Positions 1 to 64,000 of a stretch of 64,000 bases of DNA are shown one piece after another. Position 1 is the first letter of the stretch, and every line of letters begins with the position of its first letter. Position numbers and translations under genes: made by a program. The stretch spans positions 124,001 through 188,000 of the forward strand of contig JAJVIO010000008.1 of NCBI GenBank assembly GCA_022071975.1, written 5' to 3'. The stretch comes from Planctomycetota bacterium (GTDB taxonomy: Bacteria > Planctomycetota > UBA8742 > UBA2392). The notes under the pieces were generated by a model that worked only from the letters and a program-made list of their open reading frames with translations, did no database searches and was not told where the DNA came from.

Positions 1-626
1 CGGATCAGGAAGCTTAGCAGGTCGAGCATCATCTCGATTGCCGCGTTGCCCTGCTCGCGCGGGGTGGTCAACACCAGGTTGGGCAATCCCAGTTGTTCCA
101 TGCCCAGGCTCAGCATGCTGAGCCGGCCTGGGCCACCGTCGGCGATGCTGATGCCGTTCCAGAGCATCACCGGCAGCAGGCCTTCGGCGTTCGCCACGTC
201 CAGCACGAATTCCGCCTTGTGGGTCGCACCGGTTGCGCCCCAGTACACGCCAACGGCCGTCGAGCTCTCGACCACAGCGGCGACCACCTTGGTGAACAGC
301 TCCAGTGCCTCGACGGTGATGATGTCGTCGGCGCCCATCAGCGTGACCATGGCGTGGGCCGGGTACTCGGGCAGTTGCCAGCCGCTGCCGAGCGCGGAGA
401 TGCTGTAGGGCACGTATTGCTCGGCCTCGCCGTCCGGCACCGGCGCCGGCACAAACGCCACGAATGCCGTCTGGCCGTTCGCCAGCGCTACCGAGAAGAT
501 GTCTTCGCCATCCTCGGCCGGCTCGGCTTCCAGCGCCTGGCCCAGCCGCGCGCCGAGCGCCGCCGCGAACGCTTCGGGCTTGGTCGGTTCTGTACGGCCC
601 AGCAGCACGAATGCGAGTTGCGGCAT
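1..626 (-). CDS. DUF4261 domain-containing protein (3' end truncated by window edge)
   Basis: Open minus frame from ATG at 626 to the window edge: MPQLAFVLLGRTEPTKPEAFAAALGARLG...AHAMVTLMGADD...GVYWGATGATHKAEF...LPVMLWNGISI; resembles DUF4261 proteins. Not in ORF track because it runs off the edge. Confidence 0.7.
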   Translation of the reverse strand, partial: MPQLAFVLLGRTEPTKPEAFAAALGARLGQALEAEPAEDGEDIFSVALANGQTAFVAFVPAPVPDGEAEQYVPYSISALGSGWQLPEYPAHAMVTLMGADDIITVEALELFTKVVAAVVESSTAVGVYWGATGATHKAEFVLDVANAEGLLPVMLWNGISIADGGPGRLSMLSLGMEQLGLPNLVLTTPREQGNAAIEMMLDLLSFLI

Positions 627-634
627 GGCGTCTC

Positions 635-1102
635 CTACTCCGGCTTCACGGCTTTGTAGAGGCCGGTGCGGTGGCTGTCGGGCACCAGCCACTTCTTGAA
701 CAGGTCGTGGTACTTCTGGGGCAGCTCGATGCCCGTGAAGCTGTCCATGTCGAGGCAGACTGTCACCAGGCTGGCCTCCACGGCGCGGATCTTCTTGTTC
801 TCGCGCGCGGTGTCGCCGGTGTAGGTCCAGGTGATGCTCTTGGTGCCGATCTTCTGGATGCCGAGGCTGATCTCGACCTGGTCGCCGAAGCGCAGGGGCT
901 TCAGGTAATCCACTTCCATGTGCACGGTGGGAAAGCCGATGCGCTCCACATCGAGCAGGTGGTTGTAGCGGATGCCGATGCCGCGCTCGAAGAAGTCTTC
1001 AAAGCAGCAGTGGAAGTAATGCAGGAAGCGCGGGTAGTACAGGATGCCCGCGTGGTCCACGTCGCTGAAGCGGATCGGGTAGGTCGATGAAAACAGTGCC
1101 AT
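635..1102 (-). CDS. acyl-CoA thioesterase, 4-hydroxybenzoyl-CoA thioesterase/YbgC hotdog family
   Basis: MALFSSTYPIRFSDVDHAGILYYPRFLHYFHCCFEDFFE hotdog motif. Confidence 0.85.
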   Translation of the reverse strand: MALFSSTYPIRFSDVDHAGILYYPRFLHYFHCCFEDFFERGIGIRYNHLLDVERIGFPTVHMEVDYLKPLRFGDQVEISLGIQKIGTKSITWTYTGDTARENKKIRAVEASLVTVCLDMDSFTGIELPQKYHDLFKKWLVPDSHRTGLYKAVKPE

Positions 1103-1155
1103 GGCTGGTCCTTGTCCGTTGCGAGCGTGATCCTAACGCTTTACGCGACATTCCT

Positions 1156-1929
1156 CTACTTGCCGCCCACCTTTGCCACCCAGGCCGCCAGGTCGGCGCG
1201 CTGCTGCTCGCTCAAGCGCGCGGCAAAACTCGGCATCGCCGATCCCGGAACGCCGTTGCTGATCACCGTGTAGATGCTGTCGAGCGGCCTCTCCCCGGCG
1301 GGCAAGTAAATGAAGTCGCCTTTCGCCAGTGCCGGCGGTTTGCGCGGCGTGCTGATGAACTTCGCGGCCGGGCCGTCGCCCTTGGCATCGTGGCCGTGGC
1401 AACCGGCGCACTCGCGCTGGAACAGTACGCGGCCGCGCCCGGCGTCGCCTGCGGGCGCGACTGCGCGAACTGTGGGCCAGGGCTTGTTGATGTCCGAGCG
1501 CGACTTGAGGGTCAGCAGAAACTCAACGACTCTGCGGCCTTGCTCGTTGAGTTTTGTCTGCCCGGGCTCGAACAAGTGGCGCTGGGCGGGCATCTGTGAG
1601 CCGGCGTAGACGTCCTCGGGCTTCCAGAAGTGTGCGGTGTGCCAGTCGGCATTGAAGCGAGCACCCACACCCGCAAGGTCGGGCCCCATGGGGCGCACGC
1701 CGGCGGCCTGCGCACCGAAGGCTTCGGTCAGCTCGGCCTGTAGGGTGCTGACAGCATGGCACTGCCAGCAGCCGGCCTGTACATAAGCTGCGGCGAGTTC
1801 CTTGTCGAAGGCCTGGGGCGGCGCGGGATCGGCCACCGGCTCAGCGGGCGGATTGGCGACAAACCCGATCACCAGGAACAGCACAGCAAGCGCCGGCACA
1901 CCAATGATGGCAATTTTCTCGCCGTCCAT
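1156..1929 (-). CDS. di-haem cytochrome c family protein
   Basis: N-terminal TM segment and two CxxCH motifs (CWQCH, CAGCHGHDAKGDG). Confidence 0.85.
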   Translation of the reverse strand: MDGEKIAIIGVPALAVLFLVIGFVANPPAEPVADPAPPQAFDKELAAAYVQAGCWQCHAVSTLQAELTEAFGAQAAGVRPMGPDLAGVGARFNADWHTAHFWKPEDVYAGSQMPAQRHLFEPGQTKLNEQGRRVVEFLLTLKSRSDINKPWPTVRAVAPAGDAGRGRVLFQRECAGCHGHDAKGDGPAAKFISTPRKPPALAKGDFIYLPAGERPLDSIYTVISNGVPGSAMPSFAARLSEQQRADLAAWVAKVGGK

Positions 1930-1965
1930 GCCGCGGGTTTAGCGGCTTACGCGCGCAGCGGCAAG

Positions 1966-3183
1966 TCAACGCAGCTTGTCGTATTCGCGGGCCCGCTTGA
2001 CCAGCGTGTCGTCGCTGCTTTCCTCGATCACCCGCTTGTAGGCCTTGCGAGCGGCGTCACACTCGCCGATCACGTGGTGGCAGACGCCGATGTTGATCAG
2101 CACCTTGAAGTTATCGGGCTCGCGCAGCAGCCAGCGCTGGTACAACTCGAGCGCGCGGCGCGCCGAATGCTCCTGCGTGCACTTGAATTCCGCGCCCACC
2201 ACCTCCGGGTTCGCGTGGCGCCGCCAGGCGTCAGCCGCGCGGGCCAGCAGTTCCGCGGAGCACGGGTCAAGCTTCAGCGCGTCCTCGATGAGCTTCGCCT
2301 GCGTTTCCGGCTGGGTGTCCGGCGTGTTGGCGGCGAGCTCCACATAGGTGGCGATCTTCTTCAGGTCGTCGGCGATGCGTTGCAGCGTCTTCTCGGCCTC
2401 GGTTTTCTGCTTTGCATCGGAGTCGCCGAACTTGGCGAGCCACTGCCGTAGCGCAAAGGCGATTTCATCGAGAGTCATGGTGCGTTTGTCCGGCGCGGCG
2501 TACTGCGCCAGCGGGCCGTTGAGGCCTTCCTTCGCCTCCACCTTGCGCTGCTTTTCGCGCTGTTCGGCTTCTTTCTTGGGCAGCAGCACTCGCCGCCAGG
2601 TCATGAACTCGCCGTCCCAATCCTCCCCCACCGCGAGCTTGTCCTTGAGGGCCCAGCCGTGGTGTTCGCAGACGAACTCAGCGATGTCCTCGCGCAGCGC
2701 TTCTTCGCGCTCGTACACCACTGTCAGCACGCGGTTGCCCAGCATCGGGTCCGGCGCGTTCAGGTACAGCCAGCACGCAAAGGCGATTACGTCCGGGTTG
2801 TCCTGGTTGCTGCGCACGGGGTAGGTCACGGCCATGTATTGCGGCAGCCACTGCTCCCACTTGAACTGGACGCGCTCACCGGCCGGCGTGCGCGTGACGT
2901 TGCCTTTGCCGTCCGTCGTCTCCACAAGCTCCGCCGCGACCAGCAAGTCGTTCTTCACATCCAGGATGCGGTAAGGCCGCGCGCCGCCGGCGCCGTCGGG
3001 AAAGTGTGTTTCCGGGCAGCGTCCGGCCGCGCACTCGTCGCTGACCCAGGCCCGGAATTGGGCGTGCCAGTCGTCGGCAATCTTGCGCAGGAAGACTTTT
3101 TCAACCAGGCCGCCGGCCGCCAGGGGCGAGGCAATGGCAAGCGCCAGCAGCAACGGGATTGTCTTGAGCATGATCAGTCGCAA
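1966..3183 (-). CDS. secreted TPR-like hypothetical protein (tandem paralog 3)
   Basis: Signal peptide MLKTIPLLLALAIASPLAAGG; shares ACWLY..LxNRVLTxVYxR blocks with the two neighbouring ORFs. Confidence 0.75.
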   Translation of the reverse strand: MRLIMLKTIPLLLALAIASPLAAGGLVEKVFLRKIADDWHAQFRAWVSDECAAGRCPETHFPDGAGGARPYRILDVKNDLLVAAELVETTDGKGNVTRTPAGERVQFKWEQWLPQYMAVTYPVRSNQDNPDVIAFACWLYLNAPDPMLGNRVLTVVYEREEALREDIAEFVCEHHGWALKDKLAVGEDWDGEFMTWRRVLLPKKEAEQREKQRKVEAKEGLNGPLAQYAAPDKRTMTLDEIAFALRQWLAKFGDSDAKQKTEAEKTLQRIADDLKKIATYVELAANTPDTQPETQAKLIEDALKLDPCSAELLARAADAWRRHANPEVVGAEFKCTQEHSARRALELYQRWLLREPDNFKVLINIGVCHHVIGECDAARKAYKRVIEESSDDTLVKRAREYDKLR

Positions 3184-3254
3184 CAGGGGAGAGAGCGGGG
3201 GCGTTGCGTCTGCCTATGAGTAGACCGCGCGGGCACGGGCCTACATGTGTTCTG

Positions 3255-3290
3255 AAAAAAACCGGGGCCCGGTTTCCCGGGCCCCGGTTT
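3255..3290 (-). terminator. Rho-independent terminator of the 3305-4648 gene
   Basis: Perfect 14-bp stem AAACCGGGGCCCGG/CCGGGCCCCGGTTT, followed on the minus strand by a T run. Confidence 0.8.
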
Positions 3291-3304
3291 GGATGGCTGC
3301 TTGG

Positions 3305-4648
3305 TTACTTGTCGTCTTTCTTGGCGCGATTCTGGTCGCCCTGGTCCATGTTTCGGATCAGCGCCTTGGCCGTCAGACCGTTGCCCGCGTTGCCGTCGAT
3401 TTCGATCACCTTCTCGTAGTACGGCCGGGCCTGCTTGCTGTTTTCCAGCGCCTGGTAGCAGCGCCCCAGCGCCATCAGGAAGCCCGTGTTGTTCGGGAAG
3501 GCCTGCACGATGATCTCGTAATGCGGAATGGCCTTCTTCATGCCGTCGGCTCGGTCGCAGCTGTTGCCGTGGGGCGCCGGGTTGCCCCAGGTGTACCATG
3601 CGTTGGCGACCTGGCTGCGCAGGTTGTAGTCCATGGGGTCGATCAGCAGGATCTGCTCCAGGAACTCGGCCTTTTTCTTCATCTCGTTGGCGTCGCCGTC
3701 AGTGGCCATTTTGCGAGACTGGTCAAGGTTGTCCTTGATCAGCGCAAGATCGTCGGTGATCGAGTCCTGGATCTCCTGCAGCTTGTCGGTGTTCTTGGTG
3801 TCTTTCAGGAAGTCCGACGAGCCATACTTGATCTTGAACTGCTTGATCTCCCACTCGATCAACACCAGCTGCCGGGTCGGAGGCACACGGCGGGGCGGGC
3901 GGCCCTTGTAATCGCCGCGCGCGCGGATCAGTTCCTTGAACTCGTTTGCCGCGTCGGTCTCGCGCTGCTTGAGGCGCTTCTCGTGCTCTTCAGGCGTCAC
4001 CAGCACGACGCGCTCAAGCTGGTAGTCAATGTCCCAGGCGTTCCAGGCTTTCAGGCCTTCCGAGGGCCGCGTCCACTTTTCCTTGTCGCAGATATACGCC
4101 TCGATCAGCGGCGCCAGGTCTTTGTCGCGGCCGTGCACGATGGTCAGGACGCGGTTGGCCAGCTCGTTCTCTTTCTCCGCGTACAGCCAGGCCGCGAAAC
4201 CTACCAGGTCCGTGTTGTCCTGGTTGCCTTCGACCGGGTAGGTGCCGACGATCGACTTCGCCGGCCAGCCCTTCCATGCAAGCCACCCGAAGTCGTTGGT
4301 TTTTTCATAGACCGTGCGTCCGTTGGCATCCACGCCGTTGCGCACCATGTAGTAGGCGCTGAACTGCTTCTTGTTGGCGTCACGGATCTGGAACTTGTTG
4401 AGTTCTTTGGATGACTTCAGTTTGCCCTTCTCAATGCCGAAGGGCAGCCAGGTTTCAGGGAACTGGTTTTTGCTGGTGAGCGAAGCCACCCACTCCGGGA
4501 GCTTGTCGTACCACTTGGATGCTACGTCCGCCTCTTTCATGCCCTTGTGGGTCTTGGCGAACAGGTCTTCCGATGGGCCGGCAATCAGGCTGCCCGCGAA
4601 GCCGACGGCGACCAGCGCCGCCAGCAGAGTTGTCCCGAATCTCGTCAT
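3305..4648 (-). CDS. secreted TPR-like hypothetical protein (tandem paralog 2)
   Basis: 447 aa, signal peptide; homologous blocks with flanking ORFs. Confidence 0.75.
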   Translation of the reverse strand: MTRFGTTLLAALVAVGFAGSLIAGPSEDLFAKTHKGMKEADVASKWYDKLPEWVASLTSKNQFPETWLPFGIEKGKLKSSKELNKFQIRDANKKQFSAYYMVRNGVDANGRTVYEKTNDFGWLAWKGWPAKSIVGTYPVEGNQDNTDLVGFAAWLYAEKENELANRVLTIVHGRDKDLAPLIEAYICDKEKWTRPSEGLKAWNAWDIDYQLERVVLVTPEEHEKRLKQRETDAANEFKELIRARGDYKGRPPRRVPPTRQLVLIEWEIKQFKIKYGSSDFLKDTKNTDKLQEIQDSITDDLALIKDNLDQSRKMATDGDANEMKKKAEFLEQILLIDPMDYNLRSQVANAWYTWGNPAPHGNSCDRADGMKKAIPHYEIIVQAFPNNTGFLMALGRCYQALENSKQARPYYEKVIEIDGNAGNGLTAKALIRNMDQGDQNRAKKDDK

Positions 4649-4713
4649 GCCTCTCTCCTCGTGCCCCTGGCACCTCCAAAGGTAACAATCAGGGTGTCTG
4701 TGGCAACCAAACG

Positions 4714-6009
4714 CTACTTGATCAGCTTCAGCTGCCCTTCCGCGAAATCGCGGTTCTTCTGGTCGCTCTCCGACATCTCCTTGATGCCGTCGGTGCGCCG
4801 GATCACCTCCTCATGGTGCTCCTTTGCGCGACCCTTATCCCCCGCCGCCAGCCAGTTCAATCCCGCATGGTTGTGATAGCCCAGCGCCTTCGGGAAAATC
4901 GCCAGCAGTTGCTCGTACAGAGTCGCCGCGCGCTTGGCGGCGGCCGGGTCTTCGGCCTTGCGCCCGCCGTCTGTGATCTTGGCGGCCTTGCTCCATGCTT
5001 CGGCGGCGGCGGCCAGGATGTCCGGGTTCAGCGGGTCGGCGCGCACCAGTGTGTCGTAGGCCTTCCCGGCGCTGGCCCAGTCGCCCTCGATGCCGAAACG
5101 GTCGGCCTTGAACTTCTCGGCCTCGACCCAGGCGATGTCGGCTTTTACGGCCTCGAGCATCGCCTCCAGGTCTTCCTTGGCGGCCTTCTTGGCCATGAAC
5201 GCGGTGCCGGTGTAGCGGCGCTCCCAGCGCTCGATGTACTTTTCGAGAATCACGAGCCGCATGCCTGGTGAAGCTTTGCGCTGGCCGGGCTTGCTCTTCA
5301 CGTCGCCGCCCTGCAGCTTCTCGAGGTCTTTGAAGGCCTTCTTGGCTTCTTTGTCCAGGTTCTTGAAGTGCTCGGCCGCGAGTTCCTTGGTCAGCAGCAA
5401 CCAACCGTCTTCATTGTGCTCGAGGTCGTGGGTGGCGATGGTTTCCAGCCCGCCGGGAGCGGACCAACCCAGCTTGGCGCACAGCCATTCGTCGATTTCC
5501 TTCTTGAGGGCCTCGCGCTCCTTCTCGCGACCGTCGAGAGGCACCAGCGCCGCCAGCTCAGCATTGGCGAGCATCGGCTTGCCCTTGCCGGCCAGCCAGC
5601 ACGCCAGGGAGACGATCTGCGCCGGCGTGCGCCCTTTGGGCGAGAGCCAGAAGGCCACGCCCTCCGGCGGCAGCTCGCTTATCTTGAACTTGTAGTCTTT
5701 GCCGTAGACGTCATAGGCGTATTCGGCCTTGTCCGCGAACCAACCGGTGGGCACCAGCGTGGTCCAGGTGGTCTGGTCGCCGTCTACGGCCGTGAGCTGC
5801 ACATAGACCTCGACCTTATTGACCAGGGCGTACATGCGCGGCTTGGCGACTTCGGACAGGCCGGCGGTGAGCAGCTTGGGCAGGCCGGCCTCGAACTCGG
5901 CGGCGACGTCGGTTTCGGACTTGCCGGGGAAGTGTGTTTCAACCAGGCCGGCCCATAGGGGCGCGGCGAACAGGGCAAGCAGCAGAGCGGAAAGCTGGAT
6001 CGAACGCAT
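4714..6009 (-). CDS. secreted TPR-like hypothetical protein (tandem paralog 1)
   Basis: Start trimmed to MRSIQLSALLLALFAAPLWAGLVETHFPGKSETD (signal peptide); the longer ORF start lacks coding character. Confidence 0.75.
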   Translation of the reverse strand: MRSIQLSALLLALFAAPLWAGLVETHFPGKSETDVAAEFEAGLPKLLTAGLSEVAKPRMYALVNKVEVYVQLTAVDGDQTTWTTLVPTGWFADKAEYAYDVYGKDYKFKISELPPEGVAFWLSPKGRTPAQIVSLACWLAGKGKPMLANAELAALVPLDGREKEREALKKEIDEWLCAKLGWSAPGGLETIATHDLEHNEDGWLLLTKELAAEHFKNLDKEAKKAFKDLEKLQGGDVKSKPGQRKASPGMRLVILEKYIERWERRYTGTAFMAKKAAKEDLEAMLEAVKADIAWVEAEKFKADRFGIEGDWASAGKAYDTLVRADPLNPDILAAAAEAWSKAAKITDGGRKAEDPAAAKRAATLYEQLLAIFPKALGYHNHAGLNWLAAGDKGRAKEHHEEVIRRTDGIKEMSESDQKNRDFAEGQLKLIK

Positions 6010-6176
6010 GGGGGCAACCCTCGTAAACTCGAGTACGGTCGCCACAGGCGACACGGCCGGGAAATGCACAACACTCCCCAACCCATGGCCCCGTACTGTC
6101 AGTGGTAGAAATGCCAAAGGCCTTACGGATTGTGCGGAAAAACACCCCGCCAAGCAAACAAAACGCAAGGCCGTGG

Positions 6177-6195
6177 GGCAGGCTGCCAGCCTGCC
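6177..6195. repeat. REP-like palindrome, family B (inverted copy)
   Basis: GGCAGGCTGCCAGCCTGCC; exact inverted match to 9678-9696. Confidence 0.8.
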
Positions 6196-6343
6196 GGCAG
6201 TTCGTGCTGAGGACTGCCGGGGCCCTGGCCCTCTTTTCAGGCCGCGAAGTTGGGGGGGGCAGACGCCGCCGTGAGCCTGTCGAATGGCCAGCCTGCCCCA
6301 GGAAGCAGGTACGCTCTGGTGCAACCGTCCAGGAACGTCACTT

Positions 6344-6919
6344 TCATTTGCTGGTGAAGCTGGCGTCCGAATCGCCGTAGCCCGTGGTGCCTGACAGCTC
6401 GTCGTAGCTGGGCTCGGCCGTCCAGGAGCCCTCCGTGTAATCGGGGTCAGCCTCGGCCGCGGGCAGGTCGAGGACCTGGAAGCCCTGGGTGGCGCCGTTC
6501 AGCGCGCCGTAGATGCTGTCGCTGCCGTCGTCCTGGACCACGATGGTGCTGCTGGTGGTGTCCAGCACCTCGCCGTACAGCACGCGGTTGCTGGCTGCGT
6601 TCGGCCGTACAACCCGCAGCTCGAGCCCGTTATAGGCGTCGGCCGTGAGCAGCAGGCCGCTGAGTGTAATGGTGGTCTGGCCGGCCGACGGTGTGTCGTT
6701 GGCGACGCCTGAGATGATGCTGTCGGGACAATCCAACAGTGACATGGTCACGCACCTGAGCCCGCATTGCGGGCGAAGGAACTTGTACCTCACAGTGTGC
6801 CCGTAATCAGTATAGGTATAGATGTCCGCAATGGCACCATTTTCATCCGTGCAGCCGGAAGTGCTCCCGTGCTGGTTGTGGCGCAGAGCCGTGCAAAGCA
6901 GCCTTGGGCGAACAAACAA
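6344..6919 (-). pseudogene. Rhs/YD-repeat protein remnant
   Basis: ALRHNQHGSTSGCTDENGAIADIYTYTDYGH resembles the Rhs core junction (HxDHLGSTxxxTDENGxIxxxYxYxxYG) but the 5' part of an Rhs gene is absent. Confidence 0.6.
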
Positions 6920-7322
6920 GACAGCTCCTCGTTACAATTCAGCCCCCAGAGCGGCGCTTAAAGGAGCCTGACCCCGTGACCCCCAGGCATCCACTGGGGG
7001 CAGATTGGCCCTTCCGAGGGAGAAGAGTCGTATGGAGGGGTTAGTTCAAAGCAAGAGCCCGATGCTGGATCCGGCATACCAGAAGCGAATCAAACGGGAA
7101 ATGCGTGGATGAACTTGGCCAAGAAGCCGTTTCAGTTCGATCTGTGGGCAATGTACGAGTCGGAGGGCGGGGGTACTCCATGTTGTCCGCAGTTCTTCTT
7201 CCGTTCTGTATACGAATGGAGCTATGATGGAAAAGAAGAGACAAAACGACACGCTGACTATGATGCTAAAGGCAAGAATCCTAAGGGAGGAGATCACCCA
7301 ATCTGGCAGGAGGGTTGGGGAG

Positions 7323-7922
7323 ATGAATAACCACTCCCGAAGCTCATCGACAGCATGCCGACAGCTTGTGAATGTAGTTATTGTTGTTGCCTTTTCCTGC
7401 TTGATGCTCCACATGGTGGGCTGCCGCGCCAGTGAGGGAGCAAACGACGTCCACGCGGTTTCGCCAGAGCTGTCAGGCGCTATGACGGACATCAACCCCC
7501 CGGCCCTTCAGCAACCGACTGGCGATGGCCATTCCGCAGATCCGGATTCTGGGTCGGGCCCATTGCATGCCATATGTCAGGATATGGCGTCTGCATTGTC
7601 TGAAGGCACCGACATGCCCCGAAAGTACGTTCACGACCAGCCCATTCAACTTATCGACACACTCACAGTCGCTGAACGCGCCGTATTAGTCCAGGGACTA
7701 CGGGACGAATTGTATCTCACTCAGCCCAACTCAGGGTTTATCGCAGATATCAACGGCGTCGCTCGAACTTGCAATGAGGCCCAAACAACAAACCCAGAAG
7801 GCCCCAACTTTTACGCATACTGGTATGTGGATGGTTCAGGCAGCCAGCTCGTGAGGCTGGAAAAGACGGACCGTGGATACTTGGCCCCGACGGAGCCATT
7901 TCGATTTGAGCCGAGAGACTAG
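7323..7922 (+). CDS. hypothetical lipoprotein
   Basis: MNNHSRSSSTACRQLVNVVIVVAFSCLMLHMVGC lipobox-like start inside the longer ORF. Confidence 0.55.
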   Translation: MNNHSRSSSTACRQLVNVVIVVAFSCLMLHMVGCRASEGANDVHAVSPELSGAMTDINPPALQQPTGDGHSADPDSGSGPLHAICQDMASALSEGTDMPRKYVHDQPIQLIDTLTVAERAVLVQGLRDELYLTQPNSGFIADINGVARTCNEAQTTNPEGPNFYAYWYVDGSGSQLVRLEKTDRGYLAPTEPFRFEPRD

Positions 7923-8062
7923 GAGGAGAAATAGGCGGATGGGCGTAGTGACTCCGTGGCTTGCTTGGACCACGGGGTTTGGAACGTAAGCGTTCGGCCA
8001 AGTACACCTTGTCGTAGGTTGAAGTTGTTTCCATGCTCGCCGCCCATTTTTGGAGGCGGACG

Positions 8063-8194
8063 ATGACGAAGCGGGGTGAGCGATCTTCCGAGAAAGAGGC
8101 GTTCTGGAAGCTGGCCGTGGACGAGCGGCTGCGGAAGAGGGCGACACTCAACCACCAGACGCTCAGCCTGCAGCGCGGCCAAAGAACAGTCTAA
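8063..8194 (+). pseudogene. short ORF resembling an IS66-type accessory protein N-terminus (remnant)
   Basis: MTKRGERSSEKEAFWKLAVDERLRKRATLNHQTLSLQRGQRTV; the SSEKEAFWKLA start resembles IS66 OrfA-type proteins. Confidence 0.3.
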
Positions 8195-8214
8195 TTCCGC
8201 TCCGCCTTCCTCGA

Positions 8215-8715
8215 TCACTGACGTTCCAAGATGCGTCGAACATGGAGACCTAAGTCCAAATCGATAACCAACTCAAACGGCCGATTCGTTTCAGCAATTC
8301 GATAGTCACCTTGCGCCGACGGCCCTACGTAGAGCACGACCGATCCGCTTGGGGATTCCCAGACATAAGGAGATCCCACCGGTGTCCGGAACTGCGGCGT
8401 ATCAGCGGCACCTCCATACGCCGGGACGATTCGCGAGTGGCGGACAAATTCGTGTTCCGCCAAGACGCTCAAGACATTTTCCACGTCCACCTGCTCAATA
8501 ACGGCTATGTCCATACTGGGCGGTCGCTGGTGTTGAACTACGCGCAAGGCAGGTCGACCAAACAATCCATCGATCTCTCCGCGAGATGTGTCGGTCCTGT
8601 TGTAGACGGTGCTGCACCCACATGCGAACAACGCAAGCGCCACCAACGCAAAGGACGTGCGTAGCTGCCCAAGAGTAGGGCGTCGCACTGGCGGGCTAGC
8701 ATAATTCTTAGTCAT
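8215..8715 (-). CDS. hypothetical lipoprotein
   Basis: MTKNYASPPVRRPTLGQLRTSFALVALALFACGCSTVYN lipobox; start trimmed from longer ORF. Confidence 0.55.
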   Translation of the reverse strand: MTKNYASPPVRRPTLGQLRTSFALVALALFACGCSTVYNRTDTSRGEIDGLFGRPALRVVQHQRPPSMDIAVIEQVDVENVLSVLAEHEFVRHSRIVPAYGGAADTPQFRTPVGSPYVWESPSGSVVLYVGPSAQGDYRIAETNRPFELVIDLDLGLHVRRILERQ

Positions 8716-8878
8716 CGTACTCCTGTTTCTTCTCATAATCCAGGTTGCCTCCTTTGACCCGTAGCTGAGCGCTCTTGCAGTTCCCATCGCACCTTTCGTA
8801 GTCAGCTTGATAGAAAGGGATAAAGGGGTCAGGCTCCTTATACTTGCTGTTGTCGAGGCTGGTTGGTAGGCTCCCGTC

Positions 8879-9619
8879 ATGGCTCGACCTCTTCGCACCG
8901 CTCGGGGTGGCATCTGTTACCATGTTATCAATCGGGGTAACGGCCGGGCTAACGTATTCCACAAACCCGACGATTTCGCGGCCTTTGAGCGCATCCTTTC
9001 CATGGCCTGCGAGCGCTTCAATATGCGCCTGCTGGGCTGGGTTTTGATGACCAACCACTTCCACCTGGTGCTGTGGCCCCGGCGCGACGGCGACCTACAG
9101 GCCTTCATGCAGTGGGCCACCACCTGCCACGTGCGGCGCTACCACAGGCACTACAAGGGCTCGGGGCATGTCTGGCAGGGGCGCTACCGCAGCTTCCCCA
9201 TCGAGCCCGGCGGGCATCTGTTGTCCGTGCTGCGCTACGTCGAGCGCAATCCCGTGCGCGCGGGCATGGTCGCCAAGGTCCAGGACTGGCTGTATTCGAG
9301 CGCCAAGGGTCTGGCTCAGTTTCGGCACGAAATTGTGCCTGACCCTTTATCGGAGGACGTGAAGGGGTCAGGCACCGCGGCTGGAGCCGCGGAGCCAGAC
9401 CCTTTTCCGCTCGCCCACTGGCTGGTGGAGGGGCCGACGCCACGGCCGCAGCCCTGGCTGCGCTTCGTGAACCGTGAGGAAGAGGCCGAGCAACTGGCAA
9501 AGCTGCGCGAGTGCGTGAACCGGGGCTCGCCCTTCGGCGACGACGCCTGGCGTAAAAGAGTCGCACGCAAGCTGGGGCTGGAGTCAACGATTCGCCCTCG
9601 CGGACGGCCGCGAAAGTAG
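8879..9619 (+). mobile_element. REP-associated tyrosine transposase (RAYT, Y1_Tnp/IS200-like HUH)
   Basis: MARPLRTARGGICYHVINRGNGRANVFH...WVLMTNHFHLVLWP...RYRSFPIE...YVERNPVRAGMV; HUH motif and REP-like palindromes adjacent. Confidence 0.92.
9335..9375. repeat. inverted repeat inside the RAYT coding sequence
   Basis: GTGCCTGACCC (9335-9345) / GGGTCAGGCAC (9365-9375), 11-bp perfect stem. Confidence 0.7.
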
Positions 9620-9643
9620 GGACACGCTGCCGCGTGTCCCTAC
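9616..9643. repeat. REP-like palindrome, family A: GTAGGGACACGC-TGCC-GCGTGTCCCTAC
   Basis: Perfect 12-bp stem; TAG of the RAYT stop codon lies inside it. Confidence 0.85.
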
Positions 9644-9677
9644 GTGTTGCCGCCACTGGTCCACATCACGAACTATA

Positions 9678-9696
9678 GGCAGGCTGGCAGCCTGCC
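9678..9696. repeat. REP-like palindrome, family B: GGCAGGCTGGCAGCCTGCC
   Basis: Palindrome; 25 bp (9678-9702) are the exact reverse complement of 6171-6195. Confidence 0.8.
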
Positions 9697-9705
9697 CCAC
9701 GGTTT

Positions 9706-9727
9706 GGGACACGCTGCCGCGTGTCCC
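9706..9727. repeat. REP-like palindrome, family A (second copy)
   Basis: GGGACACGCTGCCGCGTGTCCC, followed by TAC. Confidence 0.85.
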
Positions 9728-9753
9728 TACGGAGCAGCCGGGATGTTCGCCCT

Positions 9754-12700
9754 CTATCCGAAGGTGCGCACCATGCCTTCGAGGTCGTTTTTCCAGTGCG
9801 ACAGGAACTTGTGGGCCGCGCTGCCCGGAGTGTATTCGGGGAGGATGCTGCTTATGTGCGCCGCGGTGCGGCGCGCGTTGTTGACCTGGTTGGTCTTCCA
9901 GATCTGGTAGGCCTGCTCGTCACTGCTTGCGCGCGCGTTTTGATCAACCAGCCCGCCGTAGAAGAAGCCCACGGCGCCGGCCTGCTTGCCCAGGGCGGTG
10001 TCCACACGGCGCCAGGCCTGCATGGCCTCGTGCACGCCCAGGATGTCCTTGGCGCGGCGCATGTCGCCCAGTACCAGGCGGCCTTCGTGGCCGCTGACCA
10101 GGTTGGACAGGAACTCGTACTGCTCGGCGTCGCGGGGGCTCATGCCCGCCTGCTGGGCCAGGCTGCGCATGGTGTTGCGCAACTCAGCGTACGAGTTTGC
10201 TTCCCGGCCGGCCTGCAGCATGGCGGCCTTGGCGGCCTCGCGCGCCTCGTTGCCGAGGTGGGCCATGTAGTCGGTTCCGAGCTGCGCCACGAACTCGGCG
10301 GCGGCGCCCGCGGTCTCGGAGCGCGTGGCGGCCTGCACCAGCATGCCGATCACCTTGGGGCCGACCTTCTGGGTCAGCGCGGTGATGTTGGCGACGTCGT
10401 TTTCGCCACCCCACTCGCTGATCAACTTGAACACCTCGGGCGCGGAATCGACGATGCCCATGAGCACGCCGGAACGCTTGACGGCCGAGCCGCCCACGCC
10501 GCCGTCCAGGTGCTCCAGCAGCTTCCTCATGGAGGGCAGGTTGCGTTCCAGCAGGTGGTTGCGCTGGTCTTCGGGCAGGGCCTGCCAGGCGTTGACTATG
10601 AACTCAATGCCGTCCTTGGCGAGCTTGCCGTAGTTGCGGGATTCGCCGTCGGCCAGGGGGCGTGAGACTTCGCGCCCGAAGGCGATCAGGCTTTTCAGCG
10701 CGGCCGCGTAATTGGCCGGGTTGCGTCCCAGTTCGCGCTCGATGCGCGCCATGGTCGCCGGCGGGATCGCGCCGAAAGCCGAGGCGTTGGCGCCGGCGAA
10801 CTCCTCGAGCGCTGCGCCGTACTCGCCCTTGAACAGGTGATCGACTGCCTTGCTGACGGCCAGTGCCGAGGCAATCGCCGAGCCGCCGGACTTCACGGCC
10901 TGGGTCCACTTCTGGGCGATGTCGGCGTTGTTCTCGAGCCAGTTGGGCAGGCTGTTGCGGTCCTGTGCCAGCAACTCGGCGATCTTGGCCTTGTCGTTGG
11001 CGTCGATGGCGTTCTTGAGGTCTTCCTGGATCTGCTCAAACGGCACGTCCGGCATGCGCAGCGCGAGCTCGAGCGCTTTGGCGGCGATGCCCAGCTCGTC
11101 CTTGTTGATTTCGCCTGAGGGTTTGGCGGCGCCGTCCGTGGCGGGCTTGCGCTGCAGGTCGCCGCCGGCTTCGTCCAGCGCCGCGTCGGTATCGGCGCGG
11201 GCTTCGTCGCGGCGCTGCATCTCGCCCTCGGAGGCCTGCTTCCGGGCTTCATCCAGCTGGCCGTTTTCCTTCATGCGGTTTTCGAGGTCCGCGTAGCCGG
11301 CCTTTTCCTCGGGCGTGAGCTGGTCCCAGTTGCGGCCGCCCTGGACGTCTTCGTACAGGCTCTGGCCTTCTTCGCGTTCGCCCCACTTGTCGTCGCGGCT
11401 GATGACGTTGCCGTCCTTGTCGCGCACGACGCGGCTGGTGGTGCCGTCGGGGCGCGTGGTGGTTTCGACCCAGTTGCCGTCTTCATCCTTGTGGCGGCGG
11501 GTTTCGGTGCCGTCGGGCTTCTTCACGGTCTCGACGCCGACGGGGGTGCGCTCGGCCTCTTCGATGATGTTGCCCTCGGCGTCGCGCAGGGTGCGGGTTT
11601 TGCGGCCGTCGGGGCTGAGCGTGTACTCGGTGGTGGTGCCGTCCGGGTTGGTCTGCTTGCGGACGATGTTGCCGTTTTTGTCGCGGGTGGATTCGCGGAC
11701 GGTGCCGTCGGGGCGCACTTCGCGGAATTCGCGGCTGCCGTCGGGGTGGGTGGTGATGTCGCGCACGGTGCCGTCGTCGTCTTCCTCGTGCGTGTGGATG
11801 GTGCCGTCCTCACCCTTGGTGGTCGTGCCCTTGGTGATCTTGGGGTTGCCGTCGCCGTCGTGGGTGAGAGTGGTGGTTTCGCCGGTGTCGGGGTCAGTAT
11901 AGGTGATGGAAGGCTTTTGCTTGTCGGGCGGCAGTGTGTGCTTGTGGTCTATGAGGTTGCCGTCCTTGTCGAGCGTGTATGTGTCGCTGGAGCCATCCGG
12001 ATTGCTGGTGCGGATCACGCGGGTACCGTCTTCCAGCACGGCCTCGGAGACAGCCTTGGATTCGCCGTTGATGTAGTTGTGGATCTCTTTCACGCGCCCT
12101 TCGGCGTCGTAGTAGATCCAGGGGCCGACCTTTACGTCGCGAACGTACCTGCCTTCGGACTCTTTGTTTCCGTTGCCGTGGCACCAGACCCACGGCCCAT
12201 GCTTCAGCGGATGGTTCGGACTGTCCCAGCGCGCCCCGTAACTGAATCCGTGGCCGCTCTGGTTGCCGTTGTCGTGCCAGGCGGTCCAGTTGCCGCGCAT
12301 CACGCCCTCGATCCATTCCGTCAGCAGCGATTTCCGGCCGTTGCGGTGGTACCAGGAGGCGATGCCATCCAGGTTGCCGTTGACGTAGGTGCCCTCGAAC
12401 GAGCGCACGCCGTCCTCGAAGTACTCGACCCACAACCCGGTGCGGATCGGGCTGTTGTGGCTGTCCCATTTCTGTCCCATGGCTTCGCCGAGGGCGGCGA
12501 TCTGGCCGTTCTCGTAGTAAAGCGTCCAGGTGCCGGTCAGGCTGCCGTTGTCGAATTCGCACTCGATGCGTTTGCTGCCGGATGCGTAGTACTCAACCAG
12601 GCCACCGTCCCGCACGTTCTTGACGAAGGGCACCTCAAGCTGCTTCTGGCCGGTTTCGAAATTCCAGATCCAGTTTCCTTCGCGGACCGGGGCGTAGAAC

Positions 12701-13857
12701 TGGTTCTGCCAGCTTGAACTGGCCTGGCCCTTGGCGCTCACGTTTCCGTTCAGGTGGTACTCGATCCATTCGCCATTGGCGAAGCCCGCCTGGAAGTCGC
12801 ACTCGACCTGCTTCTCACCGGAGTTGTAGTAGCGCACCGCGTGGCCGTGCATCTGGTCTTCGACGAATGGGCTTTCGAGGACGAGGACGCCCGTTTCGTT
12901 GAACCACTTCCATGGGCCGGTTTTTTTCGCGCCGTACAACTGGTTGTGCCAGCTGCTGTATGCTTCGCCCCGCGCGGCAACCTTTTCGTTGGTGTGGTAT
13001 TCGATCCACTCGCCTTTCGCGTAACCGTCGGTGAAGTCGCACTCGATTCGCTTGTTGCCGGTGTTGTAGTAGCTGACAGCGTGGCCGGTCAGAATGTCCT
13101 GTTGATAGCTTCCCTCAAACGAAAGCACACCGTTTTCGTGGTACCACTTCCATGGCCCGGTTTTCTTCGCGCCGTAGAGTTCGTTGCGCCAGCTGGTGTA
13201 CGCCTGGCCCCGCGCGGCAACCTGGCCGTCGCTGTGGTATTCGATCCACTCGCCTTTCGCGTAACCGTCGGTGAAGTCGCACTCGATGCGTTTGTTGCCG
13301 GTGTTGTAGTAGCTGATCGCGTGGCCGGTGAGGATGTCCTGCTGATAGCTTCCCTCAAACGAAAGCACACCGTTTTCGTGGTACCACTTCCAGGCGCCGG
13401 TTTTCTTCGGGCCGTAGAGTTCGTTGTGCCAACTGGTGTAGGCATCGCCTTGGATCGACACCTTGCCGTTCTCGAAGTACTCGGTCCAGGAGCCCTTGGC
13501 GTAGCCGTCCGCGAAAGTGCCCTCGATGCGCTTCGCCCCGCTGTTGTAGTACGAGATGGCGACGCCGTGCATCTCGCCCTTGGTGTAGCTGCGCTTGAAC
13601 GAGACGTTGCCGTTCTCGTGGTAGCTCACCCAATCGCCGGTCTGCAGGCCGTCTTCGTACACGCCTTCCTGGGACTGCTTGCCGTTGTCGTGCCAGCTTT
13701 CGTACTTGCCGACGCGCTTGCCATCGACGGTCTTGTAACGCTCCACCAGCACGCCGGCCGTGTTTTTACGCTCGATCAGTTCCACCTTGGGCGGGTCCTG
13801 GGCCAGAAGGGGCAGAGCGCAGAAAACAAGGAGCAGGGGAGAGAGCAGTCGGGGCAT
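9754..13857 (-). CDS. very large secreted MORN-variant/YwqK-like repeat protein with DG-rich repeats and an alpha-helical C-terminus
   Basis: Start trimmed to MPRLLSPLLLVFCALPLLAQ signal peptide; repeated GxWxxYHENGxxSFEGxY units, then PDGT/DKDGN repeats, then about 500 aa of non-repeat sequence. Confidence 0.8.
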   Translation of the reverse strand: MPRLLSPLLLVFCALPLLAQDPPKVELIERKNTAGVLVERYKTVDGKRVGKYESWHDNGKQSQEGVYEDGLQTGDWVSYHENGNVSFKRSYTKGEMHGVAISYYNSGAKRIEGTFADGYAKGSWTEYFENGKVSIQGDAYTSWHNELYGPKKTGAWKWYHENGVLSFEGSYQQDILTGHAISYYNTGNKRIECDFTDGYAKGEWIEYHSDGQVAARGQAYTSWRNELYGAKKTGPWKWYHENGVLSFEGSYQQDILTGHAVSYYNTGNKRIECDFTDGYAKGEWIEYHTNEKVAARGEAYSSWHNQLYGAKKTGPWKWFNETGVLVLESPFVEDQMHGHAVRYYNSGEKQVECDFQAGFANGEWIEYHLNGNVSAKGQASSSWQNQFYAPVREGNWIWNFETGQKQLEVPFVKNVRDGGLVEYYASGSKRIECEFDNGSLTGTWTLYYENGQIAALGEAMGQKWDSHNSPIRTGLWVEYFEDGVRSFEGTYVNGNLDGIASWYHRNGRKSLLTEWIEGVMRGNWTAWHDNGNQSGHGFSYGARWDSPNHPLKHGPWVWCHGNGNKESEGRYVRDVKVGPWIYYDAEGRVKEIHNYINGESKAVSEAVLEDGTRVIRTSNPDGSSDTYTLDKDGNLIDHKHTLPPDKQKPSITYTDPDTGETTTLTHDGDGNPKITKGTTTKGEDGTIHTHEEDDDGTVRDITTHPDGSREFREVRPDGTVRESTRDKNGNIVRKQTNPDGTTTEYTLSPDGRKTRTLRDAEGNIIEEAERTPVGVETVKKPDGTETRRHKDEDGNWVETTTRPDGTTSRVVRDKDGNVISRDDKWGEREEGQSLYEDVQGGRNWDQLTPEEKAGYADLENRMKENGQLDEARKQASEGEMQRRDEARADTDAALDEAGGDLQRKPATDGAAKPSGEINKDELGIAAKALELALRMPDVPFEQIQEDLKNAIDANDKAKIAELLAQDRNSLPNWLENNADIAQKWTQAVKSGGSAIASALAVSKAVDHLFKGEYGAALEEFAGANASAFGAIPPATMARIERELGRNPANYAAALKSLIAFGREVSRPLADGESRNYGKLAKDGIEFIVNAWQALPEDQRNHLLERNLPSMRKLLEHLDGGVGGSAVKRSGVLMGIVDSAPEVFKLISEWGGENDVANITALTQKVGPKVIGMLVQAATRSETAGAAAEFVAQLGTDYMAHLGNEAREAAKAAMLQAGREANSYAELRNTMRSLAQQAGMSPRDAEQYEFLSNLVSGHEGRLVLGDMRRAKDILGVHEAMQAWRRVDTALGKQAGAVGFFYGGLVDQNARASSDEQAYQIWKTNQVNNARRTAAHISSILPEYTPGSAAHKFLSHWKNDLEGMVRTFG
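12900..13440 (-). repeat. ~240-bp internal tandem repeats
   Basis: TAGCTTCCCTCAAACGAAAGCACACCGTTTTCGTGGTACCACTTCCA block recurs exactly 240 bp apart (rows 13081 and 13321); 80-aa protein unit. Confidence 0.8.
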
Positions 13858-13936
13858 TGACGTCTCCAGATGATCGGCACGCGAGCAACGACACGGGTTG
13901 TTACCCCGTGGTGAGACAACTGTCAAACCAATGCAA

Positions 13937-13964
13937 CAGCGCCCGGACCGAAGCCCGGGCGCTG
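13937..13964 (-). terminator. putative rpsA terminator hairpin
   Basis: CAGCGCCCGG/CCGGGCGCTG 10-bp stem just downstream of the rpsA stop; weak T run. Confidence 0.5.
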
Positions 13965-13996
13965 CTTTGACTTGTACCGTGTAAACGGCCTGTAAA

Positions 13997-15637
13997 TCAG
14001 GCATCGGCGGCGGTGAGGCCGATCTTGCGTTCCTTGGGGTCGAGCTTGATGACCTTGACCTTGATGGTTTCGCCGACCTTGACCGACTCTTCGGGCTTGT
14101 CTGCGCCCTCGGCCGCGAGCTCGCTGATGTGCAGCAGGCCTTCCAGCTCGTTGTCGAGTTCGACGAACACGCCGAAGTTGGTGATCTTGGTGACCTTGCC
14201 GTCCATCTCGGTGCCGACAGCGAAACGCTCCGGGATTTCATCTTCCCAAGGGTCGCTGCGCATCTGTTTCATGCCGAGCGCGATGCGGTGCTTGTCGGTG
14301 TCCACCGCCAGCACTACGCACTCGACCTCGTCGCCCTTCTTCACCATCTCGTTGGGGTGGCTGACCTTGCGGGTCCAGCTCATGTCGGAGACGTGCAGCA
14401 GGCCGTCGATGCCGGGCTCGATCTCGATGAACGCGCCGTAGGTGGTGAGGTTGCGGACCACGCCCTTGACCTTGGCGCCGGGCTGATAGCGGGCGCTGAC
14501 GCGATCCCAGGGGTTTTCCTCAAGCTGCTTCATGCCGAGCGAGATTTCCTGCTTCTCTTCGTTCACGCCCAGGATGATGACCTCGGCGTCGTCGCCCAGC
14601 TGCACGACTTCGCGCGGGTCGTTGACGCGCTTGGTCCAGCTCATTTCGCTGACGTGGACCAGGCCCTCGATGCCTTCTTCCAGGCGGATGAAAGCGCCGT
14701 AGGACATGATGTTGACCACCTTGCCCTTGTGGCGCGAGCCCACGGGGTAACGCTCCGCGATGCCCTTCCAGGGGCTGTCGGCGAGCTGCTTCATGCCCAG
14801 CGCGATGCGTTCGCGGTCGCGGTCGACCTTCAGCACCTTCACCTTCACGGTCTCGTTGATCTTCACCACTTCGCTGGGGTGCTGGATGCGGCCCCAGGTC
14901 ATGTCGGTGATGTGCAGCAGGCCGTCGATGCCGCCCAGGTCAACAAACGCGCCGAAGTCGGCGATGTTCTTGACCACGCCTTCGCGGATCTGGCCTTCCT
15001 CGATTTCGGAAAGCAGCGCGTCCTTGAGGCGCTCGCGGTTGCGCTCCTGCAGCTTGCGGGCGCTGACCACGATGTTTTCGCGCGCCTGGTCGATCTTGAT
15101 GATCTCGCACTCGAGCTCGTCGCCGATGAACTCGTTGATATCGCGGGTACGGCGGATGCTGACCTGGCTGGCGGGCAGGAAGGCCGGCACGCCGATGTCG
15201 ATCAACAGGCCGCCTTTGATCTTCTTGGCCACCTTGCCGCGCACGGTGTCGCCTTCCTTGTGCTTGGCGACCACGGTTTCCCAGTTGATCTTGCGGTCGG
15301 CCTTGCGCTTGGAGAGGCCGATCAGGCCGTCGTCGTTTTCGAGTTCCTCGATCAGGACGGTGATTTCGTCGCCGGCCTTGGGGCGATCTTCTTCGCTGTC
15401 GAACTCGCGGGTGTTGATGATGCCGACGGTCTTGGCGCCGAGGTCAACGGTGACCTGGTCCTTGCCGACGCTGATCACGCGGCCTTTGACCAGCGAGTCT
15501 TCGCTGAAAGCGCGGGTGCTGGGCGTAAGGTCGTCCAGCGAGGGTTCTTTCCAGATCGTCTCAAGCTCGGCTTCAACGACTTCCGCCTTGGGGCCGTAAC
15601 GGCGAACCAAGGGGTTGATGGCACGCAATGCTGTCAT
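13997..15637 (-). CDS. rpsA: 30S ribosomal protein S1
   Basis: Multiple S1 domains (e.g. GVVKNIADFGAFVDLGGIDGLLHITDMTW). Confidence 0.95.
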   Translation of the reverse strand: MTALRAINPLVRRYGPKAEVVEAELETIWKEPSLDDLTPSTRAFSEDSLVKGRVISVGKDQVTVDLGAKTVGIINTREFDSEEDRPKAGDEITVLIEELENDDGLIGLSKRKADRKINWETVVAKHKEGDTVRGKVAKKIKGGLLIDIGVPAFLPASQVSIRRTRDINEFIGDELECEIIKIDQARENIVVSARKLQERNRERLKDALLSEIEEGQIREGVVKNIADFGAFVDLGGIDGLLHITDMTWGRIQHPSEVVKINETVKVKVLKVDRDRERIALGMKQLADSPWKGIAERYPVGSRHKGKVVNIMSYGAFIRLEEGIEGLVHVSEMSWTKRVNDPREVVQLGDDAEVIILGVNEEKQEISLGMKQLEENPWDRVSARYQPGAKVKGVVRNLTTYGAFIEIEPGIDGLLHVSDMSWTRKVSHPNEMVKKGDEVECVVLAVDTDKHRIALGMKQMRSDPWEDEIPERFAVGTEMDGKVTKITNFGVFVELDNELEGLLHISELAAEGADKPEESVKVGETIKVKVIKLDPKERKIGLTAADA

Positions 15638-15798
15638 GTAAGGGATCCTGAATCCCGGCTTCGGGCCGCTGGCAAGCCAGGGCGCGGCCGGGGTCTTGGA
15701 GGTTCTTCAAGGCGCCCGGACACACGCCCGGGAACACGCCGCTGAAGGGCCGGGAATTGTAGGAACGGCGGCAATGTATGCAATGGGGAGGACTGGGT

Positions 15799-16179
15799 TT
15801 ATGCGGGGCGGCCTCCGGCCAGGGTCAGGCCGAGCCAGGCGAGGAACAGGCCACCGGCTACGCTGGCGCCTATGTTCATCAGGGCCTTGCCGGGGGCCAA
15901 CTCGAGGGTCTGGTTGGCGAAGGTGCTGAAGGTGGTGAGGCTGCCGCACACGCCCACCAGCAGCAGCAGTTGCAGTTCGCTCCCCCACTTCACCCCGTCA
16001 CGACCTAAAAAGCCCACGCCCAGGCCGATGGCGAAGCAGCCGATGAAATTGGCGGCCAGGGTGGCCCAGGGGAACGCGAGCGCGAATTTCGGGGCCAGGC
16101 GCTCGAGCCCTATGGCGATGCCGTAACGCAAAGACGAGCCTAGGGCGCCGCCCAGGCAGACCAGTGCGAGTTGTTTCAC
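15799..16179 (-). CDS. crcB: fluoride efflux transporter CrcB/FluC
   Basis: GGALGSSLRYGI...GCFAIGLGVGF...GVCGSLTTFSTF. Confidence 0.93.
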   Translation of the reverse strand: MKQLALVCLGGALGSSLRYGIAIGLERLAPKFALAFPWATLAANFIGCFAIGLGVGFLGRDGVKWGSELQLLLLVGVCGSLTTFSTFANQTLELAPGKALMNIGASVAGGLFLAWLGLTLAGGRPA

Positions 16180-16226
16180 GTTGCCCCCTTTCCGAATCGG
16201 CTCAGGACTCTACCTTTTAGACTACG

Positions 16227-17057
16227 ATGATCGACAGCCCGCTCGTTGACTTGCACAGCCACTCCACCCGCTCCGATGGCGCATTTGCGCCCGCCCGCCT
16301 GGTGGAAGAGGCCGCGGCCCGCGGCGTTACCACGCTGGCGCTGACCGACCACGACACCACGGCCGGCCTGGACGAGGCCGAAGCCGCGGCGCAGGAGCAC
16401 GGCCTGGAGTTTGTGCCCGGCGTGGAAATCACCTGCGAGTGCGCGGGCACGGAAGTACACCTGCTGGGCCTGGGCATTGACCGCCTGAATCCGAAACTGC
16501 AACGGATCTGCGCCGACGTGCAGGGGCGCCGGCGCGAGCGCTTCTTCGAAATGGTGGCGCGCCTGCGCGCCCACGGCGTGCCGCTCAGCACCGAAGGGGT
16601 TGAAGACGGCGTGTCGCTTGCGCGCCCCTACCTGGCGCGGCTGCTGGTTCAGCAGGGCAAAGTCGCCGGCTACCAGGAAGCCTTCGAGCGCTACCTGCGC
16701 CGGGGGCGACCCGGTTTCGTGGATCACTCGCGCATCCGTATTGAGGGCGCCATTGAGGCCATTCAGGCCGCGGGCGGCGTGGCGGTGATCGCCCACCCCG
16801 GCCTGTACCGCAACGGCGACGAGGTGGTGTTCGAGGCCCGCAAGCTCGGGCTTGACGGCATTGAGTGCCACCACAGCGACCACAACCACGACGTCAGCCA
16901 GCACTACGTTTCGCTCGCGCGCAAACTGGAGTTGCTGGTCAGCGGCGGCGCCGACTTCCACGGCCCGGAGCACGCGCGCAGCAAGTTCTTCGGTAAGCGT
17001 GGCTGCCCGAACGATGACTTCGAGCGCATGAAAGATGCGCTGGCGGCGCGGGCGTGA
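16227..17057 (+). CDS. PHP domain phosphoesterase (TrpH/YciV-like)
   Basis: DLHSHSTRSDGAFAPARLVEEAAARGVTTLALTDHDTTAGLDEA. Confidence 0.9.
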   Translation: MIDSPLVDLHSHSTRSDGAFAPARLVEEAAARGVTTLALTDHDTTAGLDEAEAAAQEHGLEFVPGVEITCECAGTEVHLLGLGIDRLNPKLQRICADVQGRRRERFFEMVARLRAHGVPLSTEGVEDGVSLARPYLARLLVQQGKVAGYQEAFERYLRRGRPGFVDHSRIRIEGAIEAIQAAGGVAVIAHPGLYRNGDEVVFEARKLGLDGIECHHSDHNHDVSQHYVSLARKLELLVSGGADFHGPEHARSKFFGKRGCPNDDFERMKDALAARA

Positions 17058-17063
17058 CGTGGT

Positions 17064-17191
17064 GCGGGCGCCCCGCCCGCATCGGTTGTGGTGGTTACTT
17101 CGCAGCTGACGTTGAGTTATCGCCGCACGGGTAATAGTGTCGCTGTTGTTCACCCGGGCATCCGCCCGGGTGTGCGGGCGGGGCGCCCGCA
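17064..17191. repeat. mosaic of three palindromes between two genes
   Basis: GCGGGCGCCCCGCCCGC (17064-17080), its exact reverse complement at 17174-17190, and CACCCGGGC-ATCC-GCCCGGGTG (17151-17172) between. Confidence 0.8.
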
Positions 17192-17208
17192 ACACTTCAG
17201 AGGATCCC

Positions 17209-18369
17209 ATGCAGGACAGCGCAGACATCGTGGTGGTAGGCGGCGGTTGTATCGGCGTATCGGTGGCGTACCACCTGGCGAAGCGCGGCGCGGGCAAGGT
17301 GCTGCTGCTTGAGCGCGACCAGTTCCTGGGCCAGGAGAGTACCGGCAAGTGCGCGGGCGGCATCCGCGCGCAGTTCAGCACCGAGGTCAACACGCGATTG
17401 AGCCTGCTCTCGATCAAGGCCTTCGAGAACTGGCAGCAGGAGATCGGCGAGCCGCTGCAGTACTGGCAGTGGGGCTACTGCTTCCTGCTGACCAGCGACG
17501 AGCTGGTCGCGAACTTCAAGAAGTCGTTCAAGATGTGGAAGCGCCTGGGCATGGAGCCCGAGTGGTGGTCGCCCGAGGAAGTCGCCAGGCGCCTGCCCTA
17601 CATCAACATGGAAGGCGTGCAGGGCGCGACATTCCACCAGCGCGACGGCTTCGGCGACCCCAGCGACATCACCCAGGGCTTCGCCAAGGCCGCGCGTCGT
17701 CACGGCGCGGTGATCGAGAACAACGTGGAGGTCACGGGCATCAGGCTGGATTCGCTGGGCCGCCAGGTGGTGGGCGTGGAGACGAACCGCGGCGAGGTGC
17801 GCTGCGGCAAGCTGGTGCTGTGCACGGGCGCCTGGACCCGCAAGGTAGCGGCCATGGCGGGCATCGACGTGCCGATCGAGCCGATCCGCCGGCAGATCAT
17901 CGTGACGGACAAGTTCGACAAGATCGCCGACCCGTTCCCCATGACTGTTGACCTGTCAACAACGCTGTACTTCCACCGCGAGTCGGGCGGGGTGCTGATC
18001 GGCATGAGCGACCACAGCGAATCGGCCGGCTTCAACGACAGTTTCAACGAGGAGTTCGGCGAGCAGATGCTGATGACCGCCATGGAGCGCGCGCCGGTGC
18101 TGGAGAACGCCGTGCCCAAGCACAAGTGGGCCGGCCTGTACGAGGTCACGCCCGACCACCACCCGGTGATCGACAGGCTCGGACACCTCGACGGCGCGTA
18201 CGTCTGCGCGGGCTTTTCAGGCCACGGGCTGATGCACGCCCCGGCCGCGGGAATAGTGACGGCGGAGCTGATGCTGGAGGGCAAGGCCAGCAGCGTGGAC
18301 ATCACGGCGCTGGAGCTGGAAAGGTTCAGCGATCCCAGCCGCCTGCACGACGAAGCCAACGTGATATGA
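17209..18369 (+). CDS. FAD-dependent oxidoreductase (DAO/sarcosine oxidase beta-like)
   Basis: DIVVVGGGCIGVSVAYHLAKRG dinucleotide-binding motif; C-terminal SGHGLMHAPAAG. Confidence 0.9.
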   Translation: MQDSADIVVVGGGCIGVSVAYHLAKRGAGKVLLLERDQFLGQESTGKCAGGIRAQFSTEVNTRLSLLSIKAFENWQQEIGEPLQYWQWGYCFLLTSDELVANFKKSFKMWKRLGMEPEWWSPEEVARRLPYINMEGVQGATFHQRDGFGDPSDITQGFAKAARRHGAVIENNVEVTGIRLDSLGRQVVGVETNRGEVRCGKLVLCTGAWTRKVAAMAGIDVPIEPIRRQIIVTDKFDKIADPFPMTVDLSTTLYFHRESGGVLIGMSDHSESAGFNDSFNEEFGEQMLMTAMERAPVLENAVPKHKWAGLYEVTPDHHPVIDRLGHLDGAYVCAGFSGHGLMHAPAAGIVTAELMLEGKASSVDITALELERFSDPSRLHDEANVI

Positions 18370-18737
18370 GCGGGCTGCACGTAACGCTGATCCCCTGTCG
18401 TTCCGTGCGCGTCCGCGCAGGCTTGATGACGATATCAGGTGTGTCCAGCCTGATCATGACGGACGGGGCGCTGCCATTCATCGCGCCTCGTGTCGCCGTC
18501 TATGTTCGACTGTCCGGCATGCGAGTCAAAGGATTGCTTCGATTCACATTCATCTCACCGAACGGTGTGCAGATCGACGAGCAGTATCAGGAGGTGCCTC
18601 CGTTTGACGTCGCCGGTGTAGCTGAGACTTGGTTTGATGCTCGTTGGCTGGAGTTGAAAGTCGCCGGACTGTATAGTCTGAAGCTGGAGTTGGATGGCAA
18701 GGTGGTTCAGACTGCGCAAGTGATGGTGACTGAATGA
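18366..18737 (+). CDS. hypothetical protein (DUF6941-like)
   Basis: ATGA overlap with upstream stop; MSGLHVTLIPCRSVRVRAGLMTISGVSSLI... Confidence 0.55.
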   Translation: MSGLHVTLIPCRSVRVRAGLMTISGVSSLIMTDGALPFIAPRVAVYVRLSGMRVKGLLRFTFISPNGVQIDEQYQEVPPFDVAGVAETWFDARWLELKVAGLYSLKLELDGKVVQTAQVMVTE

Positions 18738-18895
18738 AACGCCCCGAAGGACCAGGTTGGCGCAAGAAGTGGGCTTACCACATCGTGCGCGACGAGAAGG
18801 GGCGGGCTGTCACCAAGCGCGTAGTTTCCTGGGAGCGCAGGCCGGAGTGGATCGCCGAAGACGAGGCGAAAACGAAGCGCCGAAGGGCATCCTGA
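18734..18895 (+). CDS. small hypothetical protein (53 aa)
   Basis: ATGA overlap with preceding CDS; MKRPEGPGWRKKWAYHIVRDEKGRAVTKRVVSWERRPEWIAEDEAKTKRRRAS. Confidence 0.45.
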   Translation: MKRPEGPGWRKKWAYHIVRDEKGRAVTKRVVSWERRPEWIAEDEAKTKRRRAS

Positions 18896-18961
18896 GCGCA
18901 CAACCAGCACTAACCAATCATCCCCGCCCTTGAGGCGGGGTTTCTTGTGGGCTTCTACCCT

Positions 18962-19324
18962 ATGGACAAGCTCTACACGCCGTTGCTGCTGATCGGCAGC
19001 AACCTGTTCATGACCTATGCCTGGTACGGGCACCTCAAGGACCAGAAGACCTCCATGCTCTGGCTGGCCATCCTGATCAGCTGGGGCGTGGCTTTCTTCG
19101 AGTACTGCCTGCAGGTGCCGGCCAACCGCATCGGCATGAAGGTCGGTTACAGCCTCGGCCAGCTCAAGGTGATGCAGGAGGTGATCACCATGGCCGTGTT
19201 CGCCGCCTTCGCCATTCTTTATATGAAGGTGCCCCTGAAGCTGGATTACCTGTGGGCCGGCCTGTGCCTGGTGGCCGCGGCGTTCTTCATGTTCCGGGGT
19301 GGGATAAACCCGGTAAATTCGTGA
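18962..19324 (+). CDS. DMT family membrane protein (DUF486)
   Basis: NLFMTYAWYGHLK...LISWGVAFFEYCLQVPANRIG. Confidence 0.9.
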   Translation: MDKLYTPLLLIGSNLFMTYAWYGHLKDQKTSMLWLAILISWGVAFFEYCLQVPANRIGMKVGYSLGQLKVMQEVITMAVFAAFAILYMKVPLKLDYLWAGLCLVAAAFFMFRGGINPVNS

Positions 19325-19387
19325 AAGCAGCGCGCGCGAAGCCATAATAACCGGGCGTCGCTCACAACCTCCTTTCTGGAGGCACAC

Positions 19388-20347
19388 ATGAAAGCCGCAT
19401 ACGCCGCGCTGGCGCTGCTGGTGCTGTTCCTTGCCGGATGTGATACCGAGAAGCCCGAGAACGGGCCGGCCTCAGAGGGCGGGCACGCGATCTCCAGCGT
19501 CGCGTTCGACGACCTGGAAGACTCCGCCCGCAACCGCGACGTGCCCACCACAGTCTATTACCCCAGCGACGAGCCCGGGCCCTTTCCGGTGGTGGTGCTG
19601 TCCCATGGCCTGGGCGGCGACCGCTCGCACTACACGTACCTTGATAAGCACCTGGCCCGCCACGGCTACGTGGTGATCGTGCCCGAGCACGTGGGCAGCA
19701 GCTCGCGTCTCGACGCATTCGAGCTGGCAGCAGCCCTGTACAGCGAGGCCGAAGCCCGCGACCGCGCGGCCGACGTCAGCTTTGTGCTGGACATGGCCGA
19801 AAGCTGGAACCTGAGCCACCCCGAGCTGACGGGTCGCTTTGACATGACCCGCGTCGGTGTCACCGGCCACAGCTACGGCGGCGCGACCGCCCACTTCATG
19901 GGCGGCGCCGAGGTTGACATGGACGACCACCATGAGGACCTGTCCGACCCGCGCGTGAAGGCCGTGGTGCCTATGGCGGCCGGCGACATCGGGCTGGCAA
20001 GCCCGTGGTTCGACGACACCAGCTTTGACCTCTATGACACGCCCTGCCTGCAGATCACAGGCACGGAGGACGGCTGGCTGGAAAAGAAGGCCAGCTACGA
20101 CGACATGCCCGACGGCGACAAGTACTTCGTGGCGTTGCGCAACGTGGAGCACCTCGACTTCACCAACGCCGACAACGACTTGAGCCGCAAGGCCCGAGCC
20201 AACCTGCTGATCTGCGCGCTGGCCACCGTGTTCTTCGACAAATACCTGAAGGGCGACGAACACGCCGCCGACAAGTACCTGAACGAGGAGTACATGGACA
20301 AGCAGTGCGACTGGCAGGTGCCGGACGTGATCTGGTACGAAAAGTAA
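19388..20347 (+). CDS. alpha/beta hydrolase lipoprotein (PAF-acetylhydrolase/dienelactone hydrolase-like)
   Basis: Lipobox LFLAGC; VVVLSHGLGGDRSHY, GVTGHSYGG. Confidence 0.88.
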   Translation: MKAAYAALALLVLFLAGCDTEKPENGPASEGGHAISSVAFDDLEDSARNRDVPTTVYYPSDEPGPFPVVVLSHGLGGDRSHYTYLDKHLARHGYVVIVPEHVGSSSRLDAFELAAALYSEAEARDRAADVSFVLDMAESWNLSHPELTGRFDMTRVGVTGHSYGGATAHFMGGAEVDMDDHHEDLSDPRVKAVVPMAAGDIGLASPWFDDTSFDLYDTPCLQITGTEDGWLEKKASYDDMPDGDKYFVALRNVEHLDFTNADNDLSRKARANLLICALATVFFDKYLKGDEHAADKYLNEEYMDKQCDWQVPDVIWYEK

Positions 20348-20359
20348 CGAGGGAATCGG

Positions 20360-20387
20360 GTGGGGACACGCGGCTGCGTGTCCCTAC
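20360..20387. repeat. REP-like palindrome, family A (GTGGGGACACGC-GGCT-GCGTGTCCCTAC)
   Basis: Near-identical to 9616-9643; CTA contains the stop codon of the minus-strand gene ending at 20384. Confidence 0.85.
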
Positions 20388-21568
20388 TTGAGCAGGCCGT
20401 ACTTCTTGCCCAGCTTCTCGAAGGCTTCGATCACGCGGGCGATGTCGCTTTCCGTGTGGATCGCCATGAAGCTGGCGCGCACGCCGCTCTGGCCCTGCGG
20501 CACGCCCGGGGTGATCACCGGATTTGTGTACACGCCCAGTTCAAGCAGGTCTTTCCAGAACTGGAAAGCCTCGATGTCTTCCCCCACCTTCACGTACACG
20601 ATGGGCGTCGGCTCGTCGTCAACCGGGTAGCCGATGCGCCGGAACTCGCCGCGCACCTGGCTGATCACCTTGCGCAGGTTGTTCAGGTGCTCCGGTTCGC
20701 TGCGGATCAGGTCCAGTGCGGTGCTGACGGCCGCCACGCTGCCGGGCGTCATGCTGGCCGCGAAAATCAGTTGGCGGGCGTGGTGCTTGACGTAGCTGAT
20801 CACGCGCTCTTCGCCTGCGATGAATCCGCCGAGGCCGGCGAACGACTTGCTGAAGGTGCCCATCACCACGTCGACTTCCTTGTCGAGACCGTAGTGCTCC
20901 GCGGTGCCGCGACCGGTGGGCCCGACCACGCCAACGCCGTGCGCGTCGTCGATGAAGATGCGCAGGCCGTACTTCTTCTTGAGTTCGACGAACTCGGGCA
21001 GGCGGCAGATGGTACCCTTCATGCTGAAGACGCCGTCGGTGACCAGCAGCTTGCCGGCTTCGGGCGGCGAATTCTCCAGCACGCGTGCCAGGTCTTCGAC
21101 GTCGTCGTGCTTGTACTTCTTGGTCTCCGCGAAGGTGAGCTGCGTGGCATCCATGATGCAGCTGTGGTTCTCACGGTCGCTGTAGATGATGTCGCGGCGC
21201 CCGGCCAGCACGCTGATGGCGCCCATGTTGGTGGTGTAGCCCGTGGTGAAGCACAGGGCCTTGGGCTTGTCCATGAAATCCGCGAGCTTCTCTTCCAGCT
21301 CGACGTGGATCACATAGGTACCATTGGCGTAGCGGCTGCCGCTGCAGGAGGTGCCGTACTCTTTGGTGGCCTTTACGGCCGCTTCCACCACCTTGGGGTG
21401 GCGTGTCAGGCCCAGGTAGTTGTTGGACCCGGCCATCACGACTTCACGCCCGTCGATCACGACGCGGGAGCCGTGGTTACCCTCAATCGTCTTGAAGAAG
21501 GGGTAAAGCCCCGCCGCCTGAACTTCAAGGTCGCGCGTGAATTCGAAGCACTTGGCGAAGACGTCCAC
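20384..21568 (-). CDS. alpha-oxoamine synthase family PLP enzyme (Kbl/BioF/SPT-like)
   Basis: NNYLGLTRHPKV...GTSCSGSRYANGT...IFIDDAHGVGVVGPTGRG...GTFSKSF. Confidence 0.9.
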   Translation of the reverse strand: MDVFAKCFEFTRDLEVQAAGLYPFFKTIEGNHGSRVVIDGREVVMAGSNNYLGLTRHPKVVEAAVKATKEYGTSCSGSRYANGTYVIHVELEEKLADFMDKPKALCFTTGYTTNMGAISVLAGRRDIIYSDRENHSCIMDATQLTFAETKKYKHDDVEDLARVLENSPPEAGKLLVTDGVFSMKGTICRLPEFVELKKKYGLRIFIDDAHGVGVVGPTGRGTAEHYGLDKEVDVVMGTFSKSFAGLGGFIAGEERVISYVKHHARQLIFAASMTPGSVAAVSTALDLIRSEPEHLNNLRKVISQVRGEFRRIGYPVDDEPTPIVYVKVGEDIEAFQFWKDLLELGVYTNPVITPGVPQGQSGVRASFMAIHTESDIARVIEAFEKLGKKYGLLK

Positions 21569-21677
21569 TGAGTTCTTCCGACCTGTCCGGTGTTAAATGC
21601 CCAAAAAACACGGCTACCATGCCCGCGGAGGGCCGGAACAGACTAGTCCGTGCCCGTCATTAGTCAAGTTGACCGGT

Positions 21678-22841
21678 CTAGCCCCTGGCGGCCGCGACAA
21701 CTTTCTTTGCGGCGTCCGTCAGGTCCGTGGCCGACTGAATCTTGAGCCCGCTGGCGTCCAGCATCTTGCGGCCCTTCTCCACGTTGGTGCCCTCGAGGCG
21801 TACCACCACGGGTAGTTTCAAGCCGACTTCCTTGGCCGCCGCGATCACGCCCTCGGCGATCACGTCGCACTTCATGATGCCGCCGAAAATGTTTACCAGT
21901 ACCGCCTTCACGTTCTTGTCGCTGAGGATCAGCTTGAAGGCCGCGGTCACGCGCTCGGTGCTGGCGCCGCCGCCCACGTCCAGGAAGTTGGCGGGCTCGC
22001 CCCCGTGCAGCTTGATGATGTCCATGGTGGACATCGCGAGGCCCGCTCCGTTCACCATGCAGCCGATGTTGCCCTCGAGCTTGATGTAGCTCAGGTCGTA
22101 CTTCTTGGCCTCGGTTTCTTCAGCTACTTCCTCTGTGATGTCACGGTAGCTCTCGATGGCCTGGTGGCGGTAAAGCGCGTTGTCGTCGAAGGTCATCTTG
22201 GCGTCCAGCGCGAGCACCTGGCCGTCCTTGGTGGTGACCAGCGGGTTGATCTCGACCAGCGTGGCGTCTTCCTCCACGAAGCACTTCGCGACGCCGAGGA
22301 TCAGCGAGGCGGCCTTGTTCACCAGCTCCTGCGGGATGCCGATCGCCAGCGCGAGGCGCCGCGCCTGGAAGCCGTGCATGCCCTCGGCCGGGTCGAAGAA
22401 CTCTTTCTTGATCTTGCCCGGGGTCTTGGCGGCGACTTCTTCGATGTCCATGCCGCCTTCGTAGCTGCCCATTACGCAGACAGTGGCAGTTTCGCGGTCA
22501 AGGACCGCGGCCAGGTAGTACTCGTGATCGATCAGGCAGCCGGCTTCCACCAGCAGCTGGTTGACTTTTTTCCCTTCGGGGCCGGTCTGGTGCGTCACGA
22601 GCTGCATGCCGAGGATCTTTTCGGCATGGCTGCGGACCTCTTCAATGCTCTTGGCCAGCTTGACGCCGCCGCCCTTACCGCGGCCGCCGGCATGAATCTG
22701 CGCCTTGACCACCCACACGCTGCCGCCGATGTCGCGCGCGACGTTGACCGCTTCTTCCACACTGTAGGCAACGCGGCCCTTCAACAGCGGCGTGTTGTAG
22801 CGGCGAAGCACTTCCTTGGCCTGGTATTCGTGAATCTTCAT
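21678..22841 (-). CDS. sucC: succinate-CoA ligase subunit beta
   Basis: [51 protein letters not shown]. Confidence 0.95.
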
Positions 22842-22918
22842 CTTATGCGTCTCCCCGAATGCGGCGGCATTGTGCGGATGGGTCACCCGGGGCGCAAGGC
22901 GCAAACAGAACTGCTTTT

Positions 22919-23440
22919 TCAGCGGCCCTTGCTGTGCTTCTTCACCGCGCCCTTCAACTCGTGGGCTTTCTTTTGCAGGCGCACGGCCACGCTTTCCGGC
23001 ACGAATCGCGAGATGTCGCCGTCCAGCGCCGCTGCCTCCCGGATCAGGCGTGAGGATATGAAGCTCTCTTCAAGGCTGGCGCACACGAACACCGTTTCGA
23101 CCTCAGGCGCAAAGGTGCGGTTGGCGTAGGCCATCTGCACTTCGTTTTCGTAGTCGCTGAAGGTGCGCAGGCCGCGCAGGATGACCTTGCCGCCCAGGCT
23201 GCGCACGTAATCAACCACCATGCCGGTGAAGCTTTCGACTTTCACGTTCGGCAGGTCCGCTGTGGTTTCGCGCAGCATCTCCAGGCGTTCGTCCAGGCTG
23301 AACAGCGGCTCTTTGGCTATGTTGACGGCGCAGGCCACCACCAGCTGCTCGAACAGCTGGCTGCCGCGCAGGATCACGTCCAGGTGCCCGTTGCTGACCG
23401 GGTCAAAGGTGCCGGGGTAGACGGCAAGGCGATGCGGCAT
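22919..23440 (-). CDS. coaD: pantetheine-phosphate adenylyltransferase
   Basis: [35 protein letters not shown]. Confidence 0.95.
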
Positions 23441-23570
23441 GGTTGCCCCCGTGGGTTCGGGGCTTCAAGTTAGCAATCCGGCCGGGCGGGAACAGACCCG
23501 CACGGTGTGGCGTTTGACGCATGACCAAATCTAAGCTGGGAACGGGCGGACCGGGCATACGGGAGATGGC

Positions 23571-24044
23571 ATGGGATCACTGTTCGAACTGAGCACAAGA
23601 ACGCTCGAAGGGGAACCGGCGGACCTCGCCCAGTATCGGGGCAAAGTCTGCCTGGTGGTGAACGTCGCCAGTGCCTGAGGGCTTACGCCCCACTACTCCG
23701 GTCTGGAGTCGCTTCACCGTGAGCTTGCGCCGCGCGGGTTCAGCGTGCTGGGGTTTCCCTGCAACCAGTTCGGCGCGCAGGAGCCGGGCACGCCGGCCGA
23801 AATCCGAGAATTCTGCACCAGCAGGTTTGGTGTGACCTTCCCGCTGTTCGAGAAGCTGGACGTCAAAGGAAAGAACCAGCACGCCGTCTACCAGTTCCTC
23901 ACGGCCGAGCACGATGTGCCGGACTGGAACTTCACCAAGTACCTGGTGGGCAAGGACGGGCAGGTGATCAAGCGCTACCCGCCGCCCACCAAGCCCGACG
24001 ATTTGCAACTGCGCGGCGATATTGAAGAAGCTCTCAAGGCCTGA
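23571..24044 (+). CDS. glutathione peroxidase, predicted selenoprotein (TGA 23676-23678 read as Sec)
   Basis: ATG 23571 to TAG/TGA end 24044 in one frame apart from TGA: MGSLFELSTRTLEGEPADLAQYRGKVCLVVNVASA-U-GLTPHYSGLESLHRELAPRGFSVLGFPCNQFGAQEPG...; U aligns with the catalytic Cys/Sec of GPx (NVASxC/UGLT). Confidence 0.9.
23681..23724 (+). promoter_or_regulatory. putative bacterial SECIS element
   Basis: Upper stem ACTCC/GGAGT with apical loop GGTCT (23700-23704), 21 nt after the TGA; lower GCTTACG/CGTGAGC pairing with one G-T. Confidence 0.75.
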
Positions 24045-24645
24045 GCCGCGAGCGCATGCTGACCCACTCGCTGTCCGCGTCTGCAAAGCGCAGGCGCGCG
24101 CGCACGTCCTTCGGCCTGGCGTAGTCGATGCCCACGCGCGGGCCCGCCAGCAGGCACCTGGCCGGCTCACCTTCCAGCAGCTCAAGCCCGCCCGGCGCGA
24201 ACAGCGGGTGGCCGGACCATTCTGTTGACAGGTCAAGGGCTTGCCCCAGCTTGCCCGGGCCCGTCAGCAGCACCGGCCCGGACTTGCCGCCGCGCCGCGC
24301 GCGCACCAGCGATTCACCCTCCACCGGCTCCGCGCTGCGGATCAGCACGGCCGTGCCCTCGCCGCGCCCGGTCACGACGTTCAGCATGTTGTGCAGGCCG
24401 TAGCACAGGTAGACGTAGCTGTGGCCGCCGTCGCCCCACATCGGCTCGTTGCGGGGTGTGCGGCCCATGCTGGTGTGGGCGGCGCTGTCGCCCGGGCCGC
24501 GGTAGGCCTCGACCTCGGTGATGCGCAGCACCACCGGCCCGCGCCGGATGTAACGGCCGACAAGGTCGCGCGCGACCTCGACCACATCGCGAAAGTACCA
24601 GTCCTGGGGCAGCAGCCCCGCGGCGAGCTTCATCGTGCCGGTCAC
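24034..24645 (-). CDS. mpg: 3-methyladenine DNA glycosylase (AAG/MPG family)
   Basis: ITEVEAYRGPGDSAAHTSMGRTPRNEPMWGDGGHSYVYLCYGLHNMLNVV. Confidence 0.93.
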   Translation of the reverse strand: MTGTMKLAAGLLPQDWYFRDVVEVARDLVGRYIRRGPVVLRITEVEAYRGPGDSAAHTSMGRTPRNEPMWGDGGHSYVYLCYGLHNMLNVVTGRGEGTAVLIRSAEPVEGESLVRARRGGKSGPVLLTGPGKLGQALDLSTEWSGHPLFAPGGLELLEGEPARCLLAGPRVGIDYARPKDVRARLRFADADSEWVSMRSRLRP

Positions 24646-25295
24646 GCTTCCTTCACCCCCACCCAGCAGCCGTCGCCGATGCCGACCATTACCGCGTGCA
24701 CGTTCTTCCGCGCCGCCATGTAGTCGTTGAAGCGCCGCACGGCCGCCACGCCGGATTCGCTGGGGACTTCGTCAAACAGCTGCCCGAAGGCAAATGCGTT
24801 GTCGGCCATCACCAGGCCCCCCACCGGCAGGATGCGCAGACACTCGTCCAGATAGCGCGGGTAGTTCTCTTTGTCCGCATCGAGGAAGCAGGCGTCGGCG
24901 CTGCCGGTCTTGATGGTTTTCAGCAGGTCGGTGCCCGCGCCGCGCAGCACCTTGACCTTGTCGGCCACGTCGGATTTCGCGATCCACTGTTCGGCGAAGT
25001 CGGCGTGTTTCGGGTTCAGCTCGATGGTCCGAACCAGGCCCCCCGGCGGCAGCGCACGCGCCATGCAGATCGCGCTGTAGCCGGCCAGGGTGCCGACCTC
25101 AATTACTTGCTTCGCCCGGTGCAGCTTCAGCACCACCTGCATCAGGCTGGCCTGCGCCGGCGAGATCCAGATCTTGGGGATGCCCTCGGCTTCCGCCGCG
25201 TGCTTCAGTTCAGTCAGAAACGGGTCGTCTCCGCGGGTATGCTCCGAGATGTAGCGGTAGTGGCGGCGTGTGATGATTGCATCATCGTCGGACAT
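24642..25295 (-). CDS. O-methyltransferase (class I SAM, COMT-like)
   Basis: VIEVGTLAGYSAICMARALPPGG; DACFLDADKENYP. Confidence 0.9.
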   Translation of the reverse strand: MSDDDAIITRRHYRYISEHTRGDDPFLTELKHAAEAEGIPKIWISPAQASLMQVVLKLHRAKQVIEVGTLAGYSAICMARALPPGGLVRTIELNPKHADFAEQWIAKSDVADKVKVLRGAGTDLLKTIKTGSADACFLDADKENYPRYLDECLRILPVGGLVMADNAFAFGQLFDEVPSESGVAAVRRFNDYMAARKNVHAVMVGIGDGCWVGVKEA

Positions 25296-25333
25296 GGGGT
25301 TTCCTTGGTCGGTTCTTACGTCAGGATTTGTGC

Positions 25334-25669
25334 ATGACTATACCTGTTCGGCGCGTTTTGAGTGCGACCAGTTTAAGGAGTGCGACCGTGGCGATTACAC
25401 CAGAACAAGTGACACCGGGCGACGAGTACAAGTTCCTGATAGTGCTGGGTATCCGGGACCTGGACGGTTTTTATGAGGGGCGCGCGAAAAGCGTCGCGCA
25501 CCACGAAGGGCGCACGTTCCTCGCATTCGAAAACGTGTGCTCGATCCATTACCCGGGCTACGCCAACCGTACGCACAGCCACCCGCAGGGTATGGCGGAA
25601 GACCTGATGAACAGCCTGATTGACGCACGTTGCATCAAGGCCATTGCGCGCCATACGCTGGCCGGGTAG
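25334..25669 (+). CDS. hypothetical protein
   Basis: 112-aa ORF with start inside track ORF; no family recognised. Confidence 0.5.
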   Translation: MTIPVRRVLSATSLRSATVAITPEQVTPGDEYKFLIVLGIRDLDGFYEGRAKSVAHHEGRTFLAFENVCSIHYPGYANRTHSHPQGMAEDLMNSLIDARCIKAIARHTLAG

Positions 25670-25701
25670 CGGCCGTCAGCGGCCCAGAAAGGCAGACCGG
25701 G

Positions 25702-25974
25702 ATGTGCCGCAACATACGAACGCTTTACAACTTCGAGCCGCCAGCGACCGAGGAGGAAATCCAGGCCGCGGCCCTGCAGTTCGTGCGCAAGCTGAGCGGC
25801 TTCAACAAGCCCAGCCAGGCCAACGCGGCCGCCTTTGAACAGGGCGTGCGGGAAGTCGCGCAGGCCGCCCGCAGGCTGATGGCTTCTCTGACCACCAGTG
25901 CCGAACCCCGTAATCGAGAAGTGGAAGCGGCCAAGGCCAAAGAGCGCGGCCGCAAGCGCTTCGGCCGGACGTAA
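25702..25974 (+). CDS. DUF2277 family protein
   Basis: MCRNIRTLYNFEPPATEEEIQAAALQFVRKLSGFNKPS. Confidence 0.88.
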   Translation: MCRNIRTLYNFEPPATEEEIQAAALQFVRKLSGFNKPSQANAAAFEQGVREVAQAARRLMASLTTSAEPRNREVEAAKAKERGRKRFGRT

Positions 25975-26048
25975 ACGAAGCGGTCGCGCGAGCTGAATAG
26001 CCCATGCGACCGCCGTTTGACGCTGGTGGACGTGGAGGGACTCGAACC
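25970..26048. repeat. 79-bp direct repeat, copy 1 (contains the 3' end of tRNA-Val)
   Basis: Identical to 26124-26202. Confidence 0.9.
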
Positions 26049-26123
26049 TCGAAACAGTCCAGCGGACTGTTTCGAACGCGAAGTAGTCCGGCCAAAGCCC
26101 GCCCACAGGCGGGCGACGCCGGG

Positions 26124-26202
26124 CGTAAACGAAGCGGTCGCGCGAGCTGAATAGCCCATGCGACCGCCGTTTGACGCTGGTGGACGTGGAGGGACTCGAA
26201 CC
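26124..26202. repeat. 79-bp direct repeat, copy 2 (within the intact tRNA-Val 3' end)
   Basis: Identical to 25970-26048, 154 bp offset. Confidence 0.9.
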
Positions 26203-26254
26203 CCCGACCCTCTGCGTGTAAAGCAGATGCTCTAACCAATTGAGCTACACGTCC
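26178..26254 (-). tRNA. tRNA-Val (anticodon TAC), CCA encoded
   Basis: GGACGTG TA GCTC AATTGGTTA GAGC A TCTGC TTTACAC GCAGA GGGTC GGGGG TTCGAGT CCCTC CACGTCC A CCA folds as cloverleaf. Confidence 0.95.
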
Positions 26255-26372
26255 GTGCCTGCAAGATAGCGGCCGTTGGCCTGCGCACAACGGGCCGGTT
26301 TTCGGCAATATCGGGCGCACCGAATCTGTTTGGGTCGTATAACCGTGCAACTCATTCCACGGGGAACAGTTA

Positions 26373-27482
26373 ATGCGCTCGATACTGCGTACCTTTGCCC
26401 TGCTGTTGCCGCTGTTACTGGCCGCCTGTGGCGGCGGAGACGACAAATCCGGCCCCCCGCGCTCCAAGGCCTTCCCGGTCGAAGTCGAGACCATTGCCGG
26501 CCGTGAGGTTCAGTACGTCGTCAGCGCCGTCGGCTCGATCGAGGCATTTGAAGAAGTGCAGATCACGGCCCGTGTGAGCGGCGTGCTCGAGAAAGTCAAC
26601 TTCCGGGAAGGCCAGGAAGTCACCCCGGAAACCGTACTGGTTGAGATCGAACCGGCGCGCTTCCAGTACGCCCAGGACGCCGCCCAGGCAGCGCACGACC
26701 GCGCGGCGGCAGAACTGAAGGAGGCGCAGGACGGCCTCAAGCGCCGCGAGGACCCCAAGGGTGGCATCTTCTCAAAGGAAGAAGTCGAGGCCTGGCGCAC
26801 CAAGGTTGCGGTTGCCATGGCCGTGGAACGCCAGCGCGCCGCCGAGCTGTCGCAGGCGAAGCTCGACTTTGCCAATGCCACACCGCGCGCGCCCATGAGC
26901 GGCGTGATTCAGTCGAGGCTGGTGCAGACCGGCCAGTGGGTTACTCCGGGCACCGTGATCGCGCGTTTGCTGCGGCGCGATCCCATGCTGCTGCGCTTTG
27001 CGGTCACCGAATCACAGGCGACCCAGCTGAAACCCGGCCTTGGGGCGACTTTCAGCGTCTCGGGTGCGAACCAGGAGTATAGGGCTACTTTGTCGCACGT
27101 GGCCGCTTCGGCCGATCCCACCACACGCATGGTGCAGGTGGTCGCGGAGATCGCGGCTGAGCACGCCGCACAGCTCACGCCCGGCACCTTCATTCGAGTC
27201 ACTGTGCCTGTCGGGTCGCGCGACAATGCACCCACCGTGCCGGAAACGGCCGTGCGGCCCAGCGAGCGCGGTTTCCTGGTCTACGTGGTGGAAGGCGGCA
27301 AGGCATACCAGCGCGTGATCGAGATCGGCCTGCGCACGCCGGACGGGCGCATCGAGGTGCGCTCGGGGCTGGAGGTCGGGCAGGTGCTGGTGACGCGGGG
27401 CGCTGAGGCGCTACGCGAAGGGGCCGAGGTCAAGATTGTCACCGCCGGCGCTGAAGATAAGCCGCAGGGGGCGCAGCCATGA
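26373..27482 (+). CDS. RND efflux periplasmic adaptor (membrane fusion protein)
   Basis: Lipobox LLLAACGGG; HlyD-like domain; followed by RND permease. Confidence 0.92.
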   Translation: MRSILRTFALLLPLLLAACGGGDDKSGPPRSKAFPVEVETIAGREVQYVVSAVGSIEAFEEVQITARVSGVLEKVNFREGQEVTPETVLVEIEPARFQYAQDAAQAAHDRAAAELKEAQDGLKRREDPKGGIFSKEEVEAWRTKVAVAMAVERQRAAELSQAKLDFANATPRAPMSGVIQSRLVQTGQWVTPGTVIARLLRRDPMLLRFAVTESQATQLKPGLGATFSVSGANQEYRATLSHVAASADPTTRMVQVVAEIAAEHAAQLTPGTFIRVTVPVGSRDNAPTVPETAVRPSERGFLVYVVEGGKAYQRVIEIGLRTPDGRIEVRSGLEVGQVLVTRGAEALREGAEVKIVTAGAEDKPQGAQP

Positions 27483-30400
27483 AGCTGACCGAACTCTGCG
27501 TGCGCAAGCCGGTGCTGGCCTGGATGATCATGGGCGCCACCATCGTGTTCGGCCTGGTGGCGGCCAGCCGCATCGGCATCAGCCAGTTCCCGGACGTGGA
27601 CTTCCCCACAGTCTCGGTCAGCGTTGACTGGGAAGGCGCATCACCCGACGCCGTCGAGCAGGACGTGGTCGAGATTCTTGAAGAAGCGCTGGTGCAGGTC
27701 GAGGGCGTCAAGTCGATCAGTTCGACCTCGCGCCAGGGGCGGGGCAGCGTGACCGTCGAGTTCGACCTCTCCCGCGACATCGACTCCGCTGTGCAGGACG
27801 TGCAGGCCGTCGTCGCCGAGGCCCAGCGCAGCCTGCCCAACGACGTTGAGCCCCCCACCGTGCGCAAGAGCAATCCCGAAGACCGGCCCATCATGTACGT
27901 CAGCCTTTCCGGCCCGTATTCGCGGCAGGTGCTGGCCGATGTGGTGCGCTACCGCGTCAAGGAAAAGCTGCAGACTCTGCCGGGCGTTGGTGAAGTCACA
28001 CTGGGCGGCTACCTCGAGCGCAATGTGCGCATCTGGGTGGACGCCGACAAGCTCGACGCGAAGGGCCTGACGGTCAGCGACCTGATCAGCGCCCTGCGCC
28101 GCGAACACGTCGAGCTGCCCGCCGGCCGCATCGAGACCGCCGGGCGTGAGGTGAACGTGCGGGTGCTTGGCGAAGCGCTGCACCTGGATGAGCTGCGCGA
28201 GATCGTGGTGCGCGAAGTGGACGGCCGGCCGATCTACCTGCACGAAGTAGCTCTGGTGGAGGACGGCTTTGAAGACGAGCGCCGGCTCAGCCGCGTGAAC
28301 GGCGTTCCGGCGCAGGGCTTGGGCATCCGCAAGCAGCGTGGCGCCAACGCGGTTGAGGTCGCGCAGTCTGTGCGTGCGGTGCTGGATGAAATCCGCCCGA
28401 CGCTCGAGACTGACATGGACCTCGGCATCAACTTCGATTCAACGGTGTACATCGAGGAATCGGTCCACGAGATCGAGTTCGAGCTGGTGCTGGCGATCCT
28501 GCTGACGGCGTTGGTGTGTTGGATTTTCCTGGGTTCATTGAGCAGCACGATGAACGTGGTGCTGGCGATACCGATGTCGCTGCTGGGCACCATCGCGATC
28601 ATCTACTTCATGGGCTTCACACTCAACACCTTCACGTTGCTGGCGCTCGCGCTGGCGGTGGGCATCGTGGTCGACGACGCGATCATGATCATGGAGAACA
28701 TCTACCGCCACTCCGAGGAAGGGGCGGACCGTTTCAAGGCGGCGCTGGGCGGTACCAAGGAGATCATGGGCGCCGCGCTGGCCTCGACCATCGCGATCTG
28801 CGCGATCTTCGCGCCCGTGATTTTCATGAGCGGCGTGACCGGCAAATTCTTCTACCAGTTCGGTGTGACGCTGAGCCTCGCCGTGCTGCTGAGCTATGTG
28901 GAAGCCATCACCCTGGCCCCCGCGCGCTGCGCCCAGTTGCTGAAGAAGAGCGTGAAGGAAAACCGCAGCGCGCTGGGCCGCGTCGTGGATCGCGGCTTTG
29001 ACAAGCTGCGCGAAGGCTACAGCCGCGGGCTGACCCCGGTGCTGCGCTTCCCCTACATCGCGCTGTTGGTAGGCGGCGGTGTGTTCGCCGGCGCGCTGTG
29101 GCTGATGACCTCGCTGCCCAGCGAGTTTGTGCCCAGCCAGGACCAGAGCCGCCTGATGGTGCGCCTGCAGACAGCGGTGGGCAGCAGCCTTGAAGAGAGC
29201 GACGCGCTGTTCAAGCAGGCCGAGGCGCAGGTCAACGCCCGCGACGACGTGAACCGCGTGTTCTGCATTGTCGGCGGTTTCGGCGGCGGTGACGTCAACA
29301 CCTCGATCATGTTCGTGACACTGGTTCCGCCCAAGGAACGCGACAAGACGCAGAACGAGATCGCCGGCGAGTTGCGCGGCGTGCTCAACAAGACACCGGG
29401 CCTGAAGGCCGTCGTGCAGGACCTCAGCCAGCAGGGCTTCAGCGCGCGGCGCGGCTTCCCCGTGGAATTCAGCGTGCGCGGGCCTGATTTCAACAAGCTG
29501 GGTGAACTCGCCCAGCAGATGGCCGACGAGATGCGCGACAGCGGCCTGGTGGTTGACGTGGACACTGACTACCAGGTCGGCATGCCGGAGCTTCGCGTCG
29601 TGCCGGACCGCGCCCGCGCAGCGGACCTCGGCGTGCCGATGCAGGACGTGGCGGTAACGCTGAACGCGCTGGTGGGCGGCGTGCGCGTCGGCAAATTCAG
29701 CGACCAGGGCCGCCGGCTCGATGTGCGCCTGCGCCTGCTGGCCGGCCAGCGCAGCAGCCCCCAGGACCTGGAACGCCTGCGCGTGCGCACCAGCAGCGGA
29801 GAACGCATTCCGCTCAGCAACCTGGTCAAGCAGGAGGAGCGCCCGGTGCTGCAGAGCATCATGCGCCAGGACCGCGAGCGCAGCATCACGGTGTTCGCCA
29901 ACGTCGCCCCGGGCCACACCCAGAACGAAGCGCTCGAGAAAGTCCGCGAGCTGCAGGACAAAATGCCCGAGGGCTACCGCATTGCCATGAGCGGCGCCTC
30001 CGTTGAGTACCAGGACTCGTTCAACAGCCTGATCTTCGCGCTGCTGATGGGAGTCCTGGTCGCCTACATGGTGCTGGCCGGACAGTTCAACAGCTTCTTC
30101 CACCCCATCACGGTGCTGACCATCGTGCCGCTCTCCATTGCCGGCGCGGCGCTGGCGCTGTTTGCCTTCGGCCAGACGCTCAACATCTTCAGCATGATCG
30201 GCCTGCTGCTGTTGCTTGGCATCGCCAAGAAGAACTCGATCATCCTGGTCGATTACGCCAACCAGTTGCGGCTCAAGGGCCTCACCGCGCGCGAAGCCAT
30301 GGCCAAGGCCGGGCCGATCCGTTTGCGTCCGATCCTGATGACCAGCGCCGCGACCATGATGGCCGCGTTGCCGGCCGCGATGGCGCTGGGCCCGGGTGGT

Positions 30401-30598
30401 GAAATCCGGCGCCCGATGGCAATCGGCGTGCTGGGCGGCATGGCGGTAGCCACGCTGCTGAGCCTGCTGGTGGTGCCTTCGTTCTACGTGCTGATGGACG
30501 ATTGGCTGCGCTTCTTCCGCCGCGGCAAGGGAGGCCCGGAAGGAGCCGTCGAGGAAATCCCGGAAGCTGACAGCGAGGTTCAGGACTCGCGTGTGTAG
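27479..30598 (+). CDS. RND efflux permease (AcrB/MexB family)
   Basis: 1039 aa; GISQFPDVDFPTVSVSVDWEGASPDAVEQDV; ALALAVGIVVDDAIMIMENIYRH. Confidence 0.95.
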   Translation: MKLTELCVRKPVLAWMIMGATIVFGLVAASRIGISQFPDVDFPTVSVSVDWEGASPDAVEQDVVEILEEALVQVEGVKSISSTSRQGRGSVTVEFDLSRDIDSAVQDVQAVVAEAQRSLPNDVEPPTVRKSNPEDRPIMYVSLSGPYSRQVLADVVRYRVKEKLQTLPGVGEVTLGGYLERNVRIWVDADKLDAKGLTVSDLISALRREHVELPAGRIETAGREVNVRVLGEALHLDELREIVVREVDGRPIYLHEVALVEDGFEDERRLSRVNGVPAQGLGIRKQRGANAVEVAQSVRAVLDEIRPTLETDMDLGINFDSTVYIEESVHEIEFELVLAILLTALVCWIFLGSLSSTMNVVLAIPMSLLGTIAIIYFMGFTLNTFTLLALALAVGIVVDDAIMIMENIYRHSEEGADRFKAALGGTKEIMGAALASTIAICAIFAPVIFMSGVTGKFFYQFGVTLSLAVLLSYVEAITLAPARCAQLLKKSVKENRSALGRVVDRGFDKLREGYSRGLTPVLRFPYIALLVGGGVFAGALWLMTSLPSEFVPSQDQSRLMVRLQTAVGSSLEESDALFKQAEAQVNARDDVNRVFCIVGGFGGGDVNTSIMFVTLVPPKERDKTQNEIAGELRGVLNKTPGLKAVVQDLSQQGFSARRGFPVEFSVRGPDFNKLGELAQQMADEMRDSGLVVDVDTDYQVGMPELRVVPDRARAADLGVPMQDVAVTLNALVGGVRVGKFSDQGRRLDVRLRLLAGQRSSPQDLERLRVRTSSGERIPLSNLVKQEERPVLQSIMRQDRERSITVFANVAPGHTQNEALEKVRELQDKMPEGYRIAMSGASVEYQDSFNSLIFALLMGVLVAYMVLAGQFNSFFHPITVLTIVPLSIAGAALALFAFGQTLNIFSMIGLLLLLGIAKKNSIILVDYANQLRLKGLTAREAMAKAGPIRLRPILMTSAATMMAALPAAMALGPGGEIRRPMAIGVLGGMAVATLLSLLVVPSFYVLMDDWLRFFRRGKGGPEGAVEEIPEADSEVQDSRV

Positions 30599-30604
30599 GC
30601 CGGC

Positions 30605-31918
30605 CTACTTGTACAGCTCTTTCAACAGCAGGTCGCCGGCCTTCAGCAGCCGCTGGTCCATGCTGCTGGCCGCAAGCGGCAGCAGGTTGGCGCGGGTTTC
30701 CTTGCGGTACTTCTCGATCTCTTCGGTGCTGCGGCCGGAAGTCGGCAGGCAGCGCAGGTTGTGCACGCGGTCGCACATCTTGACGGCCTTGATCCAGCCG
30801 GGCGCGCGGCGCAGGCCTTCGTAGTAGCGCTCAAGGCCCAGTTCTTTGGGTGTGCCGTCGCGCTTGTACATCTTGGTCAGCAGCACCACGGCGCCGGAGA
30901 CGTTGTCGCCAAAGGCCTGCGACAGCTGGGCGGGCGTGGTGTTCATGTCGTCTTCCAGCACGTCGTGCAGCAGGGCGGTGATCACCTCGTCGCGCTCGCG
31001 CAACTTCACGTTCTCGACGGCGATCAGCGCGACCTCGAGCGGGTGGGTGGCGTAGGGCAAGCCGCCGTCGCGGGTCTGGCCGGCGTGGGCGCGGTACATC
31101 AGCTCAAGCGCGCGCGTCACGTCGCGGTGAAGGCCGGGCTCGAGCTGGTTCAACAGGCGCTTCTCCAGCGGTTCGCACTCGGGCGGGCGGCTGACCTTGA
31201 GTTCCGTCTCCGGCGGGGCCGCGGGCTTATCGTCGCCGCGGTGGCGTTTCTCCATGACGCGGCGGATGTCCTCGAAGCTGATGTCCTTCTGCACCATCAG
31301 CACCATCAGGTGGAACACCAGGTCGCACATCTCGCCGACCAGCTCGCTGCGCTTTTCTCCCTTGGCGGCGATGATCGTCTCGGTGGCTTCTTCGCCCAGC
31401 TTCTTGAGGATCTTGTCGAGCCCCTTGGTGAAGAGGTAGGTGCTGTAGCTGCCCTCGGGCAGCTTGGTCTTGCGCTCCTGCAGCAGCGTGCGCACGTCGT
31501 CCATCAGCGCGCCGAAGCGCGCACCCCAGCCAAGCGCGGGCTGTTCCGCCTGCTCGATTTCGCTGAGCACCGCCTTGTTCTTGAACACCGTCTGGAAGAA
31601 GCAGTCGCCTTCGCCGGTGTGGCAGGCCGGGCCGTCCGGCAGCACGCGCGCCACCAGCGCGTCACCGTCGCAATCCAGCTTCAGCTCGGCCACGCGCATG
31701 GTGTTGCCGCTGGATTCCCCCTTCACCCACAGCTGCTTGCGGCTGCGCGACCAGAAGGTGACCAGTCCGGTCTCGAGCGTCTTGCGGAAGGCCGCCAGGT
31801 TCATCCACGCCAGCGTCAGCACCTCGCCCGTGCGCGCGTCCTGCATGATGCAGGGGATCAGGCCGCTGCTGTCGAACTTCAGGCCTTCAACGGGTGCTTG
31901 TTCAGTGAAGTCGCTCAT
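30605..31918 (-). CDS. hisIE: HisI-HisE bifunctional enzyme fused to a C-terminal SpoT/MESH1-like HD hydrolase domain
   Basis: HisI (MNLAAFRKTLETGLVTFWSRSRKQLWVKGESSGN), HisE (GEEATETIIAAKGE), then H-HD-ED-DRxHN: AHAGQTRDGGLPYATHPLEVALI..ALLHDVLEDD..LTKM..KAVKMCDRVHNLR. Confidence 0.92.
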   Translation of the reverse strand: MSDFTEQAPVEGLKFDSSGLIPCIMQDARTGEVLTLAWMNLAAFRKTLETGLVTFWSRSRKQLWVKGESSGNTMRVAELKLDCDGDALVARVLPDGPACHTGEGDCFFQTVFKNKAVLSEIEQAEQPALGWGARFGALMDDVRTLLQERKTKLPEGSYSTYLFTKGLDKILKKLGEEATETIIAAKGEKRSELVGEMCDLVFHLMVLMVQKDISFEDIRRVMEKRHRGDDKPAAPPETELKVSRPPECEPLEKRLLNQLEPGLHRDVTRALELMYRAHAGQTRDGGLPYATHPLEVALIAVENVKLRERDEVITALLHDVLEDDMNTTPAQLSQAFGDNVSGAVVLLTKMYKRDGTPKELGLERYYEGLRRAPGWIKAVKMCDRVHNLRCLPTSGRSTEEIEKYRKETRANLLPLAASSMDQRLLKAGDLLLKELYK

Positions 31919-31960
31919 GATGTGTCAGGGGCCAGGTTACAGGTTTCAGGGGTCAGGGAA

Positions 31961-32737
31961 CTACGCCAGCGCTGTCATCTCGACCGGTCTGATGTTGAAG
32001 CTCTGGCTGCGTAAAAACTCCTTCGCTTCCCTGACCGTGTGCTGCCCGAAGTGAAAGATGCCGGCCGCGAGCACCGCCGCCGCGCCTGCTTTCAGCCCTT
32101 CGGCCAGATGCTCCAGTCTACCAACCCCGCCGGAAGCTATCACCGGGACGGCAACCAGCGCGGCGGCCTTGCGGGTCAGCTCGAGGTCAAAGCCTTCGCC
32201 CGTGCCGTCGCGGTCCATGCTGGTGAGCAAAATCTCGCCGGCGCCCAGCTCGACGCCACTCTTGATCCACTTCAACGCGTCCATGCCCGTGTCTTCACGG
32301 CCGCCTTTCACGTAGACGTGATAGCTGCTGTCCGGCTGTTTGCGCGCGTCCACGGCCAGCACCACGGCCTGCTTGCCGAAACGCGCGGCGCAGTCGCGGA
32401 TCAATTGCGGGTTCTTCACGGCCGCGCTGTTGATGGCGACCTTGTCTGCGCCCGCGCGCAGCAGGCGCTCAAAGTCTTCCACGCTGCGCACGCCGCCGCC
32501 GATGGTGAACGGGATGCTGAGTTCGAGGGCGCAACGCCGGGCGAGTTCCACGGTGGTGTCGCGGTTTTCGTGGCTGGCGGTGATGTCCAGGAACACCAGC
32601 TCGTCCGCCTGTTCGCGGTCGTAGCGCACGGCGCATTCGACGGGGTCGCCGGCGTCGCGCAGGCCGACGAAATTGACGCCCTTCACGACGCGGCCGTCTT
32701 TCACGTCGAGGCACACAATCAGTCGTTTTGCGAGCAT
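31961..32737 (-). CDS. hisF: imidazole glycerol phosphate synthase subunit HisF
   Basis: [34 protein letters not shown]. Confidence 0.96.
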
Positions 32738-32747
32738 CGTTCAGGGT

Positions 32748-32837
32748 AGAGGTCAGAGTTTAAAGGCCAGAGGTCAGGGAAACTCACGGAGCGCTTAGCG
32801 CCGTTTTCTGTCCTCTGGCCTCCAGCCTCTGACCTCT
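32748..32837. repeat. long imperfect intergenic hairpin
   Basis: AGAGGTCAGAG/CTCTGACCTCT outer arms (32748-32758, 32827-32837) and GGCCAGAGG/CCTCTGGCC inner arms (32765-32773, 32812-32820). Confidence 0.75.
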
Positions 32838-32854
32838 CTTTTCAAGTTTCTGCT

Positions 32855-33622
32855 CTAGCTGCGAGCCGCGAGGCCGGCCTTGGCGTATTCGAGCGCCTGC
32901 TCGTAACTGAACTCGCCCTGCATCAGCGGCTTGCCCACCAGCACGCCGGAGATGCCCTCGGTGGCGGCGGCCGCCTTGATGTGGTCCAGCGTCTGCACGC
33001 CGCCGGTGATGATCACGTCGCCGCCGATCTGCGCGGCCTCGGCGACGCTGGGGCCGTTGCCGCGCGCGTCGGCCGAGACGTCCTGGAAGATGAAATGTTT
33101 CACGCCCGCCTCGCGCACCTTGGCTGCAACCTGCGCTGGGGTGGCCTTGGAGTCCTTGATCCAGTCCTGCGCGACCATGCGGCCGTTCTTGACGTCGATG
33201 AAAATCACCACCGCGTCGGCCGCGTGCTTGACGGCGGCCTGCACGAGCGCCGGGTTCTGCATGGCGGCGCTGCCGATGGCGGCGCGCCTGATGCCGAGCG
33301 AGGTGACCATCTGGAAACTCTCCAGGTCGCGCACGCCGCCGCTGACCTGCACGGTGATGTCAAAGGTCTTGGCAAGCTCACCCATCACGGACAGGTTGCG
33401 CTCGGCACCGGCCAGCACGCTGCCGGAGTGCTCAGCCTGGCTTACGATGAAAGGGCCGTCCAGGTTGTAGAGGTGGATCATGCCCGCGCCGGCTTCGACA
33501 AACTTGCGGACGAAGCCGATGGGCTCAACCCGGTTGGCGCGGGTGCCCATGCCCACGGACTCATAGCGCAGGGCCATGCCGCCGCGCAGCTCGATTGCCG
33601 GGATCACCTGGAAGTCGCTCAT
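32855..33622 (-). CDS. divergent HisA-like (beta/alpha)8 barrel paralog
   Basis: MSDFQVIPAIELRGGMALRY...QVSGGVRDLES...FIDVKNGR...ITGGVQTLDHI. Confidence 0.8.
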   Translation of the reverse strand: MSDFQVIPAIELRGGMALRYESVGMGTRANRVEPIGFVRKFVEAGAGMIHLYNLDGPFIVSQAEHSGSVLAGAERNLSVMGELAKTFDITVQVSGGVRDLESFQMVTSLGIRRAAIGSAAMQNPALVQAAVKHAADAVVIFIDVKNGRMVAQDWIKDSKATPAQVAAKVREAGVKHFIFQDVSADARGNGPSVAEAAQIGGDVIITGGVQTLDHIKAAAATEGISGVLVGKPLMQGEFSYEQALEYAKAGLAARS

Positions 33623-34356
33623 GTTCGCTGTCCTTTCGCGGCCTGCAGAGCCTGTCTAACCGTAAATCGCCCTTCATACAACGCCTTGCCGATGATCAAG
33701 CCGTCAACCCCGCCGCCGATGGTTGCGGCCGCGGTCACATGCGCAAGGCTGCCGACGCCGCCGGAGGCTATCACCGCGGCCCCTTTCTGCGCCAGCTTGC
33801 ACGCGCCCTGAAGATCAGGCCCGATCAGCATGCCGTCACGGGCGATGTCGGTATAGATGAAACGGGAGACTCCGGCCTCCACCATTCGCTTCGCCAACTC
33901 AATGGCTGAGACTTCGCTGGTTTTCACCCAGCCCTCGACGGCCACCATGCCGTCCCGGGCGTCGATGCCTACGGCAATCCGGTCGCCGAACTCGGCGGTC
34001 AACTCGCGTACCAACTCAGGTTGGCGCAGGGCCACGGTGCCGAGGATGACGCGTTTTACTCCGCGCTTGAGCGCTTGCTCTACGTCGGCCCGGCTGCGCA
34101 GGCCGCCGCCGAACTCGACCGGGATCTCGACTGTGTTACAGATCGCACGCAGCACGGCCAGGTTTTCGCCCGCTTCGCCGAATGCGCCGTCCAGGTTCAC
34201 CACGTGCAGCCAGCGCGCGCCCTGGGCGGCGAAGTCGCGGGCGACCTCGGTGGCATCTTCGGCGTAGGTGGTTTCGGCGTCGGCGCGGCCCTGCTGCAGG
34301 CGCACCACGCGCCCCTGGCGCAGGTCGATGGCGGGATAGATCGTGAAGTCGCTCAT
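33619..34356 (-). CDS. hisA: ProFAR isomerase HisA
   Basis: MSDFTIYPAIDLRQGRVVRLQQGR...EFGGGLRSRADVE...YTDIARDGM. Confidence 0.95.
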   Translation of the reverse strand: MSDFTIYPAIDLRQGRVVRLQQGRADAETTYAEDATEVARDFAAQGARWLHVVNLDGAFGEAGENLAVLRAICNTVEIPVEFGGGLRSRADVEQALKRGVKRVILGTVALRQPELVRELTAEFGDRIAVGIDARDGMVAVEGWVKTSEVSAIELAKRMVEAGVSRFIYTDIARDGMLIGPDLQGACKLAQKGAAVIASGGVGSLAHVTAAATIGGGVDGLIIGKALYEGRFTVRQALQAAKGQRT

Positions 34357-34924
34357 AGCTTCAGGAAATTCTCCAGCAGTCTGGCGCCGCAGCGCTGGCT
34401 CTTTTCGGGGTGGGCCTGGATGCCGCGCACGTTGCCGCGCCGCACCACGCTGCAGAAGGTCTCGCCGTAATCGGTTTCGCCCAGCACATCCGCGCGCTCG
34501 GCCGGCTCGCACACGAAGCTGTGCACGAAGTAGAAGAAGGCTTCTTCCGGCAAGTTTTCCAGCAGCGGGTCGGCCTTTCGCGGCAGAATGCGGTTCCAGC
34601 CCATGTGCGGCACCGGGTTGGCGCCCGCCCTGATTTCGCGCACGCGGCCGGGGATCAGCCCCAGGCCGGGGGTCTTCTCGAACTCCTCACCAGTTTCAAA
34701 CAGCAACTGCATGCCGAGGCAGATGCCCAGCAAGGGCCTGCCGGATCCCGCGAACTCGCGGATTGCGGCCGTGAAGCCGCGCTCGTTCAGGGCCTGCATG
34801 CCGGCCGGGAAGCTGCCCACTCCCGGCAGCAGCAGGCGCTCGGCGCTTGTGACGGCCGCCGCTTCCGTGCACGCGAAATGCTGCCCAGGTTGCAGATGCC
34901 GGAATCAATGATGGTGACGTTCAT
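34353..34924 (-). pseudogene. hisH: imidazole glycerol phosphate synthase subunit HisH with apparent N-terminal deletion/frameshift
   Basis: N-term MNVTIIDSGICNLGSISRA in one frame, remainder ...EAAAVTSAERLLLPGVGSFPAGMQALNERGF..GICLGMQLLFE..GIQAHPEKS in another. Confidence 0.8.
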
Positions 34925-34933
34925 GGCAGCTTA

Positions 34934-35030
34934 GGGGACTGTCCCCGTTTTTGGGGACTCTCCTCGCCCTCGAAACTCGAACTGTTCTCCCAAACGGGGA
35001 CAGTCCCCAACTGCGGGGACAGTCCCCTAC
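34934..35030. repeat. REP-like palindrome cluster, family C (GGGGACTGTCCCC)
   Basis: GGGGACAGTCCCCAACTGCGGGGACAGTCCCCTAC at 34996-35030 plus GGGGACTGTCCCC at 34934-34946. Confidence 0.85.
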
Positions 35031-35614
35031 AGCACTCCCTTGGTGCTGGGCACGCCCTTGCGCCGGGCGTCGTAATCGAGCGCAAACCGTAACGCACGCG
35101 TGACCGCCTTGAACACGCCCTCAATAATGTGGTGCGTGTCGTCGCCGCGCAGCACGTCGATGTGCAGGTTCATGGGGAAGTGCGTGCTGAAGCTGCGCCA
35201 GAAGTGCTCGACCATTTCCGTGGGCAGGCCCCCCACCTCTTCGCGTTTCAGCTGCCCCAGCTCGCACACCAGGAACGGACGGCCACTGAGGTCAAGCGCG
35301 CAGCGGATCAACGCCTCATCCATGGGGATCAGGCTGCTGCCGTAGCGGTTGATGCCGGCCTTGTCGCCGGCCGCCTGCTTGAAGGCTTCGCCGATCGCGA
35401 TGGCAATGTCCTCCACGCTGTGGTGGGCGTCCACGTGCAGGTCGCCGGTGCAGTTGACGGTCAGGTCGAACAGGCCGTGTTTGCTGAACAGTTCCAGCAT
35501 GTGGTTCAGGAAGCCGATGCCGGTCTGTACGGCATACTTGCCCTCGCCATCGAGGTTGACCTCGACGGCGATCTGCGTCTCGGAAGTCTTGCGGCTGTAG
35601 CTGGCTGTTCGCAT
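35027..35614 (-). CDS. hisB: imidazoleglycerol-phosphate dehydratase
   Basis: TGIGFLNHMLELFSKHG; DLHVDAHHSVEDIAIAIGEA. Confidence 0.95.
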   Translation of the reverse strand: MRTASYSRKTSETQIAVEVNLDGEGKYAVQTGIGFLNHMLELFSKHGLFDLTVNCTGDLHVDAHHSVEDIAIAIGEAFKQAAGDKAGINRYGSSLIPMDEALIRCALDLSGRPFLVCELGQLKREEVGGLPTEMVEHFWRSFSTHFPMNLHIDVLRGDDTHHIIEGVFKAVTRALRFALDYDARRKGVPSTKGVL

Positions 35615-35633
35615 AGGCCGGTCCAGATCTCGC

Positions 35634-35657
35634 GGGCGAGGCAAGCCTCGCCCCTAC
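35634..35657. repeat. REP-like palindrome, family D (GGGCGAGGC-AA-GCCTCGCCC-CTAC)
   Basis: 20-bp palindrome followed by CTAC; the CTA is the hisC stop codon. Confidence 0.8.
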
Positions 35658-36730
35658 CCCACCACTGTCATCGCATACTCGAGCGCCTTCAGGAAGGCGT
35701 CGTTTTCTTCGGGCCGGCCGATACTTACGCGCAGGGCCTTGCCCAGGCGCGGGTAGCCGCTGACGTCACGGATCAGCACGCCGCGGCTGACCATGGCTTT
35801 CCAGATGTCGCGCGGCGCGCGCTCGGTTTCGAACAGCAGAAAATTCGCGCGGCTGGGGTACACCTTCACGCCTGTGTACTCGCGCAGCTTGCGGGCCACG
35901 CGCTCGCGTTCACGCTTGGTTTCTTCCACGCGGGCCTTCAGCGTCACCGCGTTCTCGATCGCCGTCTCCACGGCCGCCATGGTGAAGATGTTGAGGTTGT
36001 AGGGCAGCTTGGCCGCCGCGAAAATCGGCCTCGCTTCCGGGTGGCAGACCATGCAGCCGAAGCGCAGGCCGGCCGTGGCCAGCGCCTTGCTGAAGGTGCG
36101 CAGCACCACCAGGTTGCGGCAGTGGCGGGTGAGCTCCAACGCCGTTTCGCCGTGGAACTCGAAGTAGGCTTCGTCCACCACCCACAGGGCGGCGCTGGTG
36201 TTGACCAGGTGCTCAAGGTCCGTCGGGTCGATCACACTGCCAGTCGGGTTGTTGGGCGTGGCCAGCACCACCACGGAGGCGTCGGCGGCCGCTTCTTCCA
36301 GCGCGGCGGCGTTGTACTGCAGCTCGTCGTTGAGCCCGGCAGTGACCACCTCGGCGCCAAGCAGGTCCGCCAGCAGCTTGTATACCGTAAAGGTGGGCTG
36401 CGGGATCACCACTTTGCGCCCGCGCTCGAGGGTGCTGACGAACACGGCGTACAGCAGCTCGTTGGAGCCGTTGCCCGCCAGCACCTGGTTGGCGTCCGCA
36501 CCGATGTGCGCGGCCACCTTGGCCAGAAACGCGTCGGGCACGAACGGTGGGTAGCGGTTCCAGGGCAGGTCGCGCACGCGCTCGAACACTTCCTGCTTCA
36601 GCGCGGCCGGCCAGTCCCAGGCGTTTTCGTTCTGGTTCAGCTTGACCGGGCAGTCCGGCACATCAAGCGTGTAGCCGCCGGCCAGGCCGGGCAGCTGCGT
36701 CTTGAAGTACTTGAGCGTGGTGTTGTCCAT
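35654..36730 (-). CDS. hisC: histidinol-phosphate aminotransferase
   Basis: KLNQNENAWDWP; ATPNNPTGSVI; RTFSKALATAGLRFG. Confidence 0.94.
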   Translation of the reverse strand: MDNTTLKYFKTQLPGLAGGYTLDVPDCPVKLNQNENAWDWPAALKQEVFERVRDLPWNRYPPFVPDAFLAKVAAHIGADANQVLAGNGSNELLYAVFVSTLERGRKVVIPQPTFTVYKLLADLLGAEVVTAGLNDELQYNAAALEEAAADASVVVLATPNNPTGSVIDPTDLEHLVNTSAALWVVDEAYFEFHGETALELTRHCRNLVVLRTFSKALATAGLRFGCMVCHPEARPIFAAAKLPYNLNIFTMAAVETAIENAVTLKARVEETKRERERVARKLREYTGVKVYPSRANFLLFETERAPRDIWKAMVSRGVLIRDVSGYPRLGKALRVSIGRPEENDAFLKALEYAMTVVG

Positions 36731-36736
36731 GAACGC

Positions 36737-38134
36737 CTAGAGCCGCTTCTCGATGCTGCGGGCGTGGGCCTCCAGCTGCTCGGCCCGCGCCAGCTTGATG
36801 GCCGCTTCCTTGTTTGCCGCCAGCAACTCTTTGCTGCCGCGGATGACGCTGACGTGCCGCACGAAGTCGTCCACACCCAAGGCGCTGGCCCAACGCGCGC
36901 TGCCGGCCGTGGGCAGCACGTGGTTGGGGCCGGCGTTGTAGTCGCCGAAGGCCTCGGGCGCCCAGGGGCCGATGAAGACGGCGCCGGCGTTGCGGATCTG
37001 CTTGGCGTCGTTCTCGGCGTCTTCGGTCAGCACTTCGCAGTGCTCCGGCGCGATCGAATCCGCCAGCCGGATCGCGAAGCCCTTGCTCGGCACGGTGATG
37101 ATGCCGCCGTAGGAGGCGAACGAGCTCTCGATGATGCTCTTGCGCGGCAGGTCGGCCAGTTGCTTCGCGACCTCCGCCTTCACCTTCTCGGCGGCCTCGC
37201 TGCTGTCGGTAATGGCGACCGCCGAGGCGTGCTCGTCGTGCTCGGCCTGGGCCAGCATGTCCGCGGCCACCATGGCCGGGTCGGCCGAGGCGTCGAAGAT
37301 GATCACGATTTCAGACGGGCCGGCAAAGCTGTCGATGCCCACACGGCCGCTGAGCATCTGCTTGGCGATGGCCACGAAGATGTTGCCGGGGCCGACGATC
37401 TTGTCCACCTTGGCGATCTTCTCGGTGCCGATGGCGGCGGCGGCGATGGCCTGGGCGCCGCCCACGCGATAGACCTCGGTAATGCCGAGCTCAGTGATCA
37501 GCGCGCAGAGCTCGGGCGATTTCTCCAGCGTCTCCGGCGGCGTGAACACGGCGATTTCCTGCACGCCCGCCACCTGGGCGGGAATCGCGGTCATCATGAG
37601 TGTGCTGGGGTAGCTGGCGGTACCGCCCGGGATGTACAGGCCGACGCGCCGCAATGGCTGCACGCGGATGCCGACCGAGCCGCCGTTATCGTCGATCTGC
37701 CAGGATGCGGTTTTCTGCTTCTCATGGAACTTGCGCAGGCGCGGGATGATCTGCCCGGTGCACAGCTTGATCAACTCTTCGTTCGCGCCGTCGGCCCCTT
37801 TCATCAGGTCGAGCTTGTTGACCTGGATGCGGTTGGTCGGCAGTTCCTGGCCGTCGAACAGCCGCGCGCAGTGGCGCACGCCGTCGTCGCGCAGCTGCTG
37901 GACTTTCTCGATCACGCGCTCGACCGTGGCCGAGGCCGTGTGGGGCAGGCCTTCGTAGAAGCTCTCGGCAAAGGCGATGAACTCGCTGTCGCCGCTGTCC
38001 TTGGCGCGCTGCAGCAACTCGCCGGGTTTGGTTCCCAGCGAGACGTCGCCGGTTTCCGCCCGCGCGCTCAGCCGCTTCTGCAGGGCGGTGAACTCTTCGG
38101 TGCCGATTTCATAGATCTTCAGCGAGTCTGTCAT
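36737..38134 (-). CDS. hisD: histidinol dehydrogenase
   Basis: VGLYIPGGTASYPSTLMMTAIPAQVAGV; VDSFAGPSEI. Confidence 0.95.
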   Translation of the reverse strand: MTDSLKIYEIGTEEFTALQKRLSARAETGDVSLGTKPGELLQRAKDSGDSEFIAFAESFYEGLPHTASATVERVIEKVQQLRDDGVRHCARLFDGQELPTNRIQVNKLDLMKGADGANEELIKLCTGQIIPRLRKFHEKQKTASWQIDDNGGSVGIRVQPLRRVGLYIPGGTASYPSTLMMTAIPAQVAGVQEIAVFTPPETLEKSPELCALITELGITEVYRVGGAQAIAAAAIGTEKIAKVDKIVGPGNIFVAIAKQMLSGRVGIDSFAGPSEIVIIFDASADPAMVAADMLAQAEHDEHASAVAITDSSEAAEKVKAEVAKQLADLPRKSIIESSFASYGGIITVPSKGFAIRLADSIAPEHCEVLTEDAENDAKQIRNAGAVFIGPWAPEAFGDYNAGPNHVLPTAGSARWASALGVDDFVRHVSVIRGSKELLAANKEAAIKLARAEQLEAHARSIEKRL

Positions 38135-38136
38135 TT

Positions 38137-38772
38137 TCAGCCCCCTTCGACGGCCTGTTTCAGGTTATCCAGCAGTTCGCGCAACTCGGTCAACCTGGCG
38201 TACCACGCCGCGCGGTTCACGGCCAGGCGCGCGCTGCACTCCGCGATTTCCTCGTGAACGACCAGCCCGTTTTCTTTCAGCGTCGTGCCGGTTTCAACGA
38301 TGTCGACAATGTAGTGTGAAAGCCCCAGCACCGCACCGATTTCCACGCTGCCCGAAAGCTTGAACACCGTGCAGGGCGTGCCCTTCTTCCGGAAGTGGTT
38401 CTGCGCCACGCGCGGGAACTTGCTGGCCACGCGCACCGGCGACAGCAGGTTATCCAGACGCCGCTCGATCTCGGGGCGCCCGGCAACCACCATGCGGCAG
38501 CGGCTGATGCCGAGGTCCAGGGGCTCAAGCAGGTCGGCCCCCACCTCCATCAGCACGTCCTTGCCGCAGATGCCTACCTCGGCCACGCCCTGCTCAATGT
38601 ACAGCGGCGCGTCCACCGGTTTCACCAGCAGGTACTCGAGGCGGCCGCACTTGCTGGGCACCAGCAGCTTGCGCGTGTCCGACAGCGACTCGACGGGCGC
38701 GTAGCCCGCCCTGTCCAGCAGCGGCGCGGCCTGTTTGAGGGTACGGCCGGTTGGCACTGCCATGCGCAGCAT
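38137..38772 (-). CDS. hisG: ATP phosphoribosyltransferase (short form)
   Basis: 211 aa short HisG: VPTGRTLKQAAPLLDRAGY; GICGKDVLME; VDIVETGTTLKENGL. Confidence 0.94.
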   Translation of the reverse strand: MLRMAVPTGRTLKQAAPLLDRAGYAPVESLSDTRKLLVPSKCGRLEYLLVKPVDAPLYIEQGVAEVGICGKDVLMEVGADLLEPLDLGISRCRMVVAGRPEIERRLDNLLSPVRVASKFPRVAQNHFRKKGTPCTVFKLSGSVEIGAVLGLSHYIVDIVETGTTLKENGLVVHEEIAECSARLAVNRAAWYARLTELRELLDNLKQAVEGG

Positions 38773-39857
38773 CAGGCGCCCCCTTCCAGCTGCACGGGCT
38801 TGCCCGATGCTCGCAGCTCGTGGATGCGCTTCAACGCGGCCGAGCCTTCCTTGTCATTCACCCGCTGCGGAGTTGCCGGCGCGAAGCCGCCCTGTGACGC
38901 AGCCTCGGCCAGGCGTGCCAGGTTGAAACCGAAGCCGACGGCCGGCACGTCCATGTTGAAGCGGTCGAACAGGCGGTCGTAACGGCCGCCGCCGCCGAGT
39001 TCTTCGCCCACAGACTCGTGGTAAATCTGGAACATGAAGCCGCTGTAGTAATCCGAACGCCGCTCTTCGCCCAGGTCGATCAGCACCCGGTCCGATGCCC
39101 CGGCGTCGCGCAGCAGCGCGTACAGGCCTTCCAGCTCGGAGAGCGCGGCGTCCGCCGGCGGCGACAGCTTAAACGCGCGTGCCGCCTGGAACACCTCCGG
39201 CCCGCCGGTCAGCAGCGGGAGCGCTTCCAGCAATGCAGCCGTATCGGCATCCAGGCCGACGCGCTGGCAGAGCTGCTGGATGCGGCTCGGGTTCTTGTGG
39301 TCAAGCGCCTCATACAGGCGACGCTCACGGCGGCCGGCCTCGCCCAGCACCGCGTGGATGAAGCCGGCGTGGCCGACCACGGTGATCGCATCGCCGGCGC
39401 CGGCGGCATCGAGGCTCTCGCGCACCATCATCAGCGCGGCCGCGTCGTACACGGCGCCCTGGGCGTTCAGCCACTCCAGGCCGCGCTGGGTCTGCTCGAC
39501 GCGGTGGCCGTGGCCGCTGGGGGCGAAGCGGTAGACGCGCCCCTCGTAGCTGGCGCGGATCTGGCGGGGTTCGCGGCGCAGCTCGAGCGCCAGGGCCTTG
39601 GCGGCGATCAGCGTGAAGTCGGCGCGCAGGGTCAGGCGGCGGCCTTCGCGGTCCACCAGGTGATAGAGTTCCGTTTCCTCGCCGGCCTCGGCAAAGGTTT
39701 CCGCGCTGTCGAACGCGGGCAGGATGATCTCGGTGAAGCCCCAGCCCCGAAACACGGCCGCTATGCGCTCGCTGATGAACTGCCGGCGCGCGGCCTGAGG
39801 GCCGAACACGAGTTCGGTCCCGGGCGGGAAAGAAAGCTGCCTGGCATCACCGGGCAT
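38772..39857 (-). CDS. hisZ: ATP phosphoribosyltransferase regulatory subunit
   Basis: HisRS-like catalytic-core homolog next to short hisG. Confidence 0.88.
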   Translation of the reverse strand: MPGDARQLSFPPGTELVFGPQAARRQFISERIAAVFRGWGFTEIILPAFDSAETFAEAGEETELYHLVDREGRRLTLRADFTLIAAKALALELRREPRQIRASYEGRVYRFAPSGHGHRVEQTQRGLEWLNAQGAVYDAAALMMVRESLDAAGAGDAITVVGHAGFIHAVLGEAGRRERRLYEALDHKNPSRIQQLCQRVGLDADTAALLEALPLLTGGPEVFQAARAFKLSPPADAALSELEGLYALLRDAGASDRVLIDLGEERRSDYYSGFMFQIYHESVGEELGGGGRYDRLFDRFNMDVPAVGFGFNLARLAEAASQGGFAPATPQRVNDKEGSAALKRIHELRASGKPVQLEGGA

Positions 39858-39889
39858 GGCGTTTTCCGAAATGCGCTTGGGAAGCGGGT

Positions 39890-40339
39890 TTAACGCAGGG
39901 TCCAGAGAAACTCAACCAGTGCGCGCAAGTCATGGTCCGGAACACGCGGGTTGGGCGGCATATGGGTGCCGCGGTAGGCGTCGTCACCCACGTGGGCGCC
40001 AGGGTACTTCGCGGGGTCCTTGATATGCATTACCAGCCAGCGCCGGGCCTTCAGGGGGTCGTTATCCTGGCGCGCCAGCACGCGGTCAGAAATGCCGCCC
40101 AGGGGCGGGCCCATCAGGCCGCTGCGGTCGGCGGTGATGGAGTGGCAGCTTTCGCAGCCCAGGCCGCGGAACGCCTTTCGACCGGCCTCGACCAGCTGCA
40201 TGGCCTCCGTAGAGGAAGGAATGTCCGGAAACGCATTGGCGGCTGACTGTTCGGGGTCGGCGGTTACCCCCGGCACGTTGGTCGAGTCCATGCAGCCCGC
40301 GCAGAGCAAGGCGAGTAGAAGTATTGCCGCGCGTGCCAT
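39890..40339 (-). CDS. cytochrome c family lipoprotein
   Basis: Lipobox LLCAGC; CESCHS haem motif. Confidence 0.8.
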   Translation of the reverse strand: MARAAILLLALLCAGCMDSTNVPGVTADPEQSAANAFPDIPSSTEAMQLVEAGRKAFRGLGCESCHSITADRSGLMGPPLGGISDRVLARQDNDPLKARRWLVMHIKDPAKYPGAHVGDDAYRGTHMPPNPRVPDHDLRALVEFLWTLR

Positions 40340-41037
40340 CAGGCCGCTTCCTTTACTTCGATGTTCTCAATCTGGCCGTCGCGGTAGTGCACGATGCGGT
40401 CAGCGCGCTCGGCCACGCCGCGCTCGTGGGTTACGACGACCAGCGTCATGCCCAGCTCGCGTCGCAGGCTTTCGAACAGGTCGAGCAGGGCTGCCTCGCT
40501 TTCGCTGTCCACGTTGCCCGTGGGCTCGTCCGCCAGCAGAACGCGCGGGCGATTCACGATGGCGCGGGCGATGGCCGCGCGCTGGCGCTCGCCGCCGCTG
40601 ACCTTGGCCGGCACGTGGTCCAGCCGGTGGCCCAGGCCCACCTGCTCCAGCGCCTTGCGGGCAAGCGCCAGGGCGTCGCGCTTGCCCTGCAGGGGCAGGG
40701 CTACGTTATCGAGCAGCGTCAGGTGCGGCAGCAGGTAGTGAAGTTGAAACACGAAGCCGATTTCTTCTCGCCGGAAGCGGGCGAGGTCGCGAATCTTTGA
40801 AATGTCCTGGCCATGGATCAGGATGCGACCGGCATCCAGCTTGTCGAGCGTACCGATCAGGCTGAGCAACGTGCTTTTGCCGCTGCCCGATTTGCCCATG
40901 ATCGCCAGCATTTCGCCATGCCGCACTGTCAGGCTTACGCCCTTCACGGCCTCGATCCCGCCCGGGTAGGTCTTGAAAACGCCCTCGATCTGCAGGGCGG
41001 GGGTTGTTGCCGGCTCATTCATGCGGGCGGTATGCAA
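40339..41037 (-). CDS. ABC transporter ATP-binding protein (LolD/MacB-like)
   Basis: Walker A GKSGSGKST, signature VSGGERQRAAIARA, Walker B VLLADEPTGNVD. Confidence 0.93.
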   Translation of the reverse strand: MHTARMNEPATTPALQIEGVFKTYPGGIEAVKGVSLTVRHGEMLAIMGKSGSGKSTLLSLIGTLDKLDAGRILIHGQDISKIRDLARFRREEIGFVFQLHYLLPHLTLLDNVALPLQGKRDALALARKALEQVGLGHRLDHVPAKVSGGERQRAAIARAIVNRPRVLLADEPTGNVDSESEAALLDLFESLRRELGMTLVVVTHERGVAERADRIVHYRDGQIENIEVKEAA

Positions 41038-41155
41038 CCACCCGCGGGCGGGTTTGGCAACCTGCGGCCGCCGCCCGGTTGCGCCGGCGCGCGATTCTCT
41101 CAGGATATAGGTGAGCTGCGCCCGCGAAGCTAAGATGCGCGTTTAGTTTAAGGGC

Positions 41156-41185
41156 TTGACACAAGTTGCCGGCCGCCGCGACAAT
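41156..41185 (+). promoter_or_regulatory. putative sigma70-type promoter
   Basis: TTGACA (41156-41161), 18-nt spacer, GACAAT (41180-41185), upstream of the 41250 gene. Confidence 0.4.
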
Positions 41186-41249
41186 TCGGCACCCCAGCGG
41201 ATTGCAGCCGTGTAAGACGGGCAACGCCTGAACAGGTGTGAAACGACCT

Positions 41250-42515
41250 ATGGCCACACAACAAGAAGTAGTACTGCGCCCGGGCGACTCCATCTCGGTC
41301 CGGCTCGAGGTTCCGGGGCAACCCCTGAGGCTGGACCTGAGCCTGACGCCCGAAGGCATGACGATGTCTCAGCCCATGCCGATGGGCGCGCCCACCATTT
41401 TCGGCGGCGTGCGTCCCCCGGCCGTTGAGGAAATGCAGGACGATTCCGAGGCGCTGGACCTCACAGCCGAGTTCGCGGCCGAGGATTCTGAGGTCGAGGA
41501 TGCGCCGCCCGCGCACAAGATCGAAAGCCTTGCCGCCGTGGAACCGTTTGGCGACGCGCCGCAGGCCGTGGACATACCCTTCGAGGACGTGGCCGACGAC
41601 ACCAGCGGTATGGAATACGGGCAGGCCGCCACCCAGGAAGTCACGGAAAGCGACGACCTGGACCTGGACCTGAACGACCTTGGCGGCGAGGAAGTCGTAA
41701 CGGTCGGCGTGGACATCCCCGCCGACGAAGAGGCCGTGGACATTCCGGCGGACGACCTGGATCTGCCGGAAGATGCGCTTTCAGTGGACATCCCCGCAGA
41801 TGATTCCGTGGATGTTCCTGTAGATGACGAGCCTGGTTTCAGCGCGGACGCGATGACCATGTTGCCTCCTACACGCCAATCCCGGCAGGAGGCGATGTCC
41901 CTTTCATTGGAAGACGAAGCTCCAGCGATGGAGCTGGACAACCTGTCGCTGGACGGGGAGGAGATGGAATTGGACGCCGACGGAAACCCGAAGAAGAAGT
42001 TCAAACCCGGCCCGGAAGACACGCTGCCGGTATGGACCGGCAAGGCCAGCACCTACGTTGACCCGGAGCTGCAGAAGAAGAAGGAAACTTCCAAGCTCAA
42101 CAAGGCCGGCAAGCCGGCCCCTGCGGCCAAGCCAGCCGCGGCACCCGTGGGCAAGCCGGCACCTGCCGCCAAGGCCATGCCGGCGGCCAAGTCGGTCACC
42201 AAGCAGATCAAGAAGCCTGTCACCGGCGGCGTAGGCCCGGCCGCTGCTTCGGGCAAGAAGCCCGCGGCGCCGGCGGCGGCTGCCGGCGGCGGCAACTTCA
42301 CGGTTTTCCTGTCGCCGCCCAAGGGCGCCGACAAGAAACAGGCCGCCGCTGAGATCATCGCCGAGATCCAGGGCATTGACCTGAACTCAGCGCTGGCACT
42401 GGCGGGCAAGATGATTGTGCCGGTGGTGAAGGGCGTGTCAGAGGACGAGGCCGGGGTTATCCGCGACCGTTTCAAGGACGCCGGGCTGTCGTGCCGCATC
42501 ACCCAGAAGCGCTAA
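41250..42515 (+). CDS. hypothetical protein with acidic VDIPAD repeats and a C-terminal L7/L12-like domain
   Basis: Repeats VDIPADEEAVDIPADDLDLPEDALSVDIPADD; C-term FTVFLSPPKGADKKQAAAEIIAEIQGIDLNSALALAGKMIVPVVKGVSEDEAGVIRDRFKDAG. Confidence 0.75.
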   Translation: MATQQEVVLRPGDSISVRLEVPGQPLRLDLSLTPEGMTMSQPMPMGAPTIFGGVRPPAVEEMQDDSEALDLTAEFAAEDSEVEDAPPAHKIESLAAVEPFGDAPQAVDIPFEDVADDTSGMEYGQAATQEVTESDDLDLDLNDLGGEEVVTVGVDIPADEEAVDIPADDLDLPEDALSVDIPADDSVDVPVDDEPGFSADAMTMLPPTRQSRQEAMSLSLEDEAPAMELDNLSLDGEEMELDADGNPKKKFKPGPEDTLPVWTGKASTYVDPELQKKKETSKLNKAGKPAPAAKPAAAPVGKPAPAAKAMPAAKSVTKQIKKPVTGGVGPAAASGKKPAAPAAAAGGGNFTVFLSPPKGADKKQAAAEIIAEIQGIDLNSALALAGKMIVPVVKGVSEDEAGVIRDRFKDAGLSCRITQKR

Positions 42516-42539
42516 TTCATACGGGAACCAGGAACAGCA

Positions 42540-42809
42540 ATGAAGATCATCAAGAATGCTGACGGCTCGGCCACACTGCAGTCTGCCAACGGCAGCTTCA
42601 CTTTTTCCGAGGACGAGTTCGACGACCTGGTGCACGCGATTCCCATCAGCACCACGCACCTCTACCGCCTGCTGATCGACACACTGATCAACGGGGACGA
42701 CCGCAAGCAGAAGATGCGCGGCATCATTGAGGCCACGGGCAACGCCGACGCTCAGCTTTCCGCCCTGCAGGACGAAGCACTGAAGCACGTGCCGGGGGAT
42801 GACGACTAA
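42540..42809 (+). CDS. small hypothetical protein
   Basis: 89 aa, between co-directional ORFs. Confidence 0.7.
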   Translation: MKIIKNADGSATLQSANGSFTFSEDEFDDLVHAIPISTTHLYRLLIDTLINGDDRKQKMRGIIEATGNADAQLSALQDEALKHVPGDDD

Positions 42810-42812
42810 CCC

Positions 42813-43637
42813 ATGTCCGCATCCCTGCGCTGGAACCGGTTGGTGATTGCTGCCGAGAGTGAAGAAGAATTCATCTCGGCAGTGTTCGACTATTTCCCAC
42901 AGCTGCTCCAGCTGCCCTACGAGCAGGTGGAAATGGACATCACCGGCACGGCCGAGATCTCCGAGGACGCCTTCCGCAGCATCGCACTCAAGCTGATCGG
43001 CGGTGAGGCCGCGGAAAAGAAAGTGCTGATCCGCATCCCGCCGTCCGTGGACCGGTACTTCCGCCACGCCAACCTTTACCGCATGGTCGAGGTCGATGTC
43101 GTCCACCCGCTGCCCGCCAACGGCAAGGTGGACGCGGCCAAGGTCAAGGCCAACATCCAGGGCGGCAAGTACGCGGCCGCCAAAGCGCCGGCCAAGCCGC
43201 CGCGCCCCGACCTGACCGATCAGGCACCCGTCGAGCTCGCGCCCGAGCCCGTTGCGCCTGCGCCGCAGGCCTCCGCCGGCAAGCAGCAGCGCGCTTCACG
43301 CCCCGTGGACAAGGCAACAAAGGCCGACGTCGGCTTCCTGGTTGACGTGGAGAGCGGCACCCGCCACGAGATCCGCTCATCGGTCATGATCGGGCGTGAA
43401 CCGCCTTCCGACCTCGTGTACCAGATCCCGACGATCAGCAAGCGCCATTTCCAGATCCGCAAGGAAGCCGACGCTTTCATGATCGAGGACATGCGTTCCA
43501 CCAACGGCACGTACCTGAACGGCCTTCCGGTTCATGAACCCGTGCCCCTGCGCGACGGCGACGAAATCGTCGTGGCCATCACGCTCAAGCATCCCAAAGG
43601 CGCGCGGATCTTCCAGTTCACAACCAAGCCCGAATAG
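42813..43637 (+). CDS. FHA domain-containing protein
   Basis: VMIGREPPSDLVYQIPTISKRHFQIRKEADAFMIEDMRSTNGTYLNG. Confidence 0.92.
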   Translation: MSASLRWNRLVIAAESEEEFISAVFDYFPQLLQLPYEQVEMDITGTAEISEDAFRSIALKLIGGEAAEKKVLIRIPPSVDRYFRHANLYRMVEVDVVHPLPANGKVDAAKVKANIQGGKYAAAKAPAKPPRPDLTDQAPVELAPEPVAPAPQASAGKQQRASRPVDKATKADVGFLVDVESGTRHEIRSSVMIGREPPSDLVYQIPTISKRHFQIRKEADAFMIEDMRSTNGTYLNGLPVHEPVPLRDGDEIVVAITLKHPKGARIFQFTTKPE

Positions 43638-43682
43638 GCTCCAATAGCTGTTGTTGAACCGGGAACGGAAATTCCCGTTCCT

Positions 43683-45605
43683 ATGGGTAGAGGTGCGGCA
43701 TTGGCGAAGCTTTCACTCAAACTGGCTGAACCGGGGCGAATGCCCTCCAGTTCGGCAATGTTCGTCAAGCTGATGAGCTTGCTGGTGATGTCGGCCGCGC
43801 TGATCGGCGTGATCTACATGCTGCTCAACTACTCGTGGCAGGACCAGCGCCAGAGCTGGGACTGGGAGCCGGAGAAGATCCGCACCAACTTCGACCCTCT
43901 GCTCACCACCGAACAGATCCGCGAGCTGTTCGAGAAGAAGCGGCAGGAGTGGTTCACCAAGAATCCCATCAACCAGATACCCGTCGAAACCGGCGAGCAG
44001 GAGGATCCGCGCAAGGTGAACCAGCCGGCCGGCAACCGCGTCGCCACGCCCTTCGGCAATGACGACTCGCCCGCACCGCCGCCCCCGGACCCATACTCGC
44101 CCGGTTTAGACCAGCGTGAAGAGGTCCGGCGCGACGCCGACCACGAACTGAAACTCGCCGAAAAGCTGACCCTGCCGCCCGTTTTCGAGCTGCTGGATGA
44201 AACCCAGAACCTGCTCGACTTCATACCTTTCGAAGACGGCTCGCGCGAAAAGACCATGAACGAGTTCGCGGCCTATCGCGGCCGCCAGGCCCCCACCAAT
44301 GAGTTGCTGGCGCTGCAGATCCTGCGCAAGCTGCCCGCCCCCGGCGGCTCCGGGCACGCGGAGTACGCGGCCAAGGTTGACGCGCAGGGCTGGTACTTCG
44401 GCAAGTCGCAGCAGGCGCTTGAAGTGTATCGCGGCCGTGGCTTTGCGGCCGAGGGCCGCCTGTTCGACCTCTACGAGATCAGGCCGGAGAAGCCGATCGT
44501 GCTGCAGGACGGCGCGAAGATCGAGGTCTACTACGAAGGCGTGGTCGCGCTGCTGGGCCCGGGCCTCGGGCGAAACGAACACCAGATCGAACAGCGCACC
44601 GTGCTGTTCCAGAGCCTGAGTCTCCCCGAGGCGCTGAAGCCGTTCCTGAACACGGCCGGCGCCGTGTCGCACGACGACAAACTGGTCACCGAGCACGTGA
44701 TGGTCAAGTTGAGCGGCGCTTTCCTGCGCCGCTGGATCTACAGCCGCGAGGTCAAGCCCTACAGCACAAAGGCCAAGCAGGTGCTGACGCAGGACCACCT
44801 CCCCCTGCTGCTGACCGCCGACCTGGCTGTAAGCGAAGTCTCGAAGTACGAGCTGACGGACGAGCTGTTGCAGCAGGTCCGTGACGCCATGCGCGAGGAC
44901 CCCGTGTTCCTGGAAACCGAGGCCGCTTACTACGCCATGCTGGCGCGCGCCAACGCCCCCGACGACCAGGTCGAGGTGGTGCCCGAGATCGGCTACTTCG
45001 ACCTCGCGGGCGCCGAGACCGGGCCGCGCTACCGCGGGCAGGGTATTCACGTGGACGGCATGATCGGGGACGACTACGCGCCGGTGATTTTGCCCCCAAA
45101 CATCAGCGGCCTGCGCCGCGTGTTCCGTGCCCTGGTGCTGCACGACACCGCCAACCTGGAATCACCCAAGCGCTACCTGGTGGACATGATCGAGCCCCCC
45201 ACGGGGCTGGAGCCGCGCGCGCTGATCGCCATGGACGCGCGCTACTACCGCAACGTGTTTGAAACAACCAGCAGCAGTTCGACGATTCGCCCCCTGCTGA
45301 TCGTCAAGCGAGTGCGCGGTCTGCGCGATGAAACCGGGGGCAGCGACTGGATTTACGGCCTGCTGGGCATGATCGGCATCCTGGTGCTGATGTCGGTACT
45401 GACCTGGTTCATCCTGAGTGAACGTCGCGAGCGCGCGCGATTTGAGGCCAGCACCCTGGAGCTTTCCCGCAACCGCCTCAAGAAGCAGGGCGGCCTGAAA
45501 CTCAAGCCCCTGCCCGGCGCCAAGGGCGGCGAGCCTGAGACCAAGCCCGAAGCATCCCCCGAGAAGCCTGCTGCGGGCGACACCCCCGCCGATGACAAGC
45601 AATAG
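43683..45605 (+). CDS. hypothetical membrane protein
   Basis: 640 aa with N- and C-terminal TM segments (LMSLLVMSAALIGVIYMLL; LLGMIGILVLMSVLTWFIL). Confidence 0.75.
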   Translation: MGRGAALAKLSLKLAEPGRMPSSSAMFVKLMSLLVMSAALIGVIYMLLNYSWQDQRQSWDWEPEKIRTNFDPLLTTEQIRELFEKKRQEWFTKNPINQIPVETGEQEDPRKVNQPAGNRVATPFGNDDSPAPPPPDPYSPGLDQREEVRRDADHELKLAEKLTLPPVFELLDETQNLLDFIPFEDGSREKTMNEFAAYRGRQAPTNELLALQILRKLPAPGGSGHAEYAAKVDAQGWYFGKSQQALEVYRGRGFAAEGRLFDLYEIRPEKPIVLQDGAKIEVYYEGVVALLGPGLGRNEHQIEQRTVLFQSLSLPEALKPFLNTAGAVSHDDKLVTEHVMVKLSGAFLRRWIYSREVKPYSTKAKQVLTQDHLPLLLTADLAVSEVSKYELTDELLQQVRDAMREDPVFLETEAAYYAMLARANAPDDQVEVVPEIGYFDLAGAETGPRYRGQGIHVDGMIGDDYAPVILPPNISGLRRVFRALVLHDTANLESPKRYLVDMIEPPTGLEPRALIAMDARYYRNVFETTSSSSTIRPLLIVKRVRGLRDETGGSDWIYGLLGMIGILVLMSVLTWFILSERRERARFEASTLELSRNRLKKQGGLKLKPLPGAKGGEPETKPEASPEKPAAGDTPADDKQ

Positions 45606-45636
45606 TCGTTTTCTTTCGGCGTGCTAGTCTCACGAC

Positions 45637-46722
45637 ATGGAAGTGACCCGCGTACCGGTAAGCCTGGGTGAGCGCAGCTACGACGTCGTGATCGGCGCGA
45701 GGCTGCTCACGGAACTGCGCGCCTTCGCCGAGGCCGCCAGGCCTACTTCGATCTTCCTGGTCACCGACAGCAACGTGGGCCCCCACCACGCCGAAGCCGT
45801 GCAGAATGCCGTGGTCGCCAACCACGTGCTAACGGTACCGGCCGGTGAAAACAGCAAGAGTCTCGCACAACTTGAGGCGCTCTATGACCAGGTGTTTGCC
45901 ACCCGCCAGCTGGATCGCCACTCGCTGATCATCGCCCTTGGCGGCGGTGTGGTCGGTGACCTGGCGGGCTATCTGGCCGCCACGCTGCTGCGCGGTCTGC
46001 GCTACGTGCAGGTTCCCACCAGCCTGCTGGCCATGGTGGATTCCAGCGTCGGCGGCAAAACCGCCATCAACCACGCCAGCGGCAAAAATCTGATCGGCGC
46101 CTTCCACCAGCCGACAGCCGTGTTCTGCGACCTGCACTTTCTGCAGACCTTGCCGGAGCGCGAGTACGTCAGCGCCCTGGCCGAAGTGGTCAAAACAGCG
46201 GCGATCAGCGGCCGGGACCTGCTTTCCATGCTGGAGCACGGCGCGGCGGGCTTGCTCGCCCGTGAACCGGAAACAGTTCAACGCGTGGTGGCGGCATGCA
46301 TCCGCTTCAAGGCAGACGTCGTGATGGACGACGAGCGCGAGACCAGCGGCCGTCGCGCCACGCTCAACTTGGGCCACACTCTCGCGCATGTGCTGGAGAC
46401 CTTGTTTCCCCAGCGCTACCTGCACGGCGAGGCCGTAGCCATCGGCTTGCATGCGGCGCTGCGCCTGTCGGTTGAGCGCGCCAAGCTGAAACCGGCTTTG
46501 GCTGAACGTGTCGCCGCGCTGCTGAAAGCACTCGGCCTGCCCGCCGAGCCGCCGGCTGACCTATCGCCAGAGGCGATGCTGCAGGTGATGCAGGGCGACA
46601 AGAAGCGCGAGGGCCATGCCGTGCACTTCGTGGTGATCTCGGAAATCGGCGAGGCCGGCACCCTGCCCTGCAGGCTGGATGACGCGCTGGCCGCCACGCT
46701 GCTGGGGCGCGGCCATGCATGA
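45637..46722 (+). CDS. aroB: 3-dehydroquinate synthase
   Basis: ALGGGVVGDLAGYLAATLLRGLRYVQVPTSLLAMVDSSVGGKTAINH. Confidence 0.96.
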   Translation: MEVTRVPVSLGERSYDVVIGARLLTELRAFAEAARPTSIFLVTDSNVGPHHAEAVQNAVVANHVLTVPAGENSKSLAQLEALYDQVFATRQLDRHSLIIALGGGVVGDLAGYLAATLLRGLRYVQVPTSLLAMVDSSVGGKTAINHASGKNLIGAFHQPTAVFCDLHFLQTLPEREYVSALAEVVKTAAISGRDLLSMLEHGAAGLLAREPETVQRVVAACIRFKADVVMDDERETSGRRATLNLGHTLAHVLETLFPQRYLHGEAVAIGLHAALRLSVERAKLKPALAERVAALLKALGLPAEPPADLSPEAMLQVMQGDKKREGHAVHFVVISEIGEAGTLPCRLDDALAATLLGRGHA

Positions 46723-47824
46723 GCTTGAGGCGAAGGTCGCGCTGGCGCTGACCCAGAAGTTTACGCCGCTCGGCATGACCAACCTGTTGAAACGTTTCGG
46801 CAGCGCGAGCGCCGTGGTGTCGGCACCCAAGGCCGAGATCAGCAAAGTGCCCAAGGCCAACAAGCAGGGTGCAGACGCGCTTGCCGAAGTGATCCGCAAA
46901 GGCGAGCACCTGCGCGAACTTGAGGAATGCGAGAAGCACGGAATCCGGCTGCTGCAGCTTGAGGATCCCGGCTATCCGCAGCTTCTGAAACGCATCGACG
47001 ACCCTCCGCCGCTGCTGTACGTGCGCGGCGAGATCACCGGCGACGACGACCTGTCGCTTGCCATCGTCGGCGGCCGCAGCGCCAGCTATTACGGCACCGC
47101 CCAGGCAGCGCGCTTTGCCCGCGATTTCGCCATCCGCCGCGTCACCGTGGTCAGCGGCCTGGCCCGCGGCATCGACACGGCCGCGCACCGAGCCGCCATC
47201 GAGGGCGGCGGGCGCACCATCGCCGTGGTGGGCAGCGGGTTGCTGGATGTCTATCCGCCCGAGAACCAGCAGTTCGCGCTGGAGCTGGCCGAACACGGCG
47301 CGGTGATCGGCGAGTTTCCGCTGCACACTCCCGGCCGCGCGCGCAACTTCCCGCAGCGCAACCGCATCATTTCGGGGCTCAGCCTGGGCGTGCTGGTGGT
47401 TGAGGCTACACGGCGCTCGGGTTCATTGATCACGGCTCGAATGGCCGTTGAGCAAGGGCGCGAGGTGTTCGCCCTGCCCGGCAAGGTGGACAGCGACCTC
47501 AGCCAGGGCCCCCACGATTTGATCCGCGAGGGCGCGCACCTGGTGGCTGAGCCCGCCCACGTCTACGAAGGGCTCGAGATGCTCAAGCTGCTTCCTGAGG
47601 AGAAAGCGCCCGACAAGCGCGCCGACGCCGCGCCCCAGGGCATGTCCCCCACCGAGTCCGCGCTGTGGAAAGTGCTGCAGCCCAGCGATGGCCTGACGGT
47701 GGACGAGTTGATGGGAAAGACCGGCATGGCCGCGGCCCAGGTCACCAGCGGGCTGCTGACCCTCGAGATGAAGCGGCTAGCCAAAGCCCTGCCCGGCAAG
47801 CGTTACGTGCGCTTGGAAGCCTGA
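46715..47824 (+). CDS. dprA: DNA-processing protein DprA
   Basis: VSGLARGIDTAAHRAAIEGGGRTIAVVGSGL; FPQRNRIISGLS. Confidence 0.95.
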   Translation: MHELEAKVALALTQKFTPLGMTNLLKRFGSASAVVSAPKAEISKVPKANKQGADALAEVIRKGEHLRELEECEKHGIRLLQLEDPGYPQLLKRIDDPPPLLYVRGEITGDDDLSLAIVGGRSASYYGTAQAARFARDFAIRRVTVVSGLARGIDTAAHRAAIEGGGRTIAVVGSGLLDVYPPENQQFALELAEHGAVIGEFPLHTPGRARNFPQRNRIISGLSLGVLVVEATRRSGSLITARMAVEQGREVFALPGKVDSDLSQGPHDLIREGAHLVAEPAHVYEGLEMLKLLPEEKAPDKRADAAPQGMSPTESALWKVLQPSDGLTVDELMGKTGMAAAQVTSGLLTLEMKRLAKALPGKRYVRLEA

Positions 47825-47864
47825 CGCACAGACCTATACTCGCGCCACGCCTGCCGGAGTCCGC

Positions 47865-49733
47865 ATGGAGCCGTTCCTTGAAGCGCTGAAAAAGAAGGTC
47901 CTCGTCGGTGACGGGGCCTACGGCACCCTGCTGGCCAGCCGCGGCCTGGTCGCGGGCGGCGGCGTCGGCCCGGTGCTGAACCTGGCCAAGCCGAACTTCG
48001 TGCTGGCCGCGCACCAGGAGTACCTCGAAGCCGGCGCCGATGTAATCGAGACCAACACCTTCGGCGCTGACCCCATGGCCCTAGTCTCCGCCGAGGCCAA
48101 CGTCGGCAGCTATGAAGTCTGCAAGGCCGGAGCGCAACTCGCGCGCCAGGCGGCTGGCGAACGCGCCTACGTGCTGGGCGCCATGGGCCCGCTGTTCCGC
48201 ACCAGCGCCAAGCTCAGTGACGACGAACGCCGCGCCGCATTCACCGAGCAGGCCCGCGGACTGGTGGATGGCGGCGTGGACGCCCTGCTGCTGGAGACCT
48301 TCCCCGACTTGCAGGAGCTGCTGTTTGCGATCGCGGCCGTGCGCAGCGTCGCGCCCAAGACCCCGCTGATCACGCAGATGGCCTTCAGCCTGGCGGGCAC
48401 CACCACCACCGGCATCTCGCCGGAGCGCATGGTGCGCGAGCTTGAGAAGCAGCCCGTGGACGTGATCGGCGCCAACTGCGGCGGCGGCGAGAGCGCGGCC
48501 ATTGAAGTCTGCCGCCGGCTGGTCGAGCTGACCGAAAAGCCGATCAGCATCTACCCCAACCGCGGCCTGGCCGACTTCGACGACCACGGCCGACCTATCT
48601 ACATCGAGAGCAGCGACTACTTCGCCCGCAGCGCGCGGCGCCTGGCCGACCTGGGCGCCAACCTGATCGGCGGTTGCTGCGGCACCACGCCCGAGGACAT
48701 CCGTAAGCTGAAGGCGCAACTGGTCGCCCGCAAGCCCAGCATGCGGCACCTGCGTGTGCCCGCCGAGCCGGCACCCAAGGCCAAGCCGCGCGAGCCGCTG
48801 AAAGTCCAGCCCACTCTGGAAAGCGACCTCGCGGCGCGCCGCGTGGTGGTGGCCGAGGTGGACCCACCCCGAGGCATTGACGCGTCAAGTGAGCTGGACG
48901 GCGCGAAGCTGGTGGTGGAAGCCGGCGCCGACGCGCTGACCATCGCCGACAACCCGCTTTCCATCATGCGCATGAGCAACCTGGCCTTTGCCAGCCTGCT
49001 GATGCAGCGCATGGACGCGCGCATCGTGCTGCACGTCGCCTGCCGCGACCGCAGCCTGATCGGCACCCAGTCGCACCTGCTGGGCGCCTATGCCATGGGC
49101 ATCAGCAACATCCTGGCCGTCACCGGCGACCCGGTTGCCACGCAGGCTTACAAGGGCAGCAGCGGCGTGTTCGACATGGCCAGCCACAAGCTGATCGAGA
49201 TGATTTCGCGCTTCAACCAGGGCGACTTCGCCACCGGCAAAGACGGCGACGCGCGCACGAACTTCTTCGTGGGCGGCGCCTTCAACTGCGCCTCGCGCAA
49301 GCTTGAAAACGAGGTCAAGCGCTTCCAGCGCAAGGTGCAGGCGGGTGCACGCTACATCATGACCCAGCCGGTGTTTGACATCGCCAAGGCCCGCGAAGTT
49401 ACCGCGGCCGTGCGTCCGCTCGGCGTGCCGCTGATCCTCGGCATCATGCCCCTGGTCAGTGAGCGCAATGCCGAGTTCCTGCACCACGAAGTGCCGGGCA
49501 TCGACGTGCCGGAGAACATCCGCGAACGCATGAAAGGCAAGCGCGGCGAGGCCGGCCGCGCGGAAGGCGTGGCGATCAGCAAGGAGTTGATGGAACAGAT
49601 CGCGCCCGAGGTGCAGGGCTATTACCTGATCACGCCCATGAGCCGCTACGACATGATCGCCGAGCTGACCCGATTTGCGCGTACTTTGCGGAGTTCGAAC
49701 GCTGCAGAAAGTCCGAACCGCAATTACCAATAA
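47865..49733 (+). CDS. bifunctional homocysteine S-methyltransferase/methylenetetrahydrofolate reductase
   Basis: N-term S-methyltransferase (VGDGAYGTLLASRG..GANCGGG..GGCCGTTPEDIR) fused to MTHFR. Confidence 0.92.
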   Translation: MEPFLEALKKKVLVGDGAYGTLLASRGLVAGGGVGPVLNLAKPNFVLAAHQEYLEAGADVIETNTFGADPMALVSAEANVGSYEVCKAGAQLARQAAGERAYVLGAMGPLFRTSAKLSDDERRAAFTEQARGLVDGGVDALLLETFPDLQELLFAIAAVRSVAPKTPLITQMAFSLAGTTTTGISPERMVRELEKQPVDVIGANCGGGESAAIEVCRRLVELTEKPISIYPNRGLADFDDHGRPIYIESSDYFARSARRLADLGANLIGGCCGTTPEDIRKLKAQLVARKPSMRHLRVPAEPAPKAKPREPLKVQPTLESDLAARRVVVAEVDPPRGIDASSELDGAKLVVEAGADALTIADNPLSIMRMSNLAFASLLMQRMDARIVLHVACRDRSLIGTQSHLLGAYAMGISNILAVTGDPVATQAYKGSSGVFDMASHKLIEMISRFNQGDFATGKDGDARTNFFVGGAFNCASRKLENEVKRFQRKVQAGARYIMTQPVFDIAKAREVTAAVRPLGVPLILGIMPLVSERNAEFLHHEVPGIDVPENIRERMKGKRGEAGRAEGVAISKELMEQIAPEVQGYYLITPMSRYDMIAELTRFARTLRSSNAAESPNRNYQ

Positions 49734-49820
49734 CCAATTACCAATGACCAGTTTCGGGCAAATCAGCATTCCATTGGTAACTGGTAATTGGTTGTTGGTT
49801 ATTGGCTGTTCCAGTAGCTC

Positions 49821-50486
49821 ATGATCTACGCCTGGATTGTCGGCACGCTGCTTGTCTCCTACCTGGTGGGCGGCATTCCGTTCGGCCTGCTGGCCGGCAA
49901 GCTGGTCAAGGGCGTGGACATCCGCCAGCACGGCAGCCGCAACATCGGCGCCACCAACGCGGCCCGGGTGATCGGCTGGAAGTGGTTCCCCGTGGTGTTG
50001 CTGCTGGATGCGCTGAAAGGCGCCGGCCCCTGCCTGGCCGGCCTGTGGCTGTCCGAGCGCGCCGGCACGGACCTCGCGTTGTTTGCCGCCATCGGCGCCC
50101 TGGCCGGGCACCTGTACTCGGTCTACCTGAAGTTCAAGGGCGGCAAGGGCGTGGCCACCGGCCTGGGCGTGGTGCTGGTGCTGACCGTGGTGCCCGATCT
50201 CCACGCGCCGCTGCCTGCATTGTGCGCGCTGGGTGTGTTCGGCCTGGTGCTGCTGGCGACGCGCATGGTCAGCGTTTCCAGCATAGTGGCGGCCTTGAGC
50301 ATCCCGGCCTTCTACTACGCCTGGCTGGGCGGTACGACCTTCACCGACCCGTACAACAACCGCTTCATCTTTCTGGTGCTGGTCAGCCTGTTTGTGGTGG
50401 TCAAACATCGCGCGAATATCCGTAGAATCATGAGCGGCACGGAGCCGCGTATCGGCCGCAAAAAGCCCGAGGTGACGAATGGCTGA
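49821..50486 (+). CDS. plsY: glycerol-3-phosphate acyltransferase PlsY
   Basis: YLVGGIPFGLLAGKLVKGVDIRQHGSRNIGATNAARVIG; KFKGGKGVATGLG. Confidence 0.95.
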   Translation: MIYAWIVGTLLVSYLVGGIPFGLLAGKLVKGVDIRQHGSRNIGATNAARVIGWKWFPVVLLLDALKGAGPCLAGLWLSERAGTDLALFAAIGALAGHLYSVYLKFKGGKGVATGLGVVLVLTVVPDLHAPLPALCALGVFGLVLLATRMVSVSSIVAALSIPAFYYAWLGGTTFTDPYNNRFIFLVLVSLFVVVKHRANIRRIMSGTEPRIGRKKPEVTNG

Positions 50487-51462
50487 AGTACTGATCATCG
50501 GCGCCGGCAGCTGGGGCACCGCCTTCGGCATGCTGCTGGCGGGCGCGGGCCACCGCGTCACGCTGTATGAGCGCCTTGCCGAGTATGCGCGCGAAATGGC
50601 CGAAACCCGCGTCAACCGCGTGTTCCTGCCGGGCATGAAGTTCCCGGCCGGGCTGGAAGCCAGCAACGATTTCGACGGCCTGGAGCGCTTCGACTGGTGC
50701 GTATGCGCCGTGCCCACGCGCTTCATCCGCTCCGAGTTCATGCGTCTGGGCGCGAACTACCCGGCCGAGCTGCCGCTGGTAAGCCTGAGCAAGGGCATCG
50801 AGCAGGAGACCATCAAGTTCCCCACCCAGATCCTGGCAGAGACTACGCACGCGAAACACCTGCTGTGCCTGTCGGGCCCCAGCCACGCCGAAGAAGTGGC
50901 CCGCGGCCTGCCCACCGTGGTGGTCAGCGCCGGCGATGAAAGCCGCGCCCAGGCATTGGCAGAGCTGGTCAGCACGCCGACTTTCCGCGTCTACTACAGC
51001 ACCGACCTCAAGGGCGTGGAGCTTTCGGGCGCGGCCAAGAACGTGGTGGCGATCGCGGCCGGCATCCTGGACGGCCTGAAGCTCGGCGACAACGCCAAGG
51101 CGGCCCTGCTGGCGCGCGGCCTGGCGGAGATCGCCCGGCTCGGCCACGCGATCGGCGCCGAGGAGCGCACCTTCAGCGGACTGAGCGGAATCGGCGACCT
51201 GATCACCACCTGCACCTCGCCCCACGGGCGCAATCTTCGCTTCGGCCGCCGCATCGGCGAAGGCGAAAAGCCCGAGGCGATTCTCGCCTCCATGCAGATG
51301 GTGGTGGAGGGTTACAACACGGCCCGAGCCCTGCGCGAGCTCGCCCAGCAGCACGGCGTGGAGATGCCCATCTGCGAGGAAGTCTGCAACGTGATCTACG
51401 ACAACGCCGACCCCAGAGAGGCCGTCACCCGCCTGATGACTCGCTCGTTGAAGGCTGAGTAG
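50479..51462 (+). CDS. gpsA: glycerol-3-phosphate dehydrogenase [NAD(P)+]
   Basis: IIGAGSWGTAFGMLLAGAGH; LSGPSHAEEVARGLPT. Confidence 0.95.
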   Translation: MAEVLIIGAGSWGTAFGMLLAGAGHRVTLYERLAEYAREMAETRVNRVFLPGMKFPAGLEASNDFDGLERFDWCVCAVPTRFIRSEFMRLGANYPAELPLVSLSKGIEQETIKFPTQILAETTHAKHLLCLSGPSHAEEVARGLPTVVVSAGDESRAQALAELVSTPTFRVYYSTDLKGVELSGAAKNVVAIAAGILDGLKLGDNAKAALLARGLAEIARLGHAIGAEERTFSGLSGIGDLITTCTSPHGRNLRFGRRIGEGEKPEAILASMQMVVEGYNTARALRELAQQHGVEMPICEEVCNVIYDNADPREAVTRLMTRSLKAE

Positions 51463-51468
51463 CAATGG

Positions 51469-52533
51469 CTAATCGTTTTCAAGCCAGTTGTGGGTGTAAT
51501 GGAACAAGCTGCTGGGGACGACTTTATCGAACGCGTGGTCCTCTACGGTGACACGAAGCAAGCCCCAGTTCCTTGTGTCGATTGGCGTGCGCCAGAATGT
51601 AAAGCTATCCGTACGATAGTAGTCGATCGCGTCTGTTCGGGAGATAGATGTCCACGAGCAAAAGCGTGAGTATCCCGCAGGCCAGTTATAGACCGCTGAA
51701 GTTCTGGGATACGTCAGCTCCCATCGCGCCGAATCCTTGTAGAGAAAGATGCTGATCTCAGTATCGAAGGGATTGGACACGGACATCGAAACGTGCCACC
51801 CCATTTCTTCAACCCTACCCAGTTCGTAGCTCACGCTGCCCCAGAGGTGAACTTGATCCTCTGCCGACGCTCCTGCCGGTCGCGCCGGGCCGGCAGCTTC
51901 CACGGGCAACATGTTGCCGTGCTCGGCCGGGTCCGCCCCCAAGCCGTACGGGATGAGGAACCAATGGCGCACGTTCTTGACGTCAACCCGTACCCAGTAG
52001 TCCTTGAAGTCAGGAGGCAGCCAATCGAATTCGCCGGACGAGCTTCCCTGCACGGAACCCATGCCACCGACCCACGAGTTGACGATAAGGTTGGCATTCC
52101 GAGCATCGCGCACGACCTTGCCGTCGCACACCACGCTCATTTTGATGTCACCCGGCGCCGGGCCGGTCGGAGACTGCATGCGCCCCTCTTCGTCAAACAT
52201 GTTCGAGAAGAAGCGCAAACTCAACGAGACTCCATCTTCGAGTTGCCAGAGACTGACCCAACTGAATCCCCAGGGCGTGTCGATCGAGCCGTAGTTCACA
52301 GAGTCGATCCGGTTGTCAGTTCGCGCGATCTGATCATCGCTGACCCAATCATCCGCACCGAACTGCGTGCTCGGCCACCAGTCGCCCCAGTTCCTGACGG
52401 GTACGTCTTTGGTTTCCTCTGGCGCGGCAGTTTGATCGTGTTTTGCTTGATTTACCGCCGCGCAGCTCAAAGTGACGCCGATGGTGACCAGGCAGCCGAA
52501 GCACAACATTGGCGAAAAGACTCGGCGCATCAT
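51469..52533 (-). CDS. hypothetical lipoprotein
   Basis: Start trimmed to MMRRVFSPMLCFGCLVTIGVTLSCAAVNQ. Confidence 0.65.
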   Translation of the reverse strand: MMRRVFSPMLCFGCLVTIGVTLSCAAVNQAKHDQTAAPEETKDVPVRNWGDWWPSTQFGADDWVSDDQIARTDNRIDSVNYGSIDTPWGFSWVSLWQLEDGVSLSLRFFSNMFDEEGRMQSPTGPAPGDIKMSVVCDGKVVRDARNANLIVNSWVGGMGSVQGSSSGEFDWLPPDFKDYWVRVDVKNVRHWFLIPYGLGADPAEHGNMLPVEAAGPARPAGASAEDQVHLWGSVSYELGRVEEMGWHVSMSVSNPFDTEISIFLYKDSARWELTYPRTSAVYNWPAGYSRFCSWTSISRTDAIDYYRTDSFTFWRTPIDTRNWGLLRVTVEDHAFDKVVPSSLFHYTHNWLEND

Positions 52534-52795
52534 GGGATGCTCCGGGGGTGATTGCGGGACGAAAAGACTAACTCGACGAACCCACCGCAGTCCAATGCAA
52601 ATCGTCAACTCGATACCCTGGGACATCTGTGTGGAGTGATCACCTTGACCGAGCCAAAGTAAATGAGAGCTCGCCGCGCACGCGCAGTTATCTACATAAG
52701 TCAGGCTTCACTTTTCAGCTTTGGCAGTTGATCAAAACCGATGGTTCGTACGCGGAGTTCTGTTCCGGTTGGAGTCTCTTGAGATAGCCGACTAC

Positions 52796-52827
52796 GGGGA
52801 CAGTCCCCAACTGCGGGGACAGTCCCC
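52796..52827. repeat. REP-like doublet, family C
   Basis: GGGGACAGTCCCCAACTGCGGGGACAGTCCCC identical to 34996-35027. Confidence 0.88.
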
Positions 52828-52864
52828 GTCCGTTGCGTCCGCAGCTATGACCTGAATCGCTACC

Positions 52865-53140
52865 TTACTTCGCAGCGATGGCTTGTTTGGCGGCTTCGGC
52901 TATGGCCGGGGCGTCCAACTTGTACTTGCGCCATAGGCTGTCGGGGTCGCCTGACTCACTGATGGTATCCTGGGCGCCCGCGAAGCATACCGGCGTTGGG
53001 CGGGGACGTGCCAGCGCTTCAGCCACCGCACCGCCTAGGCCGCCGAACACGTTGCTGTCCTCGGCCTTGACAGTCGCGGCGAAGGTGCCGCGACCGCGGA
53101 CAGGAATGTCCGCGCCACAGAACAGTTTGCCGCTCACCAC
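52865..53140 (-). pseudogene. transketolase C-terminal domain fragment
   Basis: EDSNVFGGLGGAVAEALARPRPTPVCFAGAQDTISESGDPDSLWRKYKLDAPAIAEAAKQA; rest of gene absent. Confidence 0.65.
53096..53113. repeat. palindrome GCGGACA-GGAA-TGTCCGC inside the transketolase fragment
   Basis: 7-bp perfect stem, translated as ADIPVRG. Confidence 0.65.
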
Positions 53141-53970
53141 ACCAGCTTGCCGCAGTCCATGACCGTACCCTCAACACAGGTCTTGGCGTAGCGGAAGCCT
53201 TGCTCTGAATCGTCTTTCACCTTCGCCACGCAGCCGTTGCAGACCCCGTAGCCGCAGGCCATCACGCTTTCCAGGCTGGCGTAACTGTCGATGCCGGCGG
53301 CCAGGCAGATCTGCGCCACGGCCTCCATCATCTTCCAGGGGCCGCAGGTCAGCACCATGGCGGGCTTGCCCTTAAGCGCCTTCAGCTCGGCCTCCAGAAG
53401 CACGGTCACGCGGCCCTTTACGCCGGCGGTGCCGTCTTCGGTAGCGAGCAGGATCTGCGCGCCTGACTCTTTGAAGCGCTTCATGAAGCCGAGGTCGCGC
53501 TGGCTGCGCCCGCCGGCCAGAAGCACCAGGTCGCGCTTGCCATCGCCGCTGCCCCACTGGCGGGCCGCGTGCAGGAACGGCGCCAGGCCGATGCCGCCTC
53601 CCACCATGATCACGCGGGTATCCGGGTTCTCCGGCAGCTCGAAGGCGTGGCCAAGCGGCCCGTTTATGTTCAGGCGCGCGCCTTCGCCCATCTGCGAGAG
53701 CATGCGGGTGCCCTGGCCCACCACGTGGCCCAGGATGCTGATTCCGACCGGCCTGCCGCGCGCGTCCTTCAGCAGGTCGAAGCTCGAGAATGGCCGGCGC
53801 AACAGCGGGTACAGCTCGTTGCGCACGCGGATGTTCAGGAACTGGCCGGCCGCCATCTCCCGCGCGAGGGCTGGCGCGTCGAGAAACAGCTCGAAGTAGC
53901 CATGGCCGTAATCGACGCGGCGGGAGACGGTGACGTCGTGCAGGAGTTGCTTGCGTTCAGCGGTAGCCAT
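53134..53970 (-). CDS. pyrK: dihydroorotate dehydrogenase electron transfer subunit (PyrK-like)
   Basis: FAD/NAD-binding reductase with C-terminal 2Fe-2S cysteines (MACGYGVCNGCVAKV..TCVEG). Confidence 0.85.
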   Translation of the reverse strand: MATAERKQLLHDVTVSRRVDYGHGYFELFLDAPALAREMAAGQFLNIRVRNELYPLLRRPFSSFDLLKDARGRPVGISILGHVVGQGTRMLSQMGEGARLNINGPLGHAFELPENPDTRVIMVGGGIGLAPFLHAARQWGSGDGKRDLVLLAGGRSQRDLGFMKRFKESGAQILLATEDGTAGVKGRVTVLLEAELKALKGKPAMVLTCGPWKMMEAVAQICLAAGIDSYASLESVMACGYGVCNGCVAKVKDDSEQGFRYAKTCVEGTVMDCGKLVW

Positions 53971-54016
53971 ACCCGCAATATGCGAGGCGGCACGCTTCCG
54001 CGCAATGCGTGGAGAA

Positions 54017-55900
54017 TCAGCCCGGCTCGCCTTCCTTGTCAGGCTCTTCCTTTTGTTCCGGCTTGGGCTTGTATTCGTCCACGATTGGGCCGTAGCGGCG
54101 CATCAGGTCTTTGTACACGTCCGTGCGCAGGCCGTGGTTTTTCATCAGCCAGAGGGTGTGGATCAGCTCATCGTTGTCCTGGTCGGCCATCGCAAAGGTC
54201 AGACGCGCCATCAGCTTCATCTCGTACAGATTGTCGCCGGGCTTTGCCTCCCGCACCGTTTCGCGCAGCACGCGCTGCTGCACGTTGATCACGTCTTTCA
54301 CCAGCCGGTCCCACTGCCAGGTGCGGCTGTTGGATTGCAGACCGTTGACCACGGCCTGGCTCAGGAACAGGCGTTCGAGCTCGGATTCGTTGCTGGGCAG
54401 CCAGGTGTAGGCGTGGCTGCCGGAGCGCACATAGAACTCGTAGACGTAAGCGAACTCCTGGGGGTCGATGTCCTGGGCCGCCGCCAGCGCGTCCACGGAG
54501 ATGGCCCAGGCGTCCAGCGCTTCGTCGGTGCGACGCTGCTTGTGAAGGCGCTCGGCCTCGTAGGTGGCGCACAGCCCGAGACTCAGCTGCAGCTCGTGCT
54601 CCAGCGGCGCGACCTCGATCCCTTTGCGGTACCACTCGATGCCCTTGGTGTAGTCGCCGCTGCCGTAGTACAGGTTGCCGAGCACCAGCTCGATGCGGCC
54701 GTCCTTCACCTTGGGCAGCGCCGTCTCGATCAGCCACTCGGCCTGCTTCATGCGGTCGTCGATGTTCCAGGCCGAGAGCCACCAGCCGAACAGCTCGACG
54801 TTGGCGGGCTGCACCTTCATGGCCTGCTTGATTTCGTTCTGCGCGAACTCGAAGCGGTTGAAGTGCGTGGCCGCGTACCAGGCCAGCCGCCCGCGCAGCA
54901 GCACGTCGTCAGGGTGGAGCGCAATGGCCTCGCGCCCGAGCTTCAGGGCTTCGTGGCGGTAACGCTCGTTCTCGGCCTCGTCTGTCTGGGTTTCCGCCAG
55001 CGCCCGGTAGATCTCCATGCCGAACAGCGCCGCGCGGCCGCAGGCTGGGTCGGCTTTCATCACGTCTTCGTACGAGATCAAGGCCTCGGCCAGGCGCCCG
55101 TTGTTGAGCGCGTCGCGCATCTTGACGTAGTCGCGCAGCAGCTTGTCCTGGCACACCAGGCGCGGAACCTGGGCGTGGGGTATCTCAACGGGCTTGCCGT
55201 CTTCACCCACGCCAGCGCCGATGCCCGCGCATAACCCTGACACCTTTTCTTCCAGCAGCTTCAAAGTGCTGTCGGGCTCGGGTTTGCCGAGTTTGCCGAA
55301 TTCCCACTCAAGGGACTGCTCGACGCCCGTTCCGCGGGCGTAACGCACAGCGAGCGCACGCGCAGGCGCGTCGCCCTTGCCCGGCTGATAGTTCAGCGCG
55401 AACACGAGGTCGGCGTTGAAGGTGCGGGCCGCAGCCTCCAGGCTGCTCGACTTCTGGCCGGGTTTGACCTCGGCACCGACGCGCGGGGCGTCGCCTTTAC
55501 GCAACATGGCGGCATAGCGGATGGTGCGCGCCAGGTTTGGCTCACGGTGCAGTTGCGGTCTGTAGTCGATGGCCTGCTCCAGCATCAGCTCAAGGCCGCC
55601 GGCGATGGCGCGGCCGCTGCCGGACAGGTCTTCGTTGGGCGTATCGTGGGGGCTGTCGGCGTTGGGTACGTGCAGGATCACAACCTTGAAGTGGCGGGCG
55701 GGCACGACACCGGTGAAGGTGGTTTCAGGCAGCGGTGTGAAGAGCTGGTCGGGCCCGCTCGGTTTGAGTTCGTCCTGTTTCGGCGGCAGCTTCGGCGCAT
55801 CCTGGGCCCGTGCTGCCGACACCAGCAGCGCGCCGGCACCGCCAAGGAACAGCGTGGTGAAGAACAGGTATGCAACCAGGGTGCGCGTGACTCGCCGCAT
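54017..55900 (-). CDS. secreted TPR-containing hypothetical protein
   Basis: 627 aa with N-terminal signal/TM and TPR-like helices. Confidence 0.75.
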   Translation of the reverse strand: MRRVTRTLVAYLFFTTLFLGGAGALLVSAARAQDAPKLPPKQDELKPSGPDQLFTPLPETTFTGVVPARHFKVVILHVPNADSPHDTPNEDLSGSGRAIAGGLELMLEQAIDYRPQLHREPNLARTIRYAAMLRKGDAPRVGAEVKPGQKSSSLEAAARTFNADLVFALNYQPGKGDAPARALAVRYARGTGVEQSLEWEFGKLGKPEPDSTLKLLEEKVSGLCAGIGAGVGEDGKPVEIPHAQVPRLVCQDKLLRDYVKMRDALNNGRLAEALISYEDVMKADPACGRAALFGMEIYRALAETQTDEAENERYRHEALKLGREAIALHPDDVLLRGRLAWYAATHFNRFEFAQNEIKQAMKVQPANVELFGWWLSAWNIDDRMKQAEWLIETALPKVKDGRIELVLGNLYYGSGDYTKGIEWYRKGIEVAPLEHELQLSLGLCATYEAERLHKQRRTDEALDAWAISVDALAAAQDIDPQEFAYVYEFYVRSGSHAYTWLPSNESELERLFLSQAVVNGLQSNSRTWQWDRLVKDVINVQQRVLRETVREAKPGDNLYEMKLMARLTFAMADQDNDELIHTLWLMKNHGLRTDVYKDLMRRYGPIVDEYKPKPEQKEEPDKEGEPG

Positions 55901-56023
55901 GGGTCGGTATCTCCTCGCCCCTTACAGTATGCAAATACGGTTCCAAAGGCGAGTTCCGGCCGATTAACCGCAATCGGGCGGCCTTTGGAGGGCCGCCCGT
56001 CGCGTGTGTTACCTTGCCGCCAC

Positions 56024-57544
56024 TTACACCCGCGCGCGACGCAACCGCACGGCAACGCCCAGCAGCGCCAACAGGCCCAGCAATGCCGGCCAACCGCCGT
56101 TGCCGCCCGCCGCGCAACCGCCGCCGCCGCCGTTGTCGCTGCTGCTCGAACTTCCGGTGCTGCCACTGCTGACGGAGATCACGGCCGAGTCCACAATGAT
56201 GCCGGAGCCTGCCAGGCTGAAGCGCAGGATCACCCCGCCGTTGGAGCCGGAAAGCGCGAGGTCATCGAACACGGCCGCGCCGTAGGTGCTGACGCGGTAG
56301 GTGGTGCCCAGCAGCGTGCCGGTGCCTGACAGGATCTGTACCTGGATACCGCCATCGTCGCTAGTGACCAGCGCGTTGCCCGCATCACGCAACTCGATCT
56401 CGAAACGGAAGCTGGCGCCGTTGGCCACGGCAATGGGCGCATCCGTGATCGCCAGCGAAGCGACGCTGGCCGGCGCGCCCAGCGCCTGGAACAGGCACAG
56501 CGCCGACTGCTGCACGGTGAAGTTGGAGTCAGTTGTGTACATCAGGCTGCACAGCCGGGTGGCGTCGCCGCTGAAAGGCCGGAAGTCGCCGGTCTCGAAG
56601 GCCAGCGCCGCGGGACCGTTGTTCAGCCCGGAGCCCGCCGGGGCCGCCTGGGCGAACACGGTGAAAGCCCCGGTGGCGAGATCGGAGCGCAGGATCGAGC
56701 CATCGTTGGCGGTGAAGTACAGGATGTCCTTGCCGTTCTCGTGGTGGAACGCAGCGCGCCCGCCGTTGGGGAAGTTGGCCGATCCGTCGATCAGCATCAC
56801 GCCGTCGGCTACGGTCAACGTGGCGGCGGCGGCGATGGCTGCGTCCAGTTGCGCCTTGGCGAAGCGCACCACGCGCATCGGTGTGCTGCTGCCGAACGTG
56901 GGCGGCAGCAGGCAGTACATGTTGCCGCTGCTGTCGAAGGCCACAGGGCCGGAGCTGTTGGCCCCCGCGGGCGTCAGCAGGTCAACCACCTGGGTGACGG
57001 CCAGCGTGGCCTGGTCCACCAGCCACACGCCGCAGTTGGTGCCGATGTTCGAGCCGGAAACAAAGAGGCGCGAATACGGGTCGAACTCGAGGTCATAGGG
57101 ATAGACCCCCAGCGATGAGCCAGCCAGTACGCCGTTGTTGCCGAAGCTGGTGTCGAGTGTGTCCAGCCCCGCGCGCCGCAGCTTGTAGAGCATGGGTGTG
57201 CCGCTCTCGATGAAGAACAGGTCGGTCGTCACGTAGGCGTCAAATTCAAGGTCATCCACGTACGGCAGGAAGCCCGGGTTGGGCACCACGTACAGCGGCG
57301 TAGCCGGCGTATTGGTGGTCGTGTCGAAGCGGCGGATCGAGGTGCTGCCGAGGTCGTAGTAGTACAGGTCCGTGCCGGCGGGGTCGAAGGCGACGCCGCC
57401 CGGCACGCCGAACATCGGCGGGCTGGACGGGGTGATGTCGTGTTCGCTGTGCGCGAATCCGCCGGCCGTGCCGGTGTAGTAGGTTCCCTGCGCGCAAAGC
57501 GCGGGCGCGACGGCCAGGGCCGCCAGTAGAAGCAGATACTTCAT
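56024..57544 (-). CDS. secreted beta-propeller-like protein with Gly-rich Cys/TM/Arg C-terminal sorting tail
   Basis: Signal peptide MKYLLLLAALAVAPALCAQ; repeated YDLEFDPYSRLFVSGS / GPVAFDSSGNMYCLLP-type blades; tail GGGGGCAAGGNGGWPALLGLLALLGVAVRLRRARV. Confidence 0.75.
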   Translation of the reverse strand: MKYLLLLAALAVAPALCAQGTYYTGTAGGFAHSEHDITPSSPPMFGVPGGVAFDPAGTDLYYYDLGSTSIRRFDTTTNTPATPLYVVPNPGFLPYVDDLEFDAYVTTDLFFIESGTPMLYKLRRAGLDTLDTSFGNNGVLAGSSLGVYPYDLEFDPYSRLFVSGSNIGTNCGVWLVDQATLAVTQVVDLLTPAGANSSGPVAFDSSGNMYCLLPPTFGSSTPMRVVRFAKAQLDAAIAAAATLTVADGVMLIDGSANFPNGGRAAFHHENGKDILYFTANDGSILRSDLATGAFTVFAQAAPAGSGLNNGPAALAFETGDFRPFSGDATRLCSLMYTTDSNFTVQQSALCLFQALGAPASVASLAITDAPIAVANGASFRFEIELRDAGNALVTSDDGGIQVQILSGTGTLLGTTYRVSTYGAAVFDDLALSGSNGGVILRFSLAGSGIIVDSAVISVSSGSTGSSSSSDNGGGGGCAAGGNGGWPALLGLLALLGVAVRLRRARV

Positions 57545-57644
57545 GGAAAACTCCAACTCGCCCACATGGCGCTGTGGCGCGCATCCGTGGCGGACCCTCG
57601 CCGCACCGGACCATGGCCGCCGGGCAAAACAGGCGGTCATGCAG

Positions 57645-57840
57645 CGTCGCGACAGGTCTTCTGACTCCCAGGCGGTGCACAGGCATTCGGCCTGTGGGTC
57701 TCTCTACTCCCGCGCCTTCTCGCCCTTTCGGCAATGGCTGATGCGGTTTCGTTCCTGGTCACAGCGGCGGGGCCGTCCCGGATTCTCACCGGGTTCCCGG
57801 GTGAACGTATGGCCGTTCACCCTGTGTCGTGACGGGGGCA
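57645..57840 (-). promoter_or_regulatory. cobalamin (B12) riboswitch
   Basis: Minus strand: GGGAACCCGGTGAGAATCCGGGACGGCCCCGCCGCTGTGACC ... CCACAGGCCGAATGCCTGTG ... GGAGTCAGAAGACCTGTC (B12 box). Confidence 0.92.
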
Positions 57841-58026
57841 GTATGCGAGGGCAATGCAAAATTCAAAATGCAAAATTCAAAATGCTTGAGGCAGCGCCTG
57901 GGTCGCCGCATTCCGTGCGGGAATGCAACCGCGAACCACCGCCAAGGGCCGCGAAGATTCAACTCTTTGCGGCTCTCAGCGGTTGGCAGGTAGTTCGAAA
58001 CCTGTAACTACCGCGATGACGGCGTA

Positions 58027-59031
58027 CTAGCTTACCGCCACTGAGCTGAAGTGCTCGATCAGCAGGTCGCGGGCCTGGTCGATCAGCCAGTTCGGTGTGC
58101 TGGCGCCGGCCAGGATGCCGATGCGCTTGGCCTTGCGCAACTGCTCAAAGTTGATGTCCTGGGGCTTCTCAATCAGCTGCGCCTTGGCGCCAAAACTCTC
58201 GGCCACAATCGCCAGCTTCTTGGTGTTGCTGCTGGCCTTGCCGCCGATCACGATCACGTGGTCGTTGTGCTTGGCGATGGTCTCGGCGTCTTCCTGGCGC
58301 TCGGTGGTCACGTAGCAGATGGTGTTGAACACCCGCACCTCCTGCGCGCGCGCCAGCAGGGCGTTCACGATCTCGTTCACCTTCTTCAGGATCAGCGTGC
58401 TCTGCACCACCACGCCCAGGCGCCGCTTGTTCTTGGGAATCTTGTACAGGTCGTCCATCCCCTTGATCACCGTGCCCTCACCCTTGGCGTAAGCCAGAAT
58501 GCTGATCACTTCCGGGTGCTTGGGGTCGCCGATGATCACCACGTGGTACTTCTGCTTGTGCAGCAGCTGCGCGTAGTTCTGCGTCACGCGGACATACGGG
58601 CAGGTCGCATCGATCACTTCCGCGCCCTTGGCCTTGAACTGATCCTGCACCTCGGGCTTCACGCCGTGGGTGCGGATGATCACCGTGCTGCCCTCAATGG
58701 CGCGCGGGTCGTCCACGTCTTCGATGTAATCGACGCCGTAGCGCTCCTGCAGCAGGTCGATGGTCTGCGGATTGTGGATCAGTGGCCCGAAGGTGTAGAC
58801 CGGCCCGGCCTTGGTTTTGGCCGTGGCCACCGTCTGCTCATAGGCTCGATCGACGCCCCAGCAATAGCCGCTGTGCTTGGCGATGTTGATCTCGACGTTG
58901 CCCGCTTTGTATTGGGTAACGTCCCGCAGGTCGCCGGTGTATTTGTTGTGACCCATCTCGGTCCTTATGCCTGTCATGCCGGGCTCCGCTGTTGGCGGTC
59001 GCCCCCCTTTACCTGAAGAATCGTAACACAA
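58027..59031 (-). CDS. ispH: 4-hydroxy-3-methylbut-2-enyl diphosphate reductase
   Basis: GPLIHNPQTIDLLQERYGV; IIRTHGVKPE; DATCPYV; GGKASSNTKKL. Confidence 0.92.
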   Translation of the reverse strand: MCYDSSGKGGRPPTAEPGMTGIRTEMGHNKYTGDLRDVTQYKAGNVEINIAKHSGYCWGVDRAYEQTVATAKTKAGPVYTFGPLIHNPQTIDLLQERYGVDYIEDVDDPRAIEGSTVIIRTHGVKPEVQDQFKAKGAEVIDATCPYVRVTQNYAQLLHKQKYHVVIIGDPKHPEVISILAYAKGEGTVIKGMDDLYKIPKNKRRLGVVVQSTLILKKVNEIVNALLARAQEVRVFNTICYVTTERQEDAETIAKHNDHVIVIGGKASSNTKKLAIVAESFGAKAQLIEKPQDINFEQLRKAKRIGILAGASTPNWLIDQARDLLIEHFSSVAVS

Positions 59032-59156
59032 CGCATGCGACTGTTGAACTTTCCATTAATAATTTGGACTCGTCCAGTCCAAATTAGCCGTTTCACTTCT
59101 TCGCGCGTTACATGGGGTGTGGCGCCGTCATTCGCTATACTGGCGCCGGAGACAAG

Positions 59157-61052
59157 ATGAGACTGGCCGAGCGCCTAAACACCTTCCCTGTGATCGCTGT
59201 CGCAGCACTGCTGTTGGCCGGCATCTTTGGGTTCCTGCTCGGCTTCACCACTACCGGCAAGGCCGCGCCGACCGTTGCGCAGGCAGAGCTGGATTCCCGC
59301 TCCCCCACCACGGCTCGCAGCGGCGGGCCGCTGGAGGGCCAGCCCGGCGAAACCCGCGAGCGCGACCGCCCCCACACCACGCGCAACGGCGGCTCTGGCA
59401 GCGGCTCAAGCACAGACACCAACCGCACCGGCGGCAACCGCAACGGCGGAACGGGCAACGGCACCACCACCCAGCCGATCAAAGTTGGCGGCGGGCCGCG
59501 CGTGCTGCCGGAAGGACGCGTTGACGAGCTGGTGACCGCGCCGCAGCCGCAGGCGCCCCAGGGTGCCATCGAGGTAAACGTCTCCGACATCAACAACAAC
59601 CCTTTGCCGTTTGCGCTGTTGGCCCTGGACGTGAACTCCGGACCGTTGGGCTGGCACCTCGTTCCCAAACAGCCACAAGCCGTGCCCGAGACTCGAGGCC
59701 TGTTCCGTTTCAGCCAGCTGTATGCCGGCGAGTACCGGGTGCGCTCCCTGCAGACCAACTACAAGCCCGTTGAGGCCACGGTGATCCTGATTCGCGAGGA
59801 TGCCACCGAGGCCGTCAACCTGGTGCTCGAGCCGCTGGAGTACGCGCAGGTCGAGTTCTTCCTGCGCTATGAGGACGGGGAGTTCCCGCCCGAGGTGGAG
59901 TTGCGCATTGACCGTCCAGGCCAGGACGACACCGCAAGCAGCGGGCGTTTCGGCAAGTACGCCGATACCAGCGCAGGCGGCGTCGGGCGCGGCATGGTGC
60001 CACCTACCCGTTATCGCCAGCGCACCGCCGACAGCGGCATGATCAAGCTGACCCTGCCCGTCGGCGCGGAGACGACCATCGATTTCGCGGCGCGCCGTGA
60101 CGAGGTCGAGTACCAGGCCAAGGTCGCCATCGTGCCCACCGCGGGCGTCAGCCAGAAGGAAGTCACCCTGCTGCCCATCGAGGCCGGGCAGGACGGCACC
60201 CTGCCCGAGGGGCCCGCCTCAGCTGGCAAGTTGGCCGTAACCCTTACCGTCGATGGCAAGGTCGCGCAGTTCACGCGTGTGAACCTGTACAAGGACATCA
60301 ACGGCTTCCAGTTCAGGCCCGCAAGTACGCAGGAAGAAAACAGGTTCGTGTTCCAGAATATCTTTGCCGGCTCGTGGTACCTGGTGGCGGAGTCGGGCGG
60401 TTTCCATGCCCCGTTCGTGCAGCAGGTGCAGGTCGGCGCAGACACCGTGGAGACCATCGACATCAAGACCGGCCGCCTGCGCATCAACGCGGCGCGTGAG
60501 GCCGGCACGCCGGACCCCGAAAACGGCGAGACGCGCTATCGCGTGCGGCTGCGGCCGATGGGTTCAGGCACGATTGAACGCGCCTACAACGGTAACATGA
60601 CGGGCAAGCAGACCGACTACATCGACTTCATCGTGCCTGCGGGGCCGTACGACGTGCGGGTCGAGAGCCCAGAGAACTACGTGAAGCTGGCGGTGTCGCC
60701 CATCGAGCAGTCGTTCACCATGGCGGCCGGCGGCGAGCATGCCTTGAGCTACACGCTGAGCGCCGGCGCCACGCTGAAGTTCCAGGTGGTGAACAGCAAC
60801 GGCCAGCCGATCCCCAACGCGGAATACCTGGTGACGTTCCACGCCGCGGGCAGTGTGCCGGTGAGCGAGAAGGCGTCGGTGGAAAAGGCCGGCTACGATG
60901 GCCAGTGCGAGAAGGCGATCGCGCCTTCAGGCCCGGTGTACCTGATGATCTGGACCACCAGCACCGACTGGAACAACCCCGACAAGGTGCTGCAACTGGA
61001 CCTGCCCGCCTACGGCACCAAAGACCTGGGTGCGATAGTCGTGCAGCAGTAA
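59157..61052 (+). CDS. membrane-anchored hypothetical protein with low-complexity linker and carboxypeptidase-regulatory-like domains
   Basis: Start trimmed to MRLAERLNTFPVIAVAALLLAGIFGFLLGF; Gly/Thr/Asn/Arg-rich linker. Confidence 0.7.
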   Translation: MRLAERLNTFPVIAVAALLLAGIFGFLLGFTTTGKAAPTVAQAELDSRSPTTARSGGPLEGQPGETRERDRPHTTRNGGSGSGSSTDTNRTGGNRNGGTGNGTTTQPIKVGGGPRVLPEGRVDELVTAPQPQAPQGAIEVNVSDINNNPLPFALLALDVNSGPLGWHLVPKQPQAVPETRGLFRFSQLYAGEYRVRSLQTNYKPVEATVILIREDATEAVNLVLEPLEYAQVEFFLRYEDGEFPPEVELRIDRPGQDDTASSGRFGKYADTSAGGVGRGMVPPTRYRQRTADSGMIKLTLPVGAETTIDFAARRDEVEYQAKVAIVPTAGVSQKEVTLLPIEAGQDGTLPEGPASAGKLAVTLTVDGKVAQFTRVNLYKDINGFQFRPASTQEENRFVFQNIFAGSWYLVAESGGFHAPFVQQVQVGADTVETIDIKTGRLRINAAREAGTPDPENGETRYRVRLRPMGSGTIERAYNGNMTGKQTDYIDFIVPAGPYDVRVESPENYVKLAVSPIEQSFTMAAGGEHALSYTLSAGATLKFQVVNSNGQPIPNAEYLVTFHAAGSVPVSEKASVEKAGYDGQCEKAIAPSGPVYLMIWTTSTDWNNPDKVLQLDLPAYGTKDLGAIVVQQ

Positions 61053-61121
61053 GTGGTTGGGAGGCTGGGTTAGCACGACAGTCTTATCGGGCCTCGATGC
61101 GATGCGCTCGTCAGCATCCAA

Positions 61122-61580
61122 ATGAAAACTTTCGCGGTCATCTTGCTTGTTTGTTCGCTGACGTCATGCGTCGCCAAGGAACCGATGAGTTTGAGTTCTG
61201 CCGTCGACAACCTCGCGGTCGAGGAGTCCACCGATGCGTACGCGGCGGCATGGGAACGCATCGACGCCGCGCGGTCGCCGACCGAGATGCGTACTTTGAT
61301 CGATCACCTGCAAGATCAACGGCCGACGGTTCTTCTGGAAGCGCTTGCGACTACGGATGGTAGCCCGGTGAATTACACAGTTGGCGACGCGCTCTTCCGT
61401 CACCTGCGCTGCCGTTTTGTGGACTGCACCCAGGGAAGAGCCTCGACCTGGCGGCAGATCGACGCGGCGCCACACCTGCAGACTAAGCAAGCACTGGCTT
61501 CCTGGTTCGCACGCCACGAATACGACCTGCAATCCTTGAAAGCTGATCACGAGAAAGTGGCACGCGCTCCCAGCGAATGA
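61122..61580 (+). CDS. hypothetical lipoprotein
   Basis: MKTFAVILLVCSLTSCVAKEP lipobox. Confidence 0.65.
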   Translation: MKTFAVILLVCSLTSCVAKEPMSLSSAVDNLAVEESTDAYAAAWERIDAARSPTEMRTLIDHLQDQRPTVLLEALATTDGSPVNYTVGDALFRHLRCRFVDCTQGRASTWRQIDAAPHLQTKQALASWFARHEYDLQSLKADHEKVARAPSE

Positions 61581-61640
61581 GTGGCACGCGCTTCCCGACA
61601 TCGCTGAAGCTGCGACGGGCTGGCCAGCGCGTGGGCAGTA

Positions 61641-61661
61641 CCACGGGCCTCAAGCCCGTGG
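61641..61661. repeat. palindrome CCACGGGC-CTCAA-GCCCGTGG
   Basis: 8-bp perfect stem, intergenic. Confidence 0.6.
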
Positions 61662-61779
61662 CGTGCTCATCCCCGACGCAGGTACAAACCACCCACACGC
61701 CGGCCTACCCGACGCAGCCTTGGCAGAGTCGGGAATCGCATGCCAGGTGCCCAGGTTGGGATCAAGGAACAGAGTGCGC

Positions 61780-64000
61780 CTACTCCTCGTCGAGAAGCTG
61801 GATGTCGCGCAGTTCAGCTTCCCCGGCGCGGCGGACTTCGTGGGTTGACACGACTCCGTACCACACCTTGCCGAACAGGTCTGTTTCCTTCTGAACGATC
61901 AGCACACCGGTGCCGTCTTTTAGCTTCCCGCGGGCGGGCAGATTCTCCGGGTGACTTGTGCTGCTGCTGGGCAGGGCGAAGATCGCGCGGCCGGCCTCGA
62001 CATCGGAAGGGGCAGAGGACACAGGGCGAGGAGGCGGCGCGAGAACCCAATCCATCTGCCAGGATTCACCAACTACTTGCCATTCGGCAAGGGTGATCTT
62101 TCGCAGCGACCCGCGCCGTTTGTCGAACGCCAGGCGCATGCGACCGATTCGCGAGTCCTGGTCGGACGCCAGGGGATGAGTTTCAGGCAACCCCGCGACC
62201 AACTGGTTCAACCGGAATGCCGCCATATCACAGACACGCACCTGAACTCCGTCGGGCGGTATGCGGGATTTGTCCACATACTCGGGCACGCCGGGGGTGT
62301 AAACGTCGGTGAACGGCAAGCTCACCCACTGACCGTCGAATCTGCAGCGGACTTCCTTCATGACCCAGGGGTCGTCGAGCAGGACCCGCAGAAAATCGAG
62401 GGCGAAAGCCTGCTTGCACCACTTCCCAAACTGGTCTGACTCTCGCCGCAGCAACGTGTTGCGCATGGCGCGGTAGTACGGGCTGGAGCCGTCCAGAAGC
62501 GCAAGCCGAAGCTCCCGCGCGGCCGGCAGGTCAACTTCACCCAGCAACGCGAGGAGATTTTTCAGCTCGTTTGCGTACGAGGCTTCGCGCTGATCCCCCG
62601 GCTCTTCCAGCTGAATGCCGCCGTCCAGCACGCCCTGCAGGTAGGAATGCATCGCGCTGTCGTCGCCCAGTCGATACATGATGGTGGCGAACAATCGCTT
62701 GTACCTGACGTGGGACACCCTCTGGTAACCCTTGAGTTTCTCAACGATTCTCGCGTCACCCAACTCAACCAGGCAGGCAGCATAGGCCTCTTCAACCGCA
62801 ATGCGCTCCTTGCTGTACGCGACGCGGAATGACTCCACATGCTCCTGCATCGCTCCCAGGATTGCCTCCGCGGCCGTGGGATTTAGGAACTGCTTCACCG
62901 CCGGGTTCGGCCCCGTGTGGGCGAGGCTCTGCCACTGCGTGCTCCACACCGTTGTTCCGTACACGCGCCGGCCGCGAAACGCGATGTTGGTGGCCGCTTC
63001 GAGCAATTGATTGACGTCCGATTCCGGATTGGTGAGCACGGCCATCATGCGTTCATTGAAGCTGAGGTGGCTCCACTGGGCCCAGAATCCGCGAAGCTTC
63101 TCGACGACCGGCTTGATGCCATCGGGCTCGTGCAGGGTGAAGTTGTCGCCTGTAGAGTTGGCCTCGAACACGCGGTACTGAAGGATCGACATCAAGGCAA
63201 TCAACGCGGCTTCGCGCACCGAAAGCACCCAGCGCCACTGTGAGAAATCGCGCCAGAAGTGCATGCTGCGGGTCAAGCGCTCGTCAAACTCGAGTGTGTC
63301 CAGCAGCTTCGGCACAGCCGGATCGCCGATCGCGATCAGCGCTTGGACGCGCCAGTCGCTGGCGAGATCGACTCCACCAGGTTGGCTCCACTGCCGGCGA
63401 TCCACCTGGTCGAGTGAGTCGATCAGCCACTCGACCTTGCGCTCCGTTTCCCAATCGTCGAAGCCCGACGGGAAGCCGGGCTCCGGATCAGCCACAGGAT
63501 AGTGTCCTAGCTTGCCTGCCTTTTCCCGCCGTTCCAGGTCTGCGATCAACACGGCGCAGGGCGTTCCGAATTCATCCATGACGTCGGGATAGTAGCGACG
63601 AAGCATGAGCGCGTAATCGAGCGCCGAGCGGTCATCACCATGTACAAACGCGTGCACGGCCCCCGCGAAGTAACGCCAGCCCAGGTCGCGGCGCAGGGTG
63701 CGTGGCGCGTCGTCGAAGTCGTTGCCGTACCATGCATGCTTGAGCATTCTGGCCGCGAGCTCTTCGTAACCAAGCCGGTAAAGCCAGACCGCGCGCATGA
63801 GCGGCGTCGCGCCGCCGGTGGCACCGACTCTTGTCTCGTCCATCATGCAACTGGTGGCGTCGCGCTCTGTTTCGAATCGTTTCAGCTGATCTTCGCAATC
63901 CGCCACGAAGTCCATGCACAGCGCCGAGCGATCGGCGGTGTACACCAGGTGTCGGTCGAGATGCCAGCCGATCATGAAGGGAGCCGTCGAATTGGGCTCG
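61780..64000 (-). CDS. large hypothetical protein, 5' end truncated by window edge
   Basis: Frame remains open from 63975 to 64000 (EPNSTAPFMIGWHLDRH...), so the annotated Met is probably internal. Confidence 0.65.
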   Translation of the reverse strand, partial: EPNSTAPFMIGWHLDRHLVYTADRSALCMDFVADCEDQLKRFETERDATSCMMDETRVGATGGATPLMRAVWLYRLGYEELAARMLKHAWYGNDFDDAPRTLRRDLGWRYFAGAVHAFVHGDDRSALDYALMLRRYYPDVMDEFGTPCAVLIADLERREKAGKLGHYPVADPEPGFPSGFDDWETERKVEWLIDSLDQVDRRQWSQPGGVDLASDWRVQALIAIGDPAVPKLLDTLEFDERLTRSMHFWRDFSQWRWVLSVREAALIALMSILQYRVFEANSTGDNFTLHEPDGIKPVVEKLRGFWAQWSHLSFNERMMAVLTNPESDVNQLLEAATNIAFRGRRVYGTTVWSTQWQSLAHTGPNPAVKQFLNPTAAEAILGAMQEHVESFRVAYSKERIAVEEAYAACLVELGDARIVEKLKGYQRVSHVRYKRLFATIMYRLGDDSAMHSYLQGVLDGGIQLEEPGDQREASYANELKNLLALLGEVDLPAARELRLALLDGSSPYYRAMRNTLLRRESDQFGKWCKQAFALDFLRVLLDDPWVMKEVRCRFDGQWVSLPFTDVYTPGVPEYVDKSRIPPDGVQVRVCDMAAFRLNQLVAGLPETHPLASDQDSRIGRMRLAFDKRRGSLRKITLAEWQVVGESWQMDWVLAPPPRPVSSAPSDVEAGRAIFALPSSSTSHPENLPARGKLKDGTGVLIVQKETDLFGKVWYGVVSTHEVRRAGEAELRDIQLLDEE

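Follow-up and report, generated by a model that had tools for sequence, protein, structure and literature searches.

A HisIE histidine biosynthesis protein fused to an alarmone hydrolase-type HD domain in a family of uncultured Planctomycetota

The final histidine gene in a 64,000-nucleotide stretch of Planctomycetota DNA (hereafter the window) encodes HisI and HisE followed, in the same polypeptide, by a hydrolase domain of the small alarmone hydrolase (SAH)/SpoT/MESH1 type (HD_4), and this three-domain protein is conserved throughout the host family. We put at roughly 0.58 the probability that it is a trifunctional enzyme, in which HisI and HisE would be joined by a domain predicted, from its residues and modelled fold, to be an active, Mn-dependent enzyme with relaxed specificity, a 3'(2')-(pyro)phosphohydrolase of purine nucleotides. 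The architecture, its clade-wide conservation, the operon position, the invariant catalytic residues, the predicted fold, and the absent synthetase are established directly, and we infer the activity and substrate of the fused HD and its coupling to histidine synthesis. A survey of his gene fusions lists only hisA/hisF, hisIE, hisHF, hisNB, and hisIED (PMC1963479), and a HisIE-HD protein was not found described in the open full-text literature; the parts are known, and their combination appears to be new. The fusion links an alarmone hydrolase-type enzyme with a single metabolic pathway in bacteria without the matching synthetase, so that one recombinant protein would allow a direct test of what orphan alarmone hydrolases do.

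Domain architecture and conserved residues

The gene, named here hisIE-HD, is a single open reading frame that begins with an ATG at 31918, stops at 30607-30605, and has no internal stop over its 437 codons (Table 1). The initial annotation had described HisI and HisE fused to a SpoT/MESH1-like HD domain, which is borne out by Pfam and NCBIfam: the first half of the protein is a HisIE equivalog (239 bits, cut-off 187), with PRA-CH and PRA-PH both over their curated cut-offs, and the HD_4 Pfam core covers residues 270-410 (54.4 bits against a gathering cut-off of 27.2). The interval 30605-31918 proved exact, no missed stop separates the domains, and the HD motifs that had been quoted (HAGQTRDGGLPYATHP, LLHDVLEDD, LTK, and KMCDRVHN) recur letter for letter in the translated frame.

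Both histidine domains keep their signature residues across 16 homologues. In HisI, D82, C83, D84, D86, C99, H100, and C106 are invariant, so that the metal site (DCDGD with C83/C99/C106) is retained, at a spacing that we take to be that of solved HisI. In HisE, the invariant residues are E176, E177, E180, E196, and D199, which preserve GEExxE...ExxD. As far as its sequence can tell, the HisE domain looks intact, and therefore a second PR-ATP hydrolase would not be needed. In the third domain, R283, H292, H318, D319, E322, D323, D383, R384, and N387 are invariant in 16/16 sequences, and the catalytic signature of RSH hydrolases and SAHs (R, H, HD, ED, DR..N) is present. These positions match the base-stacking arginine, the metal ligands, and the pair of catalytic acids known from RelSeq, SAH, and MESH1, and alignments with Rel, SAH, and MESH1 agree with the assignment. 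The isolated HD domain was modelled by AF2 with a pLDDT of 95.0, and Foldseek matched this predicted model to the SAH of Pseudomonas aeruginosa (PaSAH, 6yvc; TM 0.82) and to human MESH1 with NADPH (5vxa; TM 0.83), with Thermus (Tth) Rel bound to ppGpp and MESH1-PAPS among the further best matches. The full-length AF2 model, good in the HD part and poor in the HisE part (pTM 0.48), is uninformative on the domain arrangement.

Table 1. Features of the hisIE-HD gene and its histidine operon (positions are those of the window)
Feature	Position	Strand	Basis
hisIE-HD (HisI-HisE-HD_4 fusion), 437 aa	30605..31918	minus	single ORF; Pfam and NCBIfam domains
HisI (PRA-CH) domain, residues 36-108	31595..31813	minus	Pfam PF01502, 104 bits, cut-off 27
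HisE (PRA-PH) domain, residues 141-226	31241..31498	minus	Pfam PF01503, 73.8 bits, cut-off 21.3
Variable linker, residues 228-257 (30 aa)	31148..31237	minus	7/30 positions invariant
HD_4 (SAH/SpoT/MESH1-type) hydrolase region, residues 258-437	30608..31147	minus	Pfam PF13328; AF2 model; Foldseek
hisF, immediately upstream of hisIE-HD	31961..32737	minus	TIGR00735, 339.7 bits; conserved neighbour
hisA	33619..34362	minus	TIGR00007, 253 bits
hisB, hisC, hisD, hisG, hisZ (upstream his operon)	35027..39857	minus	NCBIfam

Distribution, origin, and operon context

The protein is full length and unbroken in all 16 genomes of the host family, which are uncultured Planctomycetota MAGs of 76-94% completeness from six genera, with sequence identities of 66-99%. 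The possibility raised in the initial annotation, that a sequencing error had joined two adjacent reading frames, is excluded, as is an assembly artefact, by the unbroken three-domain frame in these 16 genomes. The fusion was not found in the other 376 of the 392 Planctomycetota genomes sampled, where the next best matches outside the host family were plain HisIE or HisI; its restriction to one family upholds the earlier view that the third domain is not part of a standard architecture. Phyla beyond Planctomycetota were covered by a close-relative scan of contigs, one genome per species, and by a plasmid search: the former gave 12 loci, all from Planctomycetota MAGs and mostly the same genomes, and among the 755 plasmid records that matched, none covered 80% of the protein.

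In the HD tree, the fused domains group in a single clade (support 100/99), and one change suffices to explain the fused/unfused label; therefore, a single fusion with subsequent vertical inheritance would be the simplest reading of the sequences. A long branch of 1.4 changes per site separates the clade from all other HDs sampled, and so the specificity of the fused domain may differ from theirs. A Rosetta-stone trace, in the form of a standalone HD gene beside his genes in other Planctomycetota, was not seen in 20 loci of about 3.4 kb each. Because the whole family has retained the fusion, there is strong evidence for a functional linkage between the domains. The dN/dS of the HD part (about 0.03-0.17) is well under 1 in all pairs tested and in the same range as those of HisI and HisE, and judging by these ratios the HD part is under purifying selection; the linker evolves faster than the domains in most pairs (raised dN). 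A degenerate HD domain is excluded by the invariant residues together with the low dN/dS. It is also barely credible that the HD serves as a non-catalytic scaffold or allosteric domain: fused domains do sometimes serve oligomerization alone, but the catalytic and metal residues are all invariant in 16 sequences with identities of 66-99%, and the domain is under the purifying selection just described.

The start codon of hisIE-HD lies 42 bases past the hisF stop, and upstream on the same strand are hisZ, hisG, hisD, hisC, hisB, hisH, hisA, a second hisA-like gene, and hisF. The fusion is the final his gene, directly after hisF, in all related loci examined, and those that extend far enough share the arrangement of genes as far as hisC or hisD, including the hisD-C-B order. 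An RND transporter gene lies downstream, facing hisIE-HD, in the window and in most related loci.

Several other features of the window were observed. The second HisA-like gene (32855-33622, minus strand), between hisA and hisF, is missing from only one of the 11 related loci covering the interval (present in 10) and scores 126 bits (cut-off 229); in every copy, Glu takes the place of the first catalytic Asp (ELR instead of DLR), and three copies have lost the second Asp as well. A separate TrpF is encoded in 15/16 family genomes, so the gene is not a needed TrpF. The window's hisH (34353-34925, minus strand) has a 34-base gap relative to the near-identical locus L038, in which hisH is an intact 201-aa reading frame; the gap breaks the frame near the N terminus and is either an assembly error or a real mutation. 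The palindrome GGGGACTGTCCCC clusters at 34934-35027 and 52796-52827, with five sites (10 matches on both strands) against 0.12 matches expected, and looks like an extragenic repeat.

Absence of a synthetase and candidate roles of the HD domain

One of the 16 genomes in the family encodes a RelA/SpoT synthetase domain, and the remaining 15 lack it; absence from any single MAG (76-94% complete) is weak evidence, and the 1/16 pattern is stronger. The search was positive in 11/14 control genomes and therefore works, and its scope is the RelA/SpoT-related types; unrelated synthetases would escape it. Across the phylum, the synthetase domain occurs in 15/246 genomes, whereas homologues of the HD domain occur in 99 of the same 246, so that in Planctomycetota it is common to find the hydrolase but no synthetase. 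These counts agree with the reported absence of long RSHs from PVC bacteria (PMC3153485). As 15/16 family genomes lack the synthetase and 15/16 have no HD_4 other than the fused one, the domain is, by gene content, an orphan hydrolase. The family's single protein with a RelA_SpoT synthetase domain (408 aa; L043 1198-2424, genome G012) is perhaps a sporadic acquisition.

The genome content bears on whether the HD is a true (p)ppGpp hydrolase, through which histidine flux would feed back on the stringent response, the synthetase being unrecognised or sporadically acquired, as the 408-aa protein might be. The full Rel-like DRxHNxR motif is retained, Tth Rel with ppGpp ranks among the best structural matches, and ppGpp affects HisG and his transcription in other bacteria (PMC3896937). 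However, with the synthetase domain so rare in both family and phylum, and long RSHs reported missing from PVC bacteria, we regard this role as unlikely. Of the coupling between histidine synthesis and alarmones proposed in the initial annotation, the general idea may hold, whereas its classic ppGpp form is weakened by the 15/16 genomes without a RelA/SpoT synthetase domain. The other role suggested there, disposal of a phosphorylated by-product, is likewise conceivable. Orphan status would also suit a domain that mainly detoxifies foreign (p)ppApp/(p)ppGpp made by the toxic synthetases of competitors, with the housekeeping fusion keeping expression constant. XccSAH, for example, acts preferentially on pppApp and gives protection when cells compete with Pseudomonas (PMC9765508). 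Immunity genes, on the other hand, are usually patchy, whereas the HD fusion is fixed and vertically inherited across the family, which makes such a function highly unlikely.

The operon itself points to another candidate role, that of a pathway enzyme dephosphorylating a histidine intermediate, for which histidinol phosphate (step 8) is the most plausible candidate. Step 8 is the only step without a gene in the operon (hisZ, G, D, C, B, H, A, F, IE), HisB is a 205-aa dehydratase alone, PHP-type HisJ is absent above the cut-off from 16/16 genomes, and HD-type metal enzymes do cleave phosphomonoesters, as MESH1 does on NADPH and CoA (PMC13221220). Yet a HisN-like IMPase (235 bits, below the 275 cut-off) and a DDDD-type phosphatase closer to GmhB are encoded elsewhere, and HisN has been reported from Planctomycetes (PMC5516325); the HD is therefore not needed for step 8, and the idea that the gap in the operon forces this role on it was rejected. 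The domain also retains the purine-nucleotide-binding residues of Rel and SAH, which would be superfluous for a small imidazole substrate, and it falls outside the histidinol phosphatase families (HAD, PHP, and IMPase), with Pfam and NCBIfam giving HD_4 only. Taken as a whole, a step 8 function seems distinctly unlikely.

By analogy with characterized relatives, we consider the fused HD most likely to be a 3'(2')-(pyro)phosphohydrolase that acts on nucleotides with relaxed specificity. In the proposed mechanism, PR-AMP cyclohydrolase (HisI) and PR-ATP pyrophosphohydrolase (HisE) would be followed, in one polypeptide, by a C-terminal SAH-type hydrolase that strips the 3' (or 2') phosphate or pyrophosphate off purine nucleotides. 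Since the host lacks a recognisable RelA/SpoT synthetase, the everyday substrate is probably not home-made stringent-response ppGpp; the candidates, singly or in combination, are (p)ppApp/(p)ppGpp-like nucleotides, NADP(H), CoA, and PAPS-like compounds. Fusion to HisIE would cause the HD to be expressed with the histidine operon and set it beside enzymes handling ATP-derived nucleotides. AMP, ADP, and ppGpp are known inhibitors of HisG, the first histidine enzyme, and, assuming proximity to HisG, the domain may hold these inhibitory nucleotides low near the pathway. In Salmonella, ppGpp together with histidine inhibits HisG (PMC3896937), and local nucleotide clearing would thus be a plausible benefit. 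The range of the proposed substrates has precedents in XccSAH, an orphan SAH that hydrolyses pppApp, (pp)pGpp, and NADPH (PMC9765508), and in MESH1, for which CoA is also a substrate (PMC13221220). More speculatively, and as a rather doubtful proposal, the HD may have been recruited into histidine metabolism in a lineage free of the stringent response, either as a fourth kind of histidinol phosphatase or as a hydrolase acting on a 3'-phosphorylated nucleotide not yet described and linking purine state to histidine flux without RelA/SpoT.

Relation to known enzymes and fusions

Bifunctional HisIE (NCBIfam NF002747; solved as 6j22 and as plant HISN2, 7bgm) shares the HisI-HisE order and signature residues with the protein described here, which differs in having about 210 additional C-terminal residues that make up the third hydrolase domain. 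With the small alarmone hydrolases (PaSAH and XccSAH) and MESH1, the HD has in common the HD_4 family, the metal and catalytic residues, and, in the predicted model, the fold (TM 0.82-0.83). Those enzymes, however, are free-standing single-domain proteins, whereas this HD, at 25-29% identity, makes up the C-terminal end of a biosynthetic enzyme and is always fused to HisIE in the host family. Long Rel/SpoT proteins carry a hydrolase domain with the same DRxHNxR motif but, unlike hisIE-HD, also synthetase, TGS, and ACT domains. Fungal HIS4 (HisIE-HisD) likewise adds a third enzyme at the C terminus of HisIE (PMC1963479); there the third domain is a histidine enzyme, whereas in hisIE-HD it is of the alarmone hydrolase type.

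Other unusual fusions were seen in Planctomycetota. In a different family (L113, L117, L118, L119, and L120), an HD_4 of the same kind is N-terminal, and a SAM-methyltransferase-like part C-terminal, in proteins that reach or exceed about 700 aa and lack a synthetase domain. Among his genes, further single-ORF fusions include HisA-HisI-HisE (L029 817-2070), HisF-HisI (L098 1498-2628, minus strand), and HisA-HisI (L091 670-1866).

Follow-up and report, generated by a model that had tools for sequence, protein, structure and literature searches.

An exported beta-propeller encoded behind a cobalamin riboswitch is a probable B12-capture protein in Planctomycetota

The closest described counterpart of the locus reported here is BtuG, a seven-bladed surface lipoprotein that has been reported as exclusive to Bacteroidetes (PMC6143338, PMC10404256). 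Riboswitch-regulated, secreted B12 capture outside the core BtuBFCD system is also represented by BtuJ (DUF4465), BtuH, and BtuK (PMC12751083, PMC13398666, PMC8941943). Our locus comes from a Planctomycetota MAG that is 88.7% complete, so that single gene absences are soft. It shares with BtuG an exported beta-propeller, a cobalamin riboswitch, linkage to B12 transport genes (in relatives), and a setting in B12-salvaging bacteria. We propose that the protein works like BtuG, on the basis of its regulation and export, its fold class, and its linkage to transport operons. The locus would be a B12-acquisition unit, and its exported, B12-repressed propeller would capture cobamides by analogy with BtuG, a reading to which we assign a probability of roughly 0.72. 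The propeller probably arose independently as a B12-capture protein, a counterpart of BtuG in gut Bacteroides.

In the window (the whole 64,000-nucleotide stretch of DNA that was analyzed, from contig JAJVIO010000008.1), the minus strand carries, in order, the riboswitch, a 90-nt leader, the gene for a 506-amino-acid secreted protein, and the gene for a TPR protein:

57634 to 57846, minus strand: cobalamin riboswitch aptamer (RF00174), found by cmscan and also recovered in the search of its own genome
57560 to 57625, minus strand: conserved structured RNA element of ~66 nt in the interval from aptamer to Shine-Dalgarno sequence, based on covariation and family conservation
56024 to 57544, minus strand: secreted beta-propeller protein of 506 amino acids with a signal peptide, a predicted six-blade propeller, one Ig-like domain, and a tail, based on a 15-homolog alignment, AlphaFold2, and Foldseek
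54017 to 55900, minus strand: TPR protein of 627 amino acids with an N-terminal membrane helix, an alpha/beta domain, and a TPR solenoid, based on Pfam TPR matches and AlphaFold2

The initial annotation had read a B12 riboswitch on the minus strand upstream of a gene outside the known cobalamin families and had suggested the Rfam cobalamin model as a check. That search placed RF00174 at 57846 to 57634 on the same strand with 82.9 bits (E = 6.6e-19), well over the gathering cutoff of 31.5 bits and across the full-length model (positions 1 to 189). The interval from aptamer to start codon is 90 nt, measured to a revised start. The open reading frame originally chosen (57640 to 56024) begins at an upstream ATG, and we place the coding sequence at 57544 to 56024 because homologs align from 57544 (MKYLLLL..., with GGAG shortly upstream). 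Genome-wide, the search gave only two RF00174 matches, namely, that of the propeller and a weaker one (31.7 bits) preceding a btuF-btuD-btuC operon. The second riboswitch heads the same operon in relatives, with the names BtuF and BtuC taken from NCBIfam on relative G002.

The ~66-nt element between aptamer and gene is common to all 15 family leaders, and two-sided changes occur in 6 of its 14 pairs (covariation, 0.273 versus 0.185 shuffled; 0/500). A model of the element (R1) matched the leaders of propeller genes only (E < 1e-8; 86 sources compared) and was negative at the distant propeller loci described below. The element matched no Rfam family, and single-sequence folding energies of the leaders showed nothing unusual. 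A 5S rRNA-like identity was considered and was without Rfam support. The element is probably the expression platform, and control of the propeller gene by the riboswitch would be of the OFF type.

The 15-homolog alignment defines a family architecture of signal peptide, propeller, one or more Ig-like domains, and a tail consisting of a Gly/Ser-rich C-[AST]-[AT]-G motif, a hydrophobic/transmembrane stretch, and Arg residues. The signal peptide and the Gly-rich Cys-TM-Arg tail that had been recognized initially are both present and conserved in this alignment. Searches with the window protein recovered no family in Pfam (none at E <= 1) or NCBIfam, and a single-sequence PDB search gave one weak propeller match only. 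The propeller fold proposed at the outset was borne out by the AlphaFold2 model, by Foldseek, and by a profile of distant members searched against PDB. In our own DSSP reading of the model (m1324a9bec053; five sequences; pLDDT 81.6, pTM 0.76), the strand order would fit six four-stranded blades, with the N-terminal strand closing the last and the Ig domain following. Foldseek against PDB ranked sialidases, six-bladed SMP-30, luciferin-regenerating enzyme, and Pizza6 structures highly, with DFPase and strictosidine synthase also among the structural neighbors, and the compact matches were mostly six-bladed. By sequence, the distant-member profile matched Pizza6/NHL and DFPase propellers in PDB. 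BtuG was absent among the matches listed (best 50 and best 60).

Only two motifs, SGP..FD..G and ES[SG], are common to near and far members, and they may be structural. The window protein did not match the NCBIfam C-terminal signal models (MYXO-CTERM / GlyGly-CTERM). The Gly/Ser-rich Cys-TM-Arg tail (56024 to 56160, minus strand, in the window) occurs in many further proteins of every genome in the family, with no NCBIfam sorting-signal match.

The planctomycete propeller falls outside the BtuG family on four counts: sequence family, number of blades, lipobox, and partnership with BtuB. Searches for PF16819/DUF5074 gave no match in the window's genome or in the family members covered and weak ones in only 4 of 151 planctomycete genomes, and the model points to six blades versus seven in BtuG2 (PMC10404256). 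There is no lipobox (the signal peptide ends in PALCAQG, with Leu before the Cys, and Cys17 of the window protein is Ser or Gly in the four closest homologs, Ser being the residue in most close ones) and no adjacent BtuB, and the anchors of the planctomycete propellers are tails or dockerins. BtuJ is a jelly roll, whereas the AlphaFold2 model of the window protein is a propeller; with no DUF4465 match in Pfam, identity with DUF4465/BtuJ was set aside. SMP-30/gluconolactonase/LRE (PF08450) and NHL proteins belong to the same six-bladed fold class, but their Pfam matches are weak and subthreshold, and location and gene context differ. Our literature search, which left most subscription journals outside, found nothing pairing a cobalamin riboswitch or BtuG with planctomycetes and counts as weak evidence of novelty.

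A survey of homologs for upstream riboswitches, also suggested initially, was positive throughout the family. A propeller homolog is present in 15 of 16 genomes of the GTDB family, and each of the 15 (the window protein and 14 others) has a riboswitch 89 to 339 nt upstream of its start; because all of them keep it, the pairing is not due to chance. The one exception, G006 (94% complete), is without the propeller, and its riboswitch is only the weak one of the btu operon. A close-subset contig scan detected relatives in the Planctomycetota MAGs HKST-UBA87, HKST-UBA88, PLA1, and SJ201, and a scan of viral contigs detected none.

Beyond the family, a propeller-only profile searched against 300 Planctomycetota genomes found 21 further genomes, and a profile of 19 distant proteins searched against 399 genomes found ~50 strong proteins in nine more families. 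Homology between the near and far groups extends across the entire propeller (hhalign, 99.7%; E = 1.2e-25; 292 columns). Strong distant members were defined by a score of at least 150, which gave 49 open reading frames; two at contig ends (L097 and L103, on contigs ending just upstream) were left uncounted, leaving 47 testable. A cobalamin riboswitch lies upstream on the same strand in 45 of these 47, including two (L163 and L165) under the Rfam gathering score that were seen only in a relaxed search. Forty of the distant riboswitches are within ~400 nt of the gene (usually 30 to 400 nt), with the rest in apparent operons or tandem copies. L169 and L173, which are second copies or paralogs, have no riboswitch, and the other copy in each genome has one. 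Membership was not assigned to matches under ~120 bits; among them, L174, L175, and L178 show a riboswitch and L171, L172, L176, and L177 do not. L108 in G184 was dropped as seemingly spurious (no riboswitch, dockerin-like, and missed by the second profile).

RF00174 gave just 38 matches in 26 genomes (~125 Mb), and chance adjacency is therefore negligible. Of the 20 propeller genomes searched, 14 gave no RF00174 match besides the one that precedes the propeller. If the capture reading is true, propellers would have evolved to capture B12 on more than one occasion, since this one is unrelated to BtuG, six-bladed, and under riboswitch control in ~10 planctomycete families.

A single riboswitch heads four genes in each of three genomes (G154, G194, and G329); in order, they encode a FecCD permease (PF01032), an ABC ATPase, a Peripla_BP_2 protein (PF01497), and the propeller. 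In these genomes the propeller shares both regulon and operon with the BtuFCD ABC importer. These calls come from Pfam for the G154 permease and binding protein and the G194 binding protein, and from the translation (Walker A) for the ATPase in both; the G329 operon was assigned because its riboswitch spacing is the same and the genome is closely related. BtuG-like linkage to btu genes was found only in these three relatives, in addition to the riboswitch control that the window also has. In the window's genome, in contrast, BtuFCD has its own riboswitch and locus, and the propeller is not adjacent to btu genes. Second riboswitches in other propeller genomes head btuF/btuC-like genes (L186, L189, and L191) or a second secreted family (L185, L188, and L190).

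None of the 20 genomes of the class that were searched yielded CbiC, which marks de novo cobamide synthesis, and B12-binding domains were detected in 21 of 21 genomes searched, with seven in the window's genome. From these two observations, we conclude that the host is a B12 user and that salvage is its most likely source. The propeller is a candidate receptor for a vitamin that these planctomycete lineages apparently cannot make. The conserved riboswitch, secretion, btuCDF linkage in relatives, and a B12-using host in which the synthesis marker was not found all support the earlier suggestion of a BtuG-like capture protein unrelated to BtuG, with B12 binding as the predicted part.

We infer ligand binding, cellular location, and hand-over from genomic context and the predicted fold. 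At low intracellular cobalamin, the empty aptamer would let the downstream RNA element permit expression of the propeller and probably of the TPR gene; at abundant cobalamin, the bound riboswitch would turn this expression off. The exported protein, held by its C-terminal tail in the window's family, would capture cobamides in the periplasm or outside the cell and pass them toward BtuF and the ABC importer BtuCD. The TPR gene directly follows the propeller in 14 of 14 family relatives and in none of the distant loci. Its AlphaFold2 model (pLDDT 77.9) resembled TPR proteins and the CadC periplasmic domain in Foldseek.

Other genes are also linked to cobalamin riboswitches in planctomycete genomes. 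A second secreted family, distantly like Leptospira LIC_13355 lipoproteins, lies repeatedly behind a cobalamin riboswitch or beside the propeller:

L159, 4354 to 5457, plus strand: LIC_13355-like protein
L188, 141 to 1160, minus strand: LIC_13355-like protein
L190, 4290 to 5312, minus strand: LIC_13355-like protein
L111, 2703 to 3728, minus strand: LIC_13355-like protein
L174, 4187 to 5083, plus strand: LIC_13355-like protein

Three members scanned matched no Pfam family, and one member searched had no PDB match; the family is possibly another B12-capture protein. Genes with prepilin-type N-methylation signals were observed downstream of cobalamin riboswitches in L174 (5083 to 5880, plus strand), L178, L180, and L181, suggesting that pilus-like fibers are part of the B12 regulon.

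The alternative that survives best is that the propeller is part of the regulon for B12 uptake without binding cobamide, as a scaffold or assembly partner of another binder such as the LIC_13355-like family or the pilus-like fibers. Proteins of that family do occur beside the propeller or behind a riboswitch of their own (L111, L159, L174, L188, and L190), pilin-type N_methyl genes are present in related loci (L174; also read in L178, L180, and L181), and Bacteroides BtuL, from a riboswitch-regulated B12 operon, bound no cobalamin (PMC12751083). Most propeller genomes tested, however, have a single riboswitch, which serves the propeller, and the window's genome has no riboswitch-led secreted gene besides the propeller and btuF; we regard a nonbinding role as unlikely.

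Still less probable is that the propeller is not the primary receptor and serves in cobamide remodeling or release, pulling cobamides from a bound form (binding proteins, organic matter, or vesicles), as BtuG2 does when it takes B12 from intrinsic factor (PMC6143338). An acidic character, as would suit a cationic ligand, is seen in most propeller members, but L101 and L104 are basic. The B12-responsive replacement that the initial annotation had offered as an alternative, here an extracytoplasmic SMP-30/strictosidine-synthase-type enzyme substituting for a B12-dependent step, is the least credible reading of all: riboswitches do control B12-independent isozymes such as MetE, and SMP-30, DFPase, and strictosidine synthase are structural neighbors, but the propeller is exported whereas B12-replaceable enzymes are cytosolic, SGL gave no match above the cutoff in one member scanned in detail and weak ones in the near family, the alignments show no conserved acidic/Asn cluster common to near and far members, and relatives carry the gene in a btuCDF operon.

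Returning to capture by a BtuG-like propeller, we considered the outer-membrane step. One TonB plug domain was found in the window's genome, on another contig; the protein that carries it is most similar to heme receptors, with a match below the cutoff, and none lies near the propeller locus. Plug domains were not found in propeller genomes G011, G014, G015 (window's family), G038, G191, G203, and G358, and none was seen directly after a riboswitch in propeller genomes with both positions known. In G043 (one contig, L184, without the propeller), cobalamin riboswitches lie directly upstream of TonB receptors, which suggests two alternative B12 regulons in the phylum; the other propeller-free genomes (G021, G026, G031, G032, and G042) gave no clean contrast. 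Because few propeller-free genomes were examined and the others are unclear, the contrast between propeller and riboswitch-led TonB receptor is a lead rather than a result. Since propeller genomes spend their riboswitch on the propeller and some are without a detectable plug domain, we tentatively raise the idea, which we consider somewhat doubtful, that in many Planctomycetota the propeller takes over the outer step of B12 uptake from the TonB-dependent receptor BtuB, with a TonB-independent crossing of the outer membrane that depends on it.

Two further riboswitch-led secreted proteins (L181, 2119 to 3543, minus strand, and L182, 161 to 1840, minus strand) show weak matches to BamB/PQQ or YncE-like propellers and were missed by the window-family profiles; B12 regulons may have acquired propellers repeatedly.
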